Positions 1-64,000 of a DNA stretch of 64,000 nt are shown piece after piece; within the stretch, counting starts at the first letter, position 1, and every line of letters starts with the position of its first letter. Origin of the DNA: Pelotomaculum thermopropionicum SI. Lineage in GTDB: Bacteria; Bacillota; Desulfotomaculia; Desulfotomaculales; Pelotomaculaceae. Made by a program: the position numbers and the translations under genes. The DNA lies in assembly GCA_000010565.1 (NCBI GenBank), contig AP009389.1:496001-560000 (forward strand), given 5' to 3'. Under the pieces are notes generated by a model. That model saw only the letters and a program-made list of their open reading frames with translations, was not told where the DNA came from and did no database searches.

Positions 1-1
1 T

Positions 2-1261
2 GTGGACGTTATCCCGAATACGAGGCTGCAAGTTGTGGTGAAAACAGGAATTCCTGAACTGGGAAAGGTTCAAAATATTAACGGCAGGCGCGCTATTGTT
101 AACAGAATTCCGCTTTTTAAAGATGGAAAAATTATAGTGGCTATAGGCAAGGTGTTGTTTAAAACGAAAAAGGAGTTTGCCGAACTTGTTTCAAAATTAA
201 AGGAAGAAGTCGATTGTTACAAGCGTGAATTAAATGAAATTTATACTTCAAAATGGAAATTTGAAGATATCATTACCTGTTCGCCGAATTTAATACATGT
301 TAAAGATCTGGCCCAAAAAGTTGCTCCGGTAGATGTAAATGTAATGATACTGGGTGAGAGCGGCAGTGGAAAGGAACTCCTTGCCCACTCCATCCATAGT
401 GCCAGCACAAGAAGCTCAAAGCCTTTTGTATGTATCAATTGCGCCGCTATCCCGGAAAACATAATGGAATCCGAGCTATTTGGCTATGAGCCCGGGGCTT
501 TTACCAATGCAAAATCCAACGGCAAACTGGGAAAATTGGAGATAGCCAATAACGGCACCGTTTTTCTGGATGAAATAGGTGATATGCCTCCTTTTATGCA
601 GGCAAAACTGCTCAGGTTTTTGCAAGAAGGAGAACTGGAGAAGGTCGGATCGGTAAAGCCAGTATCCGTTAATGTACGTGTAATATGCGCGACAAATAGA
701 AACATACAAAAAATGGTTGAGGATGGGATATTTAGGGCTGATCTGTATTACCGGCTAAGCAGTATAATCTTAAAAATTCCTCCTCTGCGTGAAAGGCCTG
801 AAGATATAGAGCTTTTATGTGACCATTTTCTAAAAAGTATAACCGAAAAATGGGCTATCCCTTTGAAAAAGATAGATAAAGAAGCGCTGGAGATTTTAAA
901 GAATTATTACTGGCCCGGAAATGTAAGAGAACTGCAGCACCTTTTAGAAACATTATGCTGTATTACTGATGGAAATATAATTAAGGCCAAGGCTCTGCCA
1001 AGTTATCTTTTTGGACAATCCGATTCTGCTATGTTGAAAAACAATGAGCTAAGAAGAATCAGTCTTTCAAATATAAATTCCGATGGTAATAATAAATATA
1101 TTTGTTCAGATGTTATAAACAGCAAAGAAAAAGAGTTATTAGAAGAAGTATTAAGAAATACCGGCGGCAATAAAAGAAAAGCAGCTGAGATGCTAGGAAT
1201 ACACCGCACAACGTTGTATTATAAATTAAGAAAATACAATATGCAATATAAGGTAAATTAA
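2..1261 (+). CDS. Sigma-54-dependent transcriptional activator (AAA+ EBP), probably cut at the window edge
   Basis: Enhancer-binding protein that would use ATP hydrolysis to open sigma-54 RNA polymerase promoters. Visible in order: an N-terminal stretch (about residues 1-85) resembling the end of a PAS-type sensor followed by a coiled linker; an AAA+ domain with Walker A GESGSGKE at 118-125, a sigma-contact loop reading GAFTNA at 165-170 instead of GAFTGA, Walker B TVFLDEIGD and the arginine-rich FRADLYYRL segment; and a C-terminal Fis-type helix-turn-helix (GGNKRKAAEMLGIHRTTLYY). The frame is open from base 2 with only a GTG there, and activators of this class usually carry a full sensor domain, so the 5' end is probably missing. 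Two sigma-54 promoters follow about 300-480 bp downstream, before the AOR gene, which makes that operon the probable target (inference). Confidence 0.9.
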   Translation: MDVIPNTRLQVVVKTGIPELGKVQNINGRRAIVNRIPLFKDGKIIVAIGKVLFKTKKEFAELVSKLKEEVDCYKRELNEIYTSKWKFEDIITCSPNLIHVKDLAQKVAPVDVNVMILGESGSGKELLAHSIHSASTRSSKPFVCINCAAIPENIMESELFGYEPGAFTNAKSNGKLGKLEIANNGTVFLDEIGDMPPFMQAKLLRFLQEGELEKVGSVKPVSVNVRVICATNRNIQKMVEDGIFRADLYYRLSSIILKIPPLRERPEDIELLCDHFLKSITEKWAIPLKKIDKEALEILKNYYWPGNVRELQHLLETLCCITDGNIIKAKALPSYLFGQSDSAMLKNNELRRISLSNINSDGNNKYICSDVINSKEKELLEEVLRNTGGNKRKAAEMLGIHRTTLYYKLRKYNMQYKVN

Positions 1262-1302
1262 GTTATAAATGAAATAATTTTTTAATTAAAAAAGATATGC
1301 AG

Positions 1303-1334
1303 GTACGCATGTTTTATATATGCGTACTTTTTTT
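1303..1334 (+). terminator. Rho-independent terminator of the activator gene
   Basis: Perfect 8-bp stem GTACGCAT / ATGCGTAC around a 9-nt AT-rich loop, followed directly by a run of T. It sits about 40 bp after the activator stop codon and separates this gene from the AOR operon. Confidence 0.85.
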
Positions 1335-1357
1335 ATTTTTTAGCGACTTGTGTAGTA

Positions 1358-1374
1358 ACATGTATAATACATGT
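1358..1374. promoter_or_regulatory. Palindromic operator candidate (upstream activating site 1)
   Basis: ACATGTAT-A-ATACATGT is a perfect inverted repeat with 8-bp arms. It lies about 190 bp upstream of the first sigma-54 promoter, a normal distance for an enhancer-binding-protein site. A related palindrome sharing the core ATACATGTAT follows 40 bp later. Binding by the adjacent activator is inferred. Confidence 0.55.
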
Positions 1375-1410
1375 AGCAATTCCATTATGCAGCATGTTTT
1401 TATATTAATA

Positions 1411-1424
1411 TTATACATGTATAA
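1411..1424. promoter_or_regulatory. Palindromic operator candidate (upstream activating site 2)
   Basis: TTATACATGTATAA is a perfect 14-bp palindrome with the same ATACATGTAT core as the site at 1358-1374. The centres are about 52 bp apart, close to five helical turns, which would place both sites on the same DNA face. Confidence 0.55.
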
Positions 1425-1564
1425 AAAGATGTATAAGTTATTCTATAGTTAACTGACACTGACTGGTATGATTTTAAATTTACATTTTTATTAAAATAGG
1501 CAATTATTGCCCGTCAACTGCTATGTGAGGTGAAGTTGCTGAATTGAAAAATTAATTTTCAATA

Positions 1565-1581
1565 TTGGCATGTCAATTGCT
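1565..1581 (+). promoter_or_regulatory. Sigma-54 promoter P1 of the AOR operon
   Basis: TTGGCATG-N4-TTGCT matches the -24/-12 consensus (TTGGCACG-N4-TTGCW) at all but one position. The invariant GG (1567-1568) and GC (1579-1580) have the required spacing. Transcription would start near 1592, leaving a long leader before the AOR start at 1936. Confidence 0.75.
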
Positions 1582-1726
1582 AAGCAAAAGTTACATATTA
1601 ATATTCCTATTTACCGGAATTTGTCTTGTTTTTCGTAAACTCGAAAATGATTAACTTATACGCTTTATATACTGTTTTCTGTTCCAACAACCTGGAATTT
1701 AGAAAAGAAATATCCCGCAACCAAAA

Positions 1727-1742
1727 TGGCATAATATTTGCT
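1727..1742 (+). promoter_or_regulatory. Sigma-54 promoter P2 of the AOR operon
   Basis: TGGCAT-N5-TTGCT has the same element sequences and spacing as P1, 162 bp further downstream. Transcription would start near 1753-1755. Two tandem copies in an AT-rich gap of about 670 bp are hard to ascribe to chance. The rest of the gap (1335-1935) shows no gene; an AAGGAGG-like site at about 1770-1778 leads only to a two-codon frame. Confidence 0.7.
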
Positions 1743-1935
1743 AAAATATCATGGTAAATGCTCGGGGGAAAAAGGAGGGGTAAAAATGATATAATTATCG
1801 AACATATTATATTTTGTTTACATTTTTAAATTGAGCTATTAGATGTACTGTTAAATTTGTCTTGAAACAAAGTGAATATTGAAATCAGAAAAATGCTTTA
1901 TGGGTCATTATTGACTAATAAAGGAGTGTTTAGGG

Positions 1936-3786
1936 ATGGCTTTTGGATATTGGGGTAAAGTACTTGAAATTGATCTCGGTTCTCAAACAACTAAAGAAGT
2001 TCCCATAAAAGATGAAGTTTATAAGAAGTTTTTAGGTGGTAGCGGCGTAGCTGCATATTTGCTATACAAAAATTATGACTATACAAAACCAGCTTTGTCC
2101 GAAGAAAACCCATTAATATTTATGACAGGTTTATTGAACGGTACATTGGCGCCGTCATCTGCAAGGTCAAGTGTTGTTGGCAAATCCCCGTTGACAGAGA
2201 TCTGGGGCGAGTCCAATGTCGGTGGTCATTGGGGTGCCGAAGTTAAAAAAACCGGTTATGACGGGTTTATTTTAAAAGGAGTATCAGACAAGCCTGTAGC
2301 CATTTATATCAATGATGATAAAGTCCAGTTTATTGATGCGCGGGATTTATGGGGAAAAGATGTCTTTGAGGCTTCCGATTTGATTAGAAGTAAAACTGAT
2401 GAAAAAGCGAGAGTCGCGTGTATCGGTATAGCCGGCGAAAATCAAGTAAAAATAGCCTCAATAATGATGGACGCCCCTGTAACAAGGGCAGCCGGCCGCT
2501 GCGGCTTCGGTGCCTTGATGGGATATAAAAGGGTAAAGGCCATTGCTGTTAAGGGTACCAAGAAAGTGGAACTCCATGATAAAGCAAAACTACAGGAGTT
2601 CACAAAGGAATTCACTCAGGTTCTGAAGACGAATGCGGCGATCCTTCATGACTTTGGTACCCTGGGGACCATACAAGGCGTTGAATCTGAAGGCGATCTG
2701 CCCATCAAAAACTGGACTCTCGGCTCTTGGGAAGAAGGAGCATATAAAATCAGCGGCCAAATGCTGGCGGAGACCGTTCAAACCGGTCATCATGCATGCC
2801 ATGCCTGCACTATCAGGTGCGGCAAGGAAGCGCAAGTTACAGTAGGCCCCTATAAAGGAGCTATAGGTCACGCTCCTGAATATGAAACAGGCGCTGCTTT
2901 TGGTTCATTGATCTTAAATGATGACCTTGAGATTATCGTTGCCTGCAATGACCTCTGCAACAGATACGGCATGGACACGATTGAAGCAGGAAGCACCATC
3001 GCCATGGCCATCGAGGCATATGAAAAAGGCTTGCTAACTGATAGGGACACTGAAGGCATTGAACTCAAATGGGGCATGAAGGAAGATCTGTTGGTTGTCC
3101 TGGAAAAAATGGCCAACAACAAAGTTGGACTGGGCAGATTGCTGGCGCAAGGCGTAAAAAGAGCAGCGGATGAAATTGGCGGTATTGCACCTGAATTTGC
3201 AATACACACCAAGGGACAAGCACTTGCTATGCACGACCCGCGGGCTTACACCACCATGGTGGCTGACTATGCCACCTGCAACAGGGGCGGATGCCACCTT
3301 GAATGCTTAGGTTACTTCTCTGAAGGGGGAGCTTACCCTGCCAAATGTGTAGGCTTTACCAAACCGTATGATCCCCACGGCTATGAAAACAAAGCTGAAT
3401 ATGCGGTTAGGTTGATGAATTTCATGACCGTATTCAATGCTTTGGGATTGTGCAAATTTATCATGCTGGGTCATATTACTCCGGAAATGGCGAGTCAATG
3501 GATTAATGCAGCCACAGGATGGGACTTGACCGGTAAAGATGTTGAGCTTGCAGGAGACAGGTTGTTTAATATCAAGCGTATGTACAATAACAGGCTTGGC
3601 ATAAGTCGTAAAGATGATGTGCTTCCGCAAAGATTGCTGTTGCATGATCGCCAGACTGGCGCGGCAGCTGGCAGTCTTCCTTATTACAGCAGGATTATGA
3701 AGGATTTATATGACTATCGTAAATGGACTCCCGAGGGACTTCCCAGCCAGGAGAAGCTGAAAGAGCTTGGTTTAGATACTCTTTAG
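1936..3786 (+). CDS. Tungsten-containing aldehyde:ferredoxin oxidoreductase
   Basis: Catalyses reversible oxidation of aldehydes to carboxylic acids with ferredoxin, using a tungsto-bispterin and one [4Fe-4S] cluster in the cytoplasm. The 616 residues fit the family (about 600-620). The N-terminal part (GYWGKVLEIDL... GGSGVAAYLL) is the AOR beta-sandwich domain that binds the pterins. The cluster ligands are Cys288, Cys291 and Cys295 in CHACTIRC, with the fourth at Cys506 (GLCKF). AAAGGAG lies about 10 nt before the ATG. The gene is followed at once by a MoaD/ThiS-like protein and then an iron alcohol dehydrogenase, which suggests interconversion of acid, aldehyde and alcohol with release or uptake of electrons. 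Expression is probably sigma-54 dependent. The exact aldehyde cannot be read from the sequence. Confidence 0.95.
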   Translation: MAFGYWGKVLEIDLGSQTTKEVPIKDEVYKKFLGGSGVAAYLLYKNYDYTKPALSEENPLIFMTGLLNGTLAPSSARSSVVGKSPLTEIWGESNVGGHWGAEVKKTGYDGFILKGVSDKPVAIYINDDKVQFIDARDLWGKDVFEASDLIRSKTDEKARVACIGIAGENQVKIASIMMDAPVTRAAGRCGFGALMGYKRVKAIAVKGTKKVELHDKAKLQEFTKEFTQVLKTNAAILHDFGTLGTIQGVESEGDLPIKNWTLGSWEEGAYKISGQMLAETVQTGHHACHACTIRCGKEAQVTVGPYKGAIGHAPEYETGAAFGSLILNDDLEIIVACNDLCNRYGMDTIEAGSTIAMAIEAYEKGLLTDRDTEGIELKWGMKEDLLVVLEKMANNKVGLGRLLAQGVKRAADEIGGIAPEFAIHTKGQALAMHDPRAYTTMVADYATCNRGGCHLECLGYFSEGGAYPAKCVGFTKPYDPHGYENKAEYAVRLMNFMTVFNALGLCKFIMLGHITPEMASQWINAATGWDLTGKDVELAGDRLFNIKRMYNNRLGISRKDDVLPQRLLLHDRQTGAAAGSLPYYSRIMKDLYDYRKWTPEGLPSQEKLKELGLDTL

Positions 3787-3792
3787 CAGAGC

Positions 3793-4047
3793 ATGGTGGA
3801 TGTGATGGAGAAGCTTAATATTACAGTCAATTTATTAGGTTATTTAATGTGGTACCCCAGTAGCAGGGGCAAAGAACATCAATTGCAGGTTGATAAAGGT
3901 GCAAAAGTTGTTGATGTTCTTAACAAACTAAATGTACCACCTGAGCAAGTCCATACTATCCTTAAAAACGGTAAATATATTGACAAAAATGAAGAGCTTT
4001 GTGAGGGAGATGTTATTACAATAATTCCCGTCGTTGCAGGTGGTTAA
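3793..4047 (+). CDS. MoaD/ThiS-family small sulfur-carrier protein
   Basis: Ubiquitin-fold protein of 84 residues ending in the diagnostic Gly-Gly (VVAGG), the tail that is adenylated and thiocarboxylated to donate sulfur during molybdopterin or thiamin synthesis. The body (TVNLLGYLMWYPS... VLNKLNVPPEQVHTILKNG... EGDVITIIPV) follows the beta-grasp pattern. It starts 6 nt after the AOR stop, so it is co-transcribed and probably serves the tungstopterin of that enzyme, as seen for other AOR-linked MoaD proteins (inference). ATG 3793 lacks a clear ribosome site. ATG 3805, preceded by GGTGG, is an equally plausible start and gives 80 residues. Confidence 0.85.
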   Translation: MVDVMEKLNITVNLLGYLMWYPSSRGKEHQLQVDKGAKVVDVLNKLNVPPEQVHTILKNGKYIDKNEELCEGDVITIIPVVAGG

Positions 4048-4094
4048 GGTTTACATTTAATCTACGTATTTGTGCTTACAAAGTAAAAAATTTG

Positions 4095-4116
4095 TTGTGT
4101 ACGGCCGTATGCACAA
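4095..4116. promoter_or_regulatory. Palindrome upstream of the alcohol dehydrogenase
   Basis: An inverted repeat with perfect core TACGGCCGTA, extended outwards by TTGTG on the left and CACAA on the right with a one-base offset. It lies about 130 bp before the ADH start in a 196-bp gap. It may be an operator. No sigma-54 or clear sigma-70 promoter was recognised next to it. Confidence 0.35.
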
Positions 4117-4243
4117 TGCGCACTCAAAAATTATTAAGCGCTGAAATGGCAAAAGGGGGGACTAACTTTACCGCTAATAACCTATTTTTACAATTTAATA
4201 ATTAAGAACTACTTAATTAATCAACTTAAAGGGGGATATTTTA

Positions 4244-5401
4244 ATGTATTACGACTTTTTAAATCCGAGTGTAAACTTTTTCGGACCAGGCTGTGTTTCG
4301 GTAGTTGGTGAAAGGTGTAAAATTTTAGGTGGGAAAAAAGCTCTAATTGTCTGCGACCCATTTTTGGCTAAAATGGAAGGCGGCCCTGTAGAGCAAGTAC
4401 TTGGATATGTTCAAGAGGCAGGATTAAAAACTGTTGTTTTTGACGGTGTAGAACCTAACCCTAAAGATAAAAACGTTCACGCTGGTCTTAAAGTATTTAA
4501 AGAAGAAAAGTGCGACATGATTATCACAGTTGGTGGAGGAAGCGCACATGACTGTGGTAAAGGTATCGGCATTGCAGCTACTCACCCTGGAGACTTGTAT
4601 AAAGACTATGCCGGTATTGAAAAACTAACCAATCCCCTGCCGCCAATTGTCGCTGTTAATACCACCGCCGGGACTGGCAGTGAAGTTACCCGTCACTGTG
4701 TCCTCACAAACACTTCAACTAGTATTAAGTTTGTTATCGTAAGCTGGAGGAACCTCCCGCTGGTTTCCATCAACGACCCCATGCTTATGCTGAAAAAGCC
4801 TGCCGGCTTAACCGCAGCCACCGGTATGGATGCTTTAACCCATGCTGTAGAATGTTATGTTACCAAGGCTGCTAATCCTGTTACCGATGCATTGTGTGCA
4901 CAATCAATTAAGCTTATTGCTAACAACCTGCGTCAGGCTGTAGCAAATGGTGAAAATCTTACTGCGAGAGAAAATATGGCTTATGCTTCGATATTGGCGG
5001 GTATGGCATTCAATAACGCCGGCCTTGGTTATGTACATGCCATGGCACACCAATTGGGTGGCTATTATGATATGGCGCATGGTGTAGCGAATGCTATCCT
5101 ATTGCCGCATGTTGCACGTTTCAACCTTATTAGCAACCCGCAGAAGTTCGCTGACATTGCCGTATTTATGGGCGAAAATATTGAAGGTCTTTCTGTAAGA
5201 GCTGCTGCAGAGAAGGCCATTGACGCTATAGTCCAGCTTTCCAAGGATGTTGGAATTCCGTCGGGTCTTGCTGAAATGGGCGTTAAGGAAGAAGACTTTG
5301 ATAAAATGGCTAAGACGGCTCTGGAAGATGGTAACGCCGGATGCAACCCGATTGTCGGGACCCATCAAGACATCGTTAAGCTCTTTGCGGCTGCTATGTA
5401 A
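4244..5401 (+). CDS. Iron-containing alcohol dehydrogenase
   Basis: Group III NAD(P)-dependent dehydrogenase, 385 residues, normal for the family. The cofactor-binding GGGSAHDCGKGIG segment lies near residue 98. The metal ligands fall at the family positions: Asp196 and His200 in GMDALTHAVE, His265 in GYVHAMAHQLGG and His279 in MAHGVANAILLPH. It lies downstream of AOR and MoaD on the same strand with a 196-bp gap, so it may form one functional unit reducing the aldehyde made by AOR to an alcohol, or the reverse. GGGGG stands before the ATG. Codon use is AT-rich like AOR and unlike the genes after 6.8 kb. The physiological alcohol is unknown. Confidence 0.93.
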   Translation: MYYDFLNPSVNFFGPGCVSVVGERCKILGGKKALIVCDPFLAKMEGGPVEQVLGYVQEAGLKTVVFDGVEPNPKDKNVHAGLKVFKEEKCDMIITVGGGSAHDCGKGIGIAATHPGDLYKDYAGIEKLTNPLPPIVAVNTTAGTGSEVTRHCVLTNTSTSIKFVIVSWRNLPLVSINDPMLMLKKPAGLTAATGMDALTHAVECYVTKAANPVTDALCAQSIKLIANNLRQAVANGENLTARENMAYASILAGMAFNNAGLGYVHAMAHQLGGYYDMAHGVANAILLPHVARFNLISNPQKFADIAVFMGENIEGLSVRAAAEKAIDAIVQLSKDVGIPSGLAEMGVKEEDFDKMAKTALEDGNAGCNPIVGTHQDIVKLFAAAM

Positions 5402-5476
5402 TTAATCACGGCTAATTCCTCACCCAAATAAATAATGTGTAGTACAGGCTCGCCCCAAAGGTGGTATTGCCGGAAC

Positions 5477-5517
5477 AGGGGGTGACTTCAATAGTTGCTC
5501 CCTATTATTTTTTCTTT
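5477..5517 (+). terminator. Probable terminator after the alcohol dehydrogenase
   Basis: AGGGGGTGACT and AGTTGCTCCCT form an imperfect hairpin with a TCAAT loop, followed by a T-rich tract. It would separate the ADH from the membrane protein gene that follows. Confidence 0.5.
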
Positions 5518-5561
5518 TTAAACTAATTGATTGAATGTTCATAATCAGGAGGGGTAACACC

Positions 5562-6512
5562 ATGACAAGCTCCCTTTTGCTTCCAATAGGTGGGATTAGT
5601 TTTCTTCACCTTTGCATAGCTTTTGTGGGTGGATTATTCGGAGCTGCCGTAGGAGCGCTTCCCGCATTCATATTATGTGGCCTCTTCGTATTCATTGGTT
5701 CGGTTTTAATGATTGCTGGAGCAGGACCGGATTTTCTGAATACCTTTGGTTTTGGGTTTACATTTGGACCACAGGCCTGCTTTGGAGCAGCGGTTGTTGC
5801 TCACATGTACGCACATAAGAAAGGCCTGTCGCCGGGAAGGGATATTACAGCAGGACTGATGGGCACTAAAAGCATGGATGTACTACTGGTAGGTGGCCTT
5901 TTTGGTGCGCTTAGCGTTATCCTGAACTGGATTTTCATAACTGTGCTGCCTTGGAAATGGGGCGGTATGCTCTGGACTGATGCGGTTGCTTTATCGATCA
6001 CCATTATGGGTATTATCGGACGGCTAATGTTTGACTCTAAGAGTGGTTTGTTTGGTAAGGTCGCGGAGGGAGAAAGCCGCTTCAACCCCACTGAAAAAAG
6101 CGTCCTATGGTTGCCATGGCAGATGTCGTGGAAAGAGCTTCTTGTTATCGGTTTCGGAGTCGGTCTGTTATCAAGTTACTTTGCTTTGCTGTTGGGAGCG
6201 GAGCATGGTGGTGCAGTTATTGGTTTTGGAATTTCCGGTTTAAGTCTTGTCTTTTTGCAGTTCGGCACCAAAATGCCTGTCACCCACCACATATCGGCAA
6301 TTGCTGCTGGCGCTGCCTTAGCTAGTCACAGTCTCATATGGGGTACCATTTTTGGGATCATCTCTTCTTTCGCAGGTCAATTTTGGGCGTGTCTATTTAC
6401 GGTACATGCCGATACCTATATAGACCCGCCGGCAGCTGCTATTTTCAGCGTGACGACCATCATGGTGGGTTTGGCTGCACTTGGTTTATTTACTGCGATT
6501 CCATTACCTTAA
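5562..6512 (+). CDS. Multi-pass membrane protein of unknown function
   Basis: 316 residues from ATG 5562, chosen because AGGAGGGG lies 6 nt upstream; an in-frame ATG at 5535 has no such site. About eight hydrophobic segments can be seen, many glycine-rich (FVGGLFGAAVGALPAF, GVGLLSSYFALLLGAEHGG, MVGLAALGLFTAIPLP), with a conserved-looking THHISAIAAGAALASHS stretch near the end. I do not recognise the family. Position after AOR/ADH and before a CoA-transferase suggests transport or a membrane step linked to carboxylate or aldehyde use, but this is only context. A tail of a second membrane protein follows directly. Confidence 0.75.
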   Translation: MTSSLLLPIGGISFLHLCIAFVGGLFGAAVGALPAFILCGLFVFIGSVLMIAGAGPDFLNTFGFGFTFGPQACFGAAVVAHMYAHKKGLSPGRDITAGLMGTKSMDVLLVGGLFGALSVILNWIFITVLPWKWGGMLWTDAVALSITIMGIIGRLMFDSKSGLFGKVAEGESRFNPTEKSVLWLPWQMSWKELLVIGFGVGLLSSYFALLLGAEHGGAVIGFGISGLSLVFLQFGTKMPVTHHISAIAAGAALASHSLIWGTIFGIISSFAGQFWACLFTVHADTYIDPPAAAIFSVTTIMVGLAALGLFTAIPLP

Positions 6513-6557
6513 TACCAACAAAAATAGCTATTCGATACTTCCTAATTTTGGACTTGA

Positions 6558-6794
6558 CTCTCAAGTCCACTAATTTTCTTTGCTTATCGTGGTTTTTCAG
6601 TAATTCTCTTTGCACCTGTTTGTGCTCTTGTGGCCGCACTTTTTAACGGTGCTGCTCCCGATTTAAAATTGCCCAGCCCAGGAGTATCTATCATTCCGTT
6701 GCTGGTGGTTTTGGTTCTTAACTATGCTGTTGTGAAAACTTTAACAGCTTTTCTGATGGTTGGCCTGCATGCTCTTATCAAGTTCAACATGTAG
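6558..6794 (+). pseudogene. C-terminal remnant of a second membrane protein
   Basis: An open frame of 78 codons without any usable start or ribosome site, ending in TAG at 6792-6794. The translation is clearly protein-like: two hydrophobic helices around VILFAPVCALVAALFNGAA and IIPLLVVLVLNYAVVKTL, ending in a third helix (AFLMVGLHALIKF). The upstream part is missing or out of frame, because an in-frame TGA stands at 6555. This explains the otherwise gene-free 330 bp between the membrane protein and the CoA-transferase. Either a frameshift lies around 6513-6560 or the 5' part was deleted. Confidence 0.55.
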
Positions 6795-6844
6795 AAGTGA
6801 ATTTTTCAGTATAACCCATAAAACTAAGGAAAGGAGCACAAAAA

Positions 6845-8398
6845 ATGGCACCCAGGTTTTTGACTGCGGAAGAGGCTGTGAATCTTATCAAAGACGGGGA
6901 TACAGTAGCAAGTGTTGGGTTTCTTGGCAATGTGTTCCCGGAAGAGCTGGCCGTTGCTCTGGAAGAACGTTTTTTAAAGACAGCCAAGCCGGAAAGATTA
7001 ACCCTTATTTATGCGGCTGCTCAGGGTGACGGGAAGGAAAGGGGCCTCAATCACCTGGCTTATGAAGGTCTGGTAAAACGGGTCATTGGAGGCCACTGGA
7101 ATCTCCAGCCGAAGATGGCCAAGCTGGCCATTGAAAATAAAATCGAGGCCTATAACCTGCCCCAGGGCACCATATCCCAGCTTTTCCGGGAAATAGCCGC
7201 CAAAAGGCCGGGAGTAATTACCCATGTCGGCCTGAAAACTTTTGTCGACCCCCGTATTGAAGGCGGAAAGCTTAATGCAGTTACGAAAGAAGACATTGTA
7301 GAAGTTATTACCATCGATGGCAAAGAAAAACTCTTCTACCGCTCCATACCTTTAAATGTCGGCCTGATTCGCGGGACAAGCGCAGATCAACTGGGCAATA
7401 TAAGCCTGGAAAAAGAAGCCAATACCCTGGAGGTTCTCTCTATAGCTCAGGCCGTACGCAACTGCGGAGGAATTGTTATTGCCCAGGTAGAGCGCGTTGT
7501 CGCCGCCGGCAGTCTGGACCCCCGTCTGGTAAAGGTCCCCGGCATACTTGTTGATGTGGTTGTTGTTTCAAGGCCGGAAAATCACCATCAAACCTTTGCA
7601 GAAGTTTATAACCCCGCTTACAGCGGAGAAGTTGTAATTCCTTTAACCGAATTGCCGCCAGCAAAACTGGACGAGCGCAAGGTTATCAGCAGGAGGGCGG
7701 CATTTGAGCTTAGGCCGGGTTCTGTAGTTAACCTGGGAATCGGCATACCGGAAGGAATTGCTTCGGTTGCCGCAGAGGAAGGCATAAGCGATTTTATGAC
7801 CCTGACCGTCGAGGCAGGACCTGTCGGCGGGGTGCCTGCAGGGGGGTTGAGTTTTGGAGCGTCTACCAATCCTTACTGTGTCCTGGACCAGGCTTACCAG
7901 TTCGACTTCTACGATGGCGGCGGTGTGGATATAGCTTTTCTGGGCCTGGCACAGATGGACAGCAACGGCAACATCAACGTAAGCAAATTCGGCCCCCGCA
8001 TTGCCGGCTGCGGCGGTTTCATTAATATCACCCAGAATGCCAAGAAAGTGGTTTTCTGCGGCACCTTTAAAGCGGGCGGGCTGAAAGTAAATGTAGGCGA
8101 TGGAAAACTTACAATAGTCAACGAGGGGAAATCTGTCAAGCTGGTACCAAAAGTCGAGCAGATTACTTTCAGCGGGGAATATGCCCGCCAGCAAGGGCAA
8201 AAGGTGCTGTATATAACCGAAAGGGCCGTGTTTGAGATGACTGCTGAAGGAGTCATGCTTACGGAAATCGCGCCCGGAGTTGACCTCGAACGCGATGTGC
8301 TGCAGCAGATGGACTTCAAGCCGTTGATTTCGCCTTCGCTGAAAACCATGGATAAAAGAATTTTCATTGATGCACCCATGGGAATAAAAAACAGCTAG
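6845..8398 (+). CDS. Acyl-CoA:carboxylate CoA-transferase (fused alpha-beta, family I)
   Basis: 517-residue enzyme moving CoA between carboxylic acids, so an acid can be activated without ATP. Both halves of the class I CoA-transferase fold are present in one chain (residues about 1-270 and 285-517), as in propionate CoA-transferase and acetate CoA-transferase YdiF. The catalytic glutamate is Glu323 in [24 protein letters not shown] precedes ATG 6845. It opens a run of acyl-CoA genes (acyl-CoA dehydrogenase, EtfB, crotonase) and would provide the acyl-CoA they use. Substrate specificity cannot be told from the sequence. Codon use is GC-rich, in contrast to the genes before it. Confidence 0.92.
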
Positions 8399-8553
8399 CC
8401 GGGCTAAGTGGTGCAAAGGAGGTGATTTGCAGGTAACTGCGCAGACCGGCCAGCTATTTGTTGGAACAACGCTTAAACGCGGTAAGGGTACGAGGAGTTA
8501 ACGGAAAACAAGTTTCTATCCGCTAAAACAACAGATTGAAAGGAGATAGCCAT

Positions 8554-9693
8554 ATGAACTTCAAGCTAACCGAAGAACAAGAATTAGTGCGCGCCAGCGT
8601 AAGAGAATTTTGCCAGAAGTACGTAGAGCCCATAGCCGACAAAGTGGACCAGGAAGCATACTTTCCGATGGAGACCGTAAAGAAGCTGGCCGAGCAGGAG
8701 TGGACCGGCATACCCTATCCCGTCGAGTACGGCGGTGCCGGGTCAGACTATCTGACCTACATCATCGTGCTTGAAGAGCTGTCCCGGGCCTGCGCCACCA
8801 CCGGGTTTACCCTGGAGTGCCACACCTCATTAGCCAGTTATCCCATATACAAGTACGGCACAGAAGAGCAGAAGAAGAAGTGGCTGGTGCCCATGTGCAA
8901 GGGCGAGATATTAGGGTCATTTGCCCTGACCGAGCCCGGGGCCGGCACCGACGCAGCTTCCGGCCAGAGCACCGCAGTGCTGGTCGGTGACGAGTACGTA
9001 TTAAACGGCACCAAGATGTTCATATCCAACGCGCCGGTAGCCGGAGTGCTGGTAATATTCGCATCCACCGACAAGAGCAAGGGAGCCAAAGGCATAAGCG
9101 CATTCATCGTACCCGCCGATGCGCCCGGGCTGCAGATCGGCAAGCACCTGAACAAGATGGGCATTCGCGGTTCCCTCACCGCCGAAGTAATCATGAAAGA
9201 CTGCCGCATACCCAAAGAGAACCTGTTGGGCAAAGAAGGCGAAGGTTTCAAGATTGCCATGTCCACCCTGGACGGCGGGCGGATCGGGATAGCCGCCCAG
9301 GCGCTGGGGATAGCCCAGGCCGCTTTAGACGAGTCAATTTCATACTCCAAAGAGAGAGTACAGTTTGGCAAACCGATCAGTTCCTTCCAGGCCATCCAGT
9401 GGATGATCGCCAACATGGCCACCGACGTTGAAGCCGCGAGGTTTTTGACCTACTACGCCGCCTGGTGTTACGACCAGGGGAGGCCCTACAGCAAAGAAGC
9501 CGCCATGGCCAGGCTGTTCGCCTCCGAGTGCGCCGCCAGGCACACCAACAGAGCAGTGCAGATTCACGGCGGCATCGGTTACATCAAAGGGCACAAAGTC
9601 GAGCGGCTGTACCGCGACGCCAAGATCACCGAGATTTACGAAGGTACCAACGAAGTGATGAGGATGGTCATAGCAGGCAACCTGCTGCGGTAG
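8554..9693 (+). CDS. Acyl-CoA dehydrogenase
   Basis: FAD flavoprotein introducing the 2,3 double bond into an acyl-CoA, 379 residues, typical of short-chain members. Start ATG 8554 is supported by AAAGGAGAT 7 nt upstream; a TTG at 8536 is in frame but unsupported. Signatures: ALTEPGAGTDAASG in the middle domain, and the C-terminal QIHGGIGYIKGHKVERLYRD and TEIYEGTNEVMR, with the catalytic base at Glu363 (YEGTNE). Together with EtfB and crotonase downstream it forms the first steps of beta-oxidation, or the last steps of butyrate-type synthesis. The 155 bp before it contain no credible gene. Confidence 0.95.
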   Translation: MNFKLTEEQELVRASVREFCQKYVEPIADKVDQEAYFPMETVKKLAEQEWTGIPYPVEYGGAGSDYLTYIIVLEELSRACATTGFTLECHTSLASYPIYKYGTEEQKKKWLVPMCKGEILGSFALTEPGAGTDAASGQSTAVLVGDEYVLNGTKMFISNAPVAGVLVIFASTDKSKGAKGISAFIVPADAPGLQIGKHLNKMGIRGSLTAEVIMKDCRIPKENLLGKEGEGFKIAMSTLDGGRIGIAAQALGIAQAALDESISYSKERVQFGKPISSFQAIQWMIANMATDVEAARFLTYYAAWCYDQGRPYSKEAAMARLFASECAARHTNRAVQIHGGIGYIKGHKVERLYRDAKITEIYEGTNEVMRMVIAGNLLR

Positions 9694-9732
9694 GCAAGAC
9701 AACATAGCGGCTTTGTTGCTTCACATAGACCA

Positions 9733-9825
9733 CCAGGGAAAAATAAGGCAGAGAGACAGAGGACCAAAGTCAGGCCTTTCCACAAGATAGGCGGCGAGTA
9801 AGTCCCCCATCTCTGCCTTCCCTGG
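9733..9825. repeat. Long imperfect inverted repeat between acyl-CoA dehydrogenase and etfB
   Basis: The left arm CCAGGGA...AGGCAGAGA (9733-9754) is complementary to TCTCTGCCT-TCCCTGG (9810-9825), with a small bulge in the left arm and a loop of about 55 nt. No T-run follows, so it is not a standard terminator. It could be an mRNA-stability or processing element between two co-transcribed genes, or the trace of an inserted element. It fills most of the 171-bp gap. Confidence 0.5.
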
Positions 9826-9864
9826 GGATACAAGAGAGCAATTAAAAAACAGGAGAGGCGAGAC

Positions 9865-10569
9865 ATGCTCAAGATCATCGCTTGTTTCAAGTGGGTAATA
9901 GACGAACAAGACATAAGAGTCGACCAGAAGAGCCGCGAGCTCATAATGGAGCGAGTAGGCTACAAGATCAGCGACTACGACCGCAACGCCATTGAAGAAG
10001 CCGTGCGGCAGCAGGAAGCCCACGGCGGCAGCGTGGTGGCCGTGACAGTAGGGCCGCCCGGCGCCAGGCAGAGCTTAAAAGACGCCCTGTCCCGCGGGCC
10101 CGAGCGGGCGTGGTTTATCAGCGATCCATCCTTTGCCGCGCTCGAGCCGTCCCAGACCGCCGCCATACTGGCAGAAGCCATAAAAACGAAAGGCGAGTTC
10201 GACCTGATTATCTGCGGCGAAGGTTCCAGCGACCTGTACGCCCAGCAAGTCGGGCCCGCCCTGGCCCAGCGGCTCGGCATACCCTGCGCCACCTACGTTA
10301 ACAAAGTGACCTTAGAGCCCGGCGAGAAGAAGCTCACCGCCGAGCGCAAGCTTGACGACGGCATAGAGACAGTAAGCATCCAACTGCCCGCGCTCATAAC
10401 GGTGCTGCCCGACATCAACACACCCCGGATACCCAGTTTAAAGCAGGTTTTAGGAGCCGCCAAGAAGCCCGTAGAAGAGATCAAGAAGAGCGACTTAGGG
10501 CAGGACTTTCAGCCGCGCCTTGAGACAAGGCCGGAGATGTTTTTTGCAAAAGCGTTTGTTCCAGGGTAA
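9865..10569 (+). CDS. etfB: Electron transfer flavoprotein beta subunit (FixA/EtfB type)
   Basis: Accepts electrons from acyl-CoA dehydrogenase FAD and passes them on. The 234 residues follow EtfB: N-terminal KIIACFKWVIDEQDIRVD, then the nucleotide-binding region around VVAVTVGPPGARQSLKDALSRGPERAWFI, then LIICGEGSSDLYAQQVGPALAQRLGIP and PALITVLPDINTPRIPS. It is somewhat shorter than the usual 250-260. GGAGAGGCGAGAC precedes the ATG. The partner EtfA normally follows directly but is absent here; the next gene is crotonase. EtfA must be encoded elsewhere or the pair has been broken. Confidence 0.92.
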   Translation: MLKIIACFKWVIDEQDIRVDQKSRELIMERVGYKISDYDRNAIEEAVRQQEAHGGSVVAVTVGPPGARQSLKDALSRGPERAWFISDPSFAALEPSQTAAILAEAIKTKGEFDLIICGEGSSDLYAQQVGPALAQRLGIPCATYVNKVTLEPGEKKLTAERKLDDGIETVSIQLPALITVLPDINTPRIPSLKQVLGAAKKPVEEIKKSDLGQDFQPRLETRPEMFFAKAFVPG

Positions 10570-10608
10570 ATCCAGAGAATATAAATTTGAGACGGGAGGT
10601 TTCTTTAG

Positions 10609-11391
10609 ATGAGCGAACGTTTTGTAGATCTTGCGGTTGAAAATGGTATAGCCGTTGTTACGATAAACCGGCCTAAAAGCTTAAATGCTTTAAGCGTGGA
10701 AGTGCTGGAGCAACTGGGACAGGTCATAAAGGATATAGAAAAAGACGATAAAGTGAGAGCCGTCATTATTACCGGATCGGGCAGCAAGGCTTTCGTTGCC
10801 GGGGCCGACATTGCGGCAATGGTAAATATGACTGCAAAGGAGGCAAGGGATTACAGCATTTTTGCCCACAAAGTATTTGAGTCAATTGAGCAGTTGCCCA
10901 AGCCTGTAATTGCCGCCGTTAACGGTTATGCCCTGGGCGGGGGCAATGAACTGGCTATGGCGTGCGATATCCGCGTTGCCTCCAGCACGGCCAATTTCGG
11001 GCAGCCGGAAATAACCCTGGGCATTATTCCAGGGTTCGGAGGGACCCAGCGCCTGTCGCGCCTGGTCGGAAAAGGTAAAGCCATGGAATTGATTTTGACC
11101 GGTAAAATGATAGACGCCAAAACAGCCGAGTCAATAGGGCTGGTAAACGTGGTAGTGCCTCCGGAAAAACTTATGGAGACTGCAAAGGAAATTGCACAAA
11201 AAATTATTAACTTCAGCCCTCTTGCAATATCCTTCGCCAAGGAAGCGGTGAATCGCGGGATCGAAATGACGCTGGAGCAAGGCTGCAAATATGAAATCGA
11301 ACTCTGGACGGACTGCTTTACAACAGAGGATCAGGACATTGGCATGACTGCCTTCCTGAATAAGCAAAAACCAACTTTTAAAGGCGCTTAA
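10609..11391 (+). CDS. Enoyl-CoA hydratase / crotonase
   Basis: Adds water to a 2-enoyl-CoA to give a 3-hydroxyacyl-CoA. 260 residues, full length. Both catalytic glutamates of active hydratases are present: Glu114 in ALGGGNELAMACD and Glu134 in QPEITLGIIPGFGGTQRL. The oxyanion-hole region GSKAFVAGADIAAM is intact. It follows etfB by 39 bp with GGGAGG before the ATG, and is the last gene of the acyl-CoA cluster, ahead of a terminator. A 3-hydroxyacyl-CoA dehydrogenase and thiolase are not in the window. Confidence 0.94.
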   Translation: MSERFVDLAVENGIAVVTINRPKSLNALSVEVLEQLGQVIKDIEKDDKVRAVIITGSGSKAFVAGADIAAMVNMTAKEARDYSIFAHKVFESIEQLPKPVIAAVNGYALGGGNELAMACDIRVASSTANFGQPEITLGIIPGFGGTQRLSRLVGKGKAMELILTGKMIDAKTAESIGLVNVVVPPEKLMETAKEIAQKIINFSPLAISFAKEAVNRGIEMTLEQGCKYEIELWTDCFTTEDQDIGMTAFLNKQKPTFKGA

Positions 11392-11458
11392 TTGCAGGTT
11401 TGTCTGTGGGAAGCTGGAGTTTGCCCAGTTTAAGCCACAAGTGACTTTGTTCATACCA

Positions 11459-11488
11459 CCGGGCTTTTCCGCCCGGTTATTTTCTTTT
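11459..11488 (+). terminator. Terminator of the acyl-CoA operon
   Basis: CCGGGC-TTTTCC-GCCCGG hairpin followed by TTATTTTCTTTT, 68 bp after the crotonase stop. Confidence 0.85.
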
Positions 11489-11692
11489 CGAGGTGAAGAG
11501 ACAGGGGCCGGATAACCGGGTTCGCGATGGCCGGGGCCTGAGTGCAGCCTTATGCAGAAAGCGTTTGTGAAATTGCCCTTACGTTTTTTAAAACTCCAAT
11601 GGTTTTCTTGTCAACGGTATTTAAAAGATGACGAATTTGGTTTATCATTAAGTATGTTAAAAAAAGTCATTTTCTTTGCAAGAGGTGTCTCA

Positions 11693-11884
11693 TTGAGCAA
11701 GCTGGTCATTACGTTCGTTTGCGAAAACAGGCACGATGTGGAAACCGTTACCTTTGACCTGAACCGCTGCGGGGAAATTCCCCCGGAAGAAATATGGCAG
11801 CTTTTGAGAAAGGGCTGCCGGTGCAACAAGTGCGGAAGCGATAAATTCACCTACCGGACCAGATATAAAGAATACATGCGGTAG
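11693..11884 (+). CDS. Small protein with a C-terminal Cys pair, unknown function
   Basis: 63 residues if started at TTG 11693, which has AGAGGTG 5 nt upstream. The frame stays open back to 11552, but that part looks non-coding (many Phe/Leu/Arg, no ribosome site). The translation begins LSKLVITFVCENRHDVETVTF and ends with RCNKCGSDKFTYRTRY; Cys residues at CRCNKCG plus C10 could form a zinc site. It stands alone between the acyl-CoA terminator and a small membrane peptide upstream of argH. Function not recognised. Confidence 0.55.
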   Translation: MSKLVITFVCENRHDVETVTFDLNRCGEIPPEEIWQLLRKGCRCNKCGSDKFTYRTRYKEYMR

Positions 11885-11983
11885 TATTTTACTTTATTAT
11901 TTTTTATTCGGCCGTGATTGGTTATGATAAGAGTGGACGGGCCGTCCGGTTGTGACGAACGAGAAAACAACGGGGGTGAGAGA

Positions 11984-12103
11984 ATGTACGACAACCGCTT
12001 TATGAAAATATTCATACTGGTTTTAACCCTGGCCGTATTCATTATCCCGATTATAATGATAGCAAATATTATCATGGGCAAGCCGGCGTTTTATTTCTTT
12101 TAA
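11984..12103 (+). CDS. Single-helix membrane peptide, unknown function
   Basis: 39 residues from ATG 11984 with GGGGGTGAG 3 nt upstream. One hydrophobic segment (IFILVLTLAVFIIPIIMIAN) flanked by charged MYDNRFMK and an aromatic C-terminus AFYFF. It ends 12 bp before argH and shares its direction, so the two are probably co-transcribed. No family recognised. Confidence 0.55.
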   Translation: MYDNRFMKIFILVLTLAVFIIPIIMIANIIMGKPAFYFF

Positions 12104-12115
12104 GGAGTGCGGAGC

Positions 12116-13498
12116 ATGACCAAGTTGTGGGGCGGCCGTTTTCAAAAGGAGACAGACCGTTTGGTGGAGGATTTCCATTCCTCCATTTCCTTTGACCGGA
12201 GGCTGTATAAGTACGATATCAGGGGAAGCATTGCCCATGCCCGGATGCTCGGCAAAGCCGGGATTATCCCGCCGGAGGAGGCCAGGGCCATTGCAGACGG
12301 GCTGCAGGAGGTGCTGGCCGATATCGAGGCGGGGCGGGCGGGGTTTTCGGTTGAGGCTGAAGACATTCACATGAACGTGGAGCAGCTTCTCACCGCCAAA
12401 GTGGGAGAGGTGGGCAAAAAGCTGCACACGGCGCGCAGCAGGAACGACCAGGTGGCCTTAGACATTCGCATGTATCTCAAAGACGAGATAGATCAGATCA
12501 CCGGCCTGCTTCGCGAACTCCAGGCGGCCCTGCTGGACCTGGCCGAAAAGCATACCGGCACCGTCATGCCCGGCTATACCCACCTCCAGCGGGCCCAGCC
12601 GGTGACCCTGGCGCACCACCTGCTGGCCTACTGCCAGATGTTCCGGCGTGATGAGGAAAGGCTGGCCGACTGCCGGCGCCGGACGGACGTGATGCCGCTG
12701 GGGGCTGGCGCCCTGGCCGGAACCACCTTCCCCCTGGACCGCGAGTACGTGGCGGAGCAACTGGGCTTTGCCGCCGTTGCCGAAAACAGCCTGGATGCGG
12801 TTAGCGACCGCGACTTCGCCGTGGAATTTGCCGCCGCCGCTTCCCTGATCATGGTTCACTTGAGCCGTTTCTGCGAGGAGATCGTGCTGTGGTCTTCGGC
12901 CGAGTTTGCCTTTATTGAGCTGGACGACGCGTACAGCACCGGCAGCAGCATGATGCCCCAGAAGAAGAACCCGGACGTGGCGGAGCTGATCCGGGGCAAG
13001 TGCGGCCGTGTTTTCGGCGACCTGCAGGCCTTGCTGACCATGCTTAAAGGGCTTCCCCTGGCCTACAACAAGGACCTGCAGGAAGACAAGGAGGCCCTTT
13101 TCGACGCGGTGGACACCGTGAAAAAATGCCTGCTGGTCTTTAAGCCGATGCTTGAGACCATGCAGGTAAAGAAAGAAAGGATGGCCGAAGCGGCCCGGGG
13201 CGGTTTTACCAATGCCACCGACCTGGCCGACTACCTGGTGCGCAAGGGCCTGCCATTCCGCCAGGCCCACGAGGCGGTGGGGAAAGCCGTTTTGTACTGC
13301 CTGGAACGGGGACGTTCCCTGGACCGGTTGAGCCTTGACGAGCTGAGGCAGTTCTCTCCGCTGGTGGAGGAGGACGTGTACGAAGCCATAGACATCTCGC
13401 GCTGCGTCGAGGCCAGGCGGGTTACCGGCGGGCCGGCGCCCGGGGCGGTGCTGGAGGCCGTCAAAAAGGCCAGGCAGCGCCTTAGGGAAAGGCCTTAA
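12116..13498 (+). CDS. argH: Argininosuccinate lyase
   Basis: Splits argininosuccinate into arginine and fumarate, the last step of arginine synthesis. 460 residues from ATG 12116 (TAAGGAGTG 6 nt upstream; the in-frame GTG 12107 overlaps that site). The fumarase-superfamily signature [12 protein letters not shown] stands at 276-287 and carries the mobile-loop serine. N-terminal [18 protein letters not shown] and [16 protein letters not shown] are all typical. argG, which commonly precedes it, is not here. The gene runs convergently with pheA, with 61 bp between stops. Confidence 0.97.
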
Positions 13499-13559
13499 GC
13501 CTTTTTGCGGCTGCTTCAATAGCGGGTGGGCGGCGGGAAGGGCAGAGGCCCGGCTCCCG

Positions 13560-14744
13560 TTAAGGCGCCTGGGGGAGGGCCTGCTGCCGGTTCCCGGCGG
13601 CGCCGGAGGCCAGCCGGGATGCCTGCCGCCTGACCGAGTGGCGCAGGATCACCCTCCATACCTCTTCGGCCAGTTCCGTGTCGCCGCCTGCGGTCAGGGA
13701 AAGCTGGCGGACGCGTGAAAGAATTTGTTCCTCCCTGAGCGGGTCCCTGATGTTGCCCTCATTTTGTTTAAGCGAGGCCACCCGGTCGATCAGCCGGGTG
13801 CGCTGCGCCAGCAGTTCCGCTATTCGGGCATCCACCGCGTCCAGCTCGCGCCGCAGGCCGGCGAGGGTAAGGGATGCCTCCCGTCCGCCGCTCGCTAAAG
13901 CGTCTGTTCCGGCGCAGTTCCACGCCGGGTAGGACCCCAGAATCTTCAGGCCTACCGTTAAAGAAGCCACTCCGCCCAGCACCTCCTGAACCCCCGGCTG
14001 GCCCTGCGAGCCCAGAAAGTCTATGAAGAACACGTAATCGCCCAGATTTTTTTTGGCCGGCCTTGATTCAATGCGGGTCAGGTTAATGCCGCGCAGGGCA
14101 AATTCGCGCAGGACAGCATACAGCGCCCCGGGCCGGTCCTGCAGGCCGAAGATGATGGACGTTTTATAACCGTGCGCAGCAGCGCAGGGAACCTGCTCTC
14201 TCCCCAGCACCCAGAAGCGGGTGGCGTTGTCAGGGTAATCGTTGGCGGCCGGTACAACAACCTGCAGGCCGTACACGGCAGCGGCCCTGGCCGGGCCGAG
14301 GGCAGCCCAGGGACGGGAACTGCCGGCCACCTTTGCGGCGGCGGCCGCCGTGCTGGAGCACTCCACCGGCAGGGCGCCTGGAAGCTCCCGGCGCAGGAAC
14401 CGGCTGCACTGGGCCAGGGCCTGGGAATGGGAAAAGACCTTTTCCACCTGATCCAGCCTTGTACCCGGGCGGACCATTAAGGACTGGCAGACGGGCAGGA
14501 GAACCTCCCCCCGCACCGCCAGGTTAAACGGCCCTGCCAGCAGGTCCAGGACGGCGCCTACCGAACCCTCGGTAGAATTTTCCACCGGGACAATCCCCTC
14601 GTCAAACCTTCCCTCTGCAACCCCGCTAAAAATTTCTTCAATAGAGGAGCAGCCGGCCGTTTCTCCTTTTCTTTCGCCCAGGTGGCGAAGGGCTGCCTCT
14701 TCTGAAAAGGTGCCGCGGGGCCCCAGGTACCCGATTTTATGCAT
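13560..14744 (-). CDS. pheA: Prephenate dehydratase with ACT domain and C-terminal chorismate mutase
   Basis: Bifunctional enzyme of phenylalanine synthesis: chorismate to prephenate to phenylpyruvate. Start ATG 14744 (GGAGGAGGTG upstream) gives 394 residues. Order seen: prephenate dehydratase about 1-180 ([37 protein letters not shown] with the TRF motif); ACT domain about 195-270 ([18 protein letters not shown], then the ESRP phenylalanine-binding motif); then an AroQ-type chorismate mutase about 295-375 ([32 protein letters not shown]). In the well-known enterobacterial PheA the mutase is at the N-terminus, so this fusion is in reverse order. The start overlaps the DAHP synthase stop by 8 nt, so the two are translationally coupled. 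The pair is controlled by the upstream T-box. Confidence 0.93.
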
Positions 14745-15528
14745 ACAGCACCTCCTCCCTGACAAACCGCTTTACGGCAGCGGCCACCGTTTTAAGCTCC
14801 TCCATCAGGGCGTCGAACTCGTCCGGGGGCAGGGACTGGGGGCCGTCGCACAGCGCCTTGCAGGGTTCCGGATGAACCTCGATGAGCAGGCCGTCGGCGC
14901 CGGCCGCCACCGCCGCCCTGGCCATGGGTGCCACCAGGCTCCGGTCGCCCGTGGCGTGGCTGGGGTCCACTATTACCGGCAGGTGGCTCAGCCTTTTTAC
15001 AACGGGTACGGCGCTCAGGTCGAGGGTGTTGCGCGTGGCTTTTTCAAAGGTGCGGATGCCCCGCTCGCACAGGACCACCTTTTCGTTGCCCTCGGACACG
15101 ATGTACTCGGCAGCCATGAGCCATTCCTCAATGGTGGCGGAAAAGCCGCGCTTTAAAATGACCGGCTTGCCTGACCTGCCCACCCTGCGCAGCAGATGGA
15201 AGTTCTGCATGTTCCGCGCCCCTACCTGGACCATGTCGACGTATTCCAGCGCCAGTTCAAGGCTGGCCTCGTCCACCACTTCGGTTACTGTTGCCAGCCC
15301 GGTTTGGGCGGACGCCTCGGCAAGCAGCTTTAAACCCTCTGCCTCCAGACCCTGGAAGCTGTAGGGCGAGGTTCTGGGTTTGTAGGCGCCACCCCGCAGG
15401 ATGGCAGCCCCCGCCTGCCGCACCCTGTGTGCGGCGGCAAGCAGCTGTTCCCTGCTTTCTACGGCGCAGGGGCCTGCAATGACGGTCAGGCTGCCGTTTC
15501 CGATGACTGCGTTTTTTACCGTTACCAC
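14737..15528 (-). CDS. aroF: 3-deoxy-7-phosphoheptulonate (DAHP) synthase, class I beta type, 5' end disrupted
   Basis: Condenses phosphoenolpyruvate and erythrose 4-phosphate, the first step of aromatic synthesis. The frame begins at GTG 15528 and encodes the barrel: [65 protein letters not shown]. Before this GTG there is no ribosome site. The usual family N-terminus ([10 protein letters not shown]) is encoded just upstream in another frame (15522-15578), so a one-base shift near 15530-15545 separates start and body. The N-terminal ferredoxin-like regulatory domain of longer relatives is absent. Expression is controlled by the upstream T-box. Confidence 0.88.
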
Positions 15529-15578
15529 ACTGCTTTTGCCCTGGATTCCCGGCTTACCAGTTTGTACGGCTTCATCAT
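15522..15578 (-). pseudogene. Out-of-frame N-terminal segment of DAHP synthase
   Basis: From ATG 15578 (second ATG at 15575; AAGGGTG 5 nt before) the frame reads [18 protein letters not shown] and then stops. PYKLVSRE is the conserved segment that immediately precedes the barrel in DAHP synthases of this class, so this is the true translation start. The rest of the enzyme continues in a different frame from about 15540. Either a sequencing error, a real frameshift mutation or recoding. Confidence 0.7.
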
Positions 15579-15615
15579 GGGTACACCCTTTCGCTCCTTA
15601 CTGTTAAGGTAAATA

Positions 15616-15660
15616 TAAAAAAGCCTGCCGCTTCCGCAAAGGGACGAAAGCGGCAGGCTT
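15616..15660 (-). terminator. T-box terminator 2 (proximal to aroF)
   Basis: Long hairpin AAGCCTGCCGCTT / AAGCGGCAGGCTT with its T-run on the minus strand (15622-15616). It overlaps the T-box 2 antiterminator and ends about 40 nt before the aroF start. Confidence 0.9.
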
Positions 15661-15756
15661 CCGCGGTACCACCCTGATTGGCCGGTTGGCCCTCTCTTAA
15701 AAGGTACGGGAATGTTCCCCAAAAATGCCGTCCGGGGCCGGCAACACCGGCCGGAA

Positions 15757-15793
15757 AATTAAAAGCTTCCCGTCCTTCAGGGACGAGAAGCTT
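15757..15793 (-). terminator. T-box terminator 1 (distal)
   Basis: AAGCTTCTCGTCC / GGACGGGAAGCTT hairpin followed by TTTTAATTTT on the minus strand, directly after the first T-box sequence. Confidence 0.88.
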
Positions 15794-16078
15794 AATGCTT
15801 TCCGCGTTACCACCCTGGTTGGCCCGTGGAGAAAATACCACGGCACCCCCTCGACAAGAGTACGGGAACTTTCATTCCGATACCCCCTCCCGTGTAACGT
15901 CGGGAGCTTACGGCCCAGCCTACTTGCCGCGCTTTTGCGGTTTCAGCCGGCGTCTCCGGAGAGAACTTCAACAGGTCATATCCTGGGAGTGCTTCCAGTC
16001 GCCGACACTCCCTCCCTGGAGGACTGTTTCCGGTCTACTTTTCTCCTTCATGGACTTTAGGCATATAAATTTAAGGTT

Positions 16079-16108
16079 AGTATAGCATACGGGAAAAACA
16101 ATGCGCAA
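16079..16108 (-). promoter_or_regulatory. Promoter of the aroF-pheA T-box leader
   Basis: Minus-strand TTGCGC (16108-16103), 18-bp spacer, TATACT (16084-16079). Transcription would start near 16072, just before the T-box Stem I. Confidence 0.6.
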
Positions 16109-16163
16109 GGGGCGCAGGAAAAGATTTTTTTATTTTATTTGTTTACCATAGTGCATATACCGG

Positions 16164-16192
16164 TTGACATTTGTTGCCGGCAAAGATATATT
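16164..16192 (+). promoter_or_regulatory. Promoter of the biotin locus
   Basis: TTGACA (16164-16169), 17-bp spacer, TATATT (16187-16192). The BirA operator begins 2 bp after the -10 box, so repressor and polymerase would exclude each other. Confidence 0.8.
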
Positions 16193-16193
16193 A

Positions 16194-16225
16194 TTGTTAA
16201 CTTATATTTATATATGAGTTAACAA
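16194..16225. promoter_or_regulatory. BirA operator (biotin repressor site)
   Basis: TTGTTAAC-N16-GTTAACAA, a perfect inverted repeat that fits the Gram-positive BirA box TTGTTAACY-N14-RGTTAACAA. It overlaps the transcription start region of the biotin promoter. Biotin-bound BirA would dimerise here and repress. Confidence 0.9.
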
Positions 16226-16248
16226 TTTGGAAATGGGGGCATATAAAA

Positions 16249-16326
16249 ATGAAAATGTCTGTACGGGACATGGTGCTGGTATCCATGTTTGCCGCTTTAA
16301 GATTTCATTTCTTGAGGAAGGCCTGA
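16249..16326 (+). pseudogene. bioY: 5' fragment of bioY (biotin transporter S component)
   Basis: ATG 16249 lies just after the BirA operator and reads KMSVRDMVLVSMFAAL, which looks like the N-terminus of BioY (the first membrane helix usually starts M-K-[LM]-[ST]-V-R-D-M-V-L-V). After about 17 codons the similarity is lost and the frame stops at TGA 16324. The sequence then continues as the 3' part of bioA in a different frame, so a deletion joined the two genes near 16290-16312. Confidence 0.65.
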
Positions 16327-16604
16327 AGCGTTTTAAGGAGCTTTCCCATGTAGGTGACATCAGGCAAAAGGGCATGATGGTTGGGATTGAACTGGTGGAG
16401 GACAAAAAAACTAAAAAGCCCTACCCCTGGGAGGACAACATTGGACACCGGGTGATCCTGGAGGCCAGAAAAAACGGCCTGGTGATCCGGCCCCTGGGCA
16501 ATGTAATCGTGCTGATGCCGGTGCTCTCAATGACCATCCCAGAATTGGAGCAGGTATTGGATATTACCTATAATGCTATAGCTAAAGTAACAGGGGAGAG
16601 ATAA
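16308..16604 (+). pseudogene. bioA: 3' fragment of bioA (DAPA aminotransferase)
   Basis: The last 98 or so codons of a class III aminotransferase of the BioA type: LEEGLKRFKELSHVGDIRQK, GMMVGIELVEDKKTKKPYPW, GLVIRPLGNVIVLMPVLSMT. Family length is about 430-450 residues, so roughly three quarters are missing, including the PLP lysine. The frame can be opened from ATG 16227, but the first 25 residues do not look like the protein and come from fused bioY sequence. It stops 2 bp before bioB, whose translation it may still support. Not expected to be active. Confidence 0.85.
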
Positions 16605-16606
16605 TA

Positions 16607-17572
16607 ATGTTTAATGAGCTGGTTAAAAAAATAAAGTCAGGCTTAGAAATAACCTTTGAGGAGGCGCTGGCCCTGGGCGGGCTGGACGAAGACCGGCTGA
16701 ACGAGCTTTTCCTGGCGGCCCTGCAGGTAAACCGCCACTTTCACGGCAACAGGGTGGATCTCTGCAGCATTGTCAACGCCAGGTCCGGCCGCTGTTCTGA
16801 AGACTGCGCCTTTTGCGCGCAGTCGGGGCACTACCGGACGGAAGCACCGGTTTACCCCCTGCTTTCAAAAGAAGAGATCCTGGAGCGGGCCCGTGAGATG
16901 GAGTTGAGGGGAGCCCGCCGCTTTGCCCTGGTTACCAGCGGCAGGGGAATTTCTGAGAGTGATTTTGAGAAGGTTCTGGATATCTATCAAATGCTTAAGG
17001 AAAAAACGGGGCTGGGGCTGTGCGCCTCCCTGGGAATTATAGGCTATGACAAGGCCGTGCGGTTAAAAGAAGCCGGGGTGGGCATGTATCACCATAACCT
17101 GGAAACCTGCCGCAGTTATTTCCCGCATATCTGCACCACCCATTCCTTCGATGAGCGGGTGGAAACGGTTAAGGCCGCCAAAGAGGCCGGCCTGGAAGTA
17201 TGCTCCGGGGGAATAATCGGCCTGGGCGAAAGCTGGCGGCACAGGGTGGAGATGGCCTTTCATCTGAAAGAACTGGGGGTTGCGTCGGTGCCGATCAATA
17301 TACTTACCCCGGTTAAGGGTACCCCCTTGTGGGGCAGGCCTCTCCTTGAACCAGTGGAGGTTTTAAGGACGGCGGCAATGTTCAGGCTGGTCCTGCCGGG
17401 TGCCCTCATCCGCCTGTGCGGCGGCCGGGAGGCGGCCCTGCGGGATCTGCAGCCGCTGGCCCTGCTGGCCGGGGTTAATGCCCTGATGGTGGGCAACTAC
17501 CTCACCACAAGCGGCAGGAGGGTGGAGGACGACCTGCAGATGGTGGCGGACCTGAAGCTGTCGGTAATGTAA
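16607..17572 (+). CDS. bioB: Biotin synthase
   Basis: Radical SAM enzyme that inserts sulfur into dethiobiotin. 321 residues, full length. The CxxxCxxC cluster motif is Cys63, Cys67, Cys70 in GRCSEDCAFCAQS. Further typical segments: HHNLETCRSYFPHICTTHSF, GGIIGLGESWRHRVEMAF, VPINILTPVKGTP and RLCGGRE. GGGGAGAGA stands before the ATG. It is the only intact gene of the BirA-controlled transcript here; bioY and bioA are reduced to a scar, and bioD, bioF and bioW are not in the window. The cell may salvage dethiobiotin or carry the other genes elsewhere. Confidence 0.96.
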   Translation: MFNELVKKIKSGLEITFEEALALGGLDEDRLNELFLAALQVNRHFHGNRVDLCSIVNARSGRCSEDCAFCAQSGHYRTEAPVYPLLSKEEILERAREMELRGARRFALVTSGRGISESDFEKVLDIYQMLKEKTGLGLCASLGIIGYDKAVRLKEAGVGMYHHNLETCRSYFPHICTTHSFDERVETVKAAKEAGLEVCSGGIIGLGESWRHRVEMAFHLKELGVASVPINILTPVKGTPLWGRPLLEPVEVLRTAAMFRLVLPGALIRLCGGREAALRDLQPLALLAGVNALMVGNYLTTSGRRVEDDLQMVADLKLSVM

Positions 17573-17593
17573 AATCCCGGCCCCCGGAACACC

Positions 17594-17647
17594 CCACGGC
17601 TCGGTGGCCTTGTCCAGCTCGTCTATCAGAACCTGGCGCAGCGTCTG
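17594..17647 (-). pseudogene. Fossil of an SPFH/stomatin-family gene
   Basis: On the minus strand this stretch reads QTLRQVLIDELDKATEPWGV, which closely resembles the conserved stomatin/HflC/prohibitin segment ending D-E-[AL]-[TD]-x-x-W-G-[VI]. No start, no flanking similarity and only about 18 codons. It appears to be a leftover from a deleted gene between bioB and the next operon. Confidence 0.45.
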
Positions 17648-17655
17648 TAAAATAA

Positions 17656-17680
17656 AAACCGCCCCAGGAGGCGGTTTTTT
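17656..17680. terminator. Bidirectional terminator between bioB and the minus-strand pair
   Basis: AAAACCGCC and GGCGGTTTTTT form a strong hairpin with A- and T-runs on both sides. It lies 85 bp after the bioB stop and 13 bp after the stop of the minus-strand gene, so it can serve both. Confidence 0.88.
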
Positions 17681-17692
17681 CAAGGCCGGGAT

Positions 17693-18118
17693 TTACTTCC
17701 TGCCCGGTTTGTTTTCCGGTTCTGACAGGGGTATTCCGGGCAAAATACCGGGTGCCGTTCCCGGAAATGCTCCCGGTCCGGTAACCGGCCCGCCCGGCGG
17801 GTAGGGAGGCATGACCGGCCCTGCCGGGGGAACGAAGCCGCCGCCGGGATAAGATGGGGGATAGCCCGGGTACGGCATCCCCGGCTGCGGGCAATATCCC
17901 GGGCCGGGATAGGGTGCCTCCCCGGGAATGCTTACACCCCGGTAGGCGGCGTCAACCGTGTTCCAGAATTTTGCCTCTGCCGCCTCATCCTGGATCATGC
18001 ATAAAATGATGCTCCGCGTCAATTCATCCGGGGCAGCCGCGGCCAGCATGGCCAGGTACTTGATCTGCCGGAGTTCAATCCGGATGGCTTTATGAATCAG
18101 GTATCTCAGTTTGCTCAT
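17693..18118 (-). CDS. Helical protein with Pro/Gly-rich tail, possible spore-coat-type protein
   Basis: 141 residues from ATG 18118 (GGGAGGTAA 8 nt before). Residues 1-60 are helical and resemble a ferritin-like hairpin (RYLIHKAIRIELRQIKYLAM... IILCMIQDEAAEAKFWNTVD). Residues about 65-141 are dominated by Pro, Gly and Tyr (PYPGPGYCPQPGMPYPGYPP), as in coat or surface proteins. It follows a second helical protein on the same strand by 25 bp, and the two share the pattern of an E..K/R.I..M..DE/HE helix pair. I do not recognise a named family; the spore-coat idea is inference from composition. Confidence 0.7.
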   Translation of the reverse strand: MSKLRYLIHKAIRIELRQIKYLAMLAAAAPDELTRSIILCMIQDEAAEAKFWNTVDAAYRGVSIPGEAPYPGPGYCPQPGMPYPGYPPSYPGGGFVPPAGPVMPPYPPGGPVTGPGAFPGTAPGILPGIPLSEPENKPGRK

Positions 18119-18143
18119 TGAACCGTTACCTCCCTGGTGGAAA

Positions 18144-18458
18144 TTATTTTTTTTCTTCTCCCTTGCCGGCGGTATAAGGCATGGGAGGTCCTGCCGGGGT
18201 GCCTGGCATCAATCCGAAATGGTGTGAAAGCTTGCTGAGTCTTTCAGCCATGCGCCGCTCGTGCCTGGCCTTGTGCAAGATTATTTGCCTTAGCTCCTCC
18301 GAGGGCACGGCCTGAGCTATCTGCTCGTAAAGGGCTGCTTCCATTTGTTCGCCTTCGGCAAGCTTGTTAATGAGCATCTGAGGATTGTGGCCGTCCATCA
18401 TCCCGTCGGCCATGTCTTCCATGACGCTGCCTGTTAAGTCTTCCTTCCTGACGTTCAT
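18144..18458 (-). CDS. Small ferritin-like helical protein, unknown function
   Basis: 104 residues from ATG 18458, preceded by AGGGGG. Central helices (MLINKLAEGEQMEAALYEQI, RQIILHKARHERRMAERLSK) look like half of a rubrerythrin-type bundle with E and ExxH residues, too short for a complete di-iron site. The tail is Pro/Gly-rich (GLMPGTPAGPPMPY). It is the first gene of a two-gene operon with the 141-residue protein, and a heteromeric four-helix bundle is possible (inference). Confidence 0.7.
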   Translation of the reverse strand: MNVRKEDLTGSVMEDMADGMMDGHNPQMLINKLAEGEQMEAALYEQIAQAVPSEELRQIILHKARHERRMAERLSKLSHHFGLMPGTPAGPPMPYTAGKGEEKK

Positions 18459-18576
18459 CAGCTAAAACCCCCTGTTCGCTTGGTTTGCAGTATATCTTAT
18501 GTAACGGGGCTGCTTGTGGTTACAGTTTCCATTTCAGCTATCTTATGTCCAGTATTCACATTTCTAATAAAAATTC

Positions 18577-18605
18577 TTGACACCCACGCTTATTTTTTAT
18601 ATACT
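18577..18605 (+). promoter_or_regulatory. Promoter of the branched-chain amino acid operon
   Basis: TTGACA (18577-18582), 17-bp spacer, TATACT (18600-18605). A near-consensus sigma-A promoter immediately ahead of the T-box leader; transcription would start near 18612. Confidence 0.85.
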
Positions 18606-18611
18606 GGTTAG

Positions 18612-18917
18612 CAAGTTATATTTGGAAACGCTATGAAGGGGACCAGGGCCTGAGTATTGAGCCACAGAGAGCCGGGGCAGCTGAAAACCGGCGCTTTAAA
18701 TACCCGGCCTGACATCACCCCGGAGCTGCCGGCTGAAAGCAGTGGCAAGTAGGCTGGGCCGGAGCTGGCGGCCGTTAAAGCGCCGTGCCGGGTAAGGCAC
18801 ATTAAGGGGCTTCCGCGTTTTTTTGGAAGCAAGCAGGGTGGTACCGCGCAAGGTTTTAAACCTCTCGTCCCTGGTAGTTACGAGGACTGCCGGACGAGGG
18901 GTTGTTTTATTTTTAAA
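18612..18917 (+). promoter_or_regulatory. T-box riboswitch with Ile (ATC) specifier, ahead of ilvE
   Basis: A complete T-box leader: Stem I with AGTATTGAG, specifier ATC at 18714-18716 (GACATCACC) in the same position as TTC in the aroF T-box, a conserved GCCGGCTGAAA downstream, the T-box AGGGTGGTACCGCG at 18835-18848, and a terminator formed by CCTCTCGTCC (18861-18870) and GGACGAGGGG (18892-18901) with a T-rich tail. Uncharged tRNA-Ile would stabilise the antiterminator and allow transcription of the ilv-leu-cimA operon. Confidence 0.93.
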
Positions 18918-19147
18918 ATAATTTAATAATATAGGAAGGAAGTTTTACACCGTGGCGTCGTCTAACGGCAGGCAGTTTATAATCCGGAAAGGGCAGCCAT
19001 AACAGTTTTGCTATTTATTTTTCAAAGAAAGCGTTTTTTTTAACATGTGGCGGTCCTGCCGGGAGGTGACGCGGTTTAACTTAACATAGTTTCCAAAAAG
19101 ATTAAATTTTATTAATTGTTAATTTTTTTCAGGTAGAGTGAAAAGGA
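18918..19147 (+). other. Gap between T-box terminator and ilvE
   Basis: 230 bp without a gene or clear signal. It contains AT-rich stretches with a possible weak promoter near 19070-19120. A stretch at about 18953-18980 faintly recalls a tRNA D-arm but does not fold as a tRNA. Confidence 0.4.
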
Positions 19148-20050
19148 ATGATTATTTACCTTGATGGCGAATTTGTGCCAAAGGAAAGGGCTGTTGTATC
19201 CGTTTTTGACCACGGGCTTTTATACGGCGATGGCGTATTCGAGGGGATCCGCGCCTATCACAACAGGGTGTTCAAGTTAAGGGAGCATCTTGACCGGCTT
19301 TACGATTCCGCCCGCACCATTGCCCTGGAGGTTCCCCTTACCAAGGATGAAATGCAGGAAATCGTTCTGGAGACCATGCGGCGCAACAACCTGCGCGAGG
19401 GCTACATACGGCTGGTAATAACCCGCGGTGTGGGCGATCTCGGCCTTGACCCGCGCAAGTGCAAAAAGCCGACCATATTCTGCATTGCGGCGTCCATTCA
19501 GCTTTACCCCGACGAACTGTACGAAAAGGGGCTGGAGGTAATAACCGTTTCCACCCGGCGGAACATTCCCAGTGCCGTTAACCCAAGGGTAAAGTCGCTG
19601 AACTACCTGAACAACATTTTCGCCAAGCTTGAGGCCAACCTGGTGGGGGTGCCGGAGGCAATTATGCTCAACAACGAGAACTACGTGGCCGAGGCTACCG
19701 GTGACAATATTTTCATAGTTAAAAACGGTGTTTTAATTACTCCTCCGAATTATGTGGGCATCCTAGAAGGAATTACCAGGAACACAGTTATAGACATTGC
19801 CCGCCAGCGTGGCATTACCGTAGAGGAAAAGGTCTTCACCCTGTTTGACGTTTATACCGCCGACGAGTGCTTCTTTACCGGCACGGCGGCAGAGGTTATT
19901 CCGGTGGTGAAGGTTGACGGGCGTCCCATTGCCGACGGAAAGCCTGGAGAAATGACCTGGGAGCTTATTGCTGCTTTCCGCGAGCTTACCAAGGTCGACG
20001 GCCCCCTTATTTTCCCTGAGGAGGCCGCCGGCTGCTATTCTGATAAATAA
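19148..20050 (+). CDS. ilvE: Branched-chain amino acid aminotransferase
   Basis: Class IV PLP aminotransferase making Ile, Val and Leu from their 2-oxo acids. 300 residues. The PLP lysine is Lys149 in NPRVKSLNYLNN. Other signatures are FDHGLLYGDGVFEGIRAY, EATGDNIFIVKNG and GTAAEVIPVVKVDGR. D-amino-acid aminotransferases share the fold, but gene context makes BCAT the best call. It is the first gene after the Ile T-box and is followed by a terminator before ilvD, so its level may differ from that of the downstream genes. Confidence 0.94.
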   Translation: MIIYLDGEFVPKERAVVSVFDHGLLYGDGVFEGIRAYHNRVFKLREHLDRLYDSARTIALEVPLTKDEMQEIVLETMRRNNLREGYIRLVITRGVGDLGLDPRKCKKPTIFCIAASIQLYPDELYEKGLEVITVSTRRNIPSAVNPRVKSLNYLNNIFAKLEANLVGVPEAIMLNNENYVAEATGDNIFIVKNGVLITPPNYVGILEGITRNTVIDIARQRGITVEEKVFTLFDVYTADECFFTGTAAEVIPVVKVDGRPIADGKPGEMTWELIAAFRELTKVDGPLIFPEEAAGCYSDK

Positions 20051-20082
20051 AAAGCTTTTTCAATTTAATACGGGCGACTTTA

Positions 20083-20109
20083 GGCCGGCCGTGTTCCGGC
20101 CGTTTTTTT
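20083..20109 (+). terminator. Internal terminator between ilvE and ilvD
   Basis: GGCCGG-CCGTGTT-CCGGCC hairpin followed by seven T. It could attenuate transcription into ilvD. No separate promoter was recognised between it and ilvD. Confidence 0.75.
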
Positions 20110-20168
20110 AGCAGGAAGGGGGACACCCGCTTCGGGAATCGTCCCGGCAAGAAAAGGAGGGGTTGGAT

Positions 20169-21836
20169 TTGCGCAGCGACGCAATGAAAAGGGGTGTTGA
20201 AAAGGCTCCCCACCGTGCACTGTTTAAGGCTTCAGGCTATATTGACCGGGAAATGGAACGCCCCATGATCGGCATTGTTAATTCGCATAATGAAATCGTG
20301 CCGGGCCACATCCACTTAAACGATATCGCGGAGGCGGTGAAGGCCGGCGTACGCATGGCGGGGGGGACGCCCGTCGAGTTTCCGGTCATAGCCGTCTGTG
20401 ACGGTATTGCCATGAACCATACCGGGATGAAGTACTCCCTGGCCAGCAGGGAGCTGATCGCGGACAGCATAGAGGTTATGGCGGAGGCTCACCCCTTTGA
20501 CGGCCTGGTGTTTATTCCCAGTTGCGACAAGGTGGTGCCGGGAATGCTGATGGCCGCCGCCAGGCTGAACATACCGGCCATAGTGGTTAGCGGCGGGCCG
20601 ATGCTGGCAGGCCGGTACAGGGGGCGGGACATTTCCTTGAGCAACCTGTTTGAGGCGGTGGGCATGGTTTACGCCGGTGCCATGACGGAGGAGGAACTGC
20701 ACGAGTTTGAGGAGGCGGCATGCCCCGGATGCGGCTCCTGCGCCGGCATGTTTACCGCCAACTCGATGAACTGCCTGACCGAGGCCCTGGGCATGGCCCT
20801 GCCGGGCAACGGCACCCTTCCCGCGGTGTCCGCCGCCAGGCGGCGCCTGGCCAAGCTGACGGGCATCCAGATCATGAAACTGGTGGAGGAGGGCATCCGC
20901 CCGTCGGATATACTGACCGCCGAGGCTTTTAAAAACGGCCTGGCGGTGGATATGGCCCTGGGCTGTTCCACCAACACGGTGCTTCACCTCCCGGCCGTGG
21001 CGGCCGAGGCAGGGGTGGAAATAAGCCTTGATTACGTTAACACAATTAGCGAGCGAACGCCCAACCTGTGCAAGCTGAGCCCGATGGGCCCGTTCTTCAT
21101 GCAGGATTTGGATGAGGCCGGCGGTATTCCGGCGGTAATGGCCGAACTGGCCGGGAAGGGCCTGATCAACCCGGGGGCCAGGACCGTTACAGGCACCGTG
21201 GGCGACAATATCCGGGGAAGGAAGGTTTTGCGCCGCGACGTAATCCGCAGCGTAGAAGATCCTTACAGCCCTACCGGCGGCATTGCGGTTTTGCGCGGCA
21301 ACCTGGCCCCGGACGGGGCGGTGGTGAAGAAGGCCGCGGTGGCCCCGGAAATGCTGAAGCACAGCGGGCCGGCCAGGGTCTTCGACTCTGAGGAGGAAGC
21401 CGTGCGGGCCATCAGCGCCGGGAAGATAAGGAAGGGCGACGTAATCGTAATACGCTACGAGGGGCCCAAAGGCGGGCCGGGAATGCGGGAAATGCTGACC
21501 CCGACCGCTGCCGTTGCCGGCCTGGGGCTGGATAAAGAGGTAGCCCTTCTGACCGACGGACGCTTTTCGGGGGCGACCCGGGGCGCCTCCATCGGCCACA
21601 TTTCCCCTGAGGCGGCCGAGGGAGGAGTTATAGCAATAATCAGAGACGGGGACATCATCGAGATCGACATACCCAACAATTCCCTTAACGTGGCTTTAAG
21701 CGAAGAGGAAATAGCCGGCCGCTTCAAGGACTGGCGGCCGCCGGAGCCCAGGGTTAAAAAGGGTTACCTGGCCCGGTACGCCCGCCAGGTGACCTCTGCA
21801 AGTACCGGGGCGGTAATAAGGAAGGAAGAGCTTTAA
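20169..21836 (+). CDS. ilvD: Dihydroxy-acid dehydratase
   Basis: Fe-S dehydratase giving 2-oxoisovalerate and 2-oxo-3-methylvalerate. Start TTG 20169 gives [19 protein letters not shown], the usual IlvD opening, with AGGAGG 8 nt upstream; the in-frame TTG 20163 is too close to that site. 555 residues. Cluster and active-site motifs: [32 protein letters not shown] and [19 protein letters not shown]. The stop overlaps the ilvB start (TAATG), indicating coupling. Confidence 0.96.
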
Positions 21837-23503
21837 TGAAAGGAAAGGAATTATCCGGGGCTCAAGTTCTGATCAAAAGTTTGGAAGCAGCAAATGTGGA
21901 CACCATCTTCGGCTATCCGGGAGGGCAGGCCCTGCCCATTTACGATGCCCTGTACGATTCCGAGGTCCGGCACATCCTGACCAGGCACGAGCAGGGGGCG
22001 GCCCACGCGGCCGACGGTTATGCCCGCGCCACCGGCAAACCGGGGGTTTGCCTGGCCACTTCGGGGCCCGGGGCAACCAACCTGGTTACGGGCATTGCCA
22101 ATGCCTATATGGACTCGGTGCCCCTGGTAGCCATTACCGGCCAGGTCCCGCGGCGCCTGTTGGGGCGGGACTCCTTTCAGGAAGCCGACATTGTGGGCAT
22201 TACCATGCCCATAACCAAGCACAGCTACCATGTGGAGGACCCTTCCGAGCTGGCGCGGGTGGTTAAGGAGGCCTTTCACATTGCCACCACCGGCCGGCCG
22301 GGCCCGGTGCTGATCGACGTGCCTTCGGATATTTCCCTGGCAAAGGTTGAGTATGAAGAGCCGGGGGAGCTTTTCCTGCCGGGCTACAGGCCGGTGCTGG
22401 ACGGCGACCCGGTTCAGGTGGCGGCGGCGGCCAGGGCCATTGCCGAATCCGAGCGGCCGCTGATTTACGCCGGCGGCGGCGTGGTTACCTCCGGAGCCCA
22501 TGAAGAGCTGCTCCGGCTGGCCGAACTGCTGATGGCTCCGGTCTGCACCACCCTGATGGGGTTGAGCGGCTTTCCCGGCAACCACCCGCTGTCCCTGGGC
22601 ATGCTGGGGATGCACGGGACGAAGTACGCCAACTTTGCCGTTTGCGAGTGCGATCTTTTGATAGCCGTGGGGGCGCGCTTCGACGACCGGGTGACCGGCA
22701 AGCTGGAGACCTTTGCCCCGGAGGCCAGGATAATTCACATAGACATAGATCCTGCAGAAATTGGGAAAAATGTCCGGGTAGACATCCCCATCGTGGGGGA
22801 CGTGAAAAGAGTGTTAAGCCAGCTCCTGGAGATCCTCCGGCCGGGGCTGAGGGAGGCCTGGCGGGAGAAAATCGAGGCGTGGAAAAAAGAGTACCCCCTT
22901 ACCTACTGCGAGCAGGGCCGGCTGAAGCCGCAGGCAATCATCAGGGAGATATACCGCCTCACCGAAGGCAAGGCCAGGATTACAACCGAGGTCGGCCAGC
23001 ACCAGATGTGGACCGCCCAGTACTATACCTTCACCAGGCCGCGCTCCTTCATTACCTCCGGCGGCCTGGGCACAATGGGGTTCGGGATGCCGGCGGCAAT
23101 CGGCGTTCAGGTTGGCTGCCCGGACGAGACGGTATTCGACATAGCCGGAGACGGCAGCATTCAAATGAATATCCAGGAGCTCTGCACGGCTGTGAATTAC
23201 GAACTTCCAATTAATGTGGCAATTATTAACAACGGGTTCCTGGGCATGGTCAGGCAGTGGCAGGAGTTTTTCTACAACCGGCGGTATTCCCAGAGCGAGC
23301 TGCGCAACCCGGATTTTGTTAAGCTGGCCGAAGCCTACGGGGCCGAGGGCATCAGGGTAACCAAGAAGGCCGAGGTGGCTCCCGCGCTGGAACAGGCAAT
23401 CCGTTCCGCAAAGCCGGTGATGATTGACTTCGTGGTAGACAGGGAAGACAACGTGCTGCCCATGGTTCCGCCGGGCGGTTCGCTAGACAAGATGATCGGT
23501 TAA
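21836..23503 (+). CDS. ilvB: Acetolactate synthase large subunit (copy 1)
   Basis: ThDP enzyme condensing pyruvate with pyruvate or 2-oxobutyrate. 555 residues. ThDP/FAD motifs: [47 protein letters not shown], and [20 protein letters not shown] for the diphosphate/Mg site. It is followed 16 bp later by its regulatory subunit gene ilvN, so this is the biosynthetic AHAS pair. A paralogue with its own context lies 1.6 kb downstream. Confidence 0.96.
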
Positions 23504-23519
23504 ATGGGAGGTGTTCTTA

Positions 23520-25035
<1,516 letters not shown>

Positions 25036-25100
25036 GCTTTTGGCCGGTTTAGTATAATAATAAAAAGAGCCTGACGGCTGAGTTAAGGGGGGATGCGGCT

Positions 25101-26762
25101 GTGGAAATAACTGTTGCGGAGGCCCTCTTCCGGTGCCTGGAAGAGGAGGAGGTAGAGCTCATTTTCGGGTATCCAGGCGGAACAATCCTCCCCGTTTACG
25201 ATGCCCTGCACAGCACCTCGATCAAGCATATTCTGGTCAGGCACGAGCAGGGGGCGGCCCACGCGGCCGACGGTTACGCCCGGGTAACCGGGAAGGTGGG
25301 GGTCTGCATGGCTACCTCCGGGCCTGGCGCCACCAACCTGATAACCGGGATTGCCAACGCCTACATGGATTCCGTGCCCATGGTGGTGATTACCGGCCAG
25401 GTGCCGACCAGCCAGGTGGGCACCGATTCCTTCCAGGAAGTAGACATTACCGGCATCACCATTCCCATTACAAAGCACAACTACCTGGTCAAGGACCCGC
25501 AGCAACTGCCGGTCGTGGTCAAGAAGGCCTTTCACATTGCTTCCACCGGACGGCCCGGCCCGGTTTTAATCGACCTGCCCAAGGACGTTGCCCAGGCCAG
25601 GATTAAGTTCAAGTACCCGAAGAGCGTCGACCTGCCCGGCTACAAGCCCACCTACAAAGGGCACCCGGCAATGGTGCGGCAGGCGGCCAGGATCATCATG
25701 GAGTCGGAGCGGCCGGTCATTTATGCAGGCGGCGGCGTGCGCATTTCCGGTGCCGCCCCGGAGCTTTTGGAATTGTCGGAAACCATTTCGGCCCCTGTTA
25801 CCCATACCCTGATGGGCCTGGGCTGTTTTCCGGGCGACCACCCGCTTTTCCTGGGCATGCTCGGGCTGCACGGGACCAGGTACGCCAACCAGGCCGTTAC
25901 CGAGTGCGACTGCCTGATTGCCGTCGGGGCCCGCTTTGACGACCGGGTGGTGGCCAGGATTAGCGGATTTGCTCCAGGCGCCAGGATTATCCACATTGAC
26001 ATTGACCCTGCCGAGATCGGCAAAAACGTGCGCACCCACCTGCCCATAGTGGGCGATGTCAAGACGGTGTTAAGGGCCCTTCTGCCCTGCCTGCAGAAAA
26101 AGGACAACTCCCGCTGGGTGGAGCGGGTAATGCAGCTTAAAGAAGAATACCCCCTGCGCTACGAGCACGACGGCAGCTTAAAGCCTCAGTTCGTCATGGA
26201 GAAGCTGAACGAGTATAAAAAAGACACCGACATTGTAGTGACGGACGTGGGCCAGCACCAGATGTGGGCGGCCCAGTACATGAGGTTTAAGGAGCCGCGC
26301 AGCTTCCTTTCGTCAGGGGGGCTGGGAGCTATGGGCTTCTGCCTGCCGGCGGCCATCGGCGCCAAGCTGGGGGCGCCGGAGCGGACCGTCATTCTAATCG
26401 TGGGCGACGCCGGCATCCAGATGACCATGCAGGAGCTGGGGACGGCCGCGGAGCAGAAGCTTACCTTAAAAATTTTCGTTATCAACAACAGCCGGCTGGG
26501 CATGGTGCGCCAGCTTCAGGAGTTTTACTGCAACAAACGCTATATTGCCGTGGATTTGCAATTCAATCCGGATTTCGCAGCCCTGGGAAGGCTTTACGGG
26601 ATGGAAGGCTATACGGTGGAAACGCCGGACCAGTTGATGAGCTTGCTTCCTGAAGTGTTGGAATCCCCTGCGCCGGTTATTGTGGACTGCAAGGTCAGCA
26701 GGGATGAAAATGTTTTACCGATGGTGCTGTCGGGATCTAACATTAATGAAGCAATAAGTTAG
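25101..26762 (+). CDS. ilvB: Acetolactate synthase large subunit paralogue (copy 2)
   Basis: 553 residues, same architecture as copy 1: [67 protein letters not shown]. The two are clearly diverged paralogues (for example the metal-site GDAGI here versus GDGSI in copy 1). It starts at GTG 25101 after AGGGGGGATG and has no small-subunit gene of its own. It may share IlvN, work as an unregulated form, or prefer another 2-oxo acid. It lies between ilvC and leuA inside the operon. Confidence 0.93.
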
Positions 26763-26782
26763 CGAAAAGGGTGGATAAAGAA

Positions 26783-28300
26783 GTGAGCCAGCGCGTTTAT
26801 ATTTTTGACACCACTTTGAGGGACGGCGAGCAGTCGCCCGGCGTAAGCCTGAACGTAGGCGAGAAGGTGCAAATTGCCAGGCAGTTAGCCAAGCTCGGGG
26901 TGGACATAATTGAGGCCGGCTTTCCGATTACCTCGCCGGGGGACTTTAAAGCCGTAAGCGAAATTGCCCGGCAGGTGAAGGGCGTTACGGTGGCCGCCCT
27001 GGCCAGGGCCAACTTCCAGGATATCGACCGGGCCTGGGAGGCCGTGCGCCACGCCGAGCAGCCGCGGATTCATACCTTTATTGCCACTTCCGACATTCAT
27101 TTAAAATACAAGCTGCGCATGAGCCGGGAGGAAGTCCTGGATGCGGCGGTGGCGGCGGTAAAGCGCGCCAGGGCCTACACCGGCGATGTGGAGTTTTCGG
27201 CGGAGGACGCCTCCCGCTCCGACCTGGACTTCCTCTGCCGGGTGCTGGCCGCGGCCATTGAGGCGGGGGCTACCGTAATAAATATACCGGATACGGTCGG
27301 TTATGCCGTTCCTGAGGAATGGGGGAAATTTATCAATACTATTTATCATAAAGTTCCCGGAATTGAAAAGGTCATTGTCAGCGTGCACTGCCACAACGAC
27401 CTGGGCATGGCCGTGGCCAACTCCCTTGCTGCCGTAATGAACGGCGCCAGGCAGGTGGAAGGGGCCATCAACGGCATTGGCGAGCGGGCGGGAAACGCTG
27501 CCATCGAAGAGATGGTAATGGCCCTTTATACCCGTAAAGATCAGTACAACCTTTACACCAACATCAAAACCGAGGAAATTTACAGGACCAGCAAGCTGGT
27601 GAGCGCCCTGACGGGCATGAAGGTGCAGCCGAACAAGGCCGTGGTGGGCAAAAACGCCTTTGCCCACGAGGCCGGCATTCACCAGGACGGGGTGCTGAAG
27701 GAGCGCACCACCTACGAGATAATGAACCCGGCCATGGTAGGGATCAGCAAGAGCAACCTGGTGCTGGGCAAGCATTCCGGGCGGCATGCATTCCGCCACC
27801 GGCTGGAGGAAATGGGCTACAATCTTTCGGACGAAGAGCTGAACAGCGCCTTTGAGCGCTTCAAAAAGCTGGCCGACAAGAAGATGGAGATTACCGACGA
27901 AGACCTGGAAGCCATTATAGAAGAAGAAATGCGCCTTGTGCCGCACACCTACACCCTTGAGTACCTGCATATTTCCAGCGGCACCACGGTGGTGCCTACC
28001 GCCACGGTGGGCTTAAAGCGGGACGGGCAGCTTATGGAAGAGGCGGCCTGCGGCAACGGCCCGGTGGACGCCATCTGCAAGGCAATTGATAAAATAACGG
28101 GGCTTAACTGCACCATGACGAGCTGGGGAATCAACGCCGTCACTGCGGGCAAGGACGCCCTTGGCGACGTCAGCCTGAAGGTGACCGCCGACGGCGAGAA
28201 GGTTTACGTTGGGCGCGGAATCAGCACCGATGTGCTGGAGGCCAGCGCCAAAGCTTACGTCAACGCGGTCAACAAACTCATCTGGGATTCGCAGAAATAA
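26783..28300 (+). CDS. leuA: 2-isopropylmalate synthase
   Basis: Condenses acetyl-CoA with 2-oxoisovalerate, the first leucine step. Start GTG 26783 has AAGGGTGG 9 nt upstream and gives [23 protein letters not shown] 26771 overlaps that site. 505 residues. HXGH-type metal motif [10 protein letters not shown] and [11 protein letters not shown] in the barrel; C-terminal LeuA allosteric domain from about residue 390 ([18 protein letters not shown]). Confidence 0.95.
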
Positions 28301-28305
28301 AAAAA

Positions 28306-28349
28306 GGGCGGTTTCCCAGGGCAGATACAACACCGGAGGGAAGCCGCCC
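28306..28349 (+). other. Intercistronic hairpin between leuA and leuC
   Basis: GGGCGGTTTCCC pairs with GGGAAGCCGCCC over 12 bp with one G-T pair and a 20-nt loop. No T-run follows, so it is more likely an RNA-processing or stability element than a terminator. Confidence 0.55.
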
Positions 28350-28379
28350 CCGGGGAGCGGGAGTGAATGGAGTATGGCC

Positions 28380-29636
28380 ATGACCATAACCGAAAAAATT
28401 CTGGCCGATCACGCCGGCAAAAAGCAGGTTGAGCCCGGCGAACTGATCAGCGTAAAGGTTGATCTGGTGCTGGGCAACGACATAACGGCGCCGGTGGCGA
28501 TTAAAGAGTTTGAGAAAATAGGGGTGGCGGAAGTCTTTGACCGGGAGCGGGTGGCCCTGGTCCCGGATCACTTTACCCCTAACAAGGACATTAAGTCGGC
28601 GGAACAGTCTAAAATTCTAAGGGAGTTTTCCAAAAAGCACAACCTTGCCAACTATTTCGAGGTGGGCCGGGCCGGCATTGAGCACTGCCTTCTGCCCGAG
28701 GAAGGGCTGGTAGGCCCCGGCGACCTGGTTATCGGCGCCGACTCGCACACCTGCACCTACGGCGCCCTGGGGGCCTTCTCCACGGGCGTGGGCAGCACCG
28801 ACCTGGCGGCTGCCATGGCGCTGGGGGAAACCTGGCTGAAAGTGCCGGAGTCAATCAAATTCGAATATGACGGGGAAATGCAGCCCTGGGTAGGCGGCAA
28901 GGACATGATCCTGCACACAATCGGGGATATCGGGGTGGACGGGGCCCTTTACAAGGCTATGGAGTTTACCGGCCCGGCCGTTGAAAAACTTTCCATGGAC
29001 GGGCGCTTTACCATGTGCAACATGGCCGTAGAGGCCGGGGGTAAGAACGGCATTATTGCTCCGGACGAAACAACCCGGGTCTATGTCGAGGGCCGCTGCA
29101 AGCGACCCTATCGTTTTTATCGGAGCGACCCGGACGCCAAATACGAAAAGATCTACCGCTACGACGCGGCGCAGATCGAACCGCAGGTGGCCTTTCCCCA
29201 CCTGCCCGAAAACTCCCGGCCGGTCAGCGAGGCAGGCAACATTGAAATCGATCAGGTTGTTATCGGCTCCTGCACCAACGGCCGGATGGAGGACCTGCGG
29301 GAGGCCGCCAGGGTGCTGAAGGGCAGAAAAGTGCATAAAAACGTCCGCCTTATTATTTTTCCGGGAACGCCGAAAATTTACCTGCAGGCCTTGCGGGAGG
29401 GGCTGATCGAAACTTTTGTCGAAGCTGGCGGAGTCGTGAGCACGCCCACCTGCGGGCCCTGCCTGGGCGGCCACTCGGGCATTCTGGCCAGGGGAGAGCG
29501 CTGCGTTGCCACCACCAACCGCAACTTTGTAGGCAGGATGGGGCATCCTGAAAGCGAAGTGTACCTGTCCAACCCGGCAGTTGCCGCGGCTTCGGCCGTG
29601 CTGGGCCGGATAGGCGGTCCATGGGAGGTGGATTGA
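28380..29636 (+). CDS. leuC: 3-isopropylmalate dehydratase large subunit
   Basis: Aconitase-type [4Fe-4S] subunit. Start ATG 28380 ([20 protein letters not shown] 7 nt before) gives 418 residues, the usual length of the bacterial/archaeal short form. Cluster cysteines lie in [12 protein letters not shown] and [33 protein letters not shown] is also typical. The frame is open upstream to 28209, but that part is the out-of-frame end of leuA. Confidence 0.95.
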
Positions 29637-29637
29637 A

Positions 29638-30138
29638 ATGGAAATTAAAGGGAAAGTGTGGAAGTTCGGCCCGGATATCGATACAGACGCCATTATACCG
29701 GCAAGGTACCTCAACACCTCCGACCCGGAAGAACTGGCCAGGCACTGCATGGAGGATGCCGACCCGTCCTTTCCCGCCCGGGTCAGGCCCGGCGACGTGA
29801 TTGTGGCCGGCAAGAATTTCGGGTGCGGCAGTTCCCGGGAGCACGCCCCCATAGCAATCAAGGCCGCCGGGGTGTCGTGCGTGATTGCCGCGTCGTTTGC
29901 GCGGATCTTCTACCGCAACGCCTTCAACATAGGGCTGCCCATTTTCGAGTCTCCCGAAGCCGCCGGGGGCATTGGCCAGGGCGACGAGGTGGCGGTGGAC
30001 GCGGCTGCCGGCATTATAACCGACCTGACCACCGGCAAGACCTACCGGGCGGCGCCGGTTCCGCCTTTCATGCGGCAGATCATTGCCGCCGGAGGGCTGA
30101 TCAATTACGTGGCCGGGAAGGTGAGAGGCAATGCATAA
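29638..30138 (+). CDS. leuD: 3-isopropylmalate dehydratase small subunit
   Basis: Swivel-domain partner of LeuC, 166 residues. Motifs [15 protein letters not shown] and [19 protein letters not shown]. It starts 1 bp after the leuC stop with GGGAGGTGG upstream, and its stop overlaps leuB by 8 nt. Confidence 0.95.
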
Positions 30139-31207
30139 GATAGCCGTCCTGCCCGGTGACGGAATCGGGCCGGAAGTTACCGCGCAGGCGGTCAGGGTGC
30201 TGGAGGCGGTAGGGCGCAGGTTCAACAGGAAGTTTCAGTTTGCCGAGGGCCTGGTAGGAGGCGCCGCCCTGGACCGGTTGGGGCATCCCCTGCCCGGAGA
30301 GACCATGGACTTGTGCCTTGCCAGCGACGCCATCCTGTTCGGCGCCGTGGGCGGGCCGAAGTGGGATCAACTGCCGGCCCGCCTGCGGCCGGAGGCCGGG
30401 GGAATCCTGGCCCTGCGCAAAGAACTGGGCCTGTTTGCCAACTTGCGCCCGGTTAAAGTTTTTGCCCCGCTGAAAAACGCCACCGCATTAAAGCCGGAGG
30501 TGGTGGACGGGGTTGACCTGCTGATAGTCAGGGAGCTGACCGGCGGGCTTTACTTCGGCAGGAAGGCCAGGGAGCCCCTGGCCGGCGGCGGGTTCCGGGT
30601 TACAGACGAGCTGGTATACACCACCGCCGAGATCGAGCGGATTGCCCGCGTGGCCTTTGACCTGGCCAGAAAGCGCCGCAAGAAGGTGACCTCGGTCGAT
30701 AAGGCCAATGTCCTGGAAAGCTCCCGCCACTGGCGGGAGGTGGTCACCGCCGTCGGGCAGGAGTACCCTGACGTGGTGCTTGAGCACATGTACGTGGACA
30801 ACTGCGCCATGCAACTGGTGAAAAACCCGCGCCAGTTCGACGTTCTGGTAACGGAGAACATGTTCGGCGACATTTTGAGCGACCAGGCTTCCGCCCTTGG
30901 GGGATCGCTTGGCCTTCTGGCCTCCGCCAGCATCGGCGGCAAAACCGGCCTGTACGAGCCGGGGCACGGTACTGCGCCGGAACTGGCCGGCAGGCAGGCA
31001 GCCAACCCCGTTGCCGCCGTCCTGTCCGGTGCCATGCTGCTGCGCTATTCCCTTAACCTGGAGGAAGAGGCCGGCTGCATCGAGCGGGCGGTGGAGAGGG
31101 TGTTTGAACGGGGCTTTCGCACCGCCGACCTGATGGAGGAAGGCAGGGAACTGGTCGATACGGTCCGGATGGGCGACTTGATTATAGAGCAAATAGAGGC
31201 AGGGTAA
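30131..31207 (+). CDS. leuB: 3-isopropylmalate dehydrogenase
   Basis: NAD-dependent oxidative decarboxylation giving 2-oxoisocaproate. 358 residues. [14 protein letters not shown] at the N-terminus, [10 protein letters not shown] substrate loop, [30 protein letters not shown] and [18 protein letters not shown]. Translation is coupled to leuD by overlap. Confidence 0.96.
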
Positions 31208-31215
31208 AAAAAGAT

Positions 31216-32856
31216 ATGCCATCGGTGAAAATATACGATACTACCCTTCGCGACGGGGCACAGGCAGAAGGCATTTCCTTCTCCGTGGAGGATAAAATAA
31301 AAATTGCCTTGCGCCTGGACAAAATGGGCTTTCATTATATTGAGGGCGGGTGGCCCGGCTCCAACCCCAAGGATCTGGAGTTTTTTAAAAAAATCCGGCA
31401 TTGCCCTTTAAGGCATGCCAGGCTGGCCGCTTTCGGTTCAACCCGCAAGGCCGGAGCTGCGGCCGAAAACGACGCCAGCGTAAAGGCCATTATTGATTCC
31501 GGCGTGCAGGTGGCCACGATATTCGGCAAGTCATGGGATTTCCACGTCTTTAAGGCTCTGGGGGTTACCCTGGAGGAAAACCTGGCCATGATCAGGGAGA
31601 CCGTGGCTTACCTGAAAAGCCGGGGACTTGAGGTAATCTACGACGCCGAGCACTTTTTCGACGGCTGCAAGGCCAACCCGGCCTATGCCCTGGAAACCAT
31701 CAGGGCGGCGGCAGAAAGCGGCGCCTCCGCGGTGGTTTTATGCGACACCAACGGAGGCACCCTGCCCGCCGAAGTTAAAGAACTGGTGGAGAAGGCCAGG
31801 AGCGTGCTGGGCGTTCCCGTTGGCATCCACGCCCATAATGACGGCGAGCTGGCCGTGGCCAACACGCTGGCCGCCGTGCAGGCCGGCGCGGAGCAGGTGC
31901 AGGGCACGGTGAACGGCTACGGCGAGAGGTGCGGCAACGCCAATCTCTGTTCGGTTATTCCCAATCTCACCCTGAAATGCGGCATTGAAACCATACCCAG
32001 GGAAAAACTGGTCCACCTTACCGACCTGTCCCACTTTGTCAGCGAGGTGGCCAACATAAGCCCGAATCCCCACCAGCCTTTCGTCGGGGCCAGCGCCTTT
32101 GCGCACAAGGGCGGGGTGCATGTGAGCGCCCTCTTAAAGGACTCCAGGACGTATGAACACATATCCCCCGGGGAGGTTGGGAACCGCCGCAGGGTGCTGG
32201 TGTCGGAGCTTTCGGGAATGTCCAACCTTTTGTACAAGTACAAGGAACTGAATCTCGATATAGAAAGGCAGAGCCCGGAAGGGAAGCGCATCCTGGAAGA
32301 CATTAAAAAGCTGGAGAGCCAGGGGTTTCAGTTCGAGGACGCGGAAGGTTCCTTCGAGCTGCTGGTGCGCAAGACCAACCACGGCTACCGCGATCCGTTC
32401 ATTCTTGAGGCTCTGCGCCTGCTGGTGGAGATAAAGGAAAACACCCCTGCCTATTCTGAGGCAATTATCAAGATGCGGGTGGGAGACCGGGTGGTGCACA
32501 CCGCGGCCGAAGGCAACGGGCCGGTAAACGCCCTGGACAACGCCCTGCGCAAGGCGCTGTACGACTTTTACCCCTGCATCGGGTCGATGCACCTCACCGA
32601 CTACAAGGTGCGCGTCCTGGAAGAAAAGGACGGCACCGGAGCGGCGGTAAGGGTGCACATTCAAACCGGCGATGGGAAGCGTTCCTGGGGTACCGTGGGC
32701 GTGTCCCGGAACATCATCGAAGCAAGCTGGCAGGCCCTGGCGGACAGCATTTCTTACGGCCTGCTGAAAGGCGATCATCTTGCCCGGAATGGCGAGGAGG
32801 AAAAAGCCGTAAACGGCAAAAAGCCGGCAGGAAACGGCAGTTTGCAGACGAATTAA
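31216..32856 (+). CDS. cimA: (R)-citramalate synthase
   Basis: Condenses pyruvate and acetyl-CoA to citramalate, which LeuCD and LeuB then turn into 2-oxobutyrate for isoleucine, bypassing threonine. 546 residues. The opening KIYDTTLRDGAQAEGISFSV with GWPGSNPKD distinguishes the CimA/AksA-like group from LeuA (which has RDGEQSPG). The metal motif IHAHNDGELAVANTLAA and GYGERCGNANL follow, then a LeuA-type regulatory C-terminal domain. A threonine dehydratase (ilvA) is not in the cluster, which supports the citramalate route. Last gene of the ilv-leu operon. Confidence 0.93.
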   Translation: MPSVKIYDTTLRDGAQAEGISFSVEDKIKIALRLDKMGFHYIEGGWPGSNPKDLEFFKKIRHCPLRHARLAAFGSTRKAGAAAENDASVKAIIDSGVQVATIFGKSWDFHVFKALGVTLEENLAMIRETVAYLKSRGLEVIYDAEHFFDGCKANPAYALETIRAAAESGASAVVLCDTNGGTLPAEVKELVEKARSVLGVPVGIHAHNDGELAVANTLAAVQAGAEQVQGTVNGYGERCGNANLCSVIPNLTLKCGIETIPREKLVHLTDLSHFVSEVANISPNPHQPFVGASAFAHKGGVHVSALLKDSRTYEHISPGEVGNRRRVLVSELSGMSNLLYKYKELNLDIERQSPEGKRILEDIKKLESQGFQFEDAEGSFELLVRKTNHGYRDPFILEALRLLVEIKENTPAYSEAIIKMRVGDRVVHTAAEGNGPVNALDNALRKALYDFYPCIGSMHLTDYKVRVLEEKDGTGAAVRVHIQTGDGKRSWGTVGVSRNIIEASWQALADSISYGLLKGDHLARNGEEEKAVNGKKPAGNGSLQTN

Positions 32857-32928
32857 TTGCTTTGCCGGGTTTTTTTCTTGCCGGGAGAGATACTATTTCT
32901 GGTTCCCATTAAAAGGAGGATTTACCCT

Positions 32929-33762
32929 GTGGAGCAGCTCTGGCTCCCAAGCCTGGACTATTTAAAAGACGTGCTAAAATTTGATCTGATAAGCGTCGTC
33001 GATATACTGATAGTGGCTTTTGTTATGTACAAGCTGACGCTTTTAATTAAGGGGACGAGAGCTGTCCAGTTAATCAAAGGGCTGGCCGTGCTGGTAATAG
33101 CTACGGCGGTTACCAGCCTGTTCAACCTTTATACCATAAACTGGCTTTTAAGGCAGGCCATGACCGCCCTGGTGGTGGCGCTGCCGGTGGTATTCCAGCC
33201 TGAGCTGAGGAGGGCGCTGGAAAAGCTGGGGAGGGGCAAGTTTCTGGCCCACCCCACCCTTGTGCCCGGCGAGATTAACTGGTCGAAAATTATTACCGAA
33301 ATTACCCGCGCTGCCGCCGTTCTGGCCAAGAACAGAACCGGGGCGCTGATTGTGGTGGAGCGGGAAACCGGCCTTGTCGAGCACATCGATACCGGCGTCA
33401 AGATTGACGGCATTCTGTCGGCCGAATTTCTGGTAAATATATTTATCCCGAAAACCCCCCTGCACGACGGGGCTGTAATCATCCGGGGCGACCGGGTGGC
33501 GGCGGCGGCCTGCTTCCTGCCGCTCAGCGAAAACCCGTACCTGACCAGCGACCTGGGAACCAGGCACCGGGCCGGAATCGGCATAACCGAGCACTCCGAC
33601 GCGGTGGCGATAATTATATCTGAAGAAACCGGAACCATTTCACTGGCCGTTGAGGGGGCGCTGACCAGAAACCTGGATGAGGCGGCCCTGCAGGGCAGGC
33701 TTATAGAGCTTTTAAACGGCCGGAGCGCAAACACCCTGTCGGCGCTGTGGCCCAGGAGGTAA
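32929..33762 (+). CDS. cdaA: Diadenylate cyclase CdaA (membrane c-di-AMP synthase)
   Basis: Makes cyclic di-AMP from two ATP at the membrane. Start GTG 32929 with AAAAGGAGG 8-9 nt upstream gives 277 residues; the longer open frame from 32857 lacks such a site. Three N-terminal hydrophobic segments (about 20-90), then the DAC domain with DGA at 180-182 (LHDGAVIIRGD) and RHR at 212-214 (GTRHRAGIGITEHSDA). It begins the conserved cdaA-cdaR-glmM arrangement. Confidence 0.96.
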   Translation: MEQLWLPSLDYLKDVLKFDLISVVDILIVAFVMYKLTLLIKGTRAVQLIKGLAVLVIATAVTSLFNLYTINWLLRQAMTALVVALPVVFQPELRRALEKLGRGKFLAHPTLVPGEINWSKIITEITRAAAVLAKNRTGALIVVERETGLVEHIDTGVKIDGILSAEFLVNIFIPKTPLHDGAVIIRGDRVAAAACFLPLSENPYLTSDLGTRHRAGIGITEHSDAVAIIISEETGTISLAVEGALTRNLDEAALQGRLIELLNGRSANTLSALWPRR

Positions 33763-33766
33763 GACG

Positions 33767-34714
33767 GTGGCCCGTATAAACTGGAGCAACGTTTTGATAA
33801 AAATACTTTCCCTGCTGCTTGCCCTTGCCCTGTGGGTTTACGTGAGTAACGAGCAGAACCCGGTGAGGGAAAAAATTTTAACCGTAAGCCTTGAGCGCAC
33901 CGGCCCGGCCCAGAACTTTGTGATTACCGGGGACCTGCCCGAAAGCGTTAAGGTGAGGGTTCAGGGCACCCGCAGCCAGCTTACCAACCTCTCCGCAGCC
34001 GACCTCAAGGCAGTAATCAACATTCCTGAAAGAGAAACCGGCGACCTTTCCCTGCCCGTTCAGGTATCAGCCCCTGCGGGCTTGAGGGTGGTGCAGGTAA
34101 CCCCGGATGAAGTGAGGGTGTCGGTGGACCGCATGACGGAAAAGTCCGTTGCGGTAGCGGTCAGCCTGCGGGGCGCGCCGGCCCAGGGCTTTACCGCCCT
34201 TGCCCCGGTTTGCCAGCCCGGGGCGGTTACTGCCAGGGGGCCTTCAAGGGTAATTAATGAAATAAGTCAGGCCACGGCCGTGGTGGACATCCAGGCGGCA
34301 ACAAAGGATGTTGAGCAGAATGTGCCGGTAAGCGTAGGCAACCTGGACGTTACCCTGATCCCTTCCGCGGTGCGGGTGACGGTGCCGGTCGTCAGCGCCC
34401 TGGCGTCCAAAACGGTGCCGGTGCTGCCTCAGGTGACCGGCAGTCCGGCAGCAGGCTATGCGCTGAGGAGGAGCTATGCCGAACCGGAGTCGGTGCAGAT
34501 TTTCGGCGCGGCGGAAGTGCTCGGCGCTATTTCCAATATCAGAACCGAGCCCGTGGACGTTCAGGGGGTGGACGGCAGCCTGTCCAGGGAAACAGGGCTG
34601 GTGGTGCCGCATGGGGTTGCTAACGTCTACCCGGCGAAGGTAAAGGTTCAGGTGGAGATCGAGAAGGTGGAGGCTCCACCCCAGCAGCAGCCCGGCAGCA
34701 GGGAGACCTCATAG
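33767..34714 (+). CDS. cdaR: CdaR (YbbR-domain regulator of CdaA)
   Basis: 315 residues: one N-terminal membrane helix (ILSLLLALALWVYVSNEQNP) and an extracytoplasmic region of repeated YbbR domains (about residues 35-300) with recurring VRVQGTRSQL / VSVDRMTEKSVAVAV / VTVPVVSALASKTVPVLPQ patterns. Known in Firmicutes to bind CdaA and modulate its activity. Starts at GTG 33767, 4 bp after cdaA. Confidence 0.93.
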   Translation: MARINWSNVLIKILSLLLALALWVYVSNEQNPVREKILTVSLERTGPAQNFVITGDLPESVKVRVQGTRSQLTNLSAADLKAVINIPERETGDLSLPVQVSAPAGLRVVQVTPDEVRVSVDRMTEKSVAVAVSLRGAPAQGFTALAPVCQPGAVTARGPSRVINEISQATAVVDIQAATKDVEQNVPVSVGNLDVTLIPSAVRVTVPVVSALASKTVPVLPQVTGSPAAGYALRRSYAEPESVQIFGAAEVLGAISNIRTEPVDVQGVDGSLSRETGLVVPHGVANVYPAKVKVQVEIEKVEAPPQQQPGSRETS

Positions 34715-34740
34715 CAGGGTCCCGGCTTTAACGCCGGAGA

Positions 34741-34769
34741 TTGACCGAAGCGGCCCGGTGACATAAAAT
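34741..34769 (+). promoter_or_regulatory. Possible promoter of glmM
   Basis: TTGACC, 17-bp spacer, TAAAAT, about 40 bp before the glmM start. It could add an internal start within the cdaA-cdaR-glmM transcript. Confidence 0.4.
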
Positions 34770-34810
34770 AAAGTGAAGTTTGACATTATTTTTGAAAGGG
34801 GACTGGCCAC

Positions 34811-36148
34811 ATGGGGGTTATGTTTGGGACCGACGGCGTGAGGGGCGTGGCAAACCGCGACCTGTCCCCTCTGCTGGCTTTTAAAATCGGCCGGGCGGGA
34901 GCGCACGTCCTGGCGCGCCAGAGTCCTAACGCCGCCATGGTAATCGGCAGAGATACCCGCATTTCGGGAGACATGCTGGAAGCGGCCCTGGTGGCAGGCA
35001 TTTGCTCGGCGGGAGTTGACGTTTTAAAGGTGGGGGTGATGCCCACGCCGGCCGTTGCTTACCTGACCAGGAAACTGGAGGCGGCGGCCGGGGTGGTGAT
35101 TTCCGCCTCCCACAACCCGGTCGACGACAACGGGATAAAATTTTTCGGCGCCACCGGCTACAAGCTTTCCGATGAAGTGGAGGCGGAGATCGAGGCCCTG
35201 GTGATGGATGAATGCGCCGGCGTGCCCTGGCCCACGGGCGGAAGGGTGGGGCGCGTCCGCCAGGTGGGCGATGCCGCCGACCTGTACGTCAAATTTGCCT
35301 GCAGCACCGCCGGCGTGGATTTAAGCGGGCTGAAAATTGTGGTGGACTGCGCCAACGGCGCCGCGTACCAGGTGGCGCCCCGGGTATACAGCCGGCTCGG
35401 CGCCGAGGTGGTGCCCATTTTCAACCGGCCGGACGGGATCAACATAAACGACGGGTGCGGCTCCACCCATCCAGAAGCATTGATGGAAGCCGTGGTTTCC
35501 GAAAAGGCCGACCTGGGCCTGGCCCACGACGGCGATGCCGACCGCGTTCTGGCCGTTGACGCCGACGGCAGGCTGGTGGACGGCGACCAGATCATGGTCA
35601 TTTGCGCCCGCAGCCTGCACGAAAAAGGTCTTTTGGCCAATGAAACCGTGGTGGTCACGGTCATGAGCAACCTGGGCCTGCACCTGGCCCTGCGGGAATC
35701 CGGCATCCGCGTGGTGCAGACAAAAGTGGGCGACCGCTACGTCCTGGAGGAGCTTTTGCGCAACGGCGCCCGCTTTGGGGGCGAGCAGTCCGGCCACATT
35801 ATCTTTCTGGACCACAACACCACCGGCGACGGCATCCTGACCGCCCTCCAGCTTTTATCCGTGATAAAGGAAACGGGCAAGCCGCTAAAAGAGCTGGCCG
35901 GCCAAATGGAGCGCCTGCCCCAGCTTCTGGAAAACGTGCGGGTAGCGGACAAAGCCCTGGTGATGAACAGCCCGGTGCTGGCAGAGGCAATTGAAAGAGA
36001 AGAAAGGCTGCTGGAAGGGATGGGGCGCATCCTGGTGCGGCCGTCCGGCACCGAGCCCCTGGTGAGGGTAATGGCCGAAGGGAAAAATATGGGCCAGTTG
36101 AAGGAGATTGTCGGCAGGCTGGTGAATATTATAAAAGAGATAGATTAA
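34811..36148 (+). CDS. glmM: Phosphoglucosamine mutase
   Basis: Converts glucosamine-6-P to glucosamine-1-P for peptidoglycan. 445 residues. The active-site serine is Ser100 in [17 protein letters not shown]; metal loop DGDADR (in [14 protein letters not shown]); sugar loop GGEQSGHI; phosphate loop [12 protein letters not shown]. It precedes the glmS ribozyme and glmS, and follows cdaA-cdaR, linking wall precursor supply with c-di-AMP. Confidence 0.97.
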
Positions 36149-36225
36149 CTATTTGAGGTCACCCCGTTTGGAGGTGGAATATGGGAGAAAAGCCCTGAGC
36201 CGGCGGCATGGAAAAAACTGAATAG

Positions 36226-36435
36226 CTAAAGCGCCAGAACCCTTCCCGGAGTGCGGGAACGAATAAGGCCCGGGGAAAGCGGGCGTGCCATGGCCTGCCT
36301 GCCTGCATGGCACGGGCCTTTAAGGGTTGACGAGGAGGGGGTTAATCGAGTTTTTCGGCGGGTGCCCCCCGGTCCGGCCGGACCGTTAGCGGCATTACAA
36401 AACCACCGGGCAACCGGTGGGACAAAAGTGCCAGC
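36226..36435 (+). ncRNA. glmS ribozyme (glucosamine-6-phosphate-activated self-cleaving RNA)
   Basis: The hallmark A|GCGCCAGAAC stands at 36230/36231, with cleavage expected just before G36231. Further conserved parts are GGGTTGACGAGGA near 36327-36339, TCGGCGGGTGCCCCCCGGT (36355-36373) and the 3' hairpin ACCACCGGGCAACCGGTGG. It lies between glmM and glmS in the usual place. Cleavage with GlcN6P as cofactor would lower glmS expression. The rest of the 438-bp gap (36436-36586) contains no gene. Confidence 0.95.
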
Positions 36436-36586
36436 GGCCTGAAGCGGCGTGGTGTTGTTTAAAGGGGTTAGTGCTGCCTTTTTTAAGGCTGCCCAATACG
36501 AGGTGTAATCTATGCCGTGGCTTTAACCATGCCCCGGCTTTTATTTTTGCTTACAGTGCCATTCCCATTCGACAGGAGGTACGCAA

Positions 36587-38416
36587 ATGTGCGGCATAGT
36601 AGGATACATCGGTCCTAAAGAAGCCGTTCCTGTTTTATTCGAGGGTTTAAGCAGGCTGGAATACCGCGGCTACGACTCAGCCGGGGTAGCCTTTCTGGAG
36701 GAAGGCGGCCTGAAAGTGTTGAAAAAGGAGGGCAAGCTTTCCGCCCTGGGGGAAAAGCTAAACGGATGCAGTTTCTGCGCCAGGGTGGGCATAGGGCATA
36801 CCCGCTGGGCCACCCACGGCAGGCCCTCCGATGAAAACGCCCACCCTCACGTTGACTGCGGCGGGCGGCTTGCCGTTGTGCACAACGGCATCATTGAAAA
36901 TTACCTGAGCCTGAAGGAGTGGCTCCAGGCTGAAGGCCACGTCTTCCGCTCGCAAACCGATACGGAAGTGCTTCCGCACCTGATCGAGCACTACTACAAT
37001 GGAGACCTGGTGGGGGCCGTCCTGAAGGCGGTGTCCAGGCTGGAGGGCTCATTTGCCATTGCCGTTATTTCATCGCGCGAGCCGGACCGGATAGTGGCCG
37101 TCCGCCAGGACAGCCCCCTGGTGGTGGGGCTGGGCGAGGGAGAAAATTTCCTGGCCTCAGATATTCCTGCCCTCCTAAAGCACACCCGGCGCGTCTACAT
37201 TCTCGACGACGGGGAAGTAGCAGTACTTGAGCCAGACCGGGTAAGGGTCATGGACCGCAGCGGCCGCGAGGTTGGTAAAGAAGCTAGACTGGTCAACTGG
37301 AAAGCAGACCAGGCCGAAAAAGGCGGCTACGATCACTTTATGCTGAAGGAAATTTACGAGCAGCCGAAGGCGCTGCGGGATACCCTGAGCGGCCGGATTT
37401 CCGCCGACGGAACGAGGGTGGTGCTGGACGAGGTTAGCCTGACCCCGGAGGAAATAAGAACCCTGAAGAGGATATATATCACCGCCTGCGGCACCGCCTA
37501 CCACGCCGGGCTGGTCGGCAAGTACATCCTGGAAAGGCTGGTGCGGCTGCCCGTAGAGGTAGACATAGCCTCCGAGTTCCGCTACCGCCACCCCATCATC
37601 GAGCCCGGCACCCTGGTGATGGTGATCAGCCAGTCCGGCGAGACCGCCGACACCCTGGCCGCCCTGCGGGAGGCCAGGCGTCAGGGGGCCAGGGTGATTG
37701 CCGTAACCAACGTGGTGGGCAGTTCGGTGTCCCGTGAGGCCGACGACGTGATTTATACCTGGGCCGGCCCCGAAATTGCCGTCGCTTCGACCAAGGCCTA
37801 CACCACCCAGCTTGTGGCGATGTACCTGTTTGCCCTGTACCTGGCCGCCGAGCGCAAAACGGCCGAACCCGGGCAGATAAGAGAGCTTCTGCTGGGGCTG
37901 AAGAAACTGGCCGACAAGGCCCAAAGCATCCTGGACAACACCGTGGAGATAAAGGATTTTGCCGGGGAGTTTGCCACCTGCAAGGATCTTTTCTTTATCG
38001 GGCGGGGCCTGGACTACGCCGTGGCGCTGGAAGGCTCCCTGAAGCTGAAGGAGATCTCCTACATCCACGCCGAGGCATACGCCGCCGGCGAGCTCAAGCA
38101 CGGCACCCTGGCCCTGATCGAAGAAAAGGTGCCGGTGGTGGCCCTGGCCACCCAGGTAAGCCTGTTTGACAAGATGATCGGCAACATCCAGGAGGTTAAC
38201 GCCCGCGGCGCCTCGGTGCTGGCCCTGGCCATGCAAGGCCTGAAGGAAGTGGAAAAGGTGGCCGGCAAGGTGGTCTACATCCCGGAAACCAACCCCGTCC
38301 TGGCGCCGGTGCTGACCGTGATCCCCCTGCAGCTTCTGGCCTACCACACCGCCGTGGCCCGGGGCTGCGACGTGGATAAGCCGAGGAACCTGGCCAAGAG
38401 CGTGACGGTGGAGTAG
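36587..38416 (+). CDS. glmS: Glutamine--fructose-6-phosphate aminotransferase
   Basis: First step of hexosamine synthesis. 609 residues. Cys2 (MCGIVGYIG) is the glutaminase nucleophile; GIGHTRWATHGRPSDENAHP is in the same domain. Two SIS domains follow (VISQSGETADTLAALREAR; ELKHGTLALIEEKVPVV), ending in the invariant DKPRNLAKSVTVE. AGGAGG stands before the ATG. Controlled by the ribozyme upstream. Confidence 0.97.
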   Translation: MCGIVGYIGPKEAVPVLFEGLSRLEYRGYDSAGVAFLEEGGLKVLKKEGKLSALGEKLNGCSFCARVGIGHTRWATHGRPSDENAHPHVDCGGRLAVVHNGIIENYLSLKEWLQAEGHVFRSQTDTEVLPHLIEHYYNGDLVGAVLKAVSRLEGSFAIAVISSREPDRIVAVRQDSPLVVGLGEGENFLASDIPALLKHTRRVYILDDGEVAVLEPDRVRVMDRSGREVGKEARLVNWKADQAEKGGYDHFMLKEIYEQPKALRDTLSGRISADGTRVVLDEVSLTPEEIRTLKRIYITACGTAYHAGLVGKYILERLVRLPVEVDIASEFRYRHPIIEPGTLVMVISQSGETADTLAALREARRQGARVIAVTNVVGSSVSREADDVIYTWAGPEIAVASTKAYTTQLVAMYLFALYLAAERKTAEPGQIRELLLGLKKLADKAQSILDNTVEIKDFAGEFATCKDLFFIGRGLDYAVALEGSLKLKEISYIHAEAYAAGELKHGTLALIEEKVPVVALATQVSLFDKMIGNIQEVNARGASVLALAMQGLKEVEKVAGKVVYIPETNPVLAPVLTVIPLQLLAYHTAVARGCDVDKPRNLAKSVTVE

Positions 38417-38444
38417 CATTAAACTATTCTAAGTCCCTTCATCG

Positions 38445-38490
38445 TTGCTGTTGTATTTTACGAAGAATATTGCTATAATAATAACAGCAA
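38445..38490 (+). promoter_or_regulatory. Autoregulated promoter of the antitoxin gene
   Basis: TTGTAT (38451-38456), 17-bp spacer, extended -10 TGCTATAAT (-10 box 38474-38479). Perfect 8-bp inverted repeats TTGCTGTT (38445-38452) and AACAGCAA (38483-38490) flank the promoter, as expected for the operator of a Phd/YefM-type antitoxin. Confidence 0.7.
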
Positions 38491-38509
38491 ACAGGGAAGG
38501 AGATTTATT

Positions 38510-38764
38510 ATGCCTAACATTAAGCCGATTTCCGATTTAAGGAATTACAATGAAGTGTTGCGCAGCATAGAGGAGGGTTCGCCGGTCTTTTTAACAAAAA
38601 ATGGTCGTGGCCGCTATGTGGTTATGGATATGCAGGAATATGAAAAAATGCAGGCAAAATTAAAATTGCTTACTGAACTTGCTAAAGGTGAAAAGGCAGG
38701 GCGGGAAAATGGATGGCTAAGCATTGATGAACTAGAAACATCCCTGGGGGTAACGAATGGCTAA
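38510..38764 (+). CDS. Phd/YefM-family antitoxin
   Basis: 84 residues. Opening IKPISDLRNYNEVLRSIEEG, then PVFLTKNGRGRYVVMDMQEYEKM, match the DNA-binding fold of type II Phd/YefM antitoxins; the C-terminal part (WLSIDELETSLGV) would wrap a toxin. GGGAAGGAGA precedes the ATG. The expected toxin gene overlaps its end but is cut off after 25 codons, so the antitoxin appears to be an orphan. Confidence 0.9.
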   Translation: MPNIKPISDLRNYNEVLRSIEEGSPVFLTKNGRGRYVVMDMQEYEKMQAKLKLLTELAKGEKAGRENGWLSIDELETSLGVTNG

Positions 38765-38834
38765 TCTTAAAATTTCCCCCAAAGCGCAAAAGGCAATCCT
38801 CTTTGGGAATGTTGCAGAGGAAGAAGACAACTGA
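38757..38834 (+). pseudogene. Truncated RelE/ParE-type toxin
   Basis: ATG 38757 overlaps the antitoxin stop by 8 nt, the usual toxin position. MANLKISPKAQK is a normal start for ParE/RelE toxins (L-x-[IF]-[ST]-x-x-A-x-x-D/K), but after about 15 codons the frame changes character and ends at TGA 38832. Family length is about 90-100 residues, so the catalytic part is lost. Confidence 0.6.
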
Positions 38835-38863
38835 TTATCAAATCTAAGATTTTGATTGGTAAG

Positions 38864-38888
38864 AGCATCGCTTAGACGGTGCTTTTTT
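38864..38888 (+). terminator. Terminator after the toxin remnant
   Basis: AGCATCG-CTTAGA-CGGTGCT hairpin (one G-T pair) followed by TTTTTT. Confidence 0.7.
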
Positions 38889-39024
38889 CATGCCCATTTT
38901 TAGGAGGAACGAGAATACCCTTCCTTCCTGGGAATTCGCGGATCTGTGCTAGGGACATGAGGAAAACGTTTTAAAAATACCAGAAACTATAACCTCTTGT
39001 ATTAAATGGTAATATCATACACTA

Positions 39025-39053
39025 TTGACAATCATTGCATTTCTTGATAAAGT
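39025..39053 (+). promoter_or_regulatory. Promoter of the Gre-like gene
   Basis: Perfect TTGACA (39025-39030), 17-bp spacer, TAAAGT. The 5' leader contains a compact GC-rich hairpin (TTCGCCG-CTT-CGGCGAA, about 39068-39084). Confidence 0.5.
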
Positions 39054-39147
39054 ATACACATGCGGGTGTTTCGCCGCTTCGGCGAAGCGCCCTTCCGTTT
39101 TATATAGGGTTTTACCATTTAATGGGGAAATGTTGGAGGGAGTTAAA

Positions 39148-39600
39148 ATGGTTAAGGTTGCATTGTCGAAAACGGCATTTGAATATCTGGTTAAACACTT
39201 GGTAGAAATTGAGGAAGGGAAAAATAAAATTCTTGAAAAATTTTTTCCTAAACCATCAAAAGAACGTAATGAATTTGAGAACCTCATTGAAAATTATATC
39301 CAGCGGCTTGACCGACTTATCAGAAATGCAAGTAAATCAAAAATCGCTGATAATAAAGTTCCATTCGTCACCATAGGCAGTGAGGTGGAGATACAAAACT
39401 TATCAGAGCAAGAAGTATATAAGTACTTCATCGTAAATCCATTCTATAGCGAGGTAAGAGAGGGACATATATCATTTTTATCACCGGTAGGTAAATCTTT
39501 ATTGTTAAAGAAGGTCGGTGATGAAGTAGAAGTTAAAGCGCCGGGAGGGGTATTCCGTTACAAAATTAAATCTATTCGACTTCGAGGCGATATTAAATGA
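39148..39600 (+). CDS. GreA/GreB-family protein (stand-alone, atypical)
   Basis: 150 residues from ATG 39148 (TTGGAGGGAG before it). Residues about 1-70 are charged and helical (KTAFEYLVKHLVEIEEGKNK; NEFENLIENYIQRLDRLIRN), like the coiled-coil arm of Gre factors. The C-terminal part (VTIGSEVEIQNLSE, HISFLSPVGKSLLLKKVGDE, VKAPGGVFRYKIKSI) is the FKBP-like Gre C-terminal domain that contacts RNA polymerase. The tip acidic pair of true GreA is not obvious. It is probably a transcription factor of the Gre/Rnk/DksA-like secondary-channel group rather than the housekeeping GreA. It is AT-richer than its neighbours. Confidence 0.8.
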   Translation: MVKVALSKTAFEYLVKHLVEIEEGKNKILEKFFPKPSKERNEFENLIENYIQRLDRLIRNASKSKIADNKVPFVTIGSEVEIQNLSEQEVYKYFIVNPFYSEVREGHISFLSPVGKSLLLKKVGDEVEVKAPGGVFRYKIKSIRLRGDIK

Positions 39601-39673
39601 AACCTGCTGATGAAATAACACTGGCAATCATTGTCTACATGTCCTTCCGTTCCGTTTCTTTTGTGTAAGAATA

Positions 39674-39703
39674 TTGATTTATCCCGAAACGATGCGGTAC
39701 AAT
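39674..39703 (+). promoter_or_regulatory. Possible promoter of azlCD
   Basis: TTGATT, 18-bp spacer, TACAAT, about 95 bp before azlC. Confidence 0.4.
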
Positions 39704-39796
39704 TTAAAAAATTGACAAACGTCCGGATAAAGCCGGCCAGTTGTCCGGAGGTATCCGGATTTGCTTTTGAAAACTACATTTTGGATGGAGACGTAT

Positions 39797-40489
39797 ATGC
39801 AAAAACAAGAGCTGAAACAGGGAATCAAAGACTCAATTCCGATTATCCTTGGCTATATACCGCTGGGCATTGCATTCGGGCTGCTGGCAAACAAGGTGGG
39901 CATGTCGGTTATTCAGGCAACGTTGATGTCGGTTTTGTGTTTTACAGGAGCCGGGCAGTACATCGCCATCGGGATCATGCAGGCGGGAGGGGCGGTGTTC
40001 ACCATCGTGCTGGCGAACGTTCTGGTGAACTTAAGGTATTTATTGTTTTCAACCTCCATGGTGCCCTACCTTAAGGGTAAGGTTCCCACCGCCGCAGGTA
40101 CCCTGCTGTCCTACGGGCTGACCGACGAAACTTATGCAGTGGCCATGAACCGCTATCAGAATCATGCTCCCACCGCCTCCTACATGGCCGGCCTGAACCT
40201 GAGCTCGCACGTTGGCTGGATCGCCAGCACCTTACTGGGGGCCTTGCTGGGCAGTTATGCCGGCAATACCGACCGTCTGGGCCTGGGCTTTGCCTTGCCG
40301 GCAATGTATATCTGTCTGTTGGTGTTTATGATTAAGCGCAAGTCAGACGTTTTGGTGGCCCTGTCTTCAGCGTTGTTTTGTCTGTTAATTGGTTATTTGG
40401 TACCTGCCACCATGGGGAATCTGTTCAATATCATTATTGCGACGGTTGCCGGGGCCAGTCTGGGGGTGTTGATAGGTGAGCGGGACTAG
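39797..40489 (+). CDS. azlC: AzlC-family branched-chain amino acid exporter, large subunit
   Basis: 230 residues from ATG 39797 (GGAG 6 nt upstream). Multi-pass: GIKDSIPIILGYIPLGIAFG, the CFTGAGQYIAIG segment and LVNLRYLLFSTSMVPYL are AzlC hallmarks. With AzlD it exports branched-chain amino acids or analogues. Placement downstream of a large ilv-leu operon is suggestive but there are several kilobases between. Confidence 0.93.
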   Translation: MQKQELKQGIKDSIPIILGYIPLGIAFGLLANKVGMSVIQATLMSVLCFTGAGQYIAIGIMQAGGAVFTIVLANVLVNLRYLLFSTSMVPYLKGKVPTAAGTLLSYGLTDETYAVAMNRYQNHAPTASYMAGLNLSSHVGWIASTLLGALLGSYAGNTDRLGLGFALPAMYICLLVFMIKRKSDVLVALSSALFCLLIGYLVPATMGNLFNIIIATVAGASLGVLIGERD

Positions 40490-40799
40490 CATCTGGATCA
40501 TGATCATCGGCGTTTCGGTAGTGTCCATCCTGCCGCGCGTCCTGCCGGTAGCATTGTTTTCCCGTTACGAATTTCCCGGGCTGCTGAAACGGTGGCTGTC
40601 TTACGTGGCCCCGTCGGTTTTAGGCGGCCTGACGGCGCTGAGCGTACTGGCGCCGGACGGCGTCATCGACATCAGCGTTTACAACAGGCATATCTGGGCC
40701 TTCGTGCCCACGCTGCTGATCGCAGTTAAGACCAGAAGCCTTTTCTACAGCCTGTTGGCCGGCATTGTAGCCATGGCTCTGCTGTATAATTTTGTGTGA
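40476..40799 (+). CDS. azlD: AzlD-family transporter subunit
   Basis: 107 residues, GTG 40476, overlapping azlC by 14 nt. Four hydrophobic segments; ILPRVLPVALFSRYEFPG, SYVAPSVLGGLTALSVLAP and PTLLIAVKTRSLFYSLLAG are typical of AzlD. Confidence 0.92.
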   Translation: MSGTSIWIMIIGVSVVSILPRVLPVALFSRYEFPGLLKRWLSYVAPSVLGGLTALSVLAPDGVIDISVYNRHIWAFVPTLLIAVKTRSLFYSLLAGIVAMALLYNFV

Positions 40800-41177
40800 G
40801 GCGCTATTAGTACTCCCGAATCATGAATTCTACAATGTAATTTTACAGAGTCTATGTCCCGGCCATTTATAATTGGGCTTTAAGCAAGATTGTTGATTAA
40901 ACGTTGCCATGGTCCCAGCTAACTTTGTTCTCCTCATCTTGCTTAACTCTCTGTAAACAGCTTCAAGGATAATGATTTGCCCTGGGAAGAGGGCAAACTC
41001 CGTAATGGCCAGCCGGGTTTCCGTACTGCAGGGCCGGGTTAACTGGGGGGCGCTCAGCGGCCGCGATATTGAAGCCGTCAATAAAACCTAACATCGAATT
41101 CTACGCTTTCTACGCTGATGCAAAGGACGTTTTTGTTAAGGCGATTATTGATTGAGTTTTTTTGCCAGTTCTGCACT
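40800..41177. other. Gene-poor region between azlD and the split permease
   Basis: 378 bp with no credible gene. The segment at about 41000-41090 is GC-rich and reads in one plus-strand frame as SRVSVLQGRVNWGALSGRDI before a TAA; another frame nearby gives EFYAFYADAKDVFVKAIID. These look like decayed coding scraps but I cannot name them. The T-run near 41156 could terminate minus-strand transcription poorly, if at all. Confidence 0.4.
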
Positions 41178-41714
41178 TTACCCTGCTTTTAAGGCCTCCC
41201 CGTAAATCGCCAGTTTTTCTTTTTCAGTCAGCGCCTTTTCAGTAATATAAGCAATTAAAGCTATTCCGGGGATGTCGATGATAAAGCGGGTGAGCATAAA
41301 TTTCCAGCCCATAGCCGACGCTTCGAACAAAAGCATTGGTATTTTGGTCGTGGACCAGGCGCCAATGAAAACTAAAACATTAAAAAGCTTGCTACCTTTC
41401 TTTAGCAGCACGCCTGCAATGGGGAAGGCAGCGTACAGCGGGCCTGCTGCTGCTGAACCAAGGATAAATGCGGTTGCAACCCCTAAAAACCCTGAATTGT
41501 CGCCCATGAACTTTATCATAGTTTCCCGCTGCACCCATACATCCAGAAGCCCGAGCAAAATAAAAACAGGCGGCAGTACAGAAAGCATTTCGAGAGTATT
41601 GCGCCAGGTTATTTGCAGTGACTTTCGCCCAATGGCGGGGAAAAATACAATCAGGAAAAAATTTATAACTGCCAGGGCAATAAAGAACCTGTATTTTTTT
41701 ATAATTTCCTTCAT
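41178..41714 (-). CDS. Permease half-protein (ArsP/DUF318-type), second subunit
   Basis: 178 residues, about five membrane segments. TMIKFMGDNSGFLGVATAFI and GSAAAGPLYAAFPIAGVLLKKG resemble the repeat unit of the DUF318/ArsP permease family (PF03773), which normally has both repeats in one chain of about 300-350 residues. It overlaps the preceding permease gene by 4 nt (ATGA), so the two halves are made together. An ArsR-family repressor starts the operon, which suggests metalloid or thiol-linked export (inference). Confidence 0.8.
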   Translation of the reverse strand: MKEIIKKYRFFIALAVINFFLIVFFPAIGRKSLQITWRNTLEMLSVLPPVFILLGLLDVWVQRETMIKFMGDNSGFLGVATAFILGSAAAGPLYAAFPIAGVLLKKGSKLFNVLVFIGAWSTTKIPMLLFEASAMGWKFMLTRFIIDIPGIALIAYITEKALTEKEKLAIYGEALKAG

Positions 41715-42190
41715 CCCAGCACCGCTCCTATCACAAGCGCCACAATGAATGAAAAGGCGAACGCAGCTGAATTTCTCAAAATAGTCGCTTTTTTGCCGAA
41801 GGATTTTATTTCGAGGGGGATTGTGACCACACCCACCATCATAAGCGTGGAAATGAACACAGCAATCTGCATGAACCCGGCCCCGCTTTTCAAAAGGGCG
41901 GCAGCTAGCGGGAAAGCAACAAACCCGGGAATCAGCGTAGCTGAACCGATCAGGGAGGCAACAATCATGCCGGGCCAGCCCGATTGTTTGCCGATTAATT
42001 TTGAGATAGTTTCAGGGCTCAATACAGAAAGCATTATCCCGATAATTATCAGAACCGACAAAAGCTGCGGGAGGATATTTTCAAAGGATTTCCATGCCTT
42101 TATTAATGCTGCTTTCGTCTTATTTTTGTCCTTTTTGTATGAATATGCCAGTAAACAAATAGATAATGCGTATAGTATGATGTTAAACAT
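41711..42190 (-). CDS. Permease half-protein (ArsP/DUF318-type), first subunit
   Basis: 159 residues from ATG 42190 (GGAG 7 nt before; the in-frame TTG 42229 is unsupported). Membrane segments with TISKLIGKQSGWPGMIVASL and GSATLIPGFVAFPLAAALLK mirror the motif of the partner protein, so each carries one repeat. Expected to form a heteromeric permease. Confidence 0.8.
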   Translation of the reverse strand: MFNIILYALSICLLAYSYKKDKNKTKAALIKAWKSFENILPQLLSVLIIIGIMLSVLSPETISKLIGKQSGWPGMIVASLIGSATLIPGFVAFPLAAALLKSGAGFMQIAVFISTLMMVGVVTIPLEIKSFGKKATILRNSAAFAFSFIVALVIGAVLG

Positions 42191-42242
42191 TGCGACACTC
42201 CATATGAAATTTGAGTTCTGAAAACCCAAAGGTGCGCTTGCG

Positions 42243-42587
42243 TCATATATCCTTTCCGTTTTCTTTGCTGCAATGATTGCGGTCAGTTTGAGGGCCTTTG
42301 CGGCACCCGTCGCGCTTGCCGGTTTTGATTGCTAAGGTTCTGATTTCTTCTGCCGCCTGCTTGAGCGCCTCCCGGTCTACCCAGTAGTGAGTGTAATAGC
42401 CTCTCTTTTCACCGTTTACCAGCCCTGCCTTTCTCAATATCTGAAGGTGCTGAGATACAGCAGCTTCGGATATGCTGAGCTTTTTTGCCAGGGCCCCCAC
42501 GCAAAAATCGTGTTCGAGGAGGATGTTTAAGATTTGGAAGCGTGTTTCGTCGGCCATAGCTTTTAAAACTGCAGGGAAATCTTTCAT
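42243..42587 (-). CDS. ArsR/SmtB-family metalloregulator
   Basis: 114 residues from ATG 42587 (GGAAGGTG before; in-frame GTG 42596 is inside the site). Winged helix: AMADETRFQILNILLEH, recognition helix SEAAVSQHLQILRKAGLV, wing GEKRGYYTHYWVD. Possible ligands are Cys in HDFCVGALAKKL and a Cys/His-rich tail (DGCRKGPQ, NHCSKENG), which differs from the classical CxCxxC site. It heads the operon with the split permease and would repress it until the metal or metalloid binds. Confidence 0.92.
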   Translation of the reverse strand: MKDFPAVLKAMADETRFQILNILLEHDFCVGALAKKLSISEAAVSQHLQILRKAGLVNGEKRGYYTHYWVDREALKQAAEEIRTLAIKTGKRDGCRKGPQTDRNHCSKENGKDI

Positions 42588-42603
42588 GCTGCACACCTTC
42601 CAA

Positions 42604-42652
42604 TTAAGTATTAACTTAAATATTTTATATTATTCTTAAATTACTTTGTCAA
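42604..42652 (-). promoter_or_regulatory. Promoter and operator of the ArsR-permease operon
   Basis: Minus-strand TTGACA (42652-42647), 17-bp spacer, TATAAA (42629-42624). The palindrome TTAAGT-ATTA-ACTTAA (42604-42619) lies over the start region and is the probable repressor site. Confidence 0.75.
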
Positions 42653-42758
42653 TATTTTTTTATATTGCCATCAGTACAGGATAAAAGTATTATAAAATTA
42701 TCTTGATGTTTATAAAAATCTTCATTATAGTCCTTATATTTTAGAAAGGATTTGTAAC

Positions 42759-44660
42759 TTGAGCTGCGCTGAAACAGATTTTTATAAGAGCATTATCTGG
42801 CAGGCACCCTTTGGCTACGCTTACCACAAGCTGCTGGTGGGAGCGGCTGGCGAGCCGGAAGACTATGTTTTTCTGGAAGTCAACCCTGCTTTTGAAGAGA
42901 TGACCGGGTTAAAAAGTGAGTCTGTCATTGGGAAAAGGGTGACGCAGGTGCTGCCCGGCATCAGGTCGGGCGGTTTCGACTGGGTGGCCTTTTACGGCAG
43001 GGTAGCCCAGGCAGGCGAGAAGCAGGACTTTGTTCAGTACGCAGAAGACCTTAAGCGCTGGTACAGAGTAGTTACTTTTTCCCCAAAAAAAGGCTTTTTT
43101 GTTACTTTGGTTCAGGAGATAACCGAACTGAAGAAGAGGCTGGAGCACGAAAAGCTTATCAGCAGCATTTCTCAAATGGCTTTGCAGGTGAGGAAGCGGG
43201 AAGAATTTCTAAGCGGGGCGCTGCGGGTTTTGGGCGAGGGCACAGGGGTAAGCCGGACATATCTGTTTGAAATGGACCCGAAGAAGGGGACAATGAGCAA
43301 CACTTTTGAGTGGACCGCGCCCGGCATAACGCCGCAGAAAGAAAACCTTCAAGAAATCCCGCAGGATGAGTTTAGCTGGTGGGTGGACAGGCTTAAAAGC
43401 AGGGAAACTATAAACTACAAGGATATTGAAGACATTCCCGATGAAAAGACGAAGGAGATCCTAAGGCCCCAGGAAATTAAGTCCCTGCTGGTGCTGCCTG
43501 TTTTCCTGGAAGAGGATTTATACGGCTTTGTCGGTTTTGACGAGTGCCTGAATTACAGGGAATGGTCTGAGTCAGATGTCAACTGCCTGCAGATTACCGC
43601 GAGGATTATTTCCGATTTTATCCTGCTCAAGAAATTTGAAGAACAAATCACCTATCTAAGTTACCATGACCAACTGACAGGCCTTTACAACCGCAGATTT
43701 ATGGAAGAAGAAATCAGGCGGCTGGATACAGCGCGCCAACTGCCCGTATCGATTATTATGGGAGACATCAACGGGCTGAAGCTGACCAACGACGTTTTCG
43801 GCCACAAAGTGGGTGATTATCTTTTAAAAAAAGCGGCAAGGTTTATAAGAAAAAGCTGCCGCCGGGAGGACGTGGTCGCCCGCTGGGGAGGGGACGAGTT
43901 TGTCATTTTGCTGCCCAAGACCGGCCTGAAAGTAGCAGAAGAAGTTGTCAAGAGGATTGAAAATAGATGTGCCTTGGATCGTGAAGCGCCCATCCGGGTG
44001 AGCATTGCCCTGGGCTATGCTGCAAAGAACAGCGCCGGAGAGGATATCTGGCGGGTTTTGAAGGAAGCCGAGGAATGGATGTACCGAAAGAAGCTTTTGC
44101 ACGGCAAAAGCTACAGGAACGCTGTTATTTCATCCTTAAAGGCCGCTCTTTATGAAAAGAGCATGGAAACAGAGGAGCATGCTGAAAGGCTGATGGAAAT
44201 AGGTCTTAAAGTAGCGAAAAGTTTGGGCCTTCCCGCCAAACAATTAGATGAAATGGAGCTGCTCTCGGTGCTCCATGATATTGGCAAGGTAGCTATCAGA
44301 GAAAACATTCTGTTAAAGCCCGGCCCATTAACAGAGGAGGAGTGGGCGGAAATGAAAAAGCACCCGGAAATTGGCTACCGCATCGCCCAAAGCGCGCCAG
44401 AGCTGGCTTCCGTTGCTGAATACATCCTATGCCACCATGAAAGGTGGGACGGAAAGGGTTATCCCCGGGGAATAAAAGGCGAAGATATTCCTTTGCTGTC
44501 GCGCATCCTGGCTGTTGCTGACGCTTTCGACGCCATGACCCACGACAGGCCGTACCAGCGGGCAATGAGCAGGGAAGAGGCTATAGCTGAAATAAAAAGG
44601 AATGCTGGAACGCAGTTCGACCCAGAGGTGGTTAGGGCTTTTATCGAAGTATTTTGTTGA
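42759..44660 (+). CDS. PAS-GAF-GGDEF-HD-GYP signalling protein (c-di-GMP turnover)
   Basis: 633 residues from TTG 42759 (AAAGGA 8 nt before). Domains: PAS about 10-130 (FLEVNPAFEEMTGLKSESVI), GAF about 140-295, GGDEF about 305-460 with an intact GGDEF at 377-381 (ARWGGDEFVILL), and HD-GYP about 475-633 with His506-Asp507 (LHDIGK), HHERWDGKGYPRG and the ADAFDAM segment. So both cyclase and phosphodiesterase signatures look intact. No N-terminal membrane helix, so it should be cytosolic. Neighbours do not reveal the output. Confidence 0.95.
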   Translation: MSCAETDFYKSIIWQAPFGYAYHKLLVGAAGEPEDYVFLEVNPAFEEMTGLKSESVIGKRVTQVLPGIRSGGFDWVAFYGRVAQAGEKQDFVQYAEDLKRWYRVVTFSPKKGFFVTLVQEITELKKRLEHEKLISSISQMALQVRKREEFLSGALRVLGEGTGVSRTYLFEMDPKKGTMSNTFEWTAPGITPQKENLQEIPQDEFSWWVDRLKSRETINYKDIEDIPDEKTKEILRPQEIKSLLVLPVFLEEDLYGFVGFDECLNYREWSESDVNCLQITARIISDFILLKKFEEQITYLSYHDQLTGLYNRRFMEEEIRRLDTARQLPVSIIMGDINGLKLTNDVFGHKVGDYLLKKAARFIRKSCRREDVVARWGGDEFVILLPKTGLKVAEEVVKRIENRCALDREAPIRVSIALGYAAKNSAGEDIWRVLKEAEEWMYRKKLLHGKSYRNAVISSLKAALYEKSMETEEHAERLMEIGLKVAKSLGLPAKQLDEMELLSVLHDIGKVAIRENILLKPGPLTEEEWAEMKKHPEIGYRIAQSAPELASVAEYILCHHERWDGKGYPRGIKGEDIPLLSRILAVADAFDAMTHDRPYQRAMSREEAIAEIKRNAGTQFDPEVVRAFIEVFC

Positions 44661-45109
44661 CAGGACACTGGTTGTCTCTTTCCCTTTGCGTTGTTTTTGA
44701 TTTGCCGGGTTTACTTGAAAAAATAAGATCGCCGGAAACGGTATTTTATAATGCCGGGAATCGGCAGGAACATGGCCCGCCTGCTCAAGCAGATTTTTTA
44801 AGAAGCCGTTAAATAAGCCTGAAAGGAAGTGCGCATCCGGCCGGCAGCGGGCCGGGGGCACCGAAAAACCGCCTGAAGTTCGGCAATTCGGGCGTTTTTT
44901 TCATCCCCGGCCTTTGCCGGGCAAATGGTTGCCGGCATTTTCAAAAAATGTGATTTTGGTAACCAATCTTCTTGAAAAAAGATTAAGCCCGTGTATATAC
45001 TGGACGTGAAAATCAAGTATGCACCGCTTTAAAACCGCCTTTTCAGTAAGAGTTTTCTAAGCGGGGCCGGCTGAAGGCGGTTTTAGGGCAGTGAGGGAGG
45101 CTTTTCTGG
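44661..45109. other. Gap between the signalling protein and moxR
   Basis: 449 bp without a gene. It contains the terminator listed at 44870-44901 and a short inverted motif near 45030-45080 (ACCGCC...GGCGGT). No known riboswitch was recognised. Confidence 0.5.
44870..44901 (+). terminator. Probable terminator
   Basis: CGCCTGAA / TTCGGGCG hairpin (one G-T pair) with a 9-nt loop and seven T. Confidence 0.7.
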
Positions 45110-46009
45110 ATGAACCTGGACGGTTTGACGGTTGACGGGCTGCACCGGTCATTTGAAGAGCAGGGGTATATTTGCGAGAAGAACCTGGCTGTGACCGTTT
45201 TCCTGGCTTTAAAGCTCAACAAGCCGCTGCTGGTGGAAGGCGCCCCGGGCGTGGGGAAAACAGAAATAGCCAAAGTGCTGAGCAGGGTTTTTGACGCGGA
45301 GCTGATCCGCCTTCAATGCTATGAAGGGCTGGACGAAAACAAGGCCCTGTACGAGTGGAATTATCAAAAGCAGCTTTTAAGGATTCAAATGCAAAAGGAA
45401 AACATAGGCTATGAAATAAAGGAGCGGGATCTTTTCAGTGACGAGTACCTGCTGGAAAGGCCCCTGCTGAAGGCCATCCGCTCGGAGAAACCGGTTGTCC
45501 TGCTGATTGACGAGGTGGATAAGGTCGAGGATGAATTTGAAGCCTTTCTTTTCGAGGTGCTTTCGGACTTTCAGGTTTCCATTCCCGAACTGGGAACCAT
45601 AGCCGCCAGGCAGATTCCCATAGTGGTCCTGACCAGCAACAGGGAGCGGGAGCTTTCGGACGGCTTAAAGCGCCGCTGCGTTTACCTGTTCATTGACTAT
45701 CCCACCATTGAGAAGGAAGTGCGCATTCTGAAGGTAAAGGCCCCGGAGGCGGGGGAAAGGCTCTCGCGGGAGGTGGCCCGGGCCGTAAACCTGATCAGGT
45801 CAAATAAGGCGGTGGGGAAAAAGCCGGCCATTTCCGAGTCCATTGACTGGGCCAGGGCGCTGGTGGCGCTGGGCGCCGGCTCCCTCAGCCGGGAGGCGGT
45901 CATGCAGACGCTTAACATCGTTTTAAAGAATAAGGATGATATTGACACTGTGGTGCGGGAGGTTGGGGCCGAGGCGCTGGCCGCCTACGCCCAAAAACAT
46001 GAGAACTGA
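45110..46009 (+). CDS. MoxR-family AAA+ ATPase (CoxD-like)
   Basis: 299 residues. Walker A GAPGVGKTE near residue 44, Walker B VVLLIDEVDKVEDEFEAFLF, sensor IVVLTSNRERELSDGLKRRC. MoxR ATPases act with VWA proteins as chaperones that mature or insert metal cofactors into enzymes. The next gene is such a VWA protein and overlaps it by 11 nt. The closest arrangement I know is coxD-coxE next to CO dehydrogenase genes, but no such enzyme is in the window. Confidence 0.92.
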   Translation: MNLDGLTVDGLHRSFEEQGYICEKNLAVTVFLALKLNKPLLVEGAPGVGKTEIAKVLSRVFDAELIRLQCYEGLDENKALYEWNYQKQLLRIQMQKENIGYEIKERDLFSDEYLLERPLLKAIRSEKPVVLLIDEVDKVEDEFEAFLFEVLSDFQVSIPELGTIAARQIPIVVLTSNRERELSDGLKRRCVYLFIDYPTIEKEVRILKVKAPEAGERLSREVARAVNLIRSNKAVGKKPAISESIDWARALVALGAGSLSREAVMQTLNIVLKNKDDIDTVVREVGAEALAAYAQKHEN

Positions 46010-47453
46010 CGTGCTGGCACTGGCCGGGCAGTACTCTTCCCACGGCGCGGAAGATGGCTTGAACAACCTGCTTTACGGCCTGGCAGAGTTCGTCCATATT
46101 TTGAGGCGCCTGGGCGTCCGGGTCAGCGTGGCGGAAGCCAGGGACGCATACGAGGCCCTTTCCTGGATTGATTTAATGGACCGGGAGCAGGTCAGGGGGG
46201 CCTTAAGCGTGACGCTGGTTAAAAACCGCCATGACCGTGAGGTTTTTGACCTGGCCTTCGACGCTTACTTTGTTCCTCCAGAGGTCCGTCAGCAGCGCCA
46301 GGAACTGAAGCTTAAAACCCCTGTCTGCGAGGACGGCCGGGCCGGGGGCGGCGGTGATGAACTGGTTAAGGCAATCAAGGAGGACGTCCGGGACTGGGGC
46401 AGGGAACTTTTAGAGCTTAACCGCCAGGCGGTGGAAAAGAACGAAAAGCTGTCCATAAAGCCGGGCTGGACCAAGCAGTTCAGGAAGCAGTTAATTGAAA
46501 CTATCGGCCGGATGGAAGGCGGCGCGGGCGGCGTTCACCCGGCGCTGATCGCCAGGACGGTGGAGGACTCCGTGGGCGAATGGCGCGGCCGGGAGGTGAG
46601 GCAGGCTGCCAGGAGAGGCCCGGCGCCCCCTCTGAACACCCCGGATGCCCCTGCCGGAGCGGCGGTGCCGGATGAGGCGCTCCCCCCCGCCTCCGGTACC
46701 GGGCGCGGCGACCTGTCGATCATTTACTCGGACATGAAAAAGATCGACGACGAAGACCTGCCCAGGGCGGCCCTTTTGATCAAGAAGCTGTCGCGCCGGA
46801 TGGCCACACGCATCTCCAGGCGCTATTTCCGGAGCCGCAGGCGGGGCAGGCTGGATTTGCGCCGCACCATCCGCAAAAACATCAGCCTGGGCGGCACCCT
46901 GATGGAACTGAAGTTCCAGTCCAAAAAGAAGCAGAAGCCGCGGGTGGTGCTTATTTGCGACGTTTCCGGGTCCATGGCGCGCTATACCATTTTCGTCATC
47001 CAGTTTATTTACGGTCTGCTGAAAGTCGTCAGGGGCATTGAAACTTTCATTTTTTCGGAGGACCTGGAGAGGATCACGCCTTATCTGAAGAAAGGGGAGG
47101 GCTTTGCCCGGACGATGTATGGGCTGGTGGAACAGAGCGCTCAGTGGGGAATGGGTACAAACCTGCATGCTTCCCTGGCTGCCTTCCTGGATAAGCACCG
47201 CCGCTTGCTTTCTCCTGCCGTTTACGTTATTATAGTCAGCGACGCCCAGACCATCCAGGCCCGCCAGGCGGCAGAAGACCTGGAGGAAATAAGGGGCAGG
47301 GTCAGGGACGTAATCTGGCTGAACACCATGCCGCGCGAAGAGTGGAAGCGCTCGCCGGCAACGCTGGAATTCCAGAGGCATTGCCGCATGTTCGAATGCT
47401 CCACCCTGGACCAGTTGAATAAAGTGCTGGGCAGCCAAATGTTTATTGCCTGA
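45999..47453 (+). CDS. VWA-domain protein (CoxE-like)
   Basis: 484 residues from ATG 45999 (MRTDVLALAGQYSSHGAED), inside the end of the moxR gene; the frame open from 45936 is the moxR tail in another frame. The VWA domain lies about residues 315-480 with the MIDAS motif VVLICDVSGSMARYT, the threonine in QWGMGTNLHASL and IVSDAQT. The N-terminal half is helical (LLYGLAEFVHILRRLGVRV), then a Pro/Ala-rich linker. Partner of the MoxR ATPase. Confidence 0.92.
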   Translation: MRTDVLALAGQYSSHGAEDGLNNLLYGLAEFVHILRRLGVRVSVAEARDAYEALSWIDLMDREQVRGALSVTLVKNRHDREVFDLAFDAYFVPPEVRQQRQELKLKTPVCEDGRAGGGGDELVKAIKEDVRDWGRELLELNRQAVEKNEKLSIKPGWTKQFRKQLIETIGRMEGGAGGVHPALIARTVEDSVGEWRGREVRQAARRGPAPPLNTPDAPAGAAVPDEALPPASGTGRGDLSIIYSDMKKIDDEDLPRAALLIKKLSRRMATRISRRYFRSRRRGRLDLRRTIRKNISLGGTLMELKFQSKKKQKPRVVLICDVSGSMARYTIFVIQFIYGLLKVVRGIETFIFSEDLERITPYLKKGEGFARTMYGLVEQSAQWGMGTNLHASLAAFLDKHRRLLSPAVYVIIVSDAQTIQARQAAEDLEEIRGRVRDVIWLNTMPREEWKRSPATLEFQRHCRMFECSTLDQLNKVLGSQMFIA

Positions 47454-47473
47454 TTTAAAAAGGAGCGATAGGT

Positions 47474-47893
47474 ATGTTTGAGCAGGACATGGAAAGCGCC
47501 CTGGACAATCAGAAGCTGAAGGAGGAGTGGGTTGCGGCCCTGCTTGGGCTGATGAGGCAGTTAAAGGAATGGACGGTGGAGCAGATCAAAGTGTGGCAGG
47601 CGGAGGCTGGGGACAGGGTTATTCCAAATGTCATTGAGTTGACCACGGAAAGGAACGAGCAGTATATCGGTAGATACTATGCGCCCATGCTTGTTATTAC
47701 CGCTGAGAACTGCCTTGTTGAGATACTGCCGGCCGGGAGGTTTGCTATAGGAGCGATAGGACGCGTGGACATGATGAGCGGCAGGCGCTCTTACAGTTTT
47801 TTGTACTCCAGGAGAAAGGGATGGGTGTGCATGGAAAACAGGCGGCCCTTGACAAAGGAGCTGTATCTCGAATTGTTGAACCAGCTTGCTTAA
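47474..47893 (+). CDS. Uncharacterised protein of the MoxR-VWA cluster
   Basis: 139 residues from ATG 47474 with AAAAGGAG upstream. N-terminal amphipathic helix (LKEEWVAALLGLMRQLKEWT), then a beta-rich part (VIPNVIELTTERNEQYIGRY, MLVITAENCLVEILPAGRFA). No motif recognised. It follows the VWA gene by 20 bp and is followed by a DUF169 gene 24 bp later, so the four genes form one operon. Confidence 0.75.
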   Translation: MFEQDMESALDNQKLKEEWVAALLGLMRQLKEWTVEQIKVWQAEAGDRVIPNVIELTTERNEQYIGRYYAPMLVITAENCLVEILPAGRFAIGAIGRVDMMSGRRSYSFLYSRRKGWVCMENRRPLTKELYLELLNQLA

Positions 47894-47917
47894 AATAAAG
47901 GAGAGAGGTGTGAGGCA

Positions 47918-48697
47918 ATGGAAAGCAAGATTGCCGGGGCCATTGGCATGAAGTATTCTCCCGTGGCGGTACTCTGGACCGGCGAAAAGCCGGAGGGAGC
48001 GCTCCAGTTCAAGGAGGGCAGGTGGGGCTGCGTGGTGGCCATGCTGAACGCTTCCGCCAGGGGGAGAACGGCGGTTTTCGACCGGAAGACTTTCGGCTGC
48101 CTGGGGGGAGGCACGGGCCTGGGCTTCGGCAACCAGTACGTCAACTTCCCCGCCGGCATCGAGTACTTCATTTCAACCGGGAACAAGGAATTCTGCCAGA
48201 CCGAAATGGGCAGGAACATAGTAAGGAACATGCCGGCCCTTGAACACGGCGAGCGTTACGTGAAAAACCCGGCGCTGGCCAAGAAGTTTGTTGACTCCCT
48301 CCCTTACGTGGACGTGCCGGCCGAGTACGTGGTGTTCAAGCCGCTGGAAAAGCTGTCTGAAGGGGAGGTTCCAAAGGTCGTCGTTTTCCTGGTCAACCCC
48401 GATCAGCTTGCCGCCCTGACGGTTCTGGCCAATTATGCCCGCGAGACCAACGAGAATGTGTTTGTGCCGTTCGGCGCAGGCTGCCATACGGTCTGCCTCA
48501 TCCCCTACAGGGAGGGAGAGTCGGAGAACCCGCGGGCCGTGGTGGGGTTGATCGACATTTCGGCCAGAAAATATGTTGAAAAAGACATCCTCTCGTTTAC
48601 GGTGCCTTACAAGATGTTTCTGGAGATGGAATCGAACGTGGAAGGCAGCTTCCTGGAAATGGAAGAATGGCGCAGGGTACGGGAAAGAAACAGGTGA
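47918..48697 (+). CDS. DUF169-family protein
   Basis: 259 residues. The pattern MKYSPVAVLWTGEKPEGA, KEGRWGCVVAMLNASARGRT, GCLGGGTGLGFG and VPFGAGCHTVCLIPYREG matches the DUF169 family, which keeps several cysteines (here in WGCVV, GCLGGG, FCQTEM and AGCHT) that might bind a metal or cofactor. Function is unknown; the family is common in anaerobes. AGAGAGGTG precedes the ATG. Confidence 0.85.
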   Translation: MESKIAGAIGMKYSPVAVLWTGEKPEGALQFKEGRWGCVVAMLNASARGRTAVFDRKTFGCLGGGTGLGFGNQYVNFPAGIEYFISTGNKEFCQTEMGRNIVRNMPALEHGERYVKNPALAKKFVDSLPYVDVPAEYVVFKPLEKLSEGEVPKVVVFLVNPDQLAALTVLANYARETNENVFVPFGAGCHTVCLIPYREGESENPRAVVGLIDISARKYVEKDILSFTVPYKMFLEMESNVEGSFLEMEEWRRVRERNR

Positions 48698-48736
48698 GAG
48701 GCGATGCGGGCCCTTTCGGAGGAGGGCCCGCTTTTC

Positions 48737-48949
48737 TTATTTCGTCAGAACTATCTCGTATTCGTCCTCCCTTGTGGTGATGGTGATGTTCCAGCCGAGG
48801 CTTTTGGCCAGGCGGGTTACATTTTCCCTGGCGGCGTTGTTGTCTACCAGCACCCTTATTGTTCCGCCCTTTTCTTTTTCTATGGCTTTTTTAGTCAGCA
48901 GCACCGGTTCAGGGCAAAGCAGCCCGCGCGCATCAACCGTTTTGTCCAA
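48737..48949 (-). CDS. TusA/YedF-family sulfur-carrier protein
   Basis: 70 residues from TTG 48949 (GGAGGTG 6 nt upstream), giving MDKTVDARGLLCPEPVLLTK. The active cysteine is Cys12 in the CPxP motif, which carries persulfide or selenosulfide. It overlaps the end of yedE by 17 nt, and this gene pair is a recurrent neighbour set in selenium- and sulfur-using anaerobes. An upstream extension in frame lies inside yedE and is unlikely. Confidence 0.92.
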   Translation of the reverse strand: MDKTVDARGLLCPEPVLLTKKAIEKEKGGTIRVLVDNNAARENVTRLAKSLGWNITITTREDEYEIVLTK

Positions 48950-50021
48950 GTCCGACACCTCCGGGAACTGATTTTGAGCGGTATACCCCGGCAAAACCGG
49001 TTAAGAGCACAACAGCAAGGCCGATTAAAACTGCTGCCTGGCCTGCTGCGGGCACCCCGTTGGGGCCGGCCGCCAGGCCGAAGTTATGGGCGAAGGCTGC
49101 CCCGGCTATTAGCCCAAAGACTGTAACGGCGCAATCGGTGTTGCCTTCACTGGCTGCGGTAAGCTGCCTTAAGGGGCAGCCGCCGATTAAGGTTGAGCCG
49201 GTTCCGGCCAGAGCCATTCCTAAAAAGTTCCACACCCCGTCGGTATGGGCTATTGGCTGTCCGGCAAAGCCAAGCTTAAATGCCCCTACTGAGATGTTGC
49301 CGATAAATGCAACCACCAGGAGCGACAGGAAGCCGATCAGCAAGTGAGTGTCCCCGAACATAATGAAGTCCCTGATGCCACCAACCGTGCAAAACCGTGC
49401 ACGCTGCACCAGGATTCCGGCAATCAGACCTGCGGCGGCTGAGATTATTACCGGCGCGTGCATTGAGCCGGGGCCGGTCTTGCTGGCGGCGAAAAAAGAT
49501 GCACCCGACAATGTCAGGATAAGCAATATTATAGCAATAGCCGGAAAAATATAGCCGTTGACCTTTGGCTGGCTTACTGACTTGCCCAGGCTAAATCCTC
49601 TGTTCAGGAACTGTACTCCGATAAAGACGCCGGCTATAAGCCCCAAAAGGCCTACCCCTGCGTTTAAGTCACCGCCTGCGAGGCGGAGCGCAACCCGCAC
49701 CGGACAGCCTAGAAACACGAGCATACCGATCATGCTGACAAATGCCAAAAGGAACCTGGTCAAAGAGCTTGAGCCTCCTACGGCCCTGTGCTCTTTAGTG
49801 TAAACTGCTGCTATGAACGCTCCAGTAATTAGCCCTAAGATCTCCGGCCTCATGTACTGGACTGTTTCGGCCCTGTGCAGTTTGAGGCCGCCGCTGATGT
49901 CCCGCAAAAAACAGGCAATGCAGTAGCCCATGTTGGCCGGGTTGCCGTACCTGACCAGGAGCACGGCCAGAAGCCCCATCACTCCTCCAGCGGCGGCCAC
50001 TAAAATTTTTTTATTCTGCAC
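48933..50021 (-). CDS. yedE: YedE-family membrane transporter (putative selenium/sulfur transport)
   Basis: 362 residues, about ten membrane segments. Two YeeE/YedE repeats, each with a conserved cysteine: GCPVRVALRLAGGDLNAGVG in the first half and GGCPLRQLTAASEGNTDCAV in the second, plus RARFCTVGGIRDFIMFGDTH. Relatives move thiosulfate or are linked to selenium use when paired with TusA/YedF as here. GGGGG precedes the ATG. The direction of transport and substrate are not shown by the sequence. Confidence 0.9.
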   Translation of the reverse strand: MQNKKILVAAAGGVMGLLAVLLVRYGNPANMGYCIACFLRDISGGLKLHRAETVQYMRPEILGLITGAFIAAVYTKEHRAVGGSSSLTRFLLAFVSMIGMLVFLGCPVRVALRLAGGDLNAGVGLLGLIAGVFIGVQFLNRGFSLGKSVSQPKVNGYIFPAIAIILLILTLSGASFFAASKTGPGSMHAPVIISAAAGLIAGILVQRARFCTVGGIRDFIMFGDTHLLIGFLSLLVVAFIGNISVGAFKLGFAGQPIAHTDGVWNFLGMALAGTGSTLIGGCPLRQLTAASEGNTDCAVTVFGLIAGAAFAHNFGLAAGPNGVPAAGQAAVLIGLAVVLLTGFAGVYRSKSVPGGVGLGQNG

Positions 50022-50239
50022 GTGTCCCCCCCCTGTAAAATTGTGAATCTAATGTCATTAATGAATAATATATAAAAAATTGCACATCATTTAAAGGTTG
50101 AATTGACAAAATAAAATAATTCTATAGCAGGGGTAAAGTTAAATCAATATTTTTTATTAAACAAAAAGCAAAAAGCTCCGGATGCGGTGCGTTGCAACCG
50201 CTCCTGGAACTGCTGCGCCGGGAAACCGCGGCTTGACAT

Positions 50240-50274
50240 AAAAGCGCCCGCAAAGAGACGGACGCTTTTTTTTT
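50240..50274 (-). terminator. Terminator of the molbindin locus
   Basis: AAAAGCG-CCCG...CGGA-CGCTTTT forms a hairpin with T-runs on both strands. On the minus strand it directly follows the molbindin stop codon at 50273. Confidence 0.75.
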
Positions 50275-50476
50275 ACTTTACAAACACCACGTTAATGGCC
50301 TTAATCAGGGCCGTAACCTCGTCGCCCTGGGCAAAGCCCGCTTCTTCAAAGGACTCTCGCGTCATCACGGACGTGAGTTCGGTATCGCCCATTCACATCG
50401 TAACCTGGGCCATGACACCGTCGGCCTTGATGCGTCATATTGAGCCGGTCAGCTTGTTCCGAACGCCTGCTTCCAT
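50273..50476 (-). pseudogene. Molbindin (Mop/TOBE domain) gene with two in-frame TGA codons
   Basis: From ATG 50476, with GGGAGGTG just upstream, the frame is exactly 68 codons long, the length of Mop proteins, and ends in TAA. The translation is MEAGVRNKLTGSI-(TGA)-RIKADGVMAQVTM-(TGA)-MGDTELTSVMTRESFEEAG, then FAQGDEVTALIKAINVVFVK, a clear molybdate/tungstate-binding Mop fold. TGA codons stand at codon 14 (50437-50435) and codon 28 (50395-50393). Start, ribosome site, frame, stop and terminator are all preserved, so decay would be recent; recoding is a less likely alternative. It would have stored or buffered molybdate/tungstate, fitting the tungsten AOR in this window. Confidence 0.75.
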
Positions 50477-50618
50477 GACGTGTTCACCTCCCGGGCAGGC
50501 TGTTTTTACTAGGTTGCTGCAAATCCGGGCCGCTTATGCAGGGGCAGGGGAAAATTATGCAGGTCAAAATTTTGTGGAATACTTATACAGCCCGTTTTAT
50601 AATGGTGGGGGGAGTGTT

Positions 50619-51308
50619 ATGCAGGAAGCCGTGCTGGCGGTGCCGCAGCGCTTCGGCACCAGGTGGGGCTACGACCTGGTGGTGAAGGATGAGGCGGCGT
50701 CGGTGCAGGATTACCTCGATGCGGTGTGCCGGATCATTCGCGAATACCCTTTAAGCCGCACCAGGAAAAAAGCGCCCTCCTGTGCCGGCTGCGACCTTTG
50801 CTGTAAAGAAAGGGCGCCTCTTACCTGGATAGACGTTTTAAACCTAAGGAAATATTTGAAAATGGACAAAGCCGCGCTTCAGGAGTTCCTGGACCTGGCA
50901 GGATATATTCTGGTGGACGGTCCGGCGGTGGACATCACCCTGCGCAGGACCGGCAGGGGTTGTGTGTTCCTGAACAGGCAAAGCCGTCTCTGCTCCGTTT
51001 ATCCGGCCAGGCCCCTGGTCTGCCAGACGTTTTTTTGCTGCCCCGTCTCCCGGCGGGCGGCCGGGCTCAGGCAGTATGTGGTCAATGCCGGGGAGGACGA
51101 ACTGGTGCGCCAGTGGCTGCTGCAGGCCGGGAAGCGGGGAGGGGCACCTGCCTTCCACGAAGGGTACCGGCCTAAGCTCAGGCTGGGCGACTGGCAGCCC
51201 AACGCATTTACGGGCAGGGAACACTACCGGCAGGTTTTGCTGAAGGAGCTGTGCCCGCCCCGGCTGTGGCAGAAGCTATATGTGCCGGCCGGGCGGGGAG
51301 GGCGGTAA
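50619..51308 (+). CDS. YkgJ-type zinc/iron-chelating cysteine-cluster protein
   Basis: 229 residues from ATG 50619 (GGGGGGAG 5 nt before). Eight or more Cys in the YkgJ pattern: CAGCDLCCKERAPLTWIDV, then GRGCVFLNRQSRLCSVYPAR and PLVCQTFFCCP. These would bind an Fe-S cluster or zinc. The frame is open upstream to 50187 only because it runs antisense to the molbindin gene. Function unknown; genes of this family often accompany metal or modification enzymes. Confidence 0.88.
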   Translation: MQEAVLAVPQRFGTRWGYDLVVKDEAASVQDYLDAVCRIIREYPLSRTRKKAPSCAGCDLCCKERAPLTWIDVLNLRKYLKMDKAALQEFLDLAGYILVDGPAVDITLRRTGRGCVFLNRQSRLCSVYPARPLVCQTFFCCPVSRRAAGLRQYVVNAGEDELVRQWLLQAGKRGGAPAFHEGYRPKLRLGDWQPNAFTGREHYRQVLLKELCPPRLWQKLYVPAGRGGR

Positions 51309-51310
51309 GG

Positions 51311-51652
51311 TCATTTCCCCCGTCCAAGCAGCCTTTGCCACCAGGACGCTTTAGCTTTATTTTCCTGCGTGGCCATCCTTGCCTGAATCTTGCGGATGGT
51401 CCTCATGATTTCCCTGTCCCTGTCTTCGATGCGTTTTTCTAAAAGAGAAACGCGCCGGTCGACGGCGTTTTCGACCATTTTTTGGGTGATGTCGAAGAGG
51501 ACTTTGGCGGTGTAAATGTCGATGGTGGGAATTACCGCCCGCGAGGCCGGCTCTTCCGGCTCGCCGCCGTCATCGAGGGCAGCCTCCGGCACAACTGCTT
51601 CTCCGGGCAGGTCTTTTTCACACGGTTTGCTGATGCAGACAAGTTCACCCAT
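51311..51652 (-). CDS. Uncharacterised coiled-coil protein
   Basis: 113 residues from ATG 51652. N-terminal part acidic and Pro-rich (CEKDLPGEAVVPEAALDDGG), then a long charged helix (VSLLEKRIEDRDREIMRTIR), then KASWWQRLLGRGK, a basic amphipathic end that might touch membrane or DNA. The arrangement recalls the C-terminal end of MerR-like Bacillus proteins (DUF3967), but I am not sure. Runs convergently with the YkgJ gene, 2 bp between stops. Confidence 0.65.
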   Translation of the reverse strand: MGELVCISKPCEKDLPGEAVVPEAALDDGGEPEEPASRAVIPTIDIYTAKVLFDITQKMVENAVDRRVSLLEKRIEDRDREIMRTIRKIQARMATQENKAKASWWQRLLGRGK

Positions 51653-51794
51653 GGTTGCATACCTCCGTCAGCCTTTCTTTTATTTAAGATATTTTCTCCG
51701 TCTGTATTCTATTTCCTCCCAGTAAATACTATAATTGGAAATTTCCTTGCGGGCTGCCATGGGTTTACGAAAGTGAATTACAGGTGGTGTTTCA

Positions 51795-53498
51795 ATGGAC
51801 AGGCTCTTGCAGATTTTAAAAAGAATAGACGGCAAAGGCTACGGTGCTTACAAAGAACTGGCCGGCACCTATCAGTTTGCAGACTTCACCCTTTTCATCG
51901 ACCATGTACAGGGGGACCCCTTTGCCTCTCCCACCAGGATAAGGGTGAGAGTGGCGGGGGAGAAGGCGGGTTTTCCGCCGCAGCTTTGGGCCTCCAAGCC
52001 CCGCCGGATCGGCCTGCAGGATTACCTGGCCAGGCAGGTGGCGGTCAAGGCAAAGGTATACTGCGGCGGAGTGCGGGGAACCGGCAAAAGCGGCCTGCTC
52101 CTCATTGATGCGGGCGGTCAGGAAATTTTGGAGCGGACGGCGCTTGTCATAAGTGCCGGGTACGTGGAGGCGAGGCTGTCGGTTGGCCTGCCGGCCGACG
52201 GGCGGCGGATAAAAGGCGCCCTGGCCGCAAAGATGCTTACGGAAGAACTGGCCGGAATAGTGCGGGCCTCCCTGTTTTACAAAAGGCTTGATGCGGCTGA
52301 GGTGCTTTCTTTCGTGCAGTTAAAGGAAGACCAGCAGTTCATAAGGGAAGAGCTGGTGCGGCGGAAGCTGGTTGCTTTTGTTGCCGACGGAGCGGTTTTG
52401 CCCAGGGAAAGTGGTGCCAGCGACAGGCCGATGAAGGGGCAGGCGGTGCCCTTTGAAGCCCCGCCCGGGCTGGCGGTTGAAATGGATCTTCCCAACCGGG
52501 GAACCGTCAGGGGAATGGGCATTCCGGAGGGGGTTACCCTCATCGTCGGCGGGGGCTATCATGGCAAGTCGACGCTTTTAAAGGCAATAGAAAGGGGAGT
52601 TTACGACCACATTCCCGGCGACGGCCGGGAGCTGGTGATCACGCGCTGCGATGCCGTAAAAATAAGGGCGGAAGACGGGCGGCGGGTGGAGAAGGTGGAC
52701 ATCAGCCCGTTTATCAACAACCTGCCCTTCGGCAAGGACACCGTTTCCTTCAGCACGGAAGATGCCAGCGGGAGCACCTCCCAGGCCGCCAACATTATGG
52801 AGGCCCTGGAAATAGGGACGAGCCTTTTGCTCCTGGACGAGGATACCAGCGCCACCAACTTCATGATCAGGGACGCCAGGATGCAGGCCCTGGTGGCCAG
52901 GGAGAAGGAGCCGATAACCCCCTTTGTGGACAAGGTAAAGCTGTTGTACAAAGACAAAGGGGTTTCCACCATTCTGGTGATGGGCGGTTCTGGGGATTAT
53001 TTCGATGTGGCCGATCTGGTAATTATGATGGACGGTTACAGGCCGCACGTTGTAACCGGCAGGGCCAGGGAACTGGCCGGGCAAAAGCCGACCGGCAGGC
53101 GCCCGGAAGGGGGTGCGGCATTCGGCGAGGTAAGGCACAGGGTTCCCTTAAAGCAGGGGTTTAAGCCCGAGCGAGGGGGCAGGGTAAAAGTGGATGCCAA
53201 GGGCTTGAGCACAATAATATTTGGAACCGCCGCAATCGACCTCAGTTTTTTGGAGCAACTGGTCGACCCGGGCCAGACCAGGGCCATTGCGGACATATTG
53301 CTTTACTTGAGCAGGAAATACTTTGACGGCCAGAACAGCCTGTCCCAGGCAATCCGGAAGCTGTACGGGGAAATAGAAGAAAAGGGCCTGGACGTCGTTT
53401 CGCCCTTTTACGGCAAGCACCCGGGCGATTACGCAATGCCGCGCCCCCAGGAGGTGGCGGGGGCCGTCAACCGCCTGAGAACCTTAATGGTGAGGTAG
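51795..53498 (+). CDS. Predicted ABC-class ATPase (COG3044 / PF09818 type)
   Basis: 567 residues. P-loop at about residue 250 (LIVGGGYHGKSTLLKAIERG), ABC-like signature region with STEDASGSTSQAANIMEALE, Walker B SLLLLDEDTSATNFMIRD, and a switch region VSTILVMGGSGDYFDVADLV. The N-terminal half (RILKRIDGKGYGAYKELAG type; IDHVQGDPFASPTRIRVRV) and the C-terminal FGTAAIDLSFLEQLVDPGQT are characteristic of this poorly studied family. Soluble, no membrane partner. Role unknown. The stop overlaps the convergent flavoprotein gene by 15 bp. Confidence 0.9.
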   Translation: MDRLLQILKRIDGKGYGAYKELAGTYQFADFTLFIDHVQGDPFASPTRIRVRVAGEKAGFPPQLWASKPRRIGLQDYLARQVAVKAKVYCGGVRGTGKSGLLLIDAGGQEILERTALVISAGYVEARLSVGLPADGRRIKGALAAKMLTEELAGIVRASLFYKRLDAAEVLSFVQLKEDQQFIREELVRRKLVAFVADGAVLPRESGASDRPMKGQAVPFEAPPGLAVEMDLPNRGTVRGMGIPEGVTLIVGGGYHGKSTLLKAIERGVYDHIPGDGRELVITRCDAVKIRAEDGRRVEKVDISPFINNLPFGKDTVSFSTEDASGSTSQAANIMEALEIGTSLLLLDEDTSATNFMIRDARMQALVAREKEPITPFVDKVKLLYKDKGVSTILVMGGSGDYFDVADLVIMMDGYRPHVVTGRARELAGQKPTGRRPEGGAAFGEVRHRVPLKQGFKPERGGRVKVDAKGLSTIIFGTAAIDLSFLEQLVDPGQTRAIADILLYLSRKYFDGQNSLSQAIRKLYGEIEEKGLDVVSPFYGKHPGDYAMPRPQEVAGAVNRLRTLMVR

Positions 53499-54644
53499 CG
53501 AGCCGGCGGTTCTTTTCCGGGAGAGGATTGCCCGGATGACCTCGGCGGCCGCTTCCTTCAGGCCGGAATAGTTTCCCTCGCCGCAGACGATCTGGCAGAG
53601 CTGCCCGGCAATGTCCGGGTTTTTTTCCACCAGGCCGAAGGCCACCCGGGGGAAGGTATAGAAAACCCGCGCCAGCCTGCGCGCCTCCATCAGTTCGGCG
53701 GTGACGTGCCGGTCCACCAGAGACTGGTAGAGGCCGGGCGCTCCTTCCGGCTGTGCCCTGCTGTCCAGGATTGCCTCTGCCGCCAGGTGCGCGCTCTTTA
53801 TGGCGTAGTATATGCCCTCGCCGCTGAAGGGGTCGACCAGGCCTGCCGCATCGCCTATGAGCAGGGCCGACCGGCTGTGGATTCTTTTCTTCCTGCCGCC
53901 GCTGGGAATGGGGTAGCCCCGCAGGCTCAAAATCCTGGCAGATCCCAGCCCTTCCCTGGCCAGAAAGCCGCCCAGGAGCTTTTTAAGCTCCTTTACCTTG
54001 CGGGTGAAAGCGCCGACGCCGGTGGAAAGGCGGTCCCTCTTGGGGAATACCCATCCGTACCCCCAGGGCACGGCGCCGCAGTCCAGCCTGATCGTTCCCC
54101 TTTTTTGCTCCAGGACCTCCGGGGGACAGGCCACTTCTGCCTCCAGGGTGGGCCCCGTCTCCCCCGGATGATGCAGGCCCAGCAGCATGGCGGACCTGCC
54201 GTTTACCCCGTCGGCACCCACAAAGAGCCTGCCATGGTAGGTTTCGCCGGCCGCGGCAACTGTTACCAGGCCATTTTCCACGGCTATATCTTTAACCGGA
54301 GCCCCTTCAACAAGGCAGGCGCCGGCCTGTCTGGCCCTGTCCGCCAGCATCCGGTCAAAGCTGCTGCGGGTGACCATATAGGCCAGGGGCGTTTTCAGCC
54401 GGACCGTTACCTCGCTTTTGCCCTGGTAGCTGAACACTGCCGTGTGAACGGTGTCTTCAATAACGTCCTGCCAGGGGAAGTCTAGCAGGCGGGCCGCCTT
54501 GTAGGTTATACCGCCGCCGCATGGCTTTTCCCGCGGCATGAATTCTTTTTCCAGAACCAGTACCTCCAAACCCGCCCCGGCGAGGCGGCGGGCCAGGGTT
54601 GAGCCGGCCGGCCCGGCCCCCGCTATAACAACGTCGTATTTCAT
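53484..54644 (-). CDS. Geranylgeranyl-reductase-family flavoprotein
   Basis: 386 residues. FAD-binding N-terminus DVVIAGAGPAGSTLARRLAG, then PREKPCGGGITYKAARLL with the family cysteine, VGADGVNGRSAML, and GDAAGLVDPFSGEGIYYAIK. Members reduce isoprenoid chains of lipids, quinones or chlorophyll; menaquinone or polyprenol reduction is possible here, but the substrate cannot be read. Monocistronic by context. Confidence 0.9.
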   Translation of the reverse strand: MKYDVVIAGAGPAGSTLARRLAGAGLEVLVLEKEFMPREKPCGGGITYKAARLLDFPWQDVIEDTVHTAVFSYQGKSEVTVRLKTPLAYMVTRSSFDRMLADRARQAGACLVEGAPVKDIAVENGLVTVAAAGETYHGRLFVGADGVNGRSAMLLGLHHPGETGPTLEAEVACPPEVLEQKRGTIRLDCGAVPWGYGWVFPKRDRLSTGVGAFTRKVKELKKLLGGFLAREGLGSARILSLRGYPIPSGGRKKRIHSRSALLIGDAAGLVDPFSGEGIYYAIKSAHLAAEAILDSRAQPEGAPGLYQSLVDRHVTAELMEARRLARVFYTFPRVAFGLVEKNPDIAGQLCQIVCGEGNYSGLKEAAAEVIRAILSRKRTAGSLPHH

Positions 54645-54771
54645 GTTTAATACTCCTGTCTTTATTTTTTTATATTAGGTATATTTTTGTAAAAATAATT
54701 TAAAAGAGCAAAAATAAAATAAAATTTAATTTATATCATATTGCAGATAAAAATACGATAATAATAGGACA

Positions 54772-54800
54772 TTGACATAAAATTTGCAATATATTATAAT
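54772..54800 (+). promoter_or_regulatory. Perfect-consensus sigma-A promoter
   Basis: TTGACA (54772-54777), exactly 17 bp, TATAAT (54795-54800). It is the strongest promoter in the window. It drives a leader of about 360 nt rather than a nearby gene. Confidence 0.9.
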
Positions 54801-54806
54801 AAATGT

Positions 54807-55167
54807 CACCAGTTATTATATTAACAATCATGCCGGGATGCAAGTGATTTTATGGCAGTAAAGGCAGCTTTTACTGAAAACCAGAATAGACGAAATTACG
54901 GTGCCCTTTAAGGCAGGGTGCCGGCTACAGGGGTTTGAAGGGTTATGAATAAGCGGGGCTGGCTTAATCGGCCCGAAAACGGCATATTGCCCGGCCAGGT
55001 TCTTCCGGATCACACAGAAATGGCAAAAAGAATAAAGGAAGAATGTAACTATGGTCTGATAAAATGTCTCCCGGGATAATTTCGTTCTGAAATTAGACAC
55101 GGAGGATAGTTAAGACATAGTTATGCATTGCATATTAATCTAACGGGGGATATTTCCCTCGTTTTTT
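54807..55167 (+). ncRNA. Untranslated leader or independent small RNA of unknown class
   Basis: Bounded by the consensus promoter at 54772-54800 and a rho-independent terminator at 55143-55167. It contains no credible coding frame, though it has GC-rich paired-looking parts (GGTGCCCTTTAAGGCAGGGTGCC near 54899-54923 and GGGGCTGGCTTAATCGGCCC near 54955-54974). The glycosyltransferase-debranching-OtsAB operon starts 54 nt after the terminator. This is the layout of a terminator-controlled riboswitch, or else of an abundant sRNA. I could not match it to a known riboswitch class. Confidence 0.6.
55143..55167 (+). terminator. Terminator ending the leader RNA
   Basis: ACGGGGGA-TATT-TCCCTCGT hairpin (one G-T pair) followed by TTTTTT, 54 nt before the glycosyltransferase start. 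Confidence 0.8.
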
Positions 55168-55220
55168 GCTCTTTTTTTGGTGTGTATTTTTTAAATTTTT
55201 TTGAAAGGAAGGGATGTGGA

Positions 55221-56432
55221 ATGCGCATTGCTCAACTGCACTGGGCTTTTCCGCCGGTTATCGGAGGGGTGGAAAGCCATCTGGCCATGCTCGGGCCGGC
55301 AATGGTTAAGCGGAACTGCCGGGTCAGCCTGCTGACCGGTTCGGCCCAGGGGGCGGCTGAAAAGGAGCAGTACGGGGGGATGTATGTTCAGAGAAGCCCC
55401 CTTATGGATTTAAACGGCTTGACGCCGGAAAAAATCCTGGAGATGAGCGGCGAGATCAGGCAGGAGATTAACAGCTTCATCGAGCTGACCCGGCCCGATC
55501 TGATTCACGCCCATAACATGCATTATTTCAGCCCCGTTCACGCGGACGTTTTGTACGAAATAAAGAAGGAGCGCGGCATACCCCTGGTTTTAACGGCCCA
55601 TAACGTGTGGGCCGATGACGACCCAACCTGGCAGGAAATGAATAAACGGGCCCACATCTGGGATGCTGTAATAGCAGTGAGCAATTATATAAAGAAGGAA
55701 CTGGTCCGGTGCGGCTATGAAGAGGACAAAATAACCGTGGTGCACCACGGCATCGACCTGGACAGGTTCAGCCCGCCGGCGGAGCGGGATGCTGAAGAGA
55801 TAAAAATAAAATATCCAGAATTTGAAGGGCGCCGGGTAATCTTCCACCCGGCCCGGATGAGCCTGGACAAGGGCTGCCACATCAGCGTCAAGGCGGTAAG
55901 CATAATCCGGAAGGAATTTCCGGAGGTGCTGCTGGTGCTGGCGGGGACGGGGAAGACCGTCGACTGGGGTTCACACCAGCATAAACACGTGAATAAGATA
56001 ATGAAAATGGTGGATGAACTGGGTGTAAAAGAAAACGTCTTCACCAGGTTTTTTGCCTGGGACGAAATGCCGCTTGTGTACAGGGCTGCCGAGTTTTGCG
56101 TGTACCCCTCCTGCTTTGAGGAGCCTTTCGGCCTGGCAATGCTGGAAAGCATGGCTTCGGAAAGGCCAATAGTGGTCAGCAGGGCCGGGGGAATGCCGGA
56201 GGTCGTCCACAACGGTGTAACCGGTTTTGTTGTGGAGATGGGAAGTGAGGAAGAGCTTGCGGACAGGTGCCTGCGTCTGCTGCAGGACCCCGCGCTGTGC
56301 CGGAAGATGGGCAGGCAGGGACGGATTATGGTGGAAAGGTTTTGGACAAGGGATATCATGACCGAGGCCACTCTGGCGGTCTATCAAAAAGTCGGGCAGG
56401 AGAAGCAGGCGTTATGGATATCTGCAATGTAA
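55221..56432 (+). CDS. GT4-family glycosyltransferase
   Basis: 403 residues from ATG 55221 (GAAAGGAAGGGATG region before). GT-B fold: N-terminal HWAFPPVIGGVESHLAMLGP, inter-domain VHHGIDLDRFSPP, and C-terminal donor site with VYPSCFEEPFGLAMLESMAS (E-x7-E) and AGGMPEVVHNGVTGF. A retaining glycosyltransferase using a nucleotide sugar. Its operon with a debranching-type glucosidase and OtsAB points to glycogen, glucan or a trehalose-related glucoside. Confidence 0.92.
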   Translation: MRIAQLHWAFPPVIGGVESHLAMLGPAMVKRNCRVSLLTGSAQGAAEKEQYGGMYVQRSPLMDLNGLTPEKILEMSGEIRQEINSFIELTRPDLIHAHNMHYFSPVHADVLYEIKKERGIPLVLTAHNVWADDDPTWQEMNKRAHIWDAVIAVSNYIKKELVRCGYEEDKITVVHHGIDLDRFSPPAERDAEEIKIKYPEFEGRRVIFHPARMSLDKGCHISVKAVSIIRKEFPEVLLVLAGTGKTVDWGSHQHKHVNKIMKMVDELGVKENVFTRFFAWDEMPLVYRAAEFCVYPSCFEEPFGLAMLESMASERPIVVSRAGGMPEVVHNGVTGFVVEMGSEEELADRCLRLLQDPALCRKMGRQGRIMVERFWTRDIMTEATLAVYQKVGQEKQALWISAM

Positions 56433-58591
56433 CCGGAACAGATGAGTTCCGCATTGCTCCGGAAGATGTGCGGGGCAGCGTGGAAGTTCTGAAAGAAGGC
56501 AGGATGTTTATGAATTCCCTGCCGGGAGGCGAAATTCCCGGCGGCGACATGGGAGGCCTGGGGTTTTACTATTCCGACACCCGTTTTTTAAGCTGCCTGG
56601 AGATGACGCTGAACGGCACGGAACCGGTGTTTCTTTCGAGGACGTTAAGAGACAGCCATTTTGCCCAGGTGGAGATGACCAACAAAGAGTTTACCAGCAG
56701 AGGCATGAAGGTGCCGATGCAGACCGTTCATATTCGCCTGCTGCGCATGGTTAAGGACGGGTTTTATCAAAGGGTGCGCATCATCAATTTCAACCCGAGC
56801 GTCCTGGAAATCAACCTTAAATTTAAACTGGGGGCCGACTTTGCTGACATATTCGAGGTCAGGGGTACGAAGCGCCCGTCCCGGGGGACCAGGCAGAAAC
56901 CGGTAATCGGCAGGCAAAAGGCCGTGCTGAACTACCTGGGCCGGGACAAGGTGCGGCGCTCCACGGCGGTGCGTTTTTACCCCGCTCCCGCGGCCATTAC
57001 CGAAGAAGATTCGTATGTTTATGCCAACTATAACCTGAAACTGGTGCCGAAGAAAAAATATTACGTTTACCTGAAGGTGACGCCTGTAGTTGACGGGGAG
57101 AATACCGAACTTTTGCCGGTACGGAGCGATCTTGGCTTTACCAGGGCGGCTCAGTATTTAATCGACTCGTACCAGTCGTGGAAAGATCAGTGCGTTCAAA
57201 TTACTACGGACAATGAAAGTTTTAACTACATGCTCTGGGTGGCCATAACCGACCTGAGGGCGCTCAGCACCACCTATCCGGGCGCCGGCACTGTTATCGA
57301 GGCCGGCATTCCCTGGTACGCAGCTCCCTTTGGCCGCGATGCACTCATTACCGCCTGGCAGACGCTGCTGGTAAACCCCGCCTTTGCCAGAGAGACGCTT
57401 CGCTTTCTGGCCAGGTACCAGGGTCAGGCGGTCGATCCCTGGAGGGACGAACAGCCCGGAAAAATCCTGCACGAGCTGAGGTTCGGCGAGATGGCCCGCG
57501 CCGGCGAGATACCGCATACCCCTTATTACGGTTCGGTCGATTCAACGCTGTGGTTCATCATTCTGCTGGCCGAGTACGTCCGCTGGACCGGCGACACCGG
57601 CTTTCTGCCGGAGATGTCCGGTCCGCTGGCAAAGGCGCTGGAATGGTGCGAAAAGTACGGCGATATAGACGGCGACGGATATATCGAGTACCTGTGCCGG
57701 TCGGAAAAAGGCCTGGCCAACCAGGGCTGGAAGGATTCCTGGGACGGAGTGGTGGACCGCTACGGGAAAATACCGTCCGGCCCGATTGCCCTGGTGGAGG
57801 TGCAGGGGTACTACTACAAGGCGTTAAATGAGGCCGCCGGAATTTACGAGTACACCGGCGACGGCACCAGGGCAGAAGAATTGAGACAAAAGGCCGGCCG
57901 GTTAAAGAATAATTTTTTAAGGGACTTCTGGCTTGAACGAAAGGGGTTTCTGGCCTACGCCCTGGACGGCCAGAAAAACGTTGTGGATACGGTCGTATCC
58001 AACCCCGGGCACTGCCTGTTTACCGGCATTTTGCCCGAGCAGCAGGGCCGCAGGGTGGTAAAGCGGCTGATGCAGCCGGACCTTTTTTCAGGCTGGGGCA
58101 TCCGCACCATGAGCAACGAAGAAGTGGCCTACAACCCGATGAGCTATCATAACGGAACGGTCTGGCCGCACGATAACGCCATTATCGGCTACGGCATCGG
58201 GATGATGGGCGAGGTTGTCTTTCTCAAGCTGCTGGTGGAAACCCTTTTCGAGGCAGCGGAGTATTTTGACCACATGAGGCTGCCGGAGCTGTTCTGCGGG
58301 TTCACCAGGAGGGGAAAAAGCGGTCCGGTCAGGTACCCCATTGCCTGCGAGCCCCAGGCGTGGGCGGCGGGCAGCATTTTTCTCCTGCTGAGAGCCCTGC
58401 TGGGCATAGAATGCCGCGGAGCCGAAATAAATGTGCGCAATCCGCGCCTGCCGGGGTTTTTGAGGACGCTGCGGCTGGAAAACATCCGCACCTGCTGCGG
58501 CGCAGCGGCGCTGGAGTTCACCAGAAGGCAGGAAAAAACTTATTGTGGAGTGATTGGGACGGAAGGAAATGTTAAGGTGATTTTCGGCTAG
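56414..58591 (+). CDS. Amylo-alpha-1,6-glucosidase / glycogen-debranching-type enzyme
   Basis: 725 residues from ATG 56414, overlapping the previous gene by 19 nt. The N-terminal beta domain (GGLGFYYSDTRFLSCLEMTL; GDE_N-like) is followed by an (alpha/alpha)6 catalytic domain: GIPWYAAPFGRDALITAWQT, then SWDGVVDRYGKIPSGPIALV, SNPGHCLFTGILPEQ and MSYHNGTVWPHDNAIIGYG. Relatives hydrolyse alpha-1,6 or alpha-1,4 linkages of glycogen or release glucose from glucosyl compounds. No signal peptide, so cytosolic. Confidence 0.9.
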   Translation: MDICNVTGTDEFRIAPEDVRGSVEVLKEGRMFMNSLPGGEIPGGDMGGLGFYYSDTRFLSCLEMTLNGTEPVFLSRTLRDSHFAQVEMTNKEFTSRGMKVPMQTVHIRLLRMVKDGFYQRVRIINFNPSVLEINLKFKLGADFADIFEVRGTKRPSRGTRQKPVIGRQKAVLNYLGRDKVRRSTAVRFYPAPAAITEEDSYVYANYNLKLVPKKKYYVYLKVTPVVDGENTELLPVRSDLGFTRAAQYLIDSYQSWKDQCVQITTDNESFNYMLWVAITDLRALSTTYPGAGTVIEAGIPWYAAPFGRDALITAWQTLLVNPAFARETLRFLARYQGQAVDPWRDEQPGKILHELRFGEMARAGEIPHTPYYGSVDSTLWFIILLAEYVRWTGDTGFLPEMSGPLAKALEWCEKYGDIDGDGYIEYLCRSEKGLANQGWKDSWDGVVDRYGKIPSGPIALVEVQGYYYKALNEAAGIYEYTGDGTRAEELRQKAGRLKNNFLRDFWLERKGFLAYALDGQKNVVDTVVSNPGHCLFTGILPEQQGRRVVKRLMQPDLFSGWGIRTMSNEEVAYNPMSYHNGTVWPHDNAIIGYGIGMMGEVVFLKLLVETLFEAAEYFDHMRLPELFCGFTRRGKSGPVRYPIACEPQAWAAGSIFLLLRALLGIECRGAEINVRNPRLPGFLRTLRLENIRTCCGAAALEFTRRQEKTYCGVIGTEGNVKVIFG

Positions 58592-58603
58592 GAGGTGAAA
58601 AAT

Positions 58604-60181
58604 ATGGGTTCGATTAAGCCTCTTGCTGCAAAATTAAACAGCCGCCTGGTGGTGGTGTCGAATCGCGGTTCCTGCACCTTCGTGGACTCCCCCCAGGGCA
58701 TTAAAGCGGTGCCGTCGGTCAGCGGCCTGGTTTCTGCGGTGGAGCCCGTCGTGAGCCAGGAAGGCGGCACATGGGTGGCCTGGGGCGGCCGGTGCGGCAG
58801 GGAAGGCGAATTCGCCGGGATATCCGTACCCATGCCGGAAAACGGACAGAAGTATGTGTTTCAGGAAGTGCTGCTGACGCCCGAGGAAGTTACCCTGTAT
58901 TACGAAGGTTTCAATAACGGCTGCCTGTGGCCTTTGTGCCACAATTTCGTTGAAAAATCGGTGTTTAACGAAGAGGAGTGGCAGGCCTACCGCAAGGTCA
59001 ATGAAAAATATGCTGCCGTTCTGTTCAAATGTGCCGGTCCGCGCGACCTGTTCTGGGTTCACGATTACCATCTGGCCATACTGCCGGCATATATCCGCAG
59101 GCAGCGGCCCTATTCCAGGGTTTCACTGTTCTGGCACATCCCCTTTCCGCCTGCTGAAATATTTGCGGTGATGCCGTGGGCCGAGGAAATGCTCAAGGGC
59201 ATGCTGGAGGCCGAATTGATCGGCTTCCACTCCAGAAAGTACGTCCGCAACTTTTTGCATTCGGCGGAGGAAATTGCCGGGGCGGAGGTGGACTACTCCA
59301 ACGAAACTGTTTACTGGTCGGGCAGGCAGCTGAAAGCAGTGGCTGCCCCCATCGGCATTAACTGGCTTGATTTTGAAAAGCTGGCCGGGGAGGGGGAGGT
59401 GGTCCGGAAGGCCGCCCAAATCAGGCAGGAAGCCGGAGGGGAATACCTTCTCCTGGGGGTGGACCGCCTCGATTATACCAAAGGCATCCTGGAAAGGCTA
59501 AGGGCAATTGAGTGGCTGCTGGAAAATTACCCTCAGTACAGGAACAGGCTGACCTTTCTCCAGATCGCGGTGCCCAGCCGGACCGGCACGGCGGCCTACC
59601 AGCGCCTGAAGCGGCGAATCGAAGAAGCGGTGGGAAGGATTAACGGAAAATACACAGAGAATTATCGCGTTCCGGTTAAGTACCTGTTTAGGTCTCTTAG
59701 CAAACCGGACCTGGTGGCGCACTACCTGGCCGCCGATATGGCCCTGGTGACGCCTTTAAAAGACGGGCTGAACCTGGTGGCCAAGGAGTACGTGGCCTCC
59801 AATGCGGGCGATGTGGGCGTTTTGCTGTTAAGCCCGTTTGCCGGGGCGGCGGGCCAGTTAAAAGAGGCTTTGACGGCCAATCCCTACAATCCCAGGGAAA
59901 TGGCCGCCCGGATCGTTCAAGGCCTGGAAATGCCGGTGGCCGAGAAAAAGCGGCGCCTGGCCGCCCTGAGCAAAGTTATCCGGGAGCAGGACATCCACTG
60001 GTGGTGGCGTAAGGTCCGGCAAAGCTGGTTTGGCGACGCCGCCCGGGGCAAGGTTGCAGTTTCACCGGAAGCCGTTCAGGAGGTGTTGCGGCATGGGCCG
60101 GTTGCCGGCCTGGCAGGAAGAGACTCCGGAGCAACTGGCAGCTCTTGTTTTATGCCACCCGAAATTGCTGCTAATGACTGA
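58604..60181 (+). CDS. otsA: Trehalose-6-phosphate synthase
   Basis: GT20 enzyme joining UDP/ADP-glucose to glucose-6-P. 525 residues from ATG 58604 (AGGAGGTG 6 nt before). Motifs: [79 protein letters not shown]. The C-terminal 30 codons overlap otsB in another frame. Trehalose is a stress and compatible solute; in spore formers it may also serve as reserve. Confidence 0.95.
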
Positions 60182-60884
60182 CTACGACGGAACCCTGGTA
60201 CCGCTTGAAGACAGGCCCGAACTTGCCCTGCCCGGGGCCGGCCTTTTGAGGACGCTCAGGCGACTTGCCGGAAAGCGCCGGATCACCCTGGCCGTAGTAA
60301 GCGGCCGGGATGTCGATGACCTGAAAAGCATGCTTCCAGTCGAGGGAATTTACCTGGCCGGCTGCCACGGCGCCGAATTTGCCTACCCCGGCGGCGGCAG
60401 GTATGCGGCCGTTGACGCGGAAAAGCTGGCGCCGGCCCTGGATCTGCTTGCCGGTGAGGCTGCCCGCTGCGTGGCAAATTGTCAGGGATTTCTGCTGGAG
60501 CGCAAAAAAACGGTTTTTGCCCTCCATTACCGTCTGGCCGACCCGGTAACCGCCCTCAGGGTGGTAAGCGATTTTGCCGCGGCGGCGCGGCCTCTGGCGG
60601 CCAGGTACGGCATGGAACTGAAAGCCGGCAAGAAGGTTATTGAAGTCCGCCCCAGAGCGGTTCACAAGGGGGAGGCGGTCAGGCACTTAATGAACCTGAA
60701 CCCCGGCTGCTACCCCGTCTACCTGGGAGATGACAGTTCGGACGAAGATGCTTTTGCAGTCTTGCGGGAAAGCGGCACGGGAGTGCTGGTATCGGAGCAC
60801 AAAAGAATAACATCGGCTTCACACCGGCTTAAAGATCCGCAGGAAGTCTTAAGGTTTTTGCAAATCCTGTCGGCGCGAAGCTGA
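60093..60884 (+). CDS. otsB: Trehalose-6-phosphate phosphatase
   Basis: HAD hydrolase, 263 residues from ATG 60093 (GGAGGTG 6 nt before). Catalytic Asp30 and Asp32 in [48 protein letters not shown]; metal-binding YLGDDSSDEDAFAVL. Its start lies 89 nt inside otsA. If a later start were used it would have to be close to [10 protein letters not shown], leaving no N-terminal helix, so the long overlap is probably real. Confidence 0.93.
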   Translation: MGRLPAWQEETPEQLAALVLCHPKLLLMTDYDGTLVPLEDRPELALPGAGLLRTLRRLAGKRRITLAVVSGRDVDDLKSMLPVEGIYLAGCHGAEFAYPGGGRYAAVDAEKLAPALDLLAGEAARCVANCQGFLLERKKTVFALHYRLADPVTALRVVSDFAAAARPLAARYGMELKAGKKVIEVRPRAVHKGEAVRHLMNLNPGCYPVYLGDDSSDEDAFAVLRESGTGVLVSEHKRITSASHRLKDPQEVLRFLQILSARS

Positions 60885-60939
60885 GTGGGGCGGCCTGCCC
60901 CGGCAAAAAGCGGCCGCCGCAAAGGCTGCTTCAAGGCCT

Positions 60940-60969
60940 GCCCCTTCTTTGGCCGGGGCTTTTTTTTTT
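60940..60969 (+). terminator. Terminator of the otsAB operon
   Basis: GCCCC-TTCTTTGGCC-GGGGC followed by ten T, 56 bp after the otsB stop. Confidence 0.85.
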
Positions 60970-61062
60970 GCAGAAGACATTTCAAAATGGCATTAATAAA
61001 CATGCAAGCACTTTTAACGGGCAGGAAAACATAATAGTGAGAATTACGGCTGGAGGGTTTTT

Positions 61063-62205
61063 ATGGCTTTTAAAAAAGTTATGACAGCGCTTTTTTTAAT
61101 TCTTGTTGCCGCAGGGGGGTTGAAAGCTTCATGCTGTAAAGCTGCCGGGAAACCTTCCTTAAATAATGAGCTGCTGGCCAGGGCCGGGGAAATCTTTACC
61201 GCCCGCGCCAGGGCGATCATCACGGATGCCGATCCTGCTCCGGCGCTGGCCTGTTATGATACGTCCGGCCTGCTGGGCCGCTGGGCCCTGGCTCATGAGC
61301 AGGCCAGGCTGAACTACATCCAGTTGTGGGCCAAAAAGCGGGGAGTGCGGATCACGGAGGCCGGTTCCTCACTGCGTATTCCCTGGTTGCAGGTGCAGGG
61401 GAATACGGCCGAGTTGGTGGTGCACCAGACCCTCCAGCTTGGCTACGTTTACCCGGACGATCCTTACGTAAACTATTTCGGCATTGGCACCAGGCACTGG
61501 ATGAAACTGGCTTTAAAGGACGGAAGGTGGCTTATTCAGCAGGATTTTTATATAGACGGCCTGGGCGAGAATCTTTCTTCGCCCGATCCCACGCCTGCCG
61601 ACGGCAGCGCTTTAATAGGGGTGCCGGATAAATCCCCGCCTGCGCAGGGGGATCAGCCGGTCATTTACGACCGGGAAGGGGCGGTCCGGTATGCGGACGA
61701 GTACGCCGGCCTGGCCTGGGGGGCCGGCAATGATCACAATTATAATCCGCGTTACCGCAATTTTAACGACAGGGGAGGAGACTGCACGAATTTTGTATCT
61801 CAATGCCTGGGGGATGCACAGGGAGGTAAAATCCCCATGGATGGTATCTGGTACTATGATTACAGAGAAAACTCGGGCAGCCAGGCCTGGGTGCGGGCCG
61901 AGTCCTTTGGCGACTGGCTCGTATATAGCGGCCGGGGGCGGCGGATAGCCGGGGGTACCTTCCCCGAATTAAACCAGCCCTCTGCCGCATTTCCCCGCGG
62001 GGCCGTGCGGGAGCTGCGGATAGGGGATGTCATCGGCTACGGGAAGAGGGCCTATTCGGAGCACCTTGCCATTGTGGTGGGGCATGACTCAAAGGGGTAT
62101 CCCCTGGTAAACGCCCACAACGTCGACCGCTTCCATTGCCCCTGGGACATGGGCTGCGATAAAACGACCTTTTTTCATCTTTATAGTATCTATGACAAAC
62201 GCTAA
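61063..62205 (+). CDS. Secreted amidase_6-domain protein
   Basis: 380 residues. N-terminal hydrophobic leader (VMTALFLILVAAGGLKASC) suggests secretion. The middle part (about 40-185) is a DUF-like sensor or binding region (VQGNTAELVVHQTLQLGYVY; GTRHWMKLALKDGRWLIQQD). The C-terminal part is the putative amidase domain (PF12671): YADEYAGLAWGAGNDHNYNP, catalytic Cys241 in RGGDCTNFVSQCL, and His in YSEHLAIVVGHD. Family members are found in spore formers and are thought to act on peptidoglycan or peptides outside the cell. Confidence 0.88.
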   Translation: MAFKKVMTALFLILVAAGGLKASCCKAAGKPSLNNELLARAGEIFTARARAIITDADPAPALACYDTSGLLGRWALAHEQARLNYIQLWAKKRGVRITEAGSSLRIPWLQVQGNTAELVVHQTLQLGYVYPDDPYVNYFGIGTRHWMKLALKDGRWLIQQDFYIDGLGENLSSPDPTPADGSALIGVPDKSPPAQGDQPVIYDREGAVRYADEYAGLAWGAGNDHNYNPRYRNFNDRGGDCTNFVSQCLGDAQGGKIPMDGIWYYDYRENSGSQAWVRAESFGDWLVYSGRGRRIAGGTFPELNQPSAAFPRGAVRELRIGDVIGYGKRAYSEHLAIVVGHDSKGYPLVNAHNVDRFHCPWDMGCDKTTFFHLYSIYDKR

Positions 62206-62393
62206 CCATCAAAAATCGCATAACGGAAATTAGAGGAATAAATGTTTTATTAATTTTCACAAGTCGCCCGTTAATTTTTTAAAAACAATACCTTAATCAC
62301 TTCTCACTAAATTCCAATATTATACATATTTTGTTAATTAAGAAATGATCGCAGTGGTTTGGCACCGCTAAGCTGAAAAGGAGATTTCGTTAC

Positions 62394-63206
62394 ATGGTTA
62401 TACGGCAATACTGTTTTGAAAATAACTGGTACTATGTTACGGAGCCCCGGGCCATCGCGGACCTCCGGAATCGCGGCGGGAATATTACTTATCTTATACC
62501 TTTCTGGTTCGGGGTAACGGAGGAAGGAACCCTGGCTGATCAGTCTGATGCGGAGACTTTGGCTTTTGCGCGACAGCTCGGCTTACCCATATTAGCCATA
62601 GTGCATAACTATGCTAGCCGCCAGTACGGTACCCTCATTCATCGCTTGTTGACCACTGAAAGGCTGCGCCGGGCCCTGGTGGTAAACATATTGAACCTGC
62701 TTGTCAGCAGGGGGTTTTCAGGGGTTAATATAGATTTTGAATTTGTTCCTCCTGAAGACAGGCCTTTTATGACCTTGTTCATGGCCGAACTTTTTCAAAC
62801 GCTAAAACCACACGGGCTGCTAGCCAGCATTTCGGTTCCTCCTGAATTGAGGGACGATCCCTCTCATCCTTTTTCAGGGGCATTCAGCTACCCTGATCTG
62901 GCCCGTTACAGCGACCAGGTATACGTGCTGGCTTATGACGAGCACGTGGCTGAACCCGGGCCTATTGCTTCCATCGGCTTTGTCCGGAATGTACTGACAT
63001 ATGCCCTGTCCGTTATTCCCCGTTACAAGATTCGCCTGGGAATGGCGGTATACGGCCGTGACTGGTCTACGCGCACGGAACTGCCTGAGGAGTTGTCATA
63101 TGAAGAGGCAGTCGCCAGGGCTGCTCGCTTCGGCGCTGCAATCCGGTATGATGTTGAGGCGCAAGAGTCAACCTTACTTATACGGAAAATGGTGTCACGC
63201 ACATAG
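62394..63206 (+). CDS. GH18 spore-cortex-lytic-type glycosidase (SleL/YaaH-like), frameshifted
   Basis: 270 codons from ATG 62394 (AAAAGGAG before). TIM-barrel of the SleL/YaaH group without LysM domains: NITYLIPFWFGVTEEGTLAD, VHNYASRQYGTLIHRLL, GFSGVNIDFEFVPPEDRPFM with catalytic Glu116 (D-F-E), and YVLAYDEHVAEPGPIASIGF. The frame ends in LLIRKMVSRT, which is unlike the family. The true end (TYTENGVTHIVWFEDVRS...) is encoded in the next frame from about 63173, so a one-base change near 63171 broke the gene. The enzyme would degrade cortex muropeptides at germination. Confidence 0.88.
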   Translation: MVIRQYCFENNWYYVTEPRAIADLRNRGGNITYLIPFWFGVTEEGTLADQSDAETLAFARQLGLPILAIVHNYASRQYGTLIHRLLTTERLRRALVVNILNLLVSRGFSGVNIDFEFVPPEDRPFMTLFMAELFQTLKPHGLLASISVPPELRDDPSHPFSGAFSYPDLARYSDQVYVLAYDEHVAEPGPIASIGFVRNVLTYALSVIPRYKIRLGMAVYGRDWSTRTELPEELSYEEAVARAARFGAAIRYDVEAQESTLLIRKMVSRT

Positions 63207-63355
63207 TTTGGTTTGAAGATGTGCGGAGCTTCTCAGTCAAGCTGAACATAGTTTTGCATGAAGGCATACCTGGCATAGGGGTGTGGCGGCTGGGCCTGGA
63301 GGACCCGCGCATCTGGAATTTGTTCCGGGAAAAATTGAACATAAAAAATGGATAA
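63173..63355 (+). pseudogene. Out-of-frame C-terminal part of the GH18 gene
   Basis: Reads LTYTENGVTHIVWFEDVRSF and then IPGIGVWRLGLEDPRIWNLF before TAA 63353-63355. This is the conserved end of SleL/YaaH barrels (H-x-V-W-F-E-D, W-R-L-G-L-E-D-P). Joined by a -1 shift near 63171 to the upstream frame it gives a protein of about 320 residues. Confidence 0.85.
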
Positions 63356-63397
63356 AAATCGCCCGTACTCCGAACAATAAATTTGGAGCTGATATGT

Positions 63398-63757
63398 ATG
63401 GCGGCATACGTTAAAGCCCTGTCCGTAAAATTTTTCATTGCCCTGGCAGTTACGGCAGTCCTGGTCCATGTTACCGGTATTGGCTTTACAGGGGGGCTGT
63501 CGGTAGCCCTGGTGCTGACCCTGGTAACCTTTCTTGCCGCCGACATCCCGTTCCTCCTGCTGGATTACAGGCTGGCCCTGGTGGCAGACGTAATCCTTGC
63601 AATTCCGGTATTCTGGGGCATGGCCAGGCTGTTCACGGGGCAGTATCTGCCGGCCGCCACCCTGGCGGTCCTGGCCTTGATAGTGGCCGCGGGCGAATGG
63701 CTTTTTCACCTTTATGCTTTAAGAACCAGGGTTTATACTAGAGTAAAGAACCACTAG
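63398..63757 (+). CDS. DUF2512 (YndM-like) membrane protein
   Basis: 119 residues from ATG 63398 (GGAG 9 nt before). Four membrane helices: VKALSVKFFIALAVTAVLVH, GGLSVALVLTLVTFLAADIP, YRLALVADVILAIPVFWGMA, LAVLALIVAAGEWLFHLYAL. Opening and helix pattern match DUF2512, known mainly from spore formers; function unknown. Confidence 0.8.
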   Translation: MAAYVKALSVKFFIALAVTAVLVHVTGIGFTGGLSVALVLTLVTFLAADIPFLLLDYRLALVADVILAIPVFWGMARLFTGQYLPAATLAVLALIVAAGEWLFHLYALRTRVYTRVKNH

Positions 63758-63782
63758 AGTAAAGAGCCGGCTTTAACTGCCG

Positions 63783-63812
63783 CCGGCCGGCAGCGGGACG
63801 GGCCGGTTTTTT
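63783..63812 (+). terminator. Terminator after the DUF2512 gene
   Basis: CCGGCC / GGCCGG hairpin with a 12-nt loop followed by TTTTTTATTTT. Confidence 0.75.
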
Positions 63813-63890
63813 ATTTTGCCAGGCTGTCAGGCATTTTTTATAATTTTAATATGTGGAAGTTTAAAGAATGAGGAGGCCTGGGATAATAAA

Positions 63891-64000
63891 ATGAAATCAC
63901 ACACCAAGTACCTCTGGTTCAATACCAAAAAGCGCAGGGAGTACATCAACATTACCGGGGAAGTGGAAGAGGCGGTGCGCGAAAGCGGCATCCGGGAGGG
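63891..64000 (+). CDS. YjbQ/UPF0047-family protein, cut by the window end
   Basis: The first 36 codons from ATG 63891 read [20 protein letters not shown] and [16 protein letters not shown], the usual opening of YjbQ proteins (PF01894, about 130-140 residues, with reported secondary thiamin-phosphate synthase activity). AGGAGG stands 14 nt upstream, somewhat far. The rest lies outside the window. Confidence 0.85.

Follow-up and report, generated by a model that had tools for sequence, protein, structure and literature searches.

How can two T-box switches in front of one operon be served by a single tRNA sensor? This question is raised by the aroF-pheA leader on the minus strand of the window, a 64,000-nucleotide stretch of Pelotomaculum thermopropionicum SI DNA. 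T-boxes with duplicated terminator-antiterminator elements were reportedly described by Vitreschak and co-workers in 2008. The gross architecture of the present leader is probably already known, and the window locus may be among those 2008 examples. In the available text of PMC7583486, the mode of action of partially tandem T-boxes is given as unknown. A 2022 review of tandem riboswitches (PMC9481103, Figure 1 legend) distinguishes, in the part available, five architectures; a single aptamer serving two platforms is not among them. In the following, the second switch of the leader and its link to the sensor are described.

Materials and methods

The window and the genome (3,025,375 bases, single contig) were searched with the Rfam covariance model RF00230. 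A discriminator covariance model was trained on 11 T-boxes of this genome other than the aroF-pheA leader.

An AroF match was obtained in 60/60 relatives, and loci were taken for the 30 best matches, one of them being that of the window. Hairpin X was sought in 113 genomes of the order. There were 107 hits; 26 were already among the loci, and 80 of the remaining 81 were added. The search behind these 80 loci specified E5 and the first copy of its partner strand only, not the second strand.

One genome per species (84,980 species) was scanned for pairs of T-box cores separated by about 100-160 nt. A crude filter kept 97 loci and dropped 21 as Stem I apices, coding sequence or repeats. It erred at least twice: L098 was lost despite its hairpin X, and L122 stayed although it resembles a Stem I apex.

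Double leaders numbered 83 in the analysis of strand mismatches (in L022 no second strand was found), 81 in that of duplex energy (more than two mismatches dropped) and 79 in that of stability (loops longer than 12 dropped). An earlier leader set comprised 78 leaders from 148 loci (30 + 118), of which 66 were kept and 58 were nonredundant.

The downstream families tested in the two-core set were phosphoserine transaminase, aminotransferase, anthranilate synthase I, periplasmic binding protein and amino-acid ABC permeases; those in the hairpin-X set also included PaaK-like ligase, ABC substrate-binding protein and solute symporter. The remaining downstream gene names were assigned by eye.

Results and discussion

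One sensor and two switches precede aroF-pheA

The features of the locus are listed in Table 1. Two antiterminator/terminator modules lie on the minus strand, their cores spaced by 141 nt, downstream of one T-box Stem I. RF00230 matched once (16060-15776, minus strand; 86.3 bits, E 2.5e-19), and relaxing the threshold to E 10 brought up no further match in the interval separating the sets. At 86.3 bits the window leader (L013) is under the RF00230 gathering score of 93 bits; this model has 12 matches in the same genome, 6 of them under that score. Among six loci, the gathering score was reached by L043, L069, L118 and L194 and missed by L102 and L013. Module 2 was missed by RF00230 because the model requires Stem I, and the interval of only about 110 nt leaves no room for a Stem I plus module between the sets. 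A second Stem I was rejected since RF00230 matches once; hence this is not a fully tandem T-box, which has a Stem I per module. Instead, one Stem I is followed by two complete modules, as in duplicated terminator-antiterminator leaders. The earlier note on this DNA had read the locus in this way, as one Stem I with a TTC (Phe) specifier and two sets with no second Stem I between them; this was confirmed, with UUC at 15965-15963 and both modules modelled, and its coordinates for both sets fit.

Table 1. Features of the aroF-pheA locus (window positions).
Feature	Position	Strand	Basis
Candidate promoter TTGCGC-18 nt-TATACT	16079..16108	-	by eye; absent from promoter-scan list
Complete T-box: Stem I, II, IIA/B, Stem III, antiterminator 1	15776..16060	-	RF00230
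Specifier UUC (Phe)	15963..15965	-	Rfam alignment; tRNA-Phe GAA in genome
Stem IIA/B pseudoknot region: CUCCCG, F-box ACGUUA, CGGGAG	15887..15906	-	sequence and Rfam alignment; pairing inferred
E5, shared 5' strand GGUAUCGGA of hairpin X	15876..15884	-	E5-loop-strand pattern in relatives
Hairpin X loop AUGAAAGU; its AUG complementary to CAU before second strand	15868..15875	-	
X3-1 UCCCGUACU, module 1 3' strand of hairpin X	15859..15867	-	
Stem III, module 1 (CCGUGG/CCACGG)	15824..15843	-	sequence
Antiterminator 1 (AGGGUGGUAACGCG...CGUCCCU)	15779..15816	-	34.5 bits; fold alone -9.8 kcal/mol
Set 1 elements: AGGGTGGTAACGCG; CGTCCCT; terminator stem	15816-15803; 15785-15779; 15793-15763	-	
Terminator 1 with U-rich tail	15755..15793	-	pattern scan, 13 pairs
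CAU and X3-2 UCCCGUACC, second 3' strand, can pair with E5 and X loop	15703..15714	-	
Stem III, module 2 (GGCC/GGCC)	15680..15691	-	sequence
Antiterminator 2 (AGGGUGGUACCGCG...CGUCCCU)	15640..15675	-	41.6 bits, E 2.2e-9; fold alone -12.6 kcal/mol
Set 2 elements: AGGGTGGTACCGCG; CGTCCCT; terminator stem	15675-15662; 15646-15640; 15662-15619	-	
Terminator 2 with U tract	15613..15662	-	pattern scan, 19 pairs
aroF, DAHP synthase without N-terminal domain	14737..15528	-	TIGR01361 403.6 bits, profile from position 14; NF006421 from position 83
pheA, prephenate dehydratase and C-terminal chorismate mutase-like domain	13560..14765	-	NF008865 286.2 bits

Both modules were recognized by the discriminator model: module 2 at 15690-15639 (-) with 41.6 bits (E 2.2e-9) and module 1 at 15831-15778 (-) with 34.5 bits (E 1.9e-7). 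The only higher-scoring match in the 64 kb was a training member; the next match otherwise had 11.4 bits. Both terminators were picked up by the pattern scan. When 70 nt from each core were folded, the terminator stem formed (-31.8 kcal/mol for module 1, -39.3 kcal/mol for module 2). By folding, antiterminator and terminator are mutually exclusive in each module; the two structures share CGUCCCU in module 1, whereas those of module 2 overlap in the stretch ending with UUUCG. The specifier UUC matches the tRNA-Phe GAA present in the genome, and aroF-pheA follows downstream. Both modules have a UGGU bulge, complementary to the ACCA end of the tRNA-Phe found in the genome.

A further suggestion of the earlier note, that a second signal acts at module 2, met with nothing in its favour. 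The second bulge is the same UGGU and fits tRNA-Phe ACCA, the operon is the same, and no other Rfam family was found in the interval at its cut-off; an Rfam E-value scan over module 2 gave only weak matches to unrelated families. We regard such a signal as very improbable. The proposal of a partial-duplication cascade fared better: one sensor and two serial switches were found, so that read-through would need both, and a partial duplication is the best reading of the locus.

Two sequences had been named as repeated in the second set. The repeat of TTCCCGTAC is genuine, yet its partner strand GGTATCGGA is present once only. As for GGGCCAACC, in set 1 it makes up the linker and 3' arm of Stem III, but in set 2 the 5' arm and loop; it was rejected as a duplicated element because these structural positions differ, and the inspected relatives are mostly without it in module 2.

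Overlapping GC-rich hairpins were also seen between the modules. One (15743-15726, minus strand), followed by TTTTT, is terminator-like in the scan; another (15752-15736, minus strand) was noticed by eye.

Module 2 repeats one strand of a shared hairpin

Upstream of module 1, after the F-box and the IIB strand, GGUAUCGGA (E5) pairs with UCCCGUAC(U/C) to form hairpin X. Like class I transcriptional T-boxes of RF00230, the leader has a Stem I specifier loop, a IIA/B pseudoknot with F-box, Stem III and a UGGN-bulged antiterminator competing with a terminator; it differs in having two platforms for one sensor and in hairpin X, an addition that separates IIA/B from Stem III. Module 2 repeats the 3' strand of hairpin X only, E5 being unique, and the bases preceding this second strand are complementary to the hairpin X loop. 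The earlier note missed this shared hairpin strand kept by module 2, which would offer a physical route to reuse one sensor.

The arrangement is widespread among relatives. Two T-box cores, 110-174 nt apart, were found in 28/30 of the best aroF loci; the exceptions were L020, without a recognisable first core, and L038, with a damaged first core. Hairpin X, detected as an E5-loop-strand pattern, occurs in 77/113 genomes of the order, and the reversed pattern in none of the same 113. A T-box core accompanies hairpin X in 100/110 loci, 84 of them double and 16 single. Among aroF leaders with hairpin X, 63/64 are double, and they span 14 families of the order; a second core arose by chance in 0/320 shuffles. 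In these 63 the second core has at most 3 of 14 mismatches, and 0 or 1 in 54/63, in a search that required GTGG. The Phe specifier context GAAGTTC was present in 82/84 double leaders. A terminator-like stem follows the core in 63/63 (T1) and 58/63 (T2) of the real aroF doubles, by a loose test that shuffled stretches pass in 45/189 (T1) and 43/189 (T2) cases.

These counts bear on the possibility that module 2 is a decaying, functionless duplicate. The aroF of the window genome has lost its N-terminal domain, and motifs are damaged in a few relatives (L020, L022, L024, L038), as decay would predict, but the second core is kept in 63/64 X-bearing aroF leaders, and a terminator-like stem follows it in 58/63 against 43/189 shuffles. 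We consider a functionless module 2 very improbable.

The repeated strand is itself conserved. The second strand UCCCGUACC was present with at most 3 mismatches in 83/84 doubles, of which 45 have it unchanged; in shuffled intervals an exact copy turned up at a rate of 0.02%. No conserved local partner of it was found: a run of at least 6 pairs occurs in 39/61 aroF doubles and in 58% of shuffles. A local partner such as GGGAACAUUCCC in the window was rejected, being no commoner than in shuffles over the 61 aroF doubles.

The two cores of the aroF doubles differ slightly, the first having mostly GGUAAC (49/63) and the second mostly GGUACC (57/63). UGGUAAC also occurs in five single hairpin-X leaders, before metG (L181, L182) and prephenate dehydratase-type genes (L199, L210, L239), the gene families of single leaders having been checked for L181 and L199 only. 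Two other T-boxes of the same genome have an X-like hairpin (L005:1501-1767, GGUAUAAGGA...UCCCGUACC; L008:1501-1759, GGUACCGGGAA...CCCCGUACC).

Predicted pairing of the second strand with E5 and the loop

The hairpin X loop and the bases upstream of the second strand are complementary in register. In 78 nonredundant leaders, the Watson-Crick fraction was 0.525 at offset 0 vs. 0.299 expected, and 0.218-0.348 at other offsets. For example, the loop UGAGUGA of L036 is matched by ACUCA and the loop AUAGAUUU of L188 by AAUCUAU; L018, L026 and L204 are alike. Over 81 leaders, the duplex energy was -12.6 kcal/mol for a leader's own strands vs. -9.6 kcal/mol for swapped strands, and 13/14 families went in the expected direction; the single leader of family f6 went in the opposite direction. 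With one leader per family the values were -13.6 and -9.7 kcal/mol, a difference reached in 0/2000 draws. For 12 of these leaders, cross-family swaps pair at least as well as the leader's own strands.

Independent evolution was simulated on the sensor-part tree for 61 aroF leaders. The simulated excess was 0.00 (sd 0.027, maximum 0.086), and the observed excess of 0.217 was reached in 0/300 runs. Branch-by-branch parsimony gave no excess of compensatory double changes (4 in the true register; 1, 1, 3 and 6 in others). The simulation was given more weight because it uses all pairs and not just single-branch changes. Selection on an RNA-RNA pairing between E5 and the second strand is well supported.

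In 77/79 leaders, the second strand with E5 and loop was computed to be more stable than hairpin X, duplex and hairpin energies being not strictly comparable. In many leaders the first position is mismatched or the toehold is short, and the window leader has 3 toehold pairs. Its alternative folds, computed without tRNA, differ by about 1 kcal/mol, with hairpin X slightly preferred (-204.1 vs. -203.2); they carry little weight because pseudoknot, tRNA and kinetics are ignored and no canonical Stem I is formed. Such similar energies would fit a switch.

The same pairing data, and the fact that the E5:second-strand helix necessarily undoes hairpin X, would also suit a device in which this helix breaks the contact between sensor and module 1, freeing the tRNA, and module 2 is a mostly constitutive attenuator or sets a delay. 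A release device needs no second T-box core, yet that core is kept in 63/64 X-bearing aroF leaders, and we consider this explanation improbable.

Two-core leaders in other bacteria

The species scan yielded at least 119 loci, and the pattern was found again in 118/119. The earlier note held that tandem T-boxes are usually whole repeats; this needs limiting, as the species scan, which counted close pairs of T-box cores, gave many of them in several lineages. Among the 97 listed loci, 44 fit the hairpin-X strands, 14 are Lactobacillales-type and 39 are others. A generic RNAduplex test against shuffles was significant in only 28% of these 97.

The 14 Lactobacillales-type leaders stand before amino-acid ABC transporter genes (permease families checked for 4/14) and have the same strand relation in unrelated sequence. 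Ten are from Lentilactobacillus, Loigolactobacillus, Lactiplantibacillus or Lacticaseibacillus; the group also holds L128, L131, L150 and L155. E5 and loop of L069 read GGAGTTTAGTGATA, to which the second strand TATCACTAAACTCC is perfectly complementary; in L102 TGTTTTTCAACCAC complements GTGGTTGAAAAACA. Fourteen unbroken pairs (G-U allowed) are present in 7/14 leaders, two of which are identical in that stretch. The self energy was -16.5 vs. -7.1 kcal/mol for swapped strands (0/5000 permutations), in a permutation that is not a phylogenetic test because the 14 leaders share ancestry. Rfam confirmed a single T-box in L043, L069 and L118, but not in L102.

By eye, no clear strand copy was seen in the trp and serC semi-tandem leaders; therefore, not all semi-tandem leaders work by strand relay. 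Series action without a copy must accordingly be possible, and together with the UGGU bulge and full antiterminator in both modules this speaks for serial but independent switches, in which antiterminator 2 would be stabilised by the acceptor end of a second, unanchored uncharged tRNA, or by the Stem I tRNA without re-docking, and the repeated strand would be a remnant of duplication. A remnant, however, is unlikely to match its own loop in 14 families or to recur with unrelated sequence in the Lactobacillales group, so that independent switching seems unlikely for the leaders described here.

A proposed strand relay between two platforms

The reading that we favour, and hold to be fairly probable, is that in this Phe-responsive T-box a single tRNA sensor serves two serial expression platforms, the second strand re-docking the sensor by invading hairpin X. 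During transcription, hairpin X would form with the first copy and set the sensor over switch 1. If tRNA-Phe is uncharged, antiterminator 1 would form and the polymerase would continue. The second copy would pair first with the hairpin X loop and then displace the first copy by branch migration, bringing the same sensor over switch 2 with module 1 looped out. The tRNA 3' end would be tested again at the second UGGU bulge, through one tRNA that moves or perhaps a second tRNA that lands there, and only one tRNA would have to be held by its anticodon. The operon would be made only when both tests were passed, and leak-through would approach the product of two leaks because the polymerase must pass both platforms. 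As a mechanism, the strand relay is moderately supported.

For the Desulforamulus-containing family (f11), whose members include Desulforamulus aeronauticus, putei and aquiferis, folding predicts in 7/7 aroF leaders a pairing between the aroF SD region and all or part of the UCCCU in the 3' arm of antiterminator 2. Module 2 may, on this prediction, be translational there. T2 was called in 5/7 of these leaders by a loose terminator test that 23% of shuffles pass; some of them may therefore have a mixed terminator/sequestrator. The chances are about even that Desulfotomaculum-type aromatic leaders and Lactobacillales ABC-transporter leaders, with unrelated sequences, both have a natural RNA relay in which toehold-mediated strand displacement of a shared hairpin passes one tRNA-loaded sensor to the second platform, and which in Desulforamulus would go from transcriptional to translational control with one sensor for both levels.

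Several known systems resemble parts of this design. Duplicated or partially tandem T-boxes have the same gross architecture, but a shared-strand relay is not described in the available part of PMC7583486. Fully tandem T-boxes and tandem (pseudo-cooperative) riboswitches also place two serial checkpoints under one ligand, whereas they have an aptamer per platform according to the accessible text of PMC9481103 and PMC12452182. In the bi-mechanism SAM-II then SAM-V arrangement, as given in the available part of PMC9481103, transcriptional control precedes translational control, as we infer for the Desulforamulus-containing family, but with two aptamers in place of one sensor. Strand invasion also selects the helix in strand-exchange expression platforms (PMC10907184, accessible text); there the outcome is on or off, whereas here it would shift the sensor between switches. 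In the open literature text, which included parts of PMC7583486, PMC9481103, PMC12452182, PMC10907184, PMC2494555, PMC2965389 and PMC7778990, no description of a shared-strand relay was found, and the strand link between modules looks new.

The shared strand gives a prediction that can be addressed by mutation: with three to nine bases changed, the second switch should lose the sensor, and with pairing restored it should regain it. If the relay is true, one sensor with several outputs joins the known tandem riboswitch designs, and natural strand displacement that moves an aptamer between platforms would be useful for RNA engineering.

Genes of the operon and other elements in the genome

The start of aroF (15528-15580, minus strand) is about 180 nt nearer module 2 than in most relatives. 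A remnant of the aroF N-terminal domain is present in another frame, and compared with L015 one base is missing from the stretch that follows SRE. The genome has a second AroF, with a 339-aa open frame, at G000:C1:1713218-1713973. For the C-terminal domain of pheA, mutase models score under their cut-offs.

Another T-box leader of the genome (L002:1501-1800, G000:C1:843837-844136; 125 bits) encloses an entire tRNA-Ala (GGC) gene (L002:1666-1740). The tRNA gene sits between the F-box region and the antiterminator, and the leader precedes an AMP-binding acyl-CoA ligase gene. Elsewhere in the window, a T-box barely above the cut-off (18624-18875, plus strand) precedes a gene for a branched-chain aminotransferase, and 36219-36443 (plus strand) holds a glmS ribozyme.
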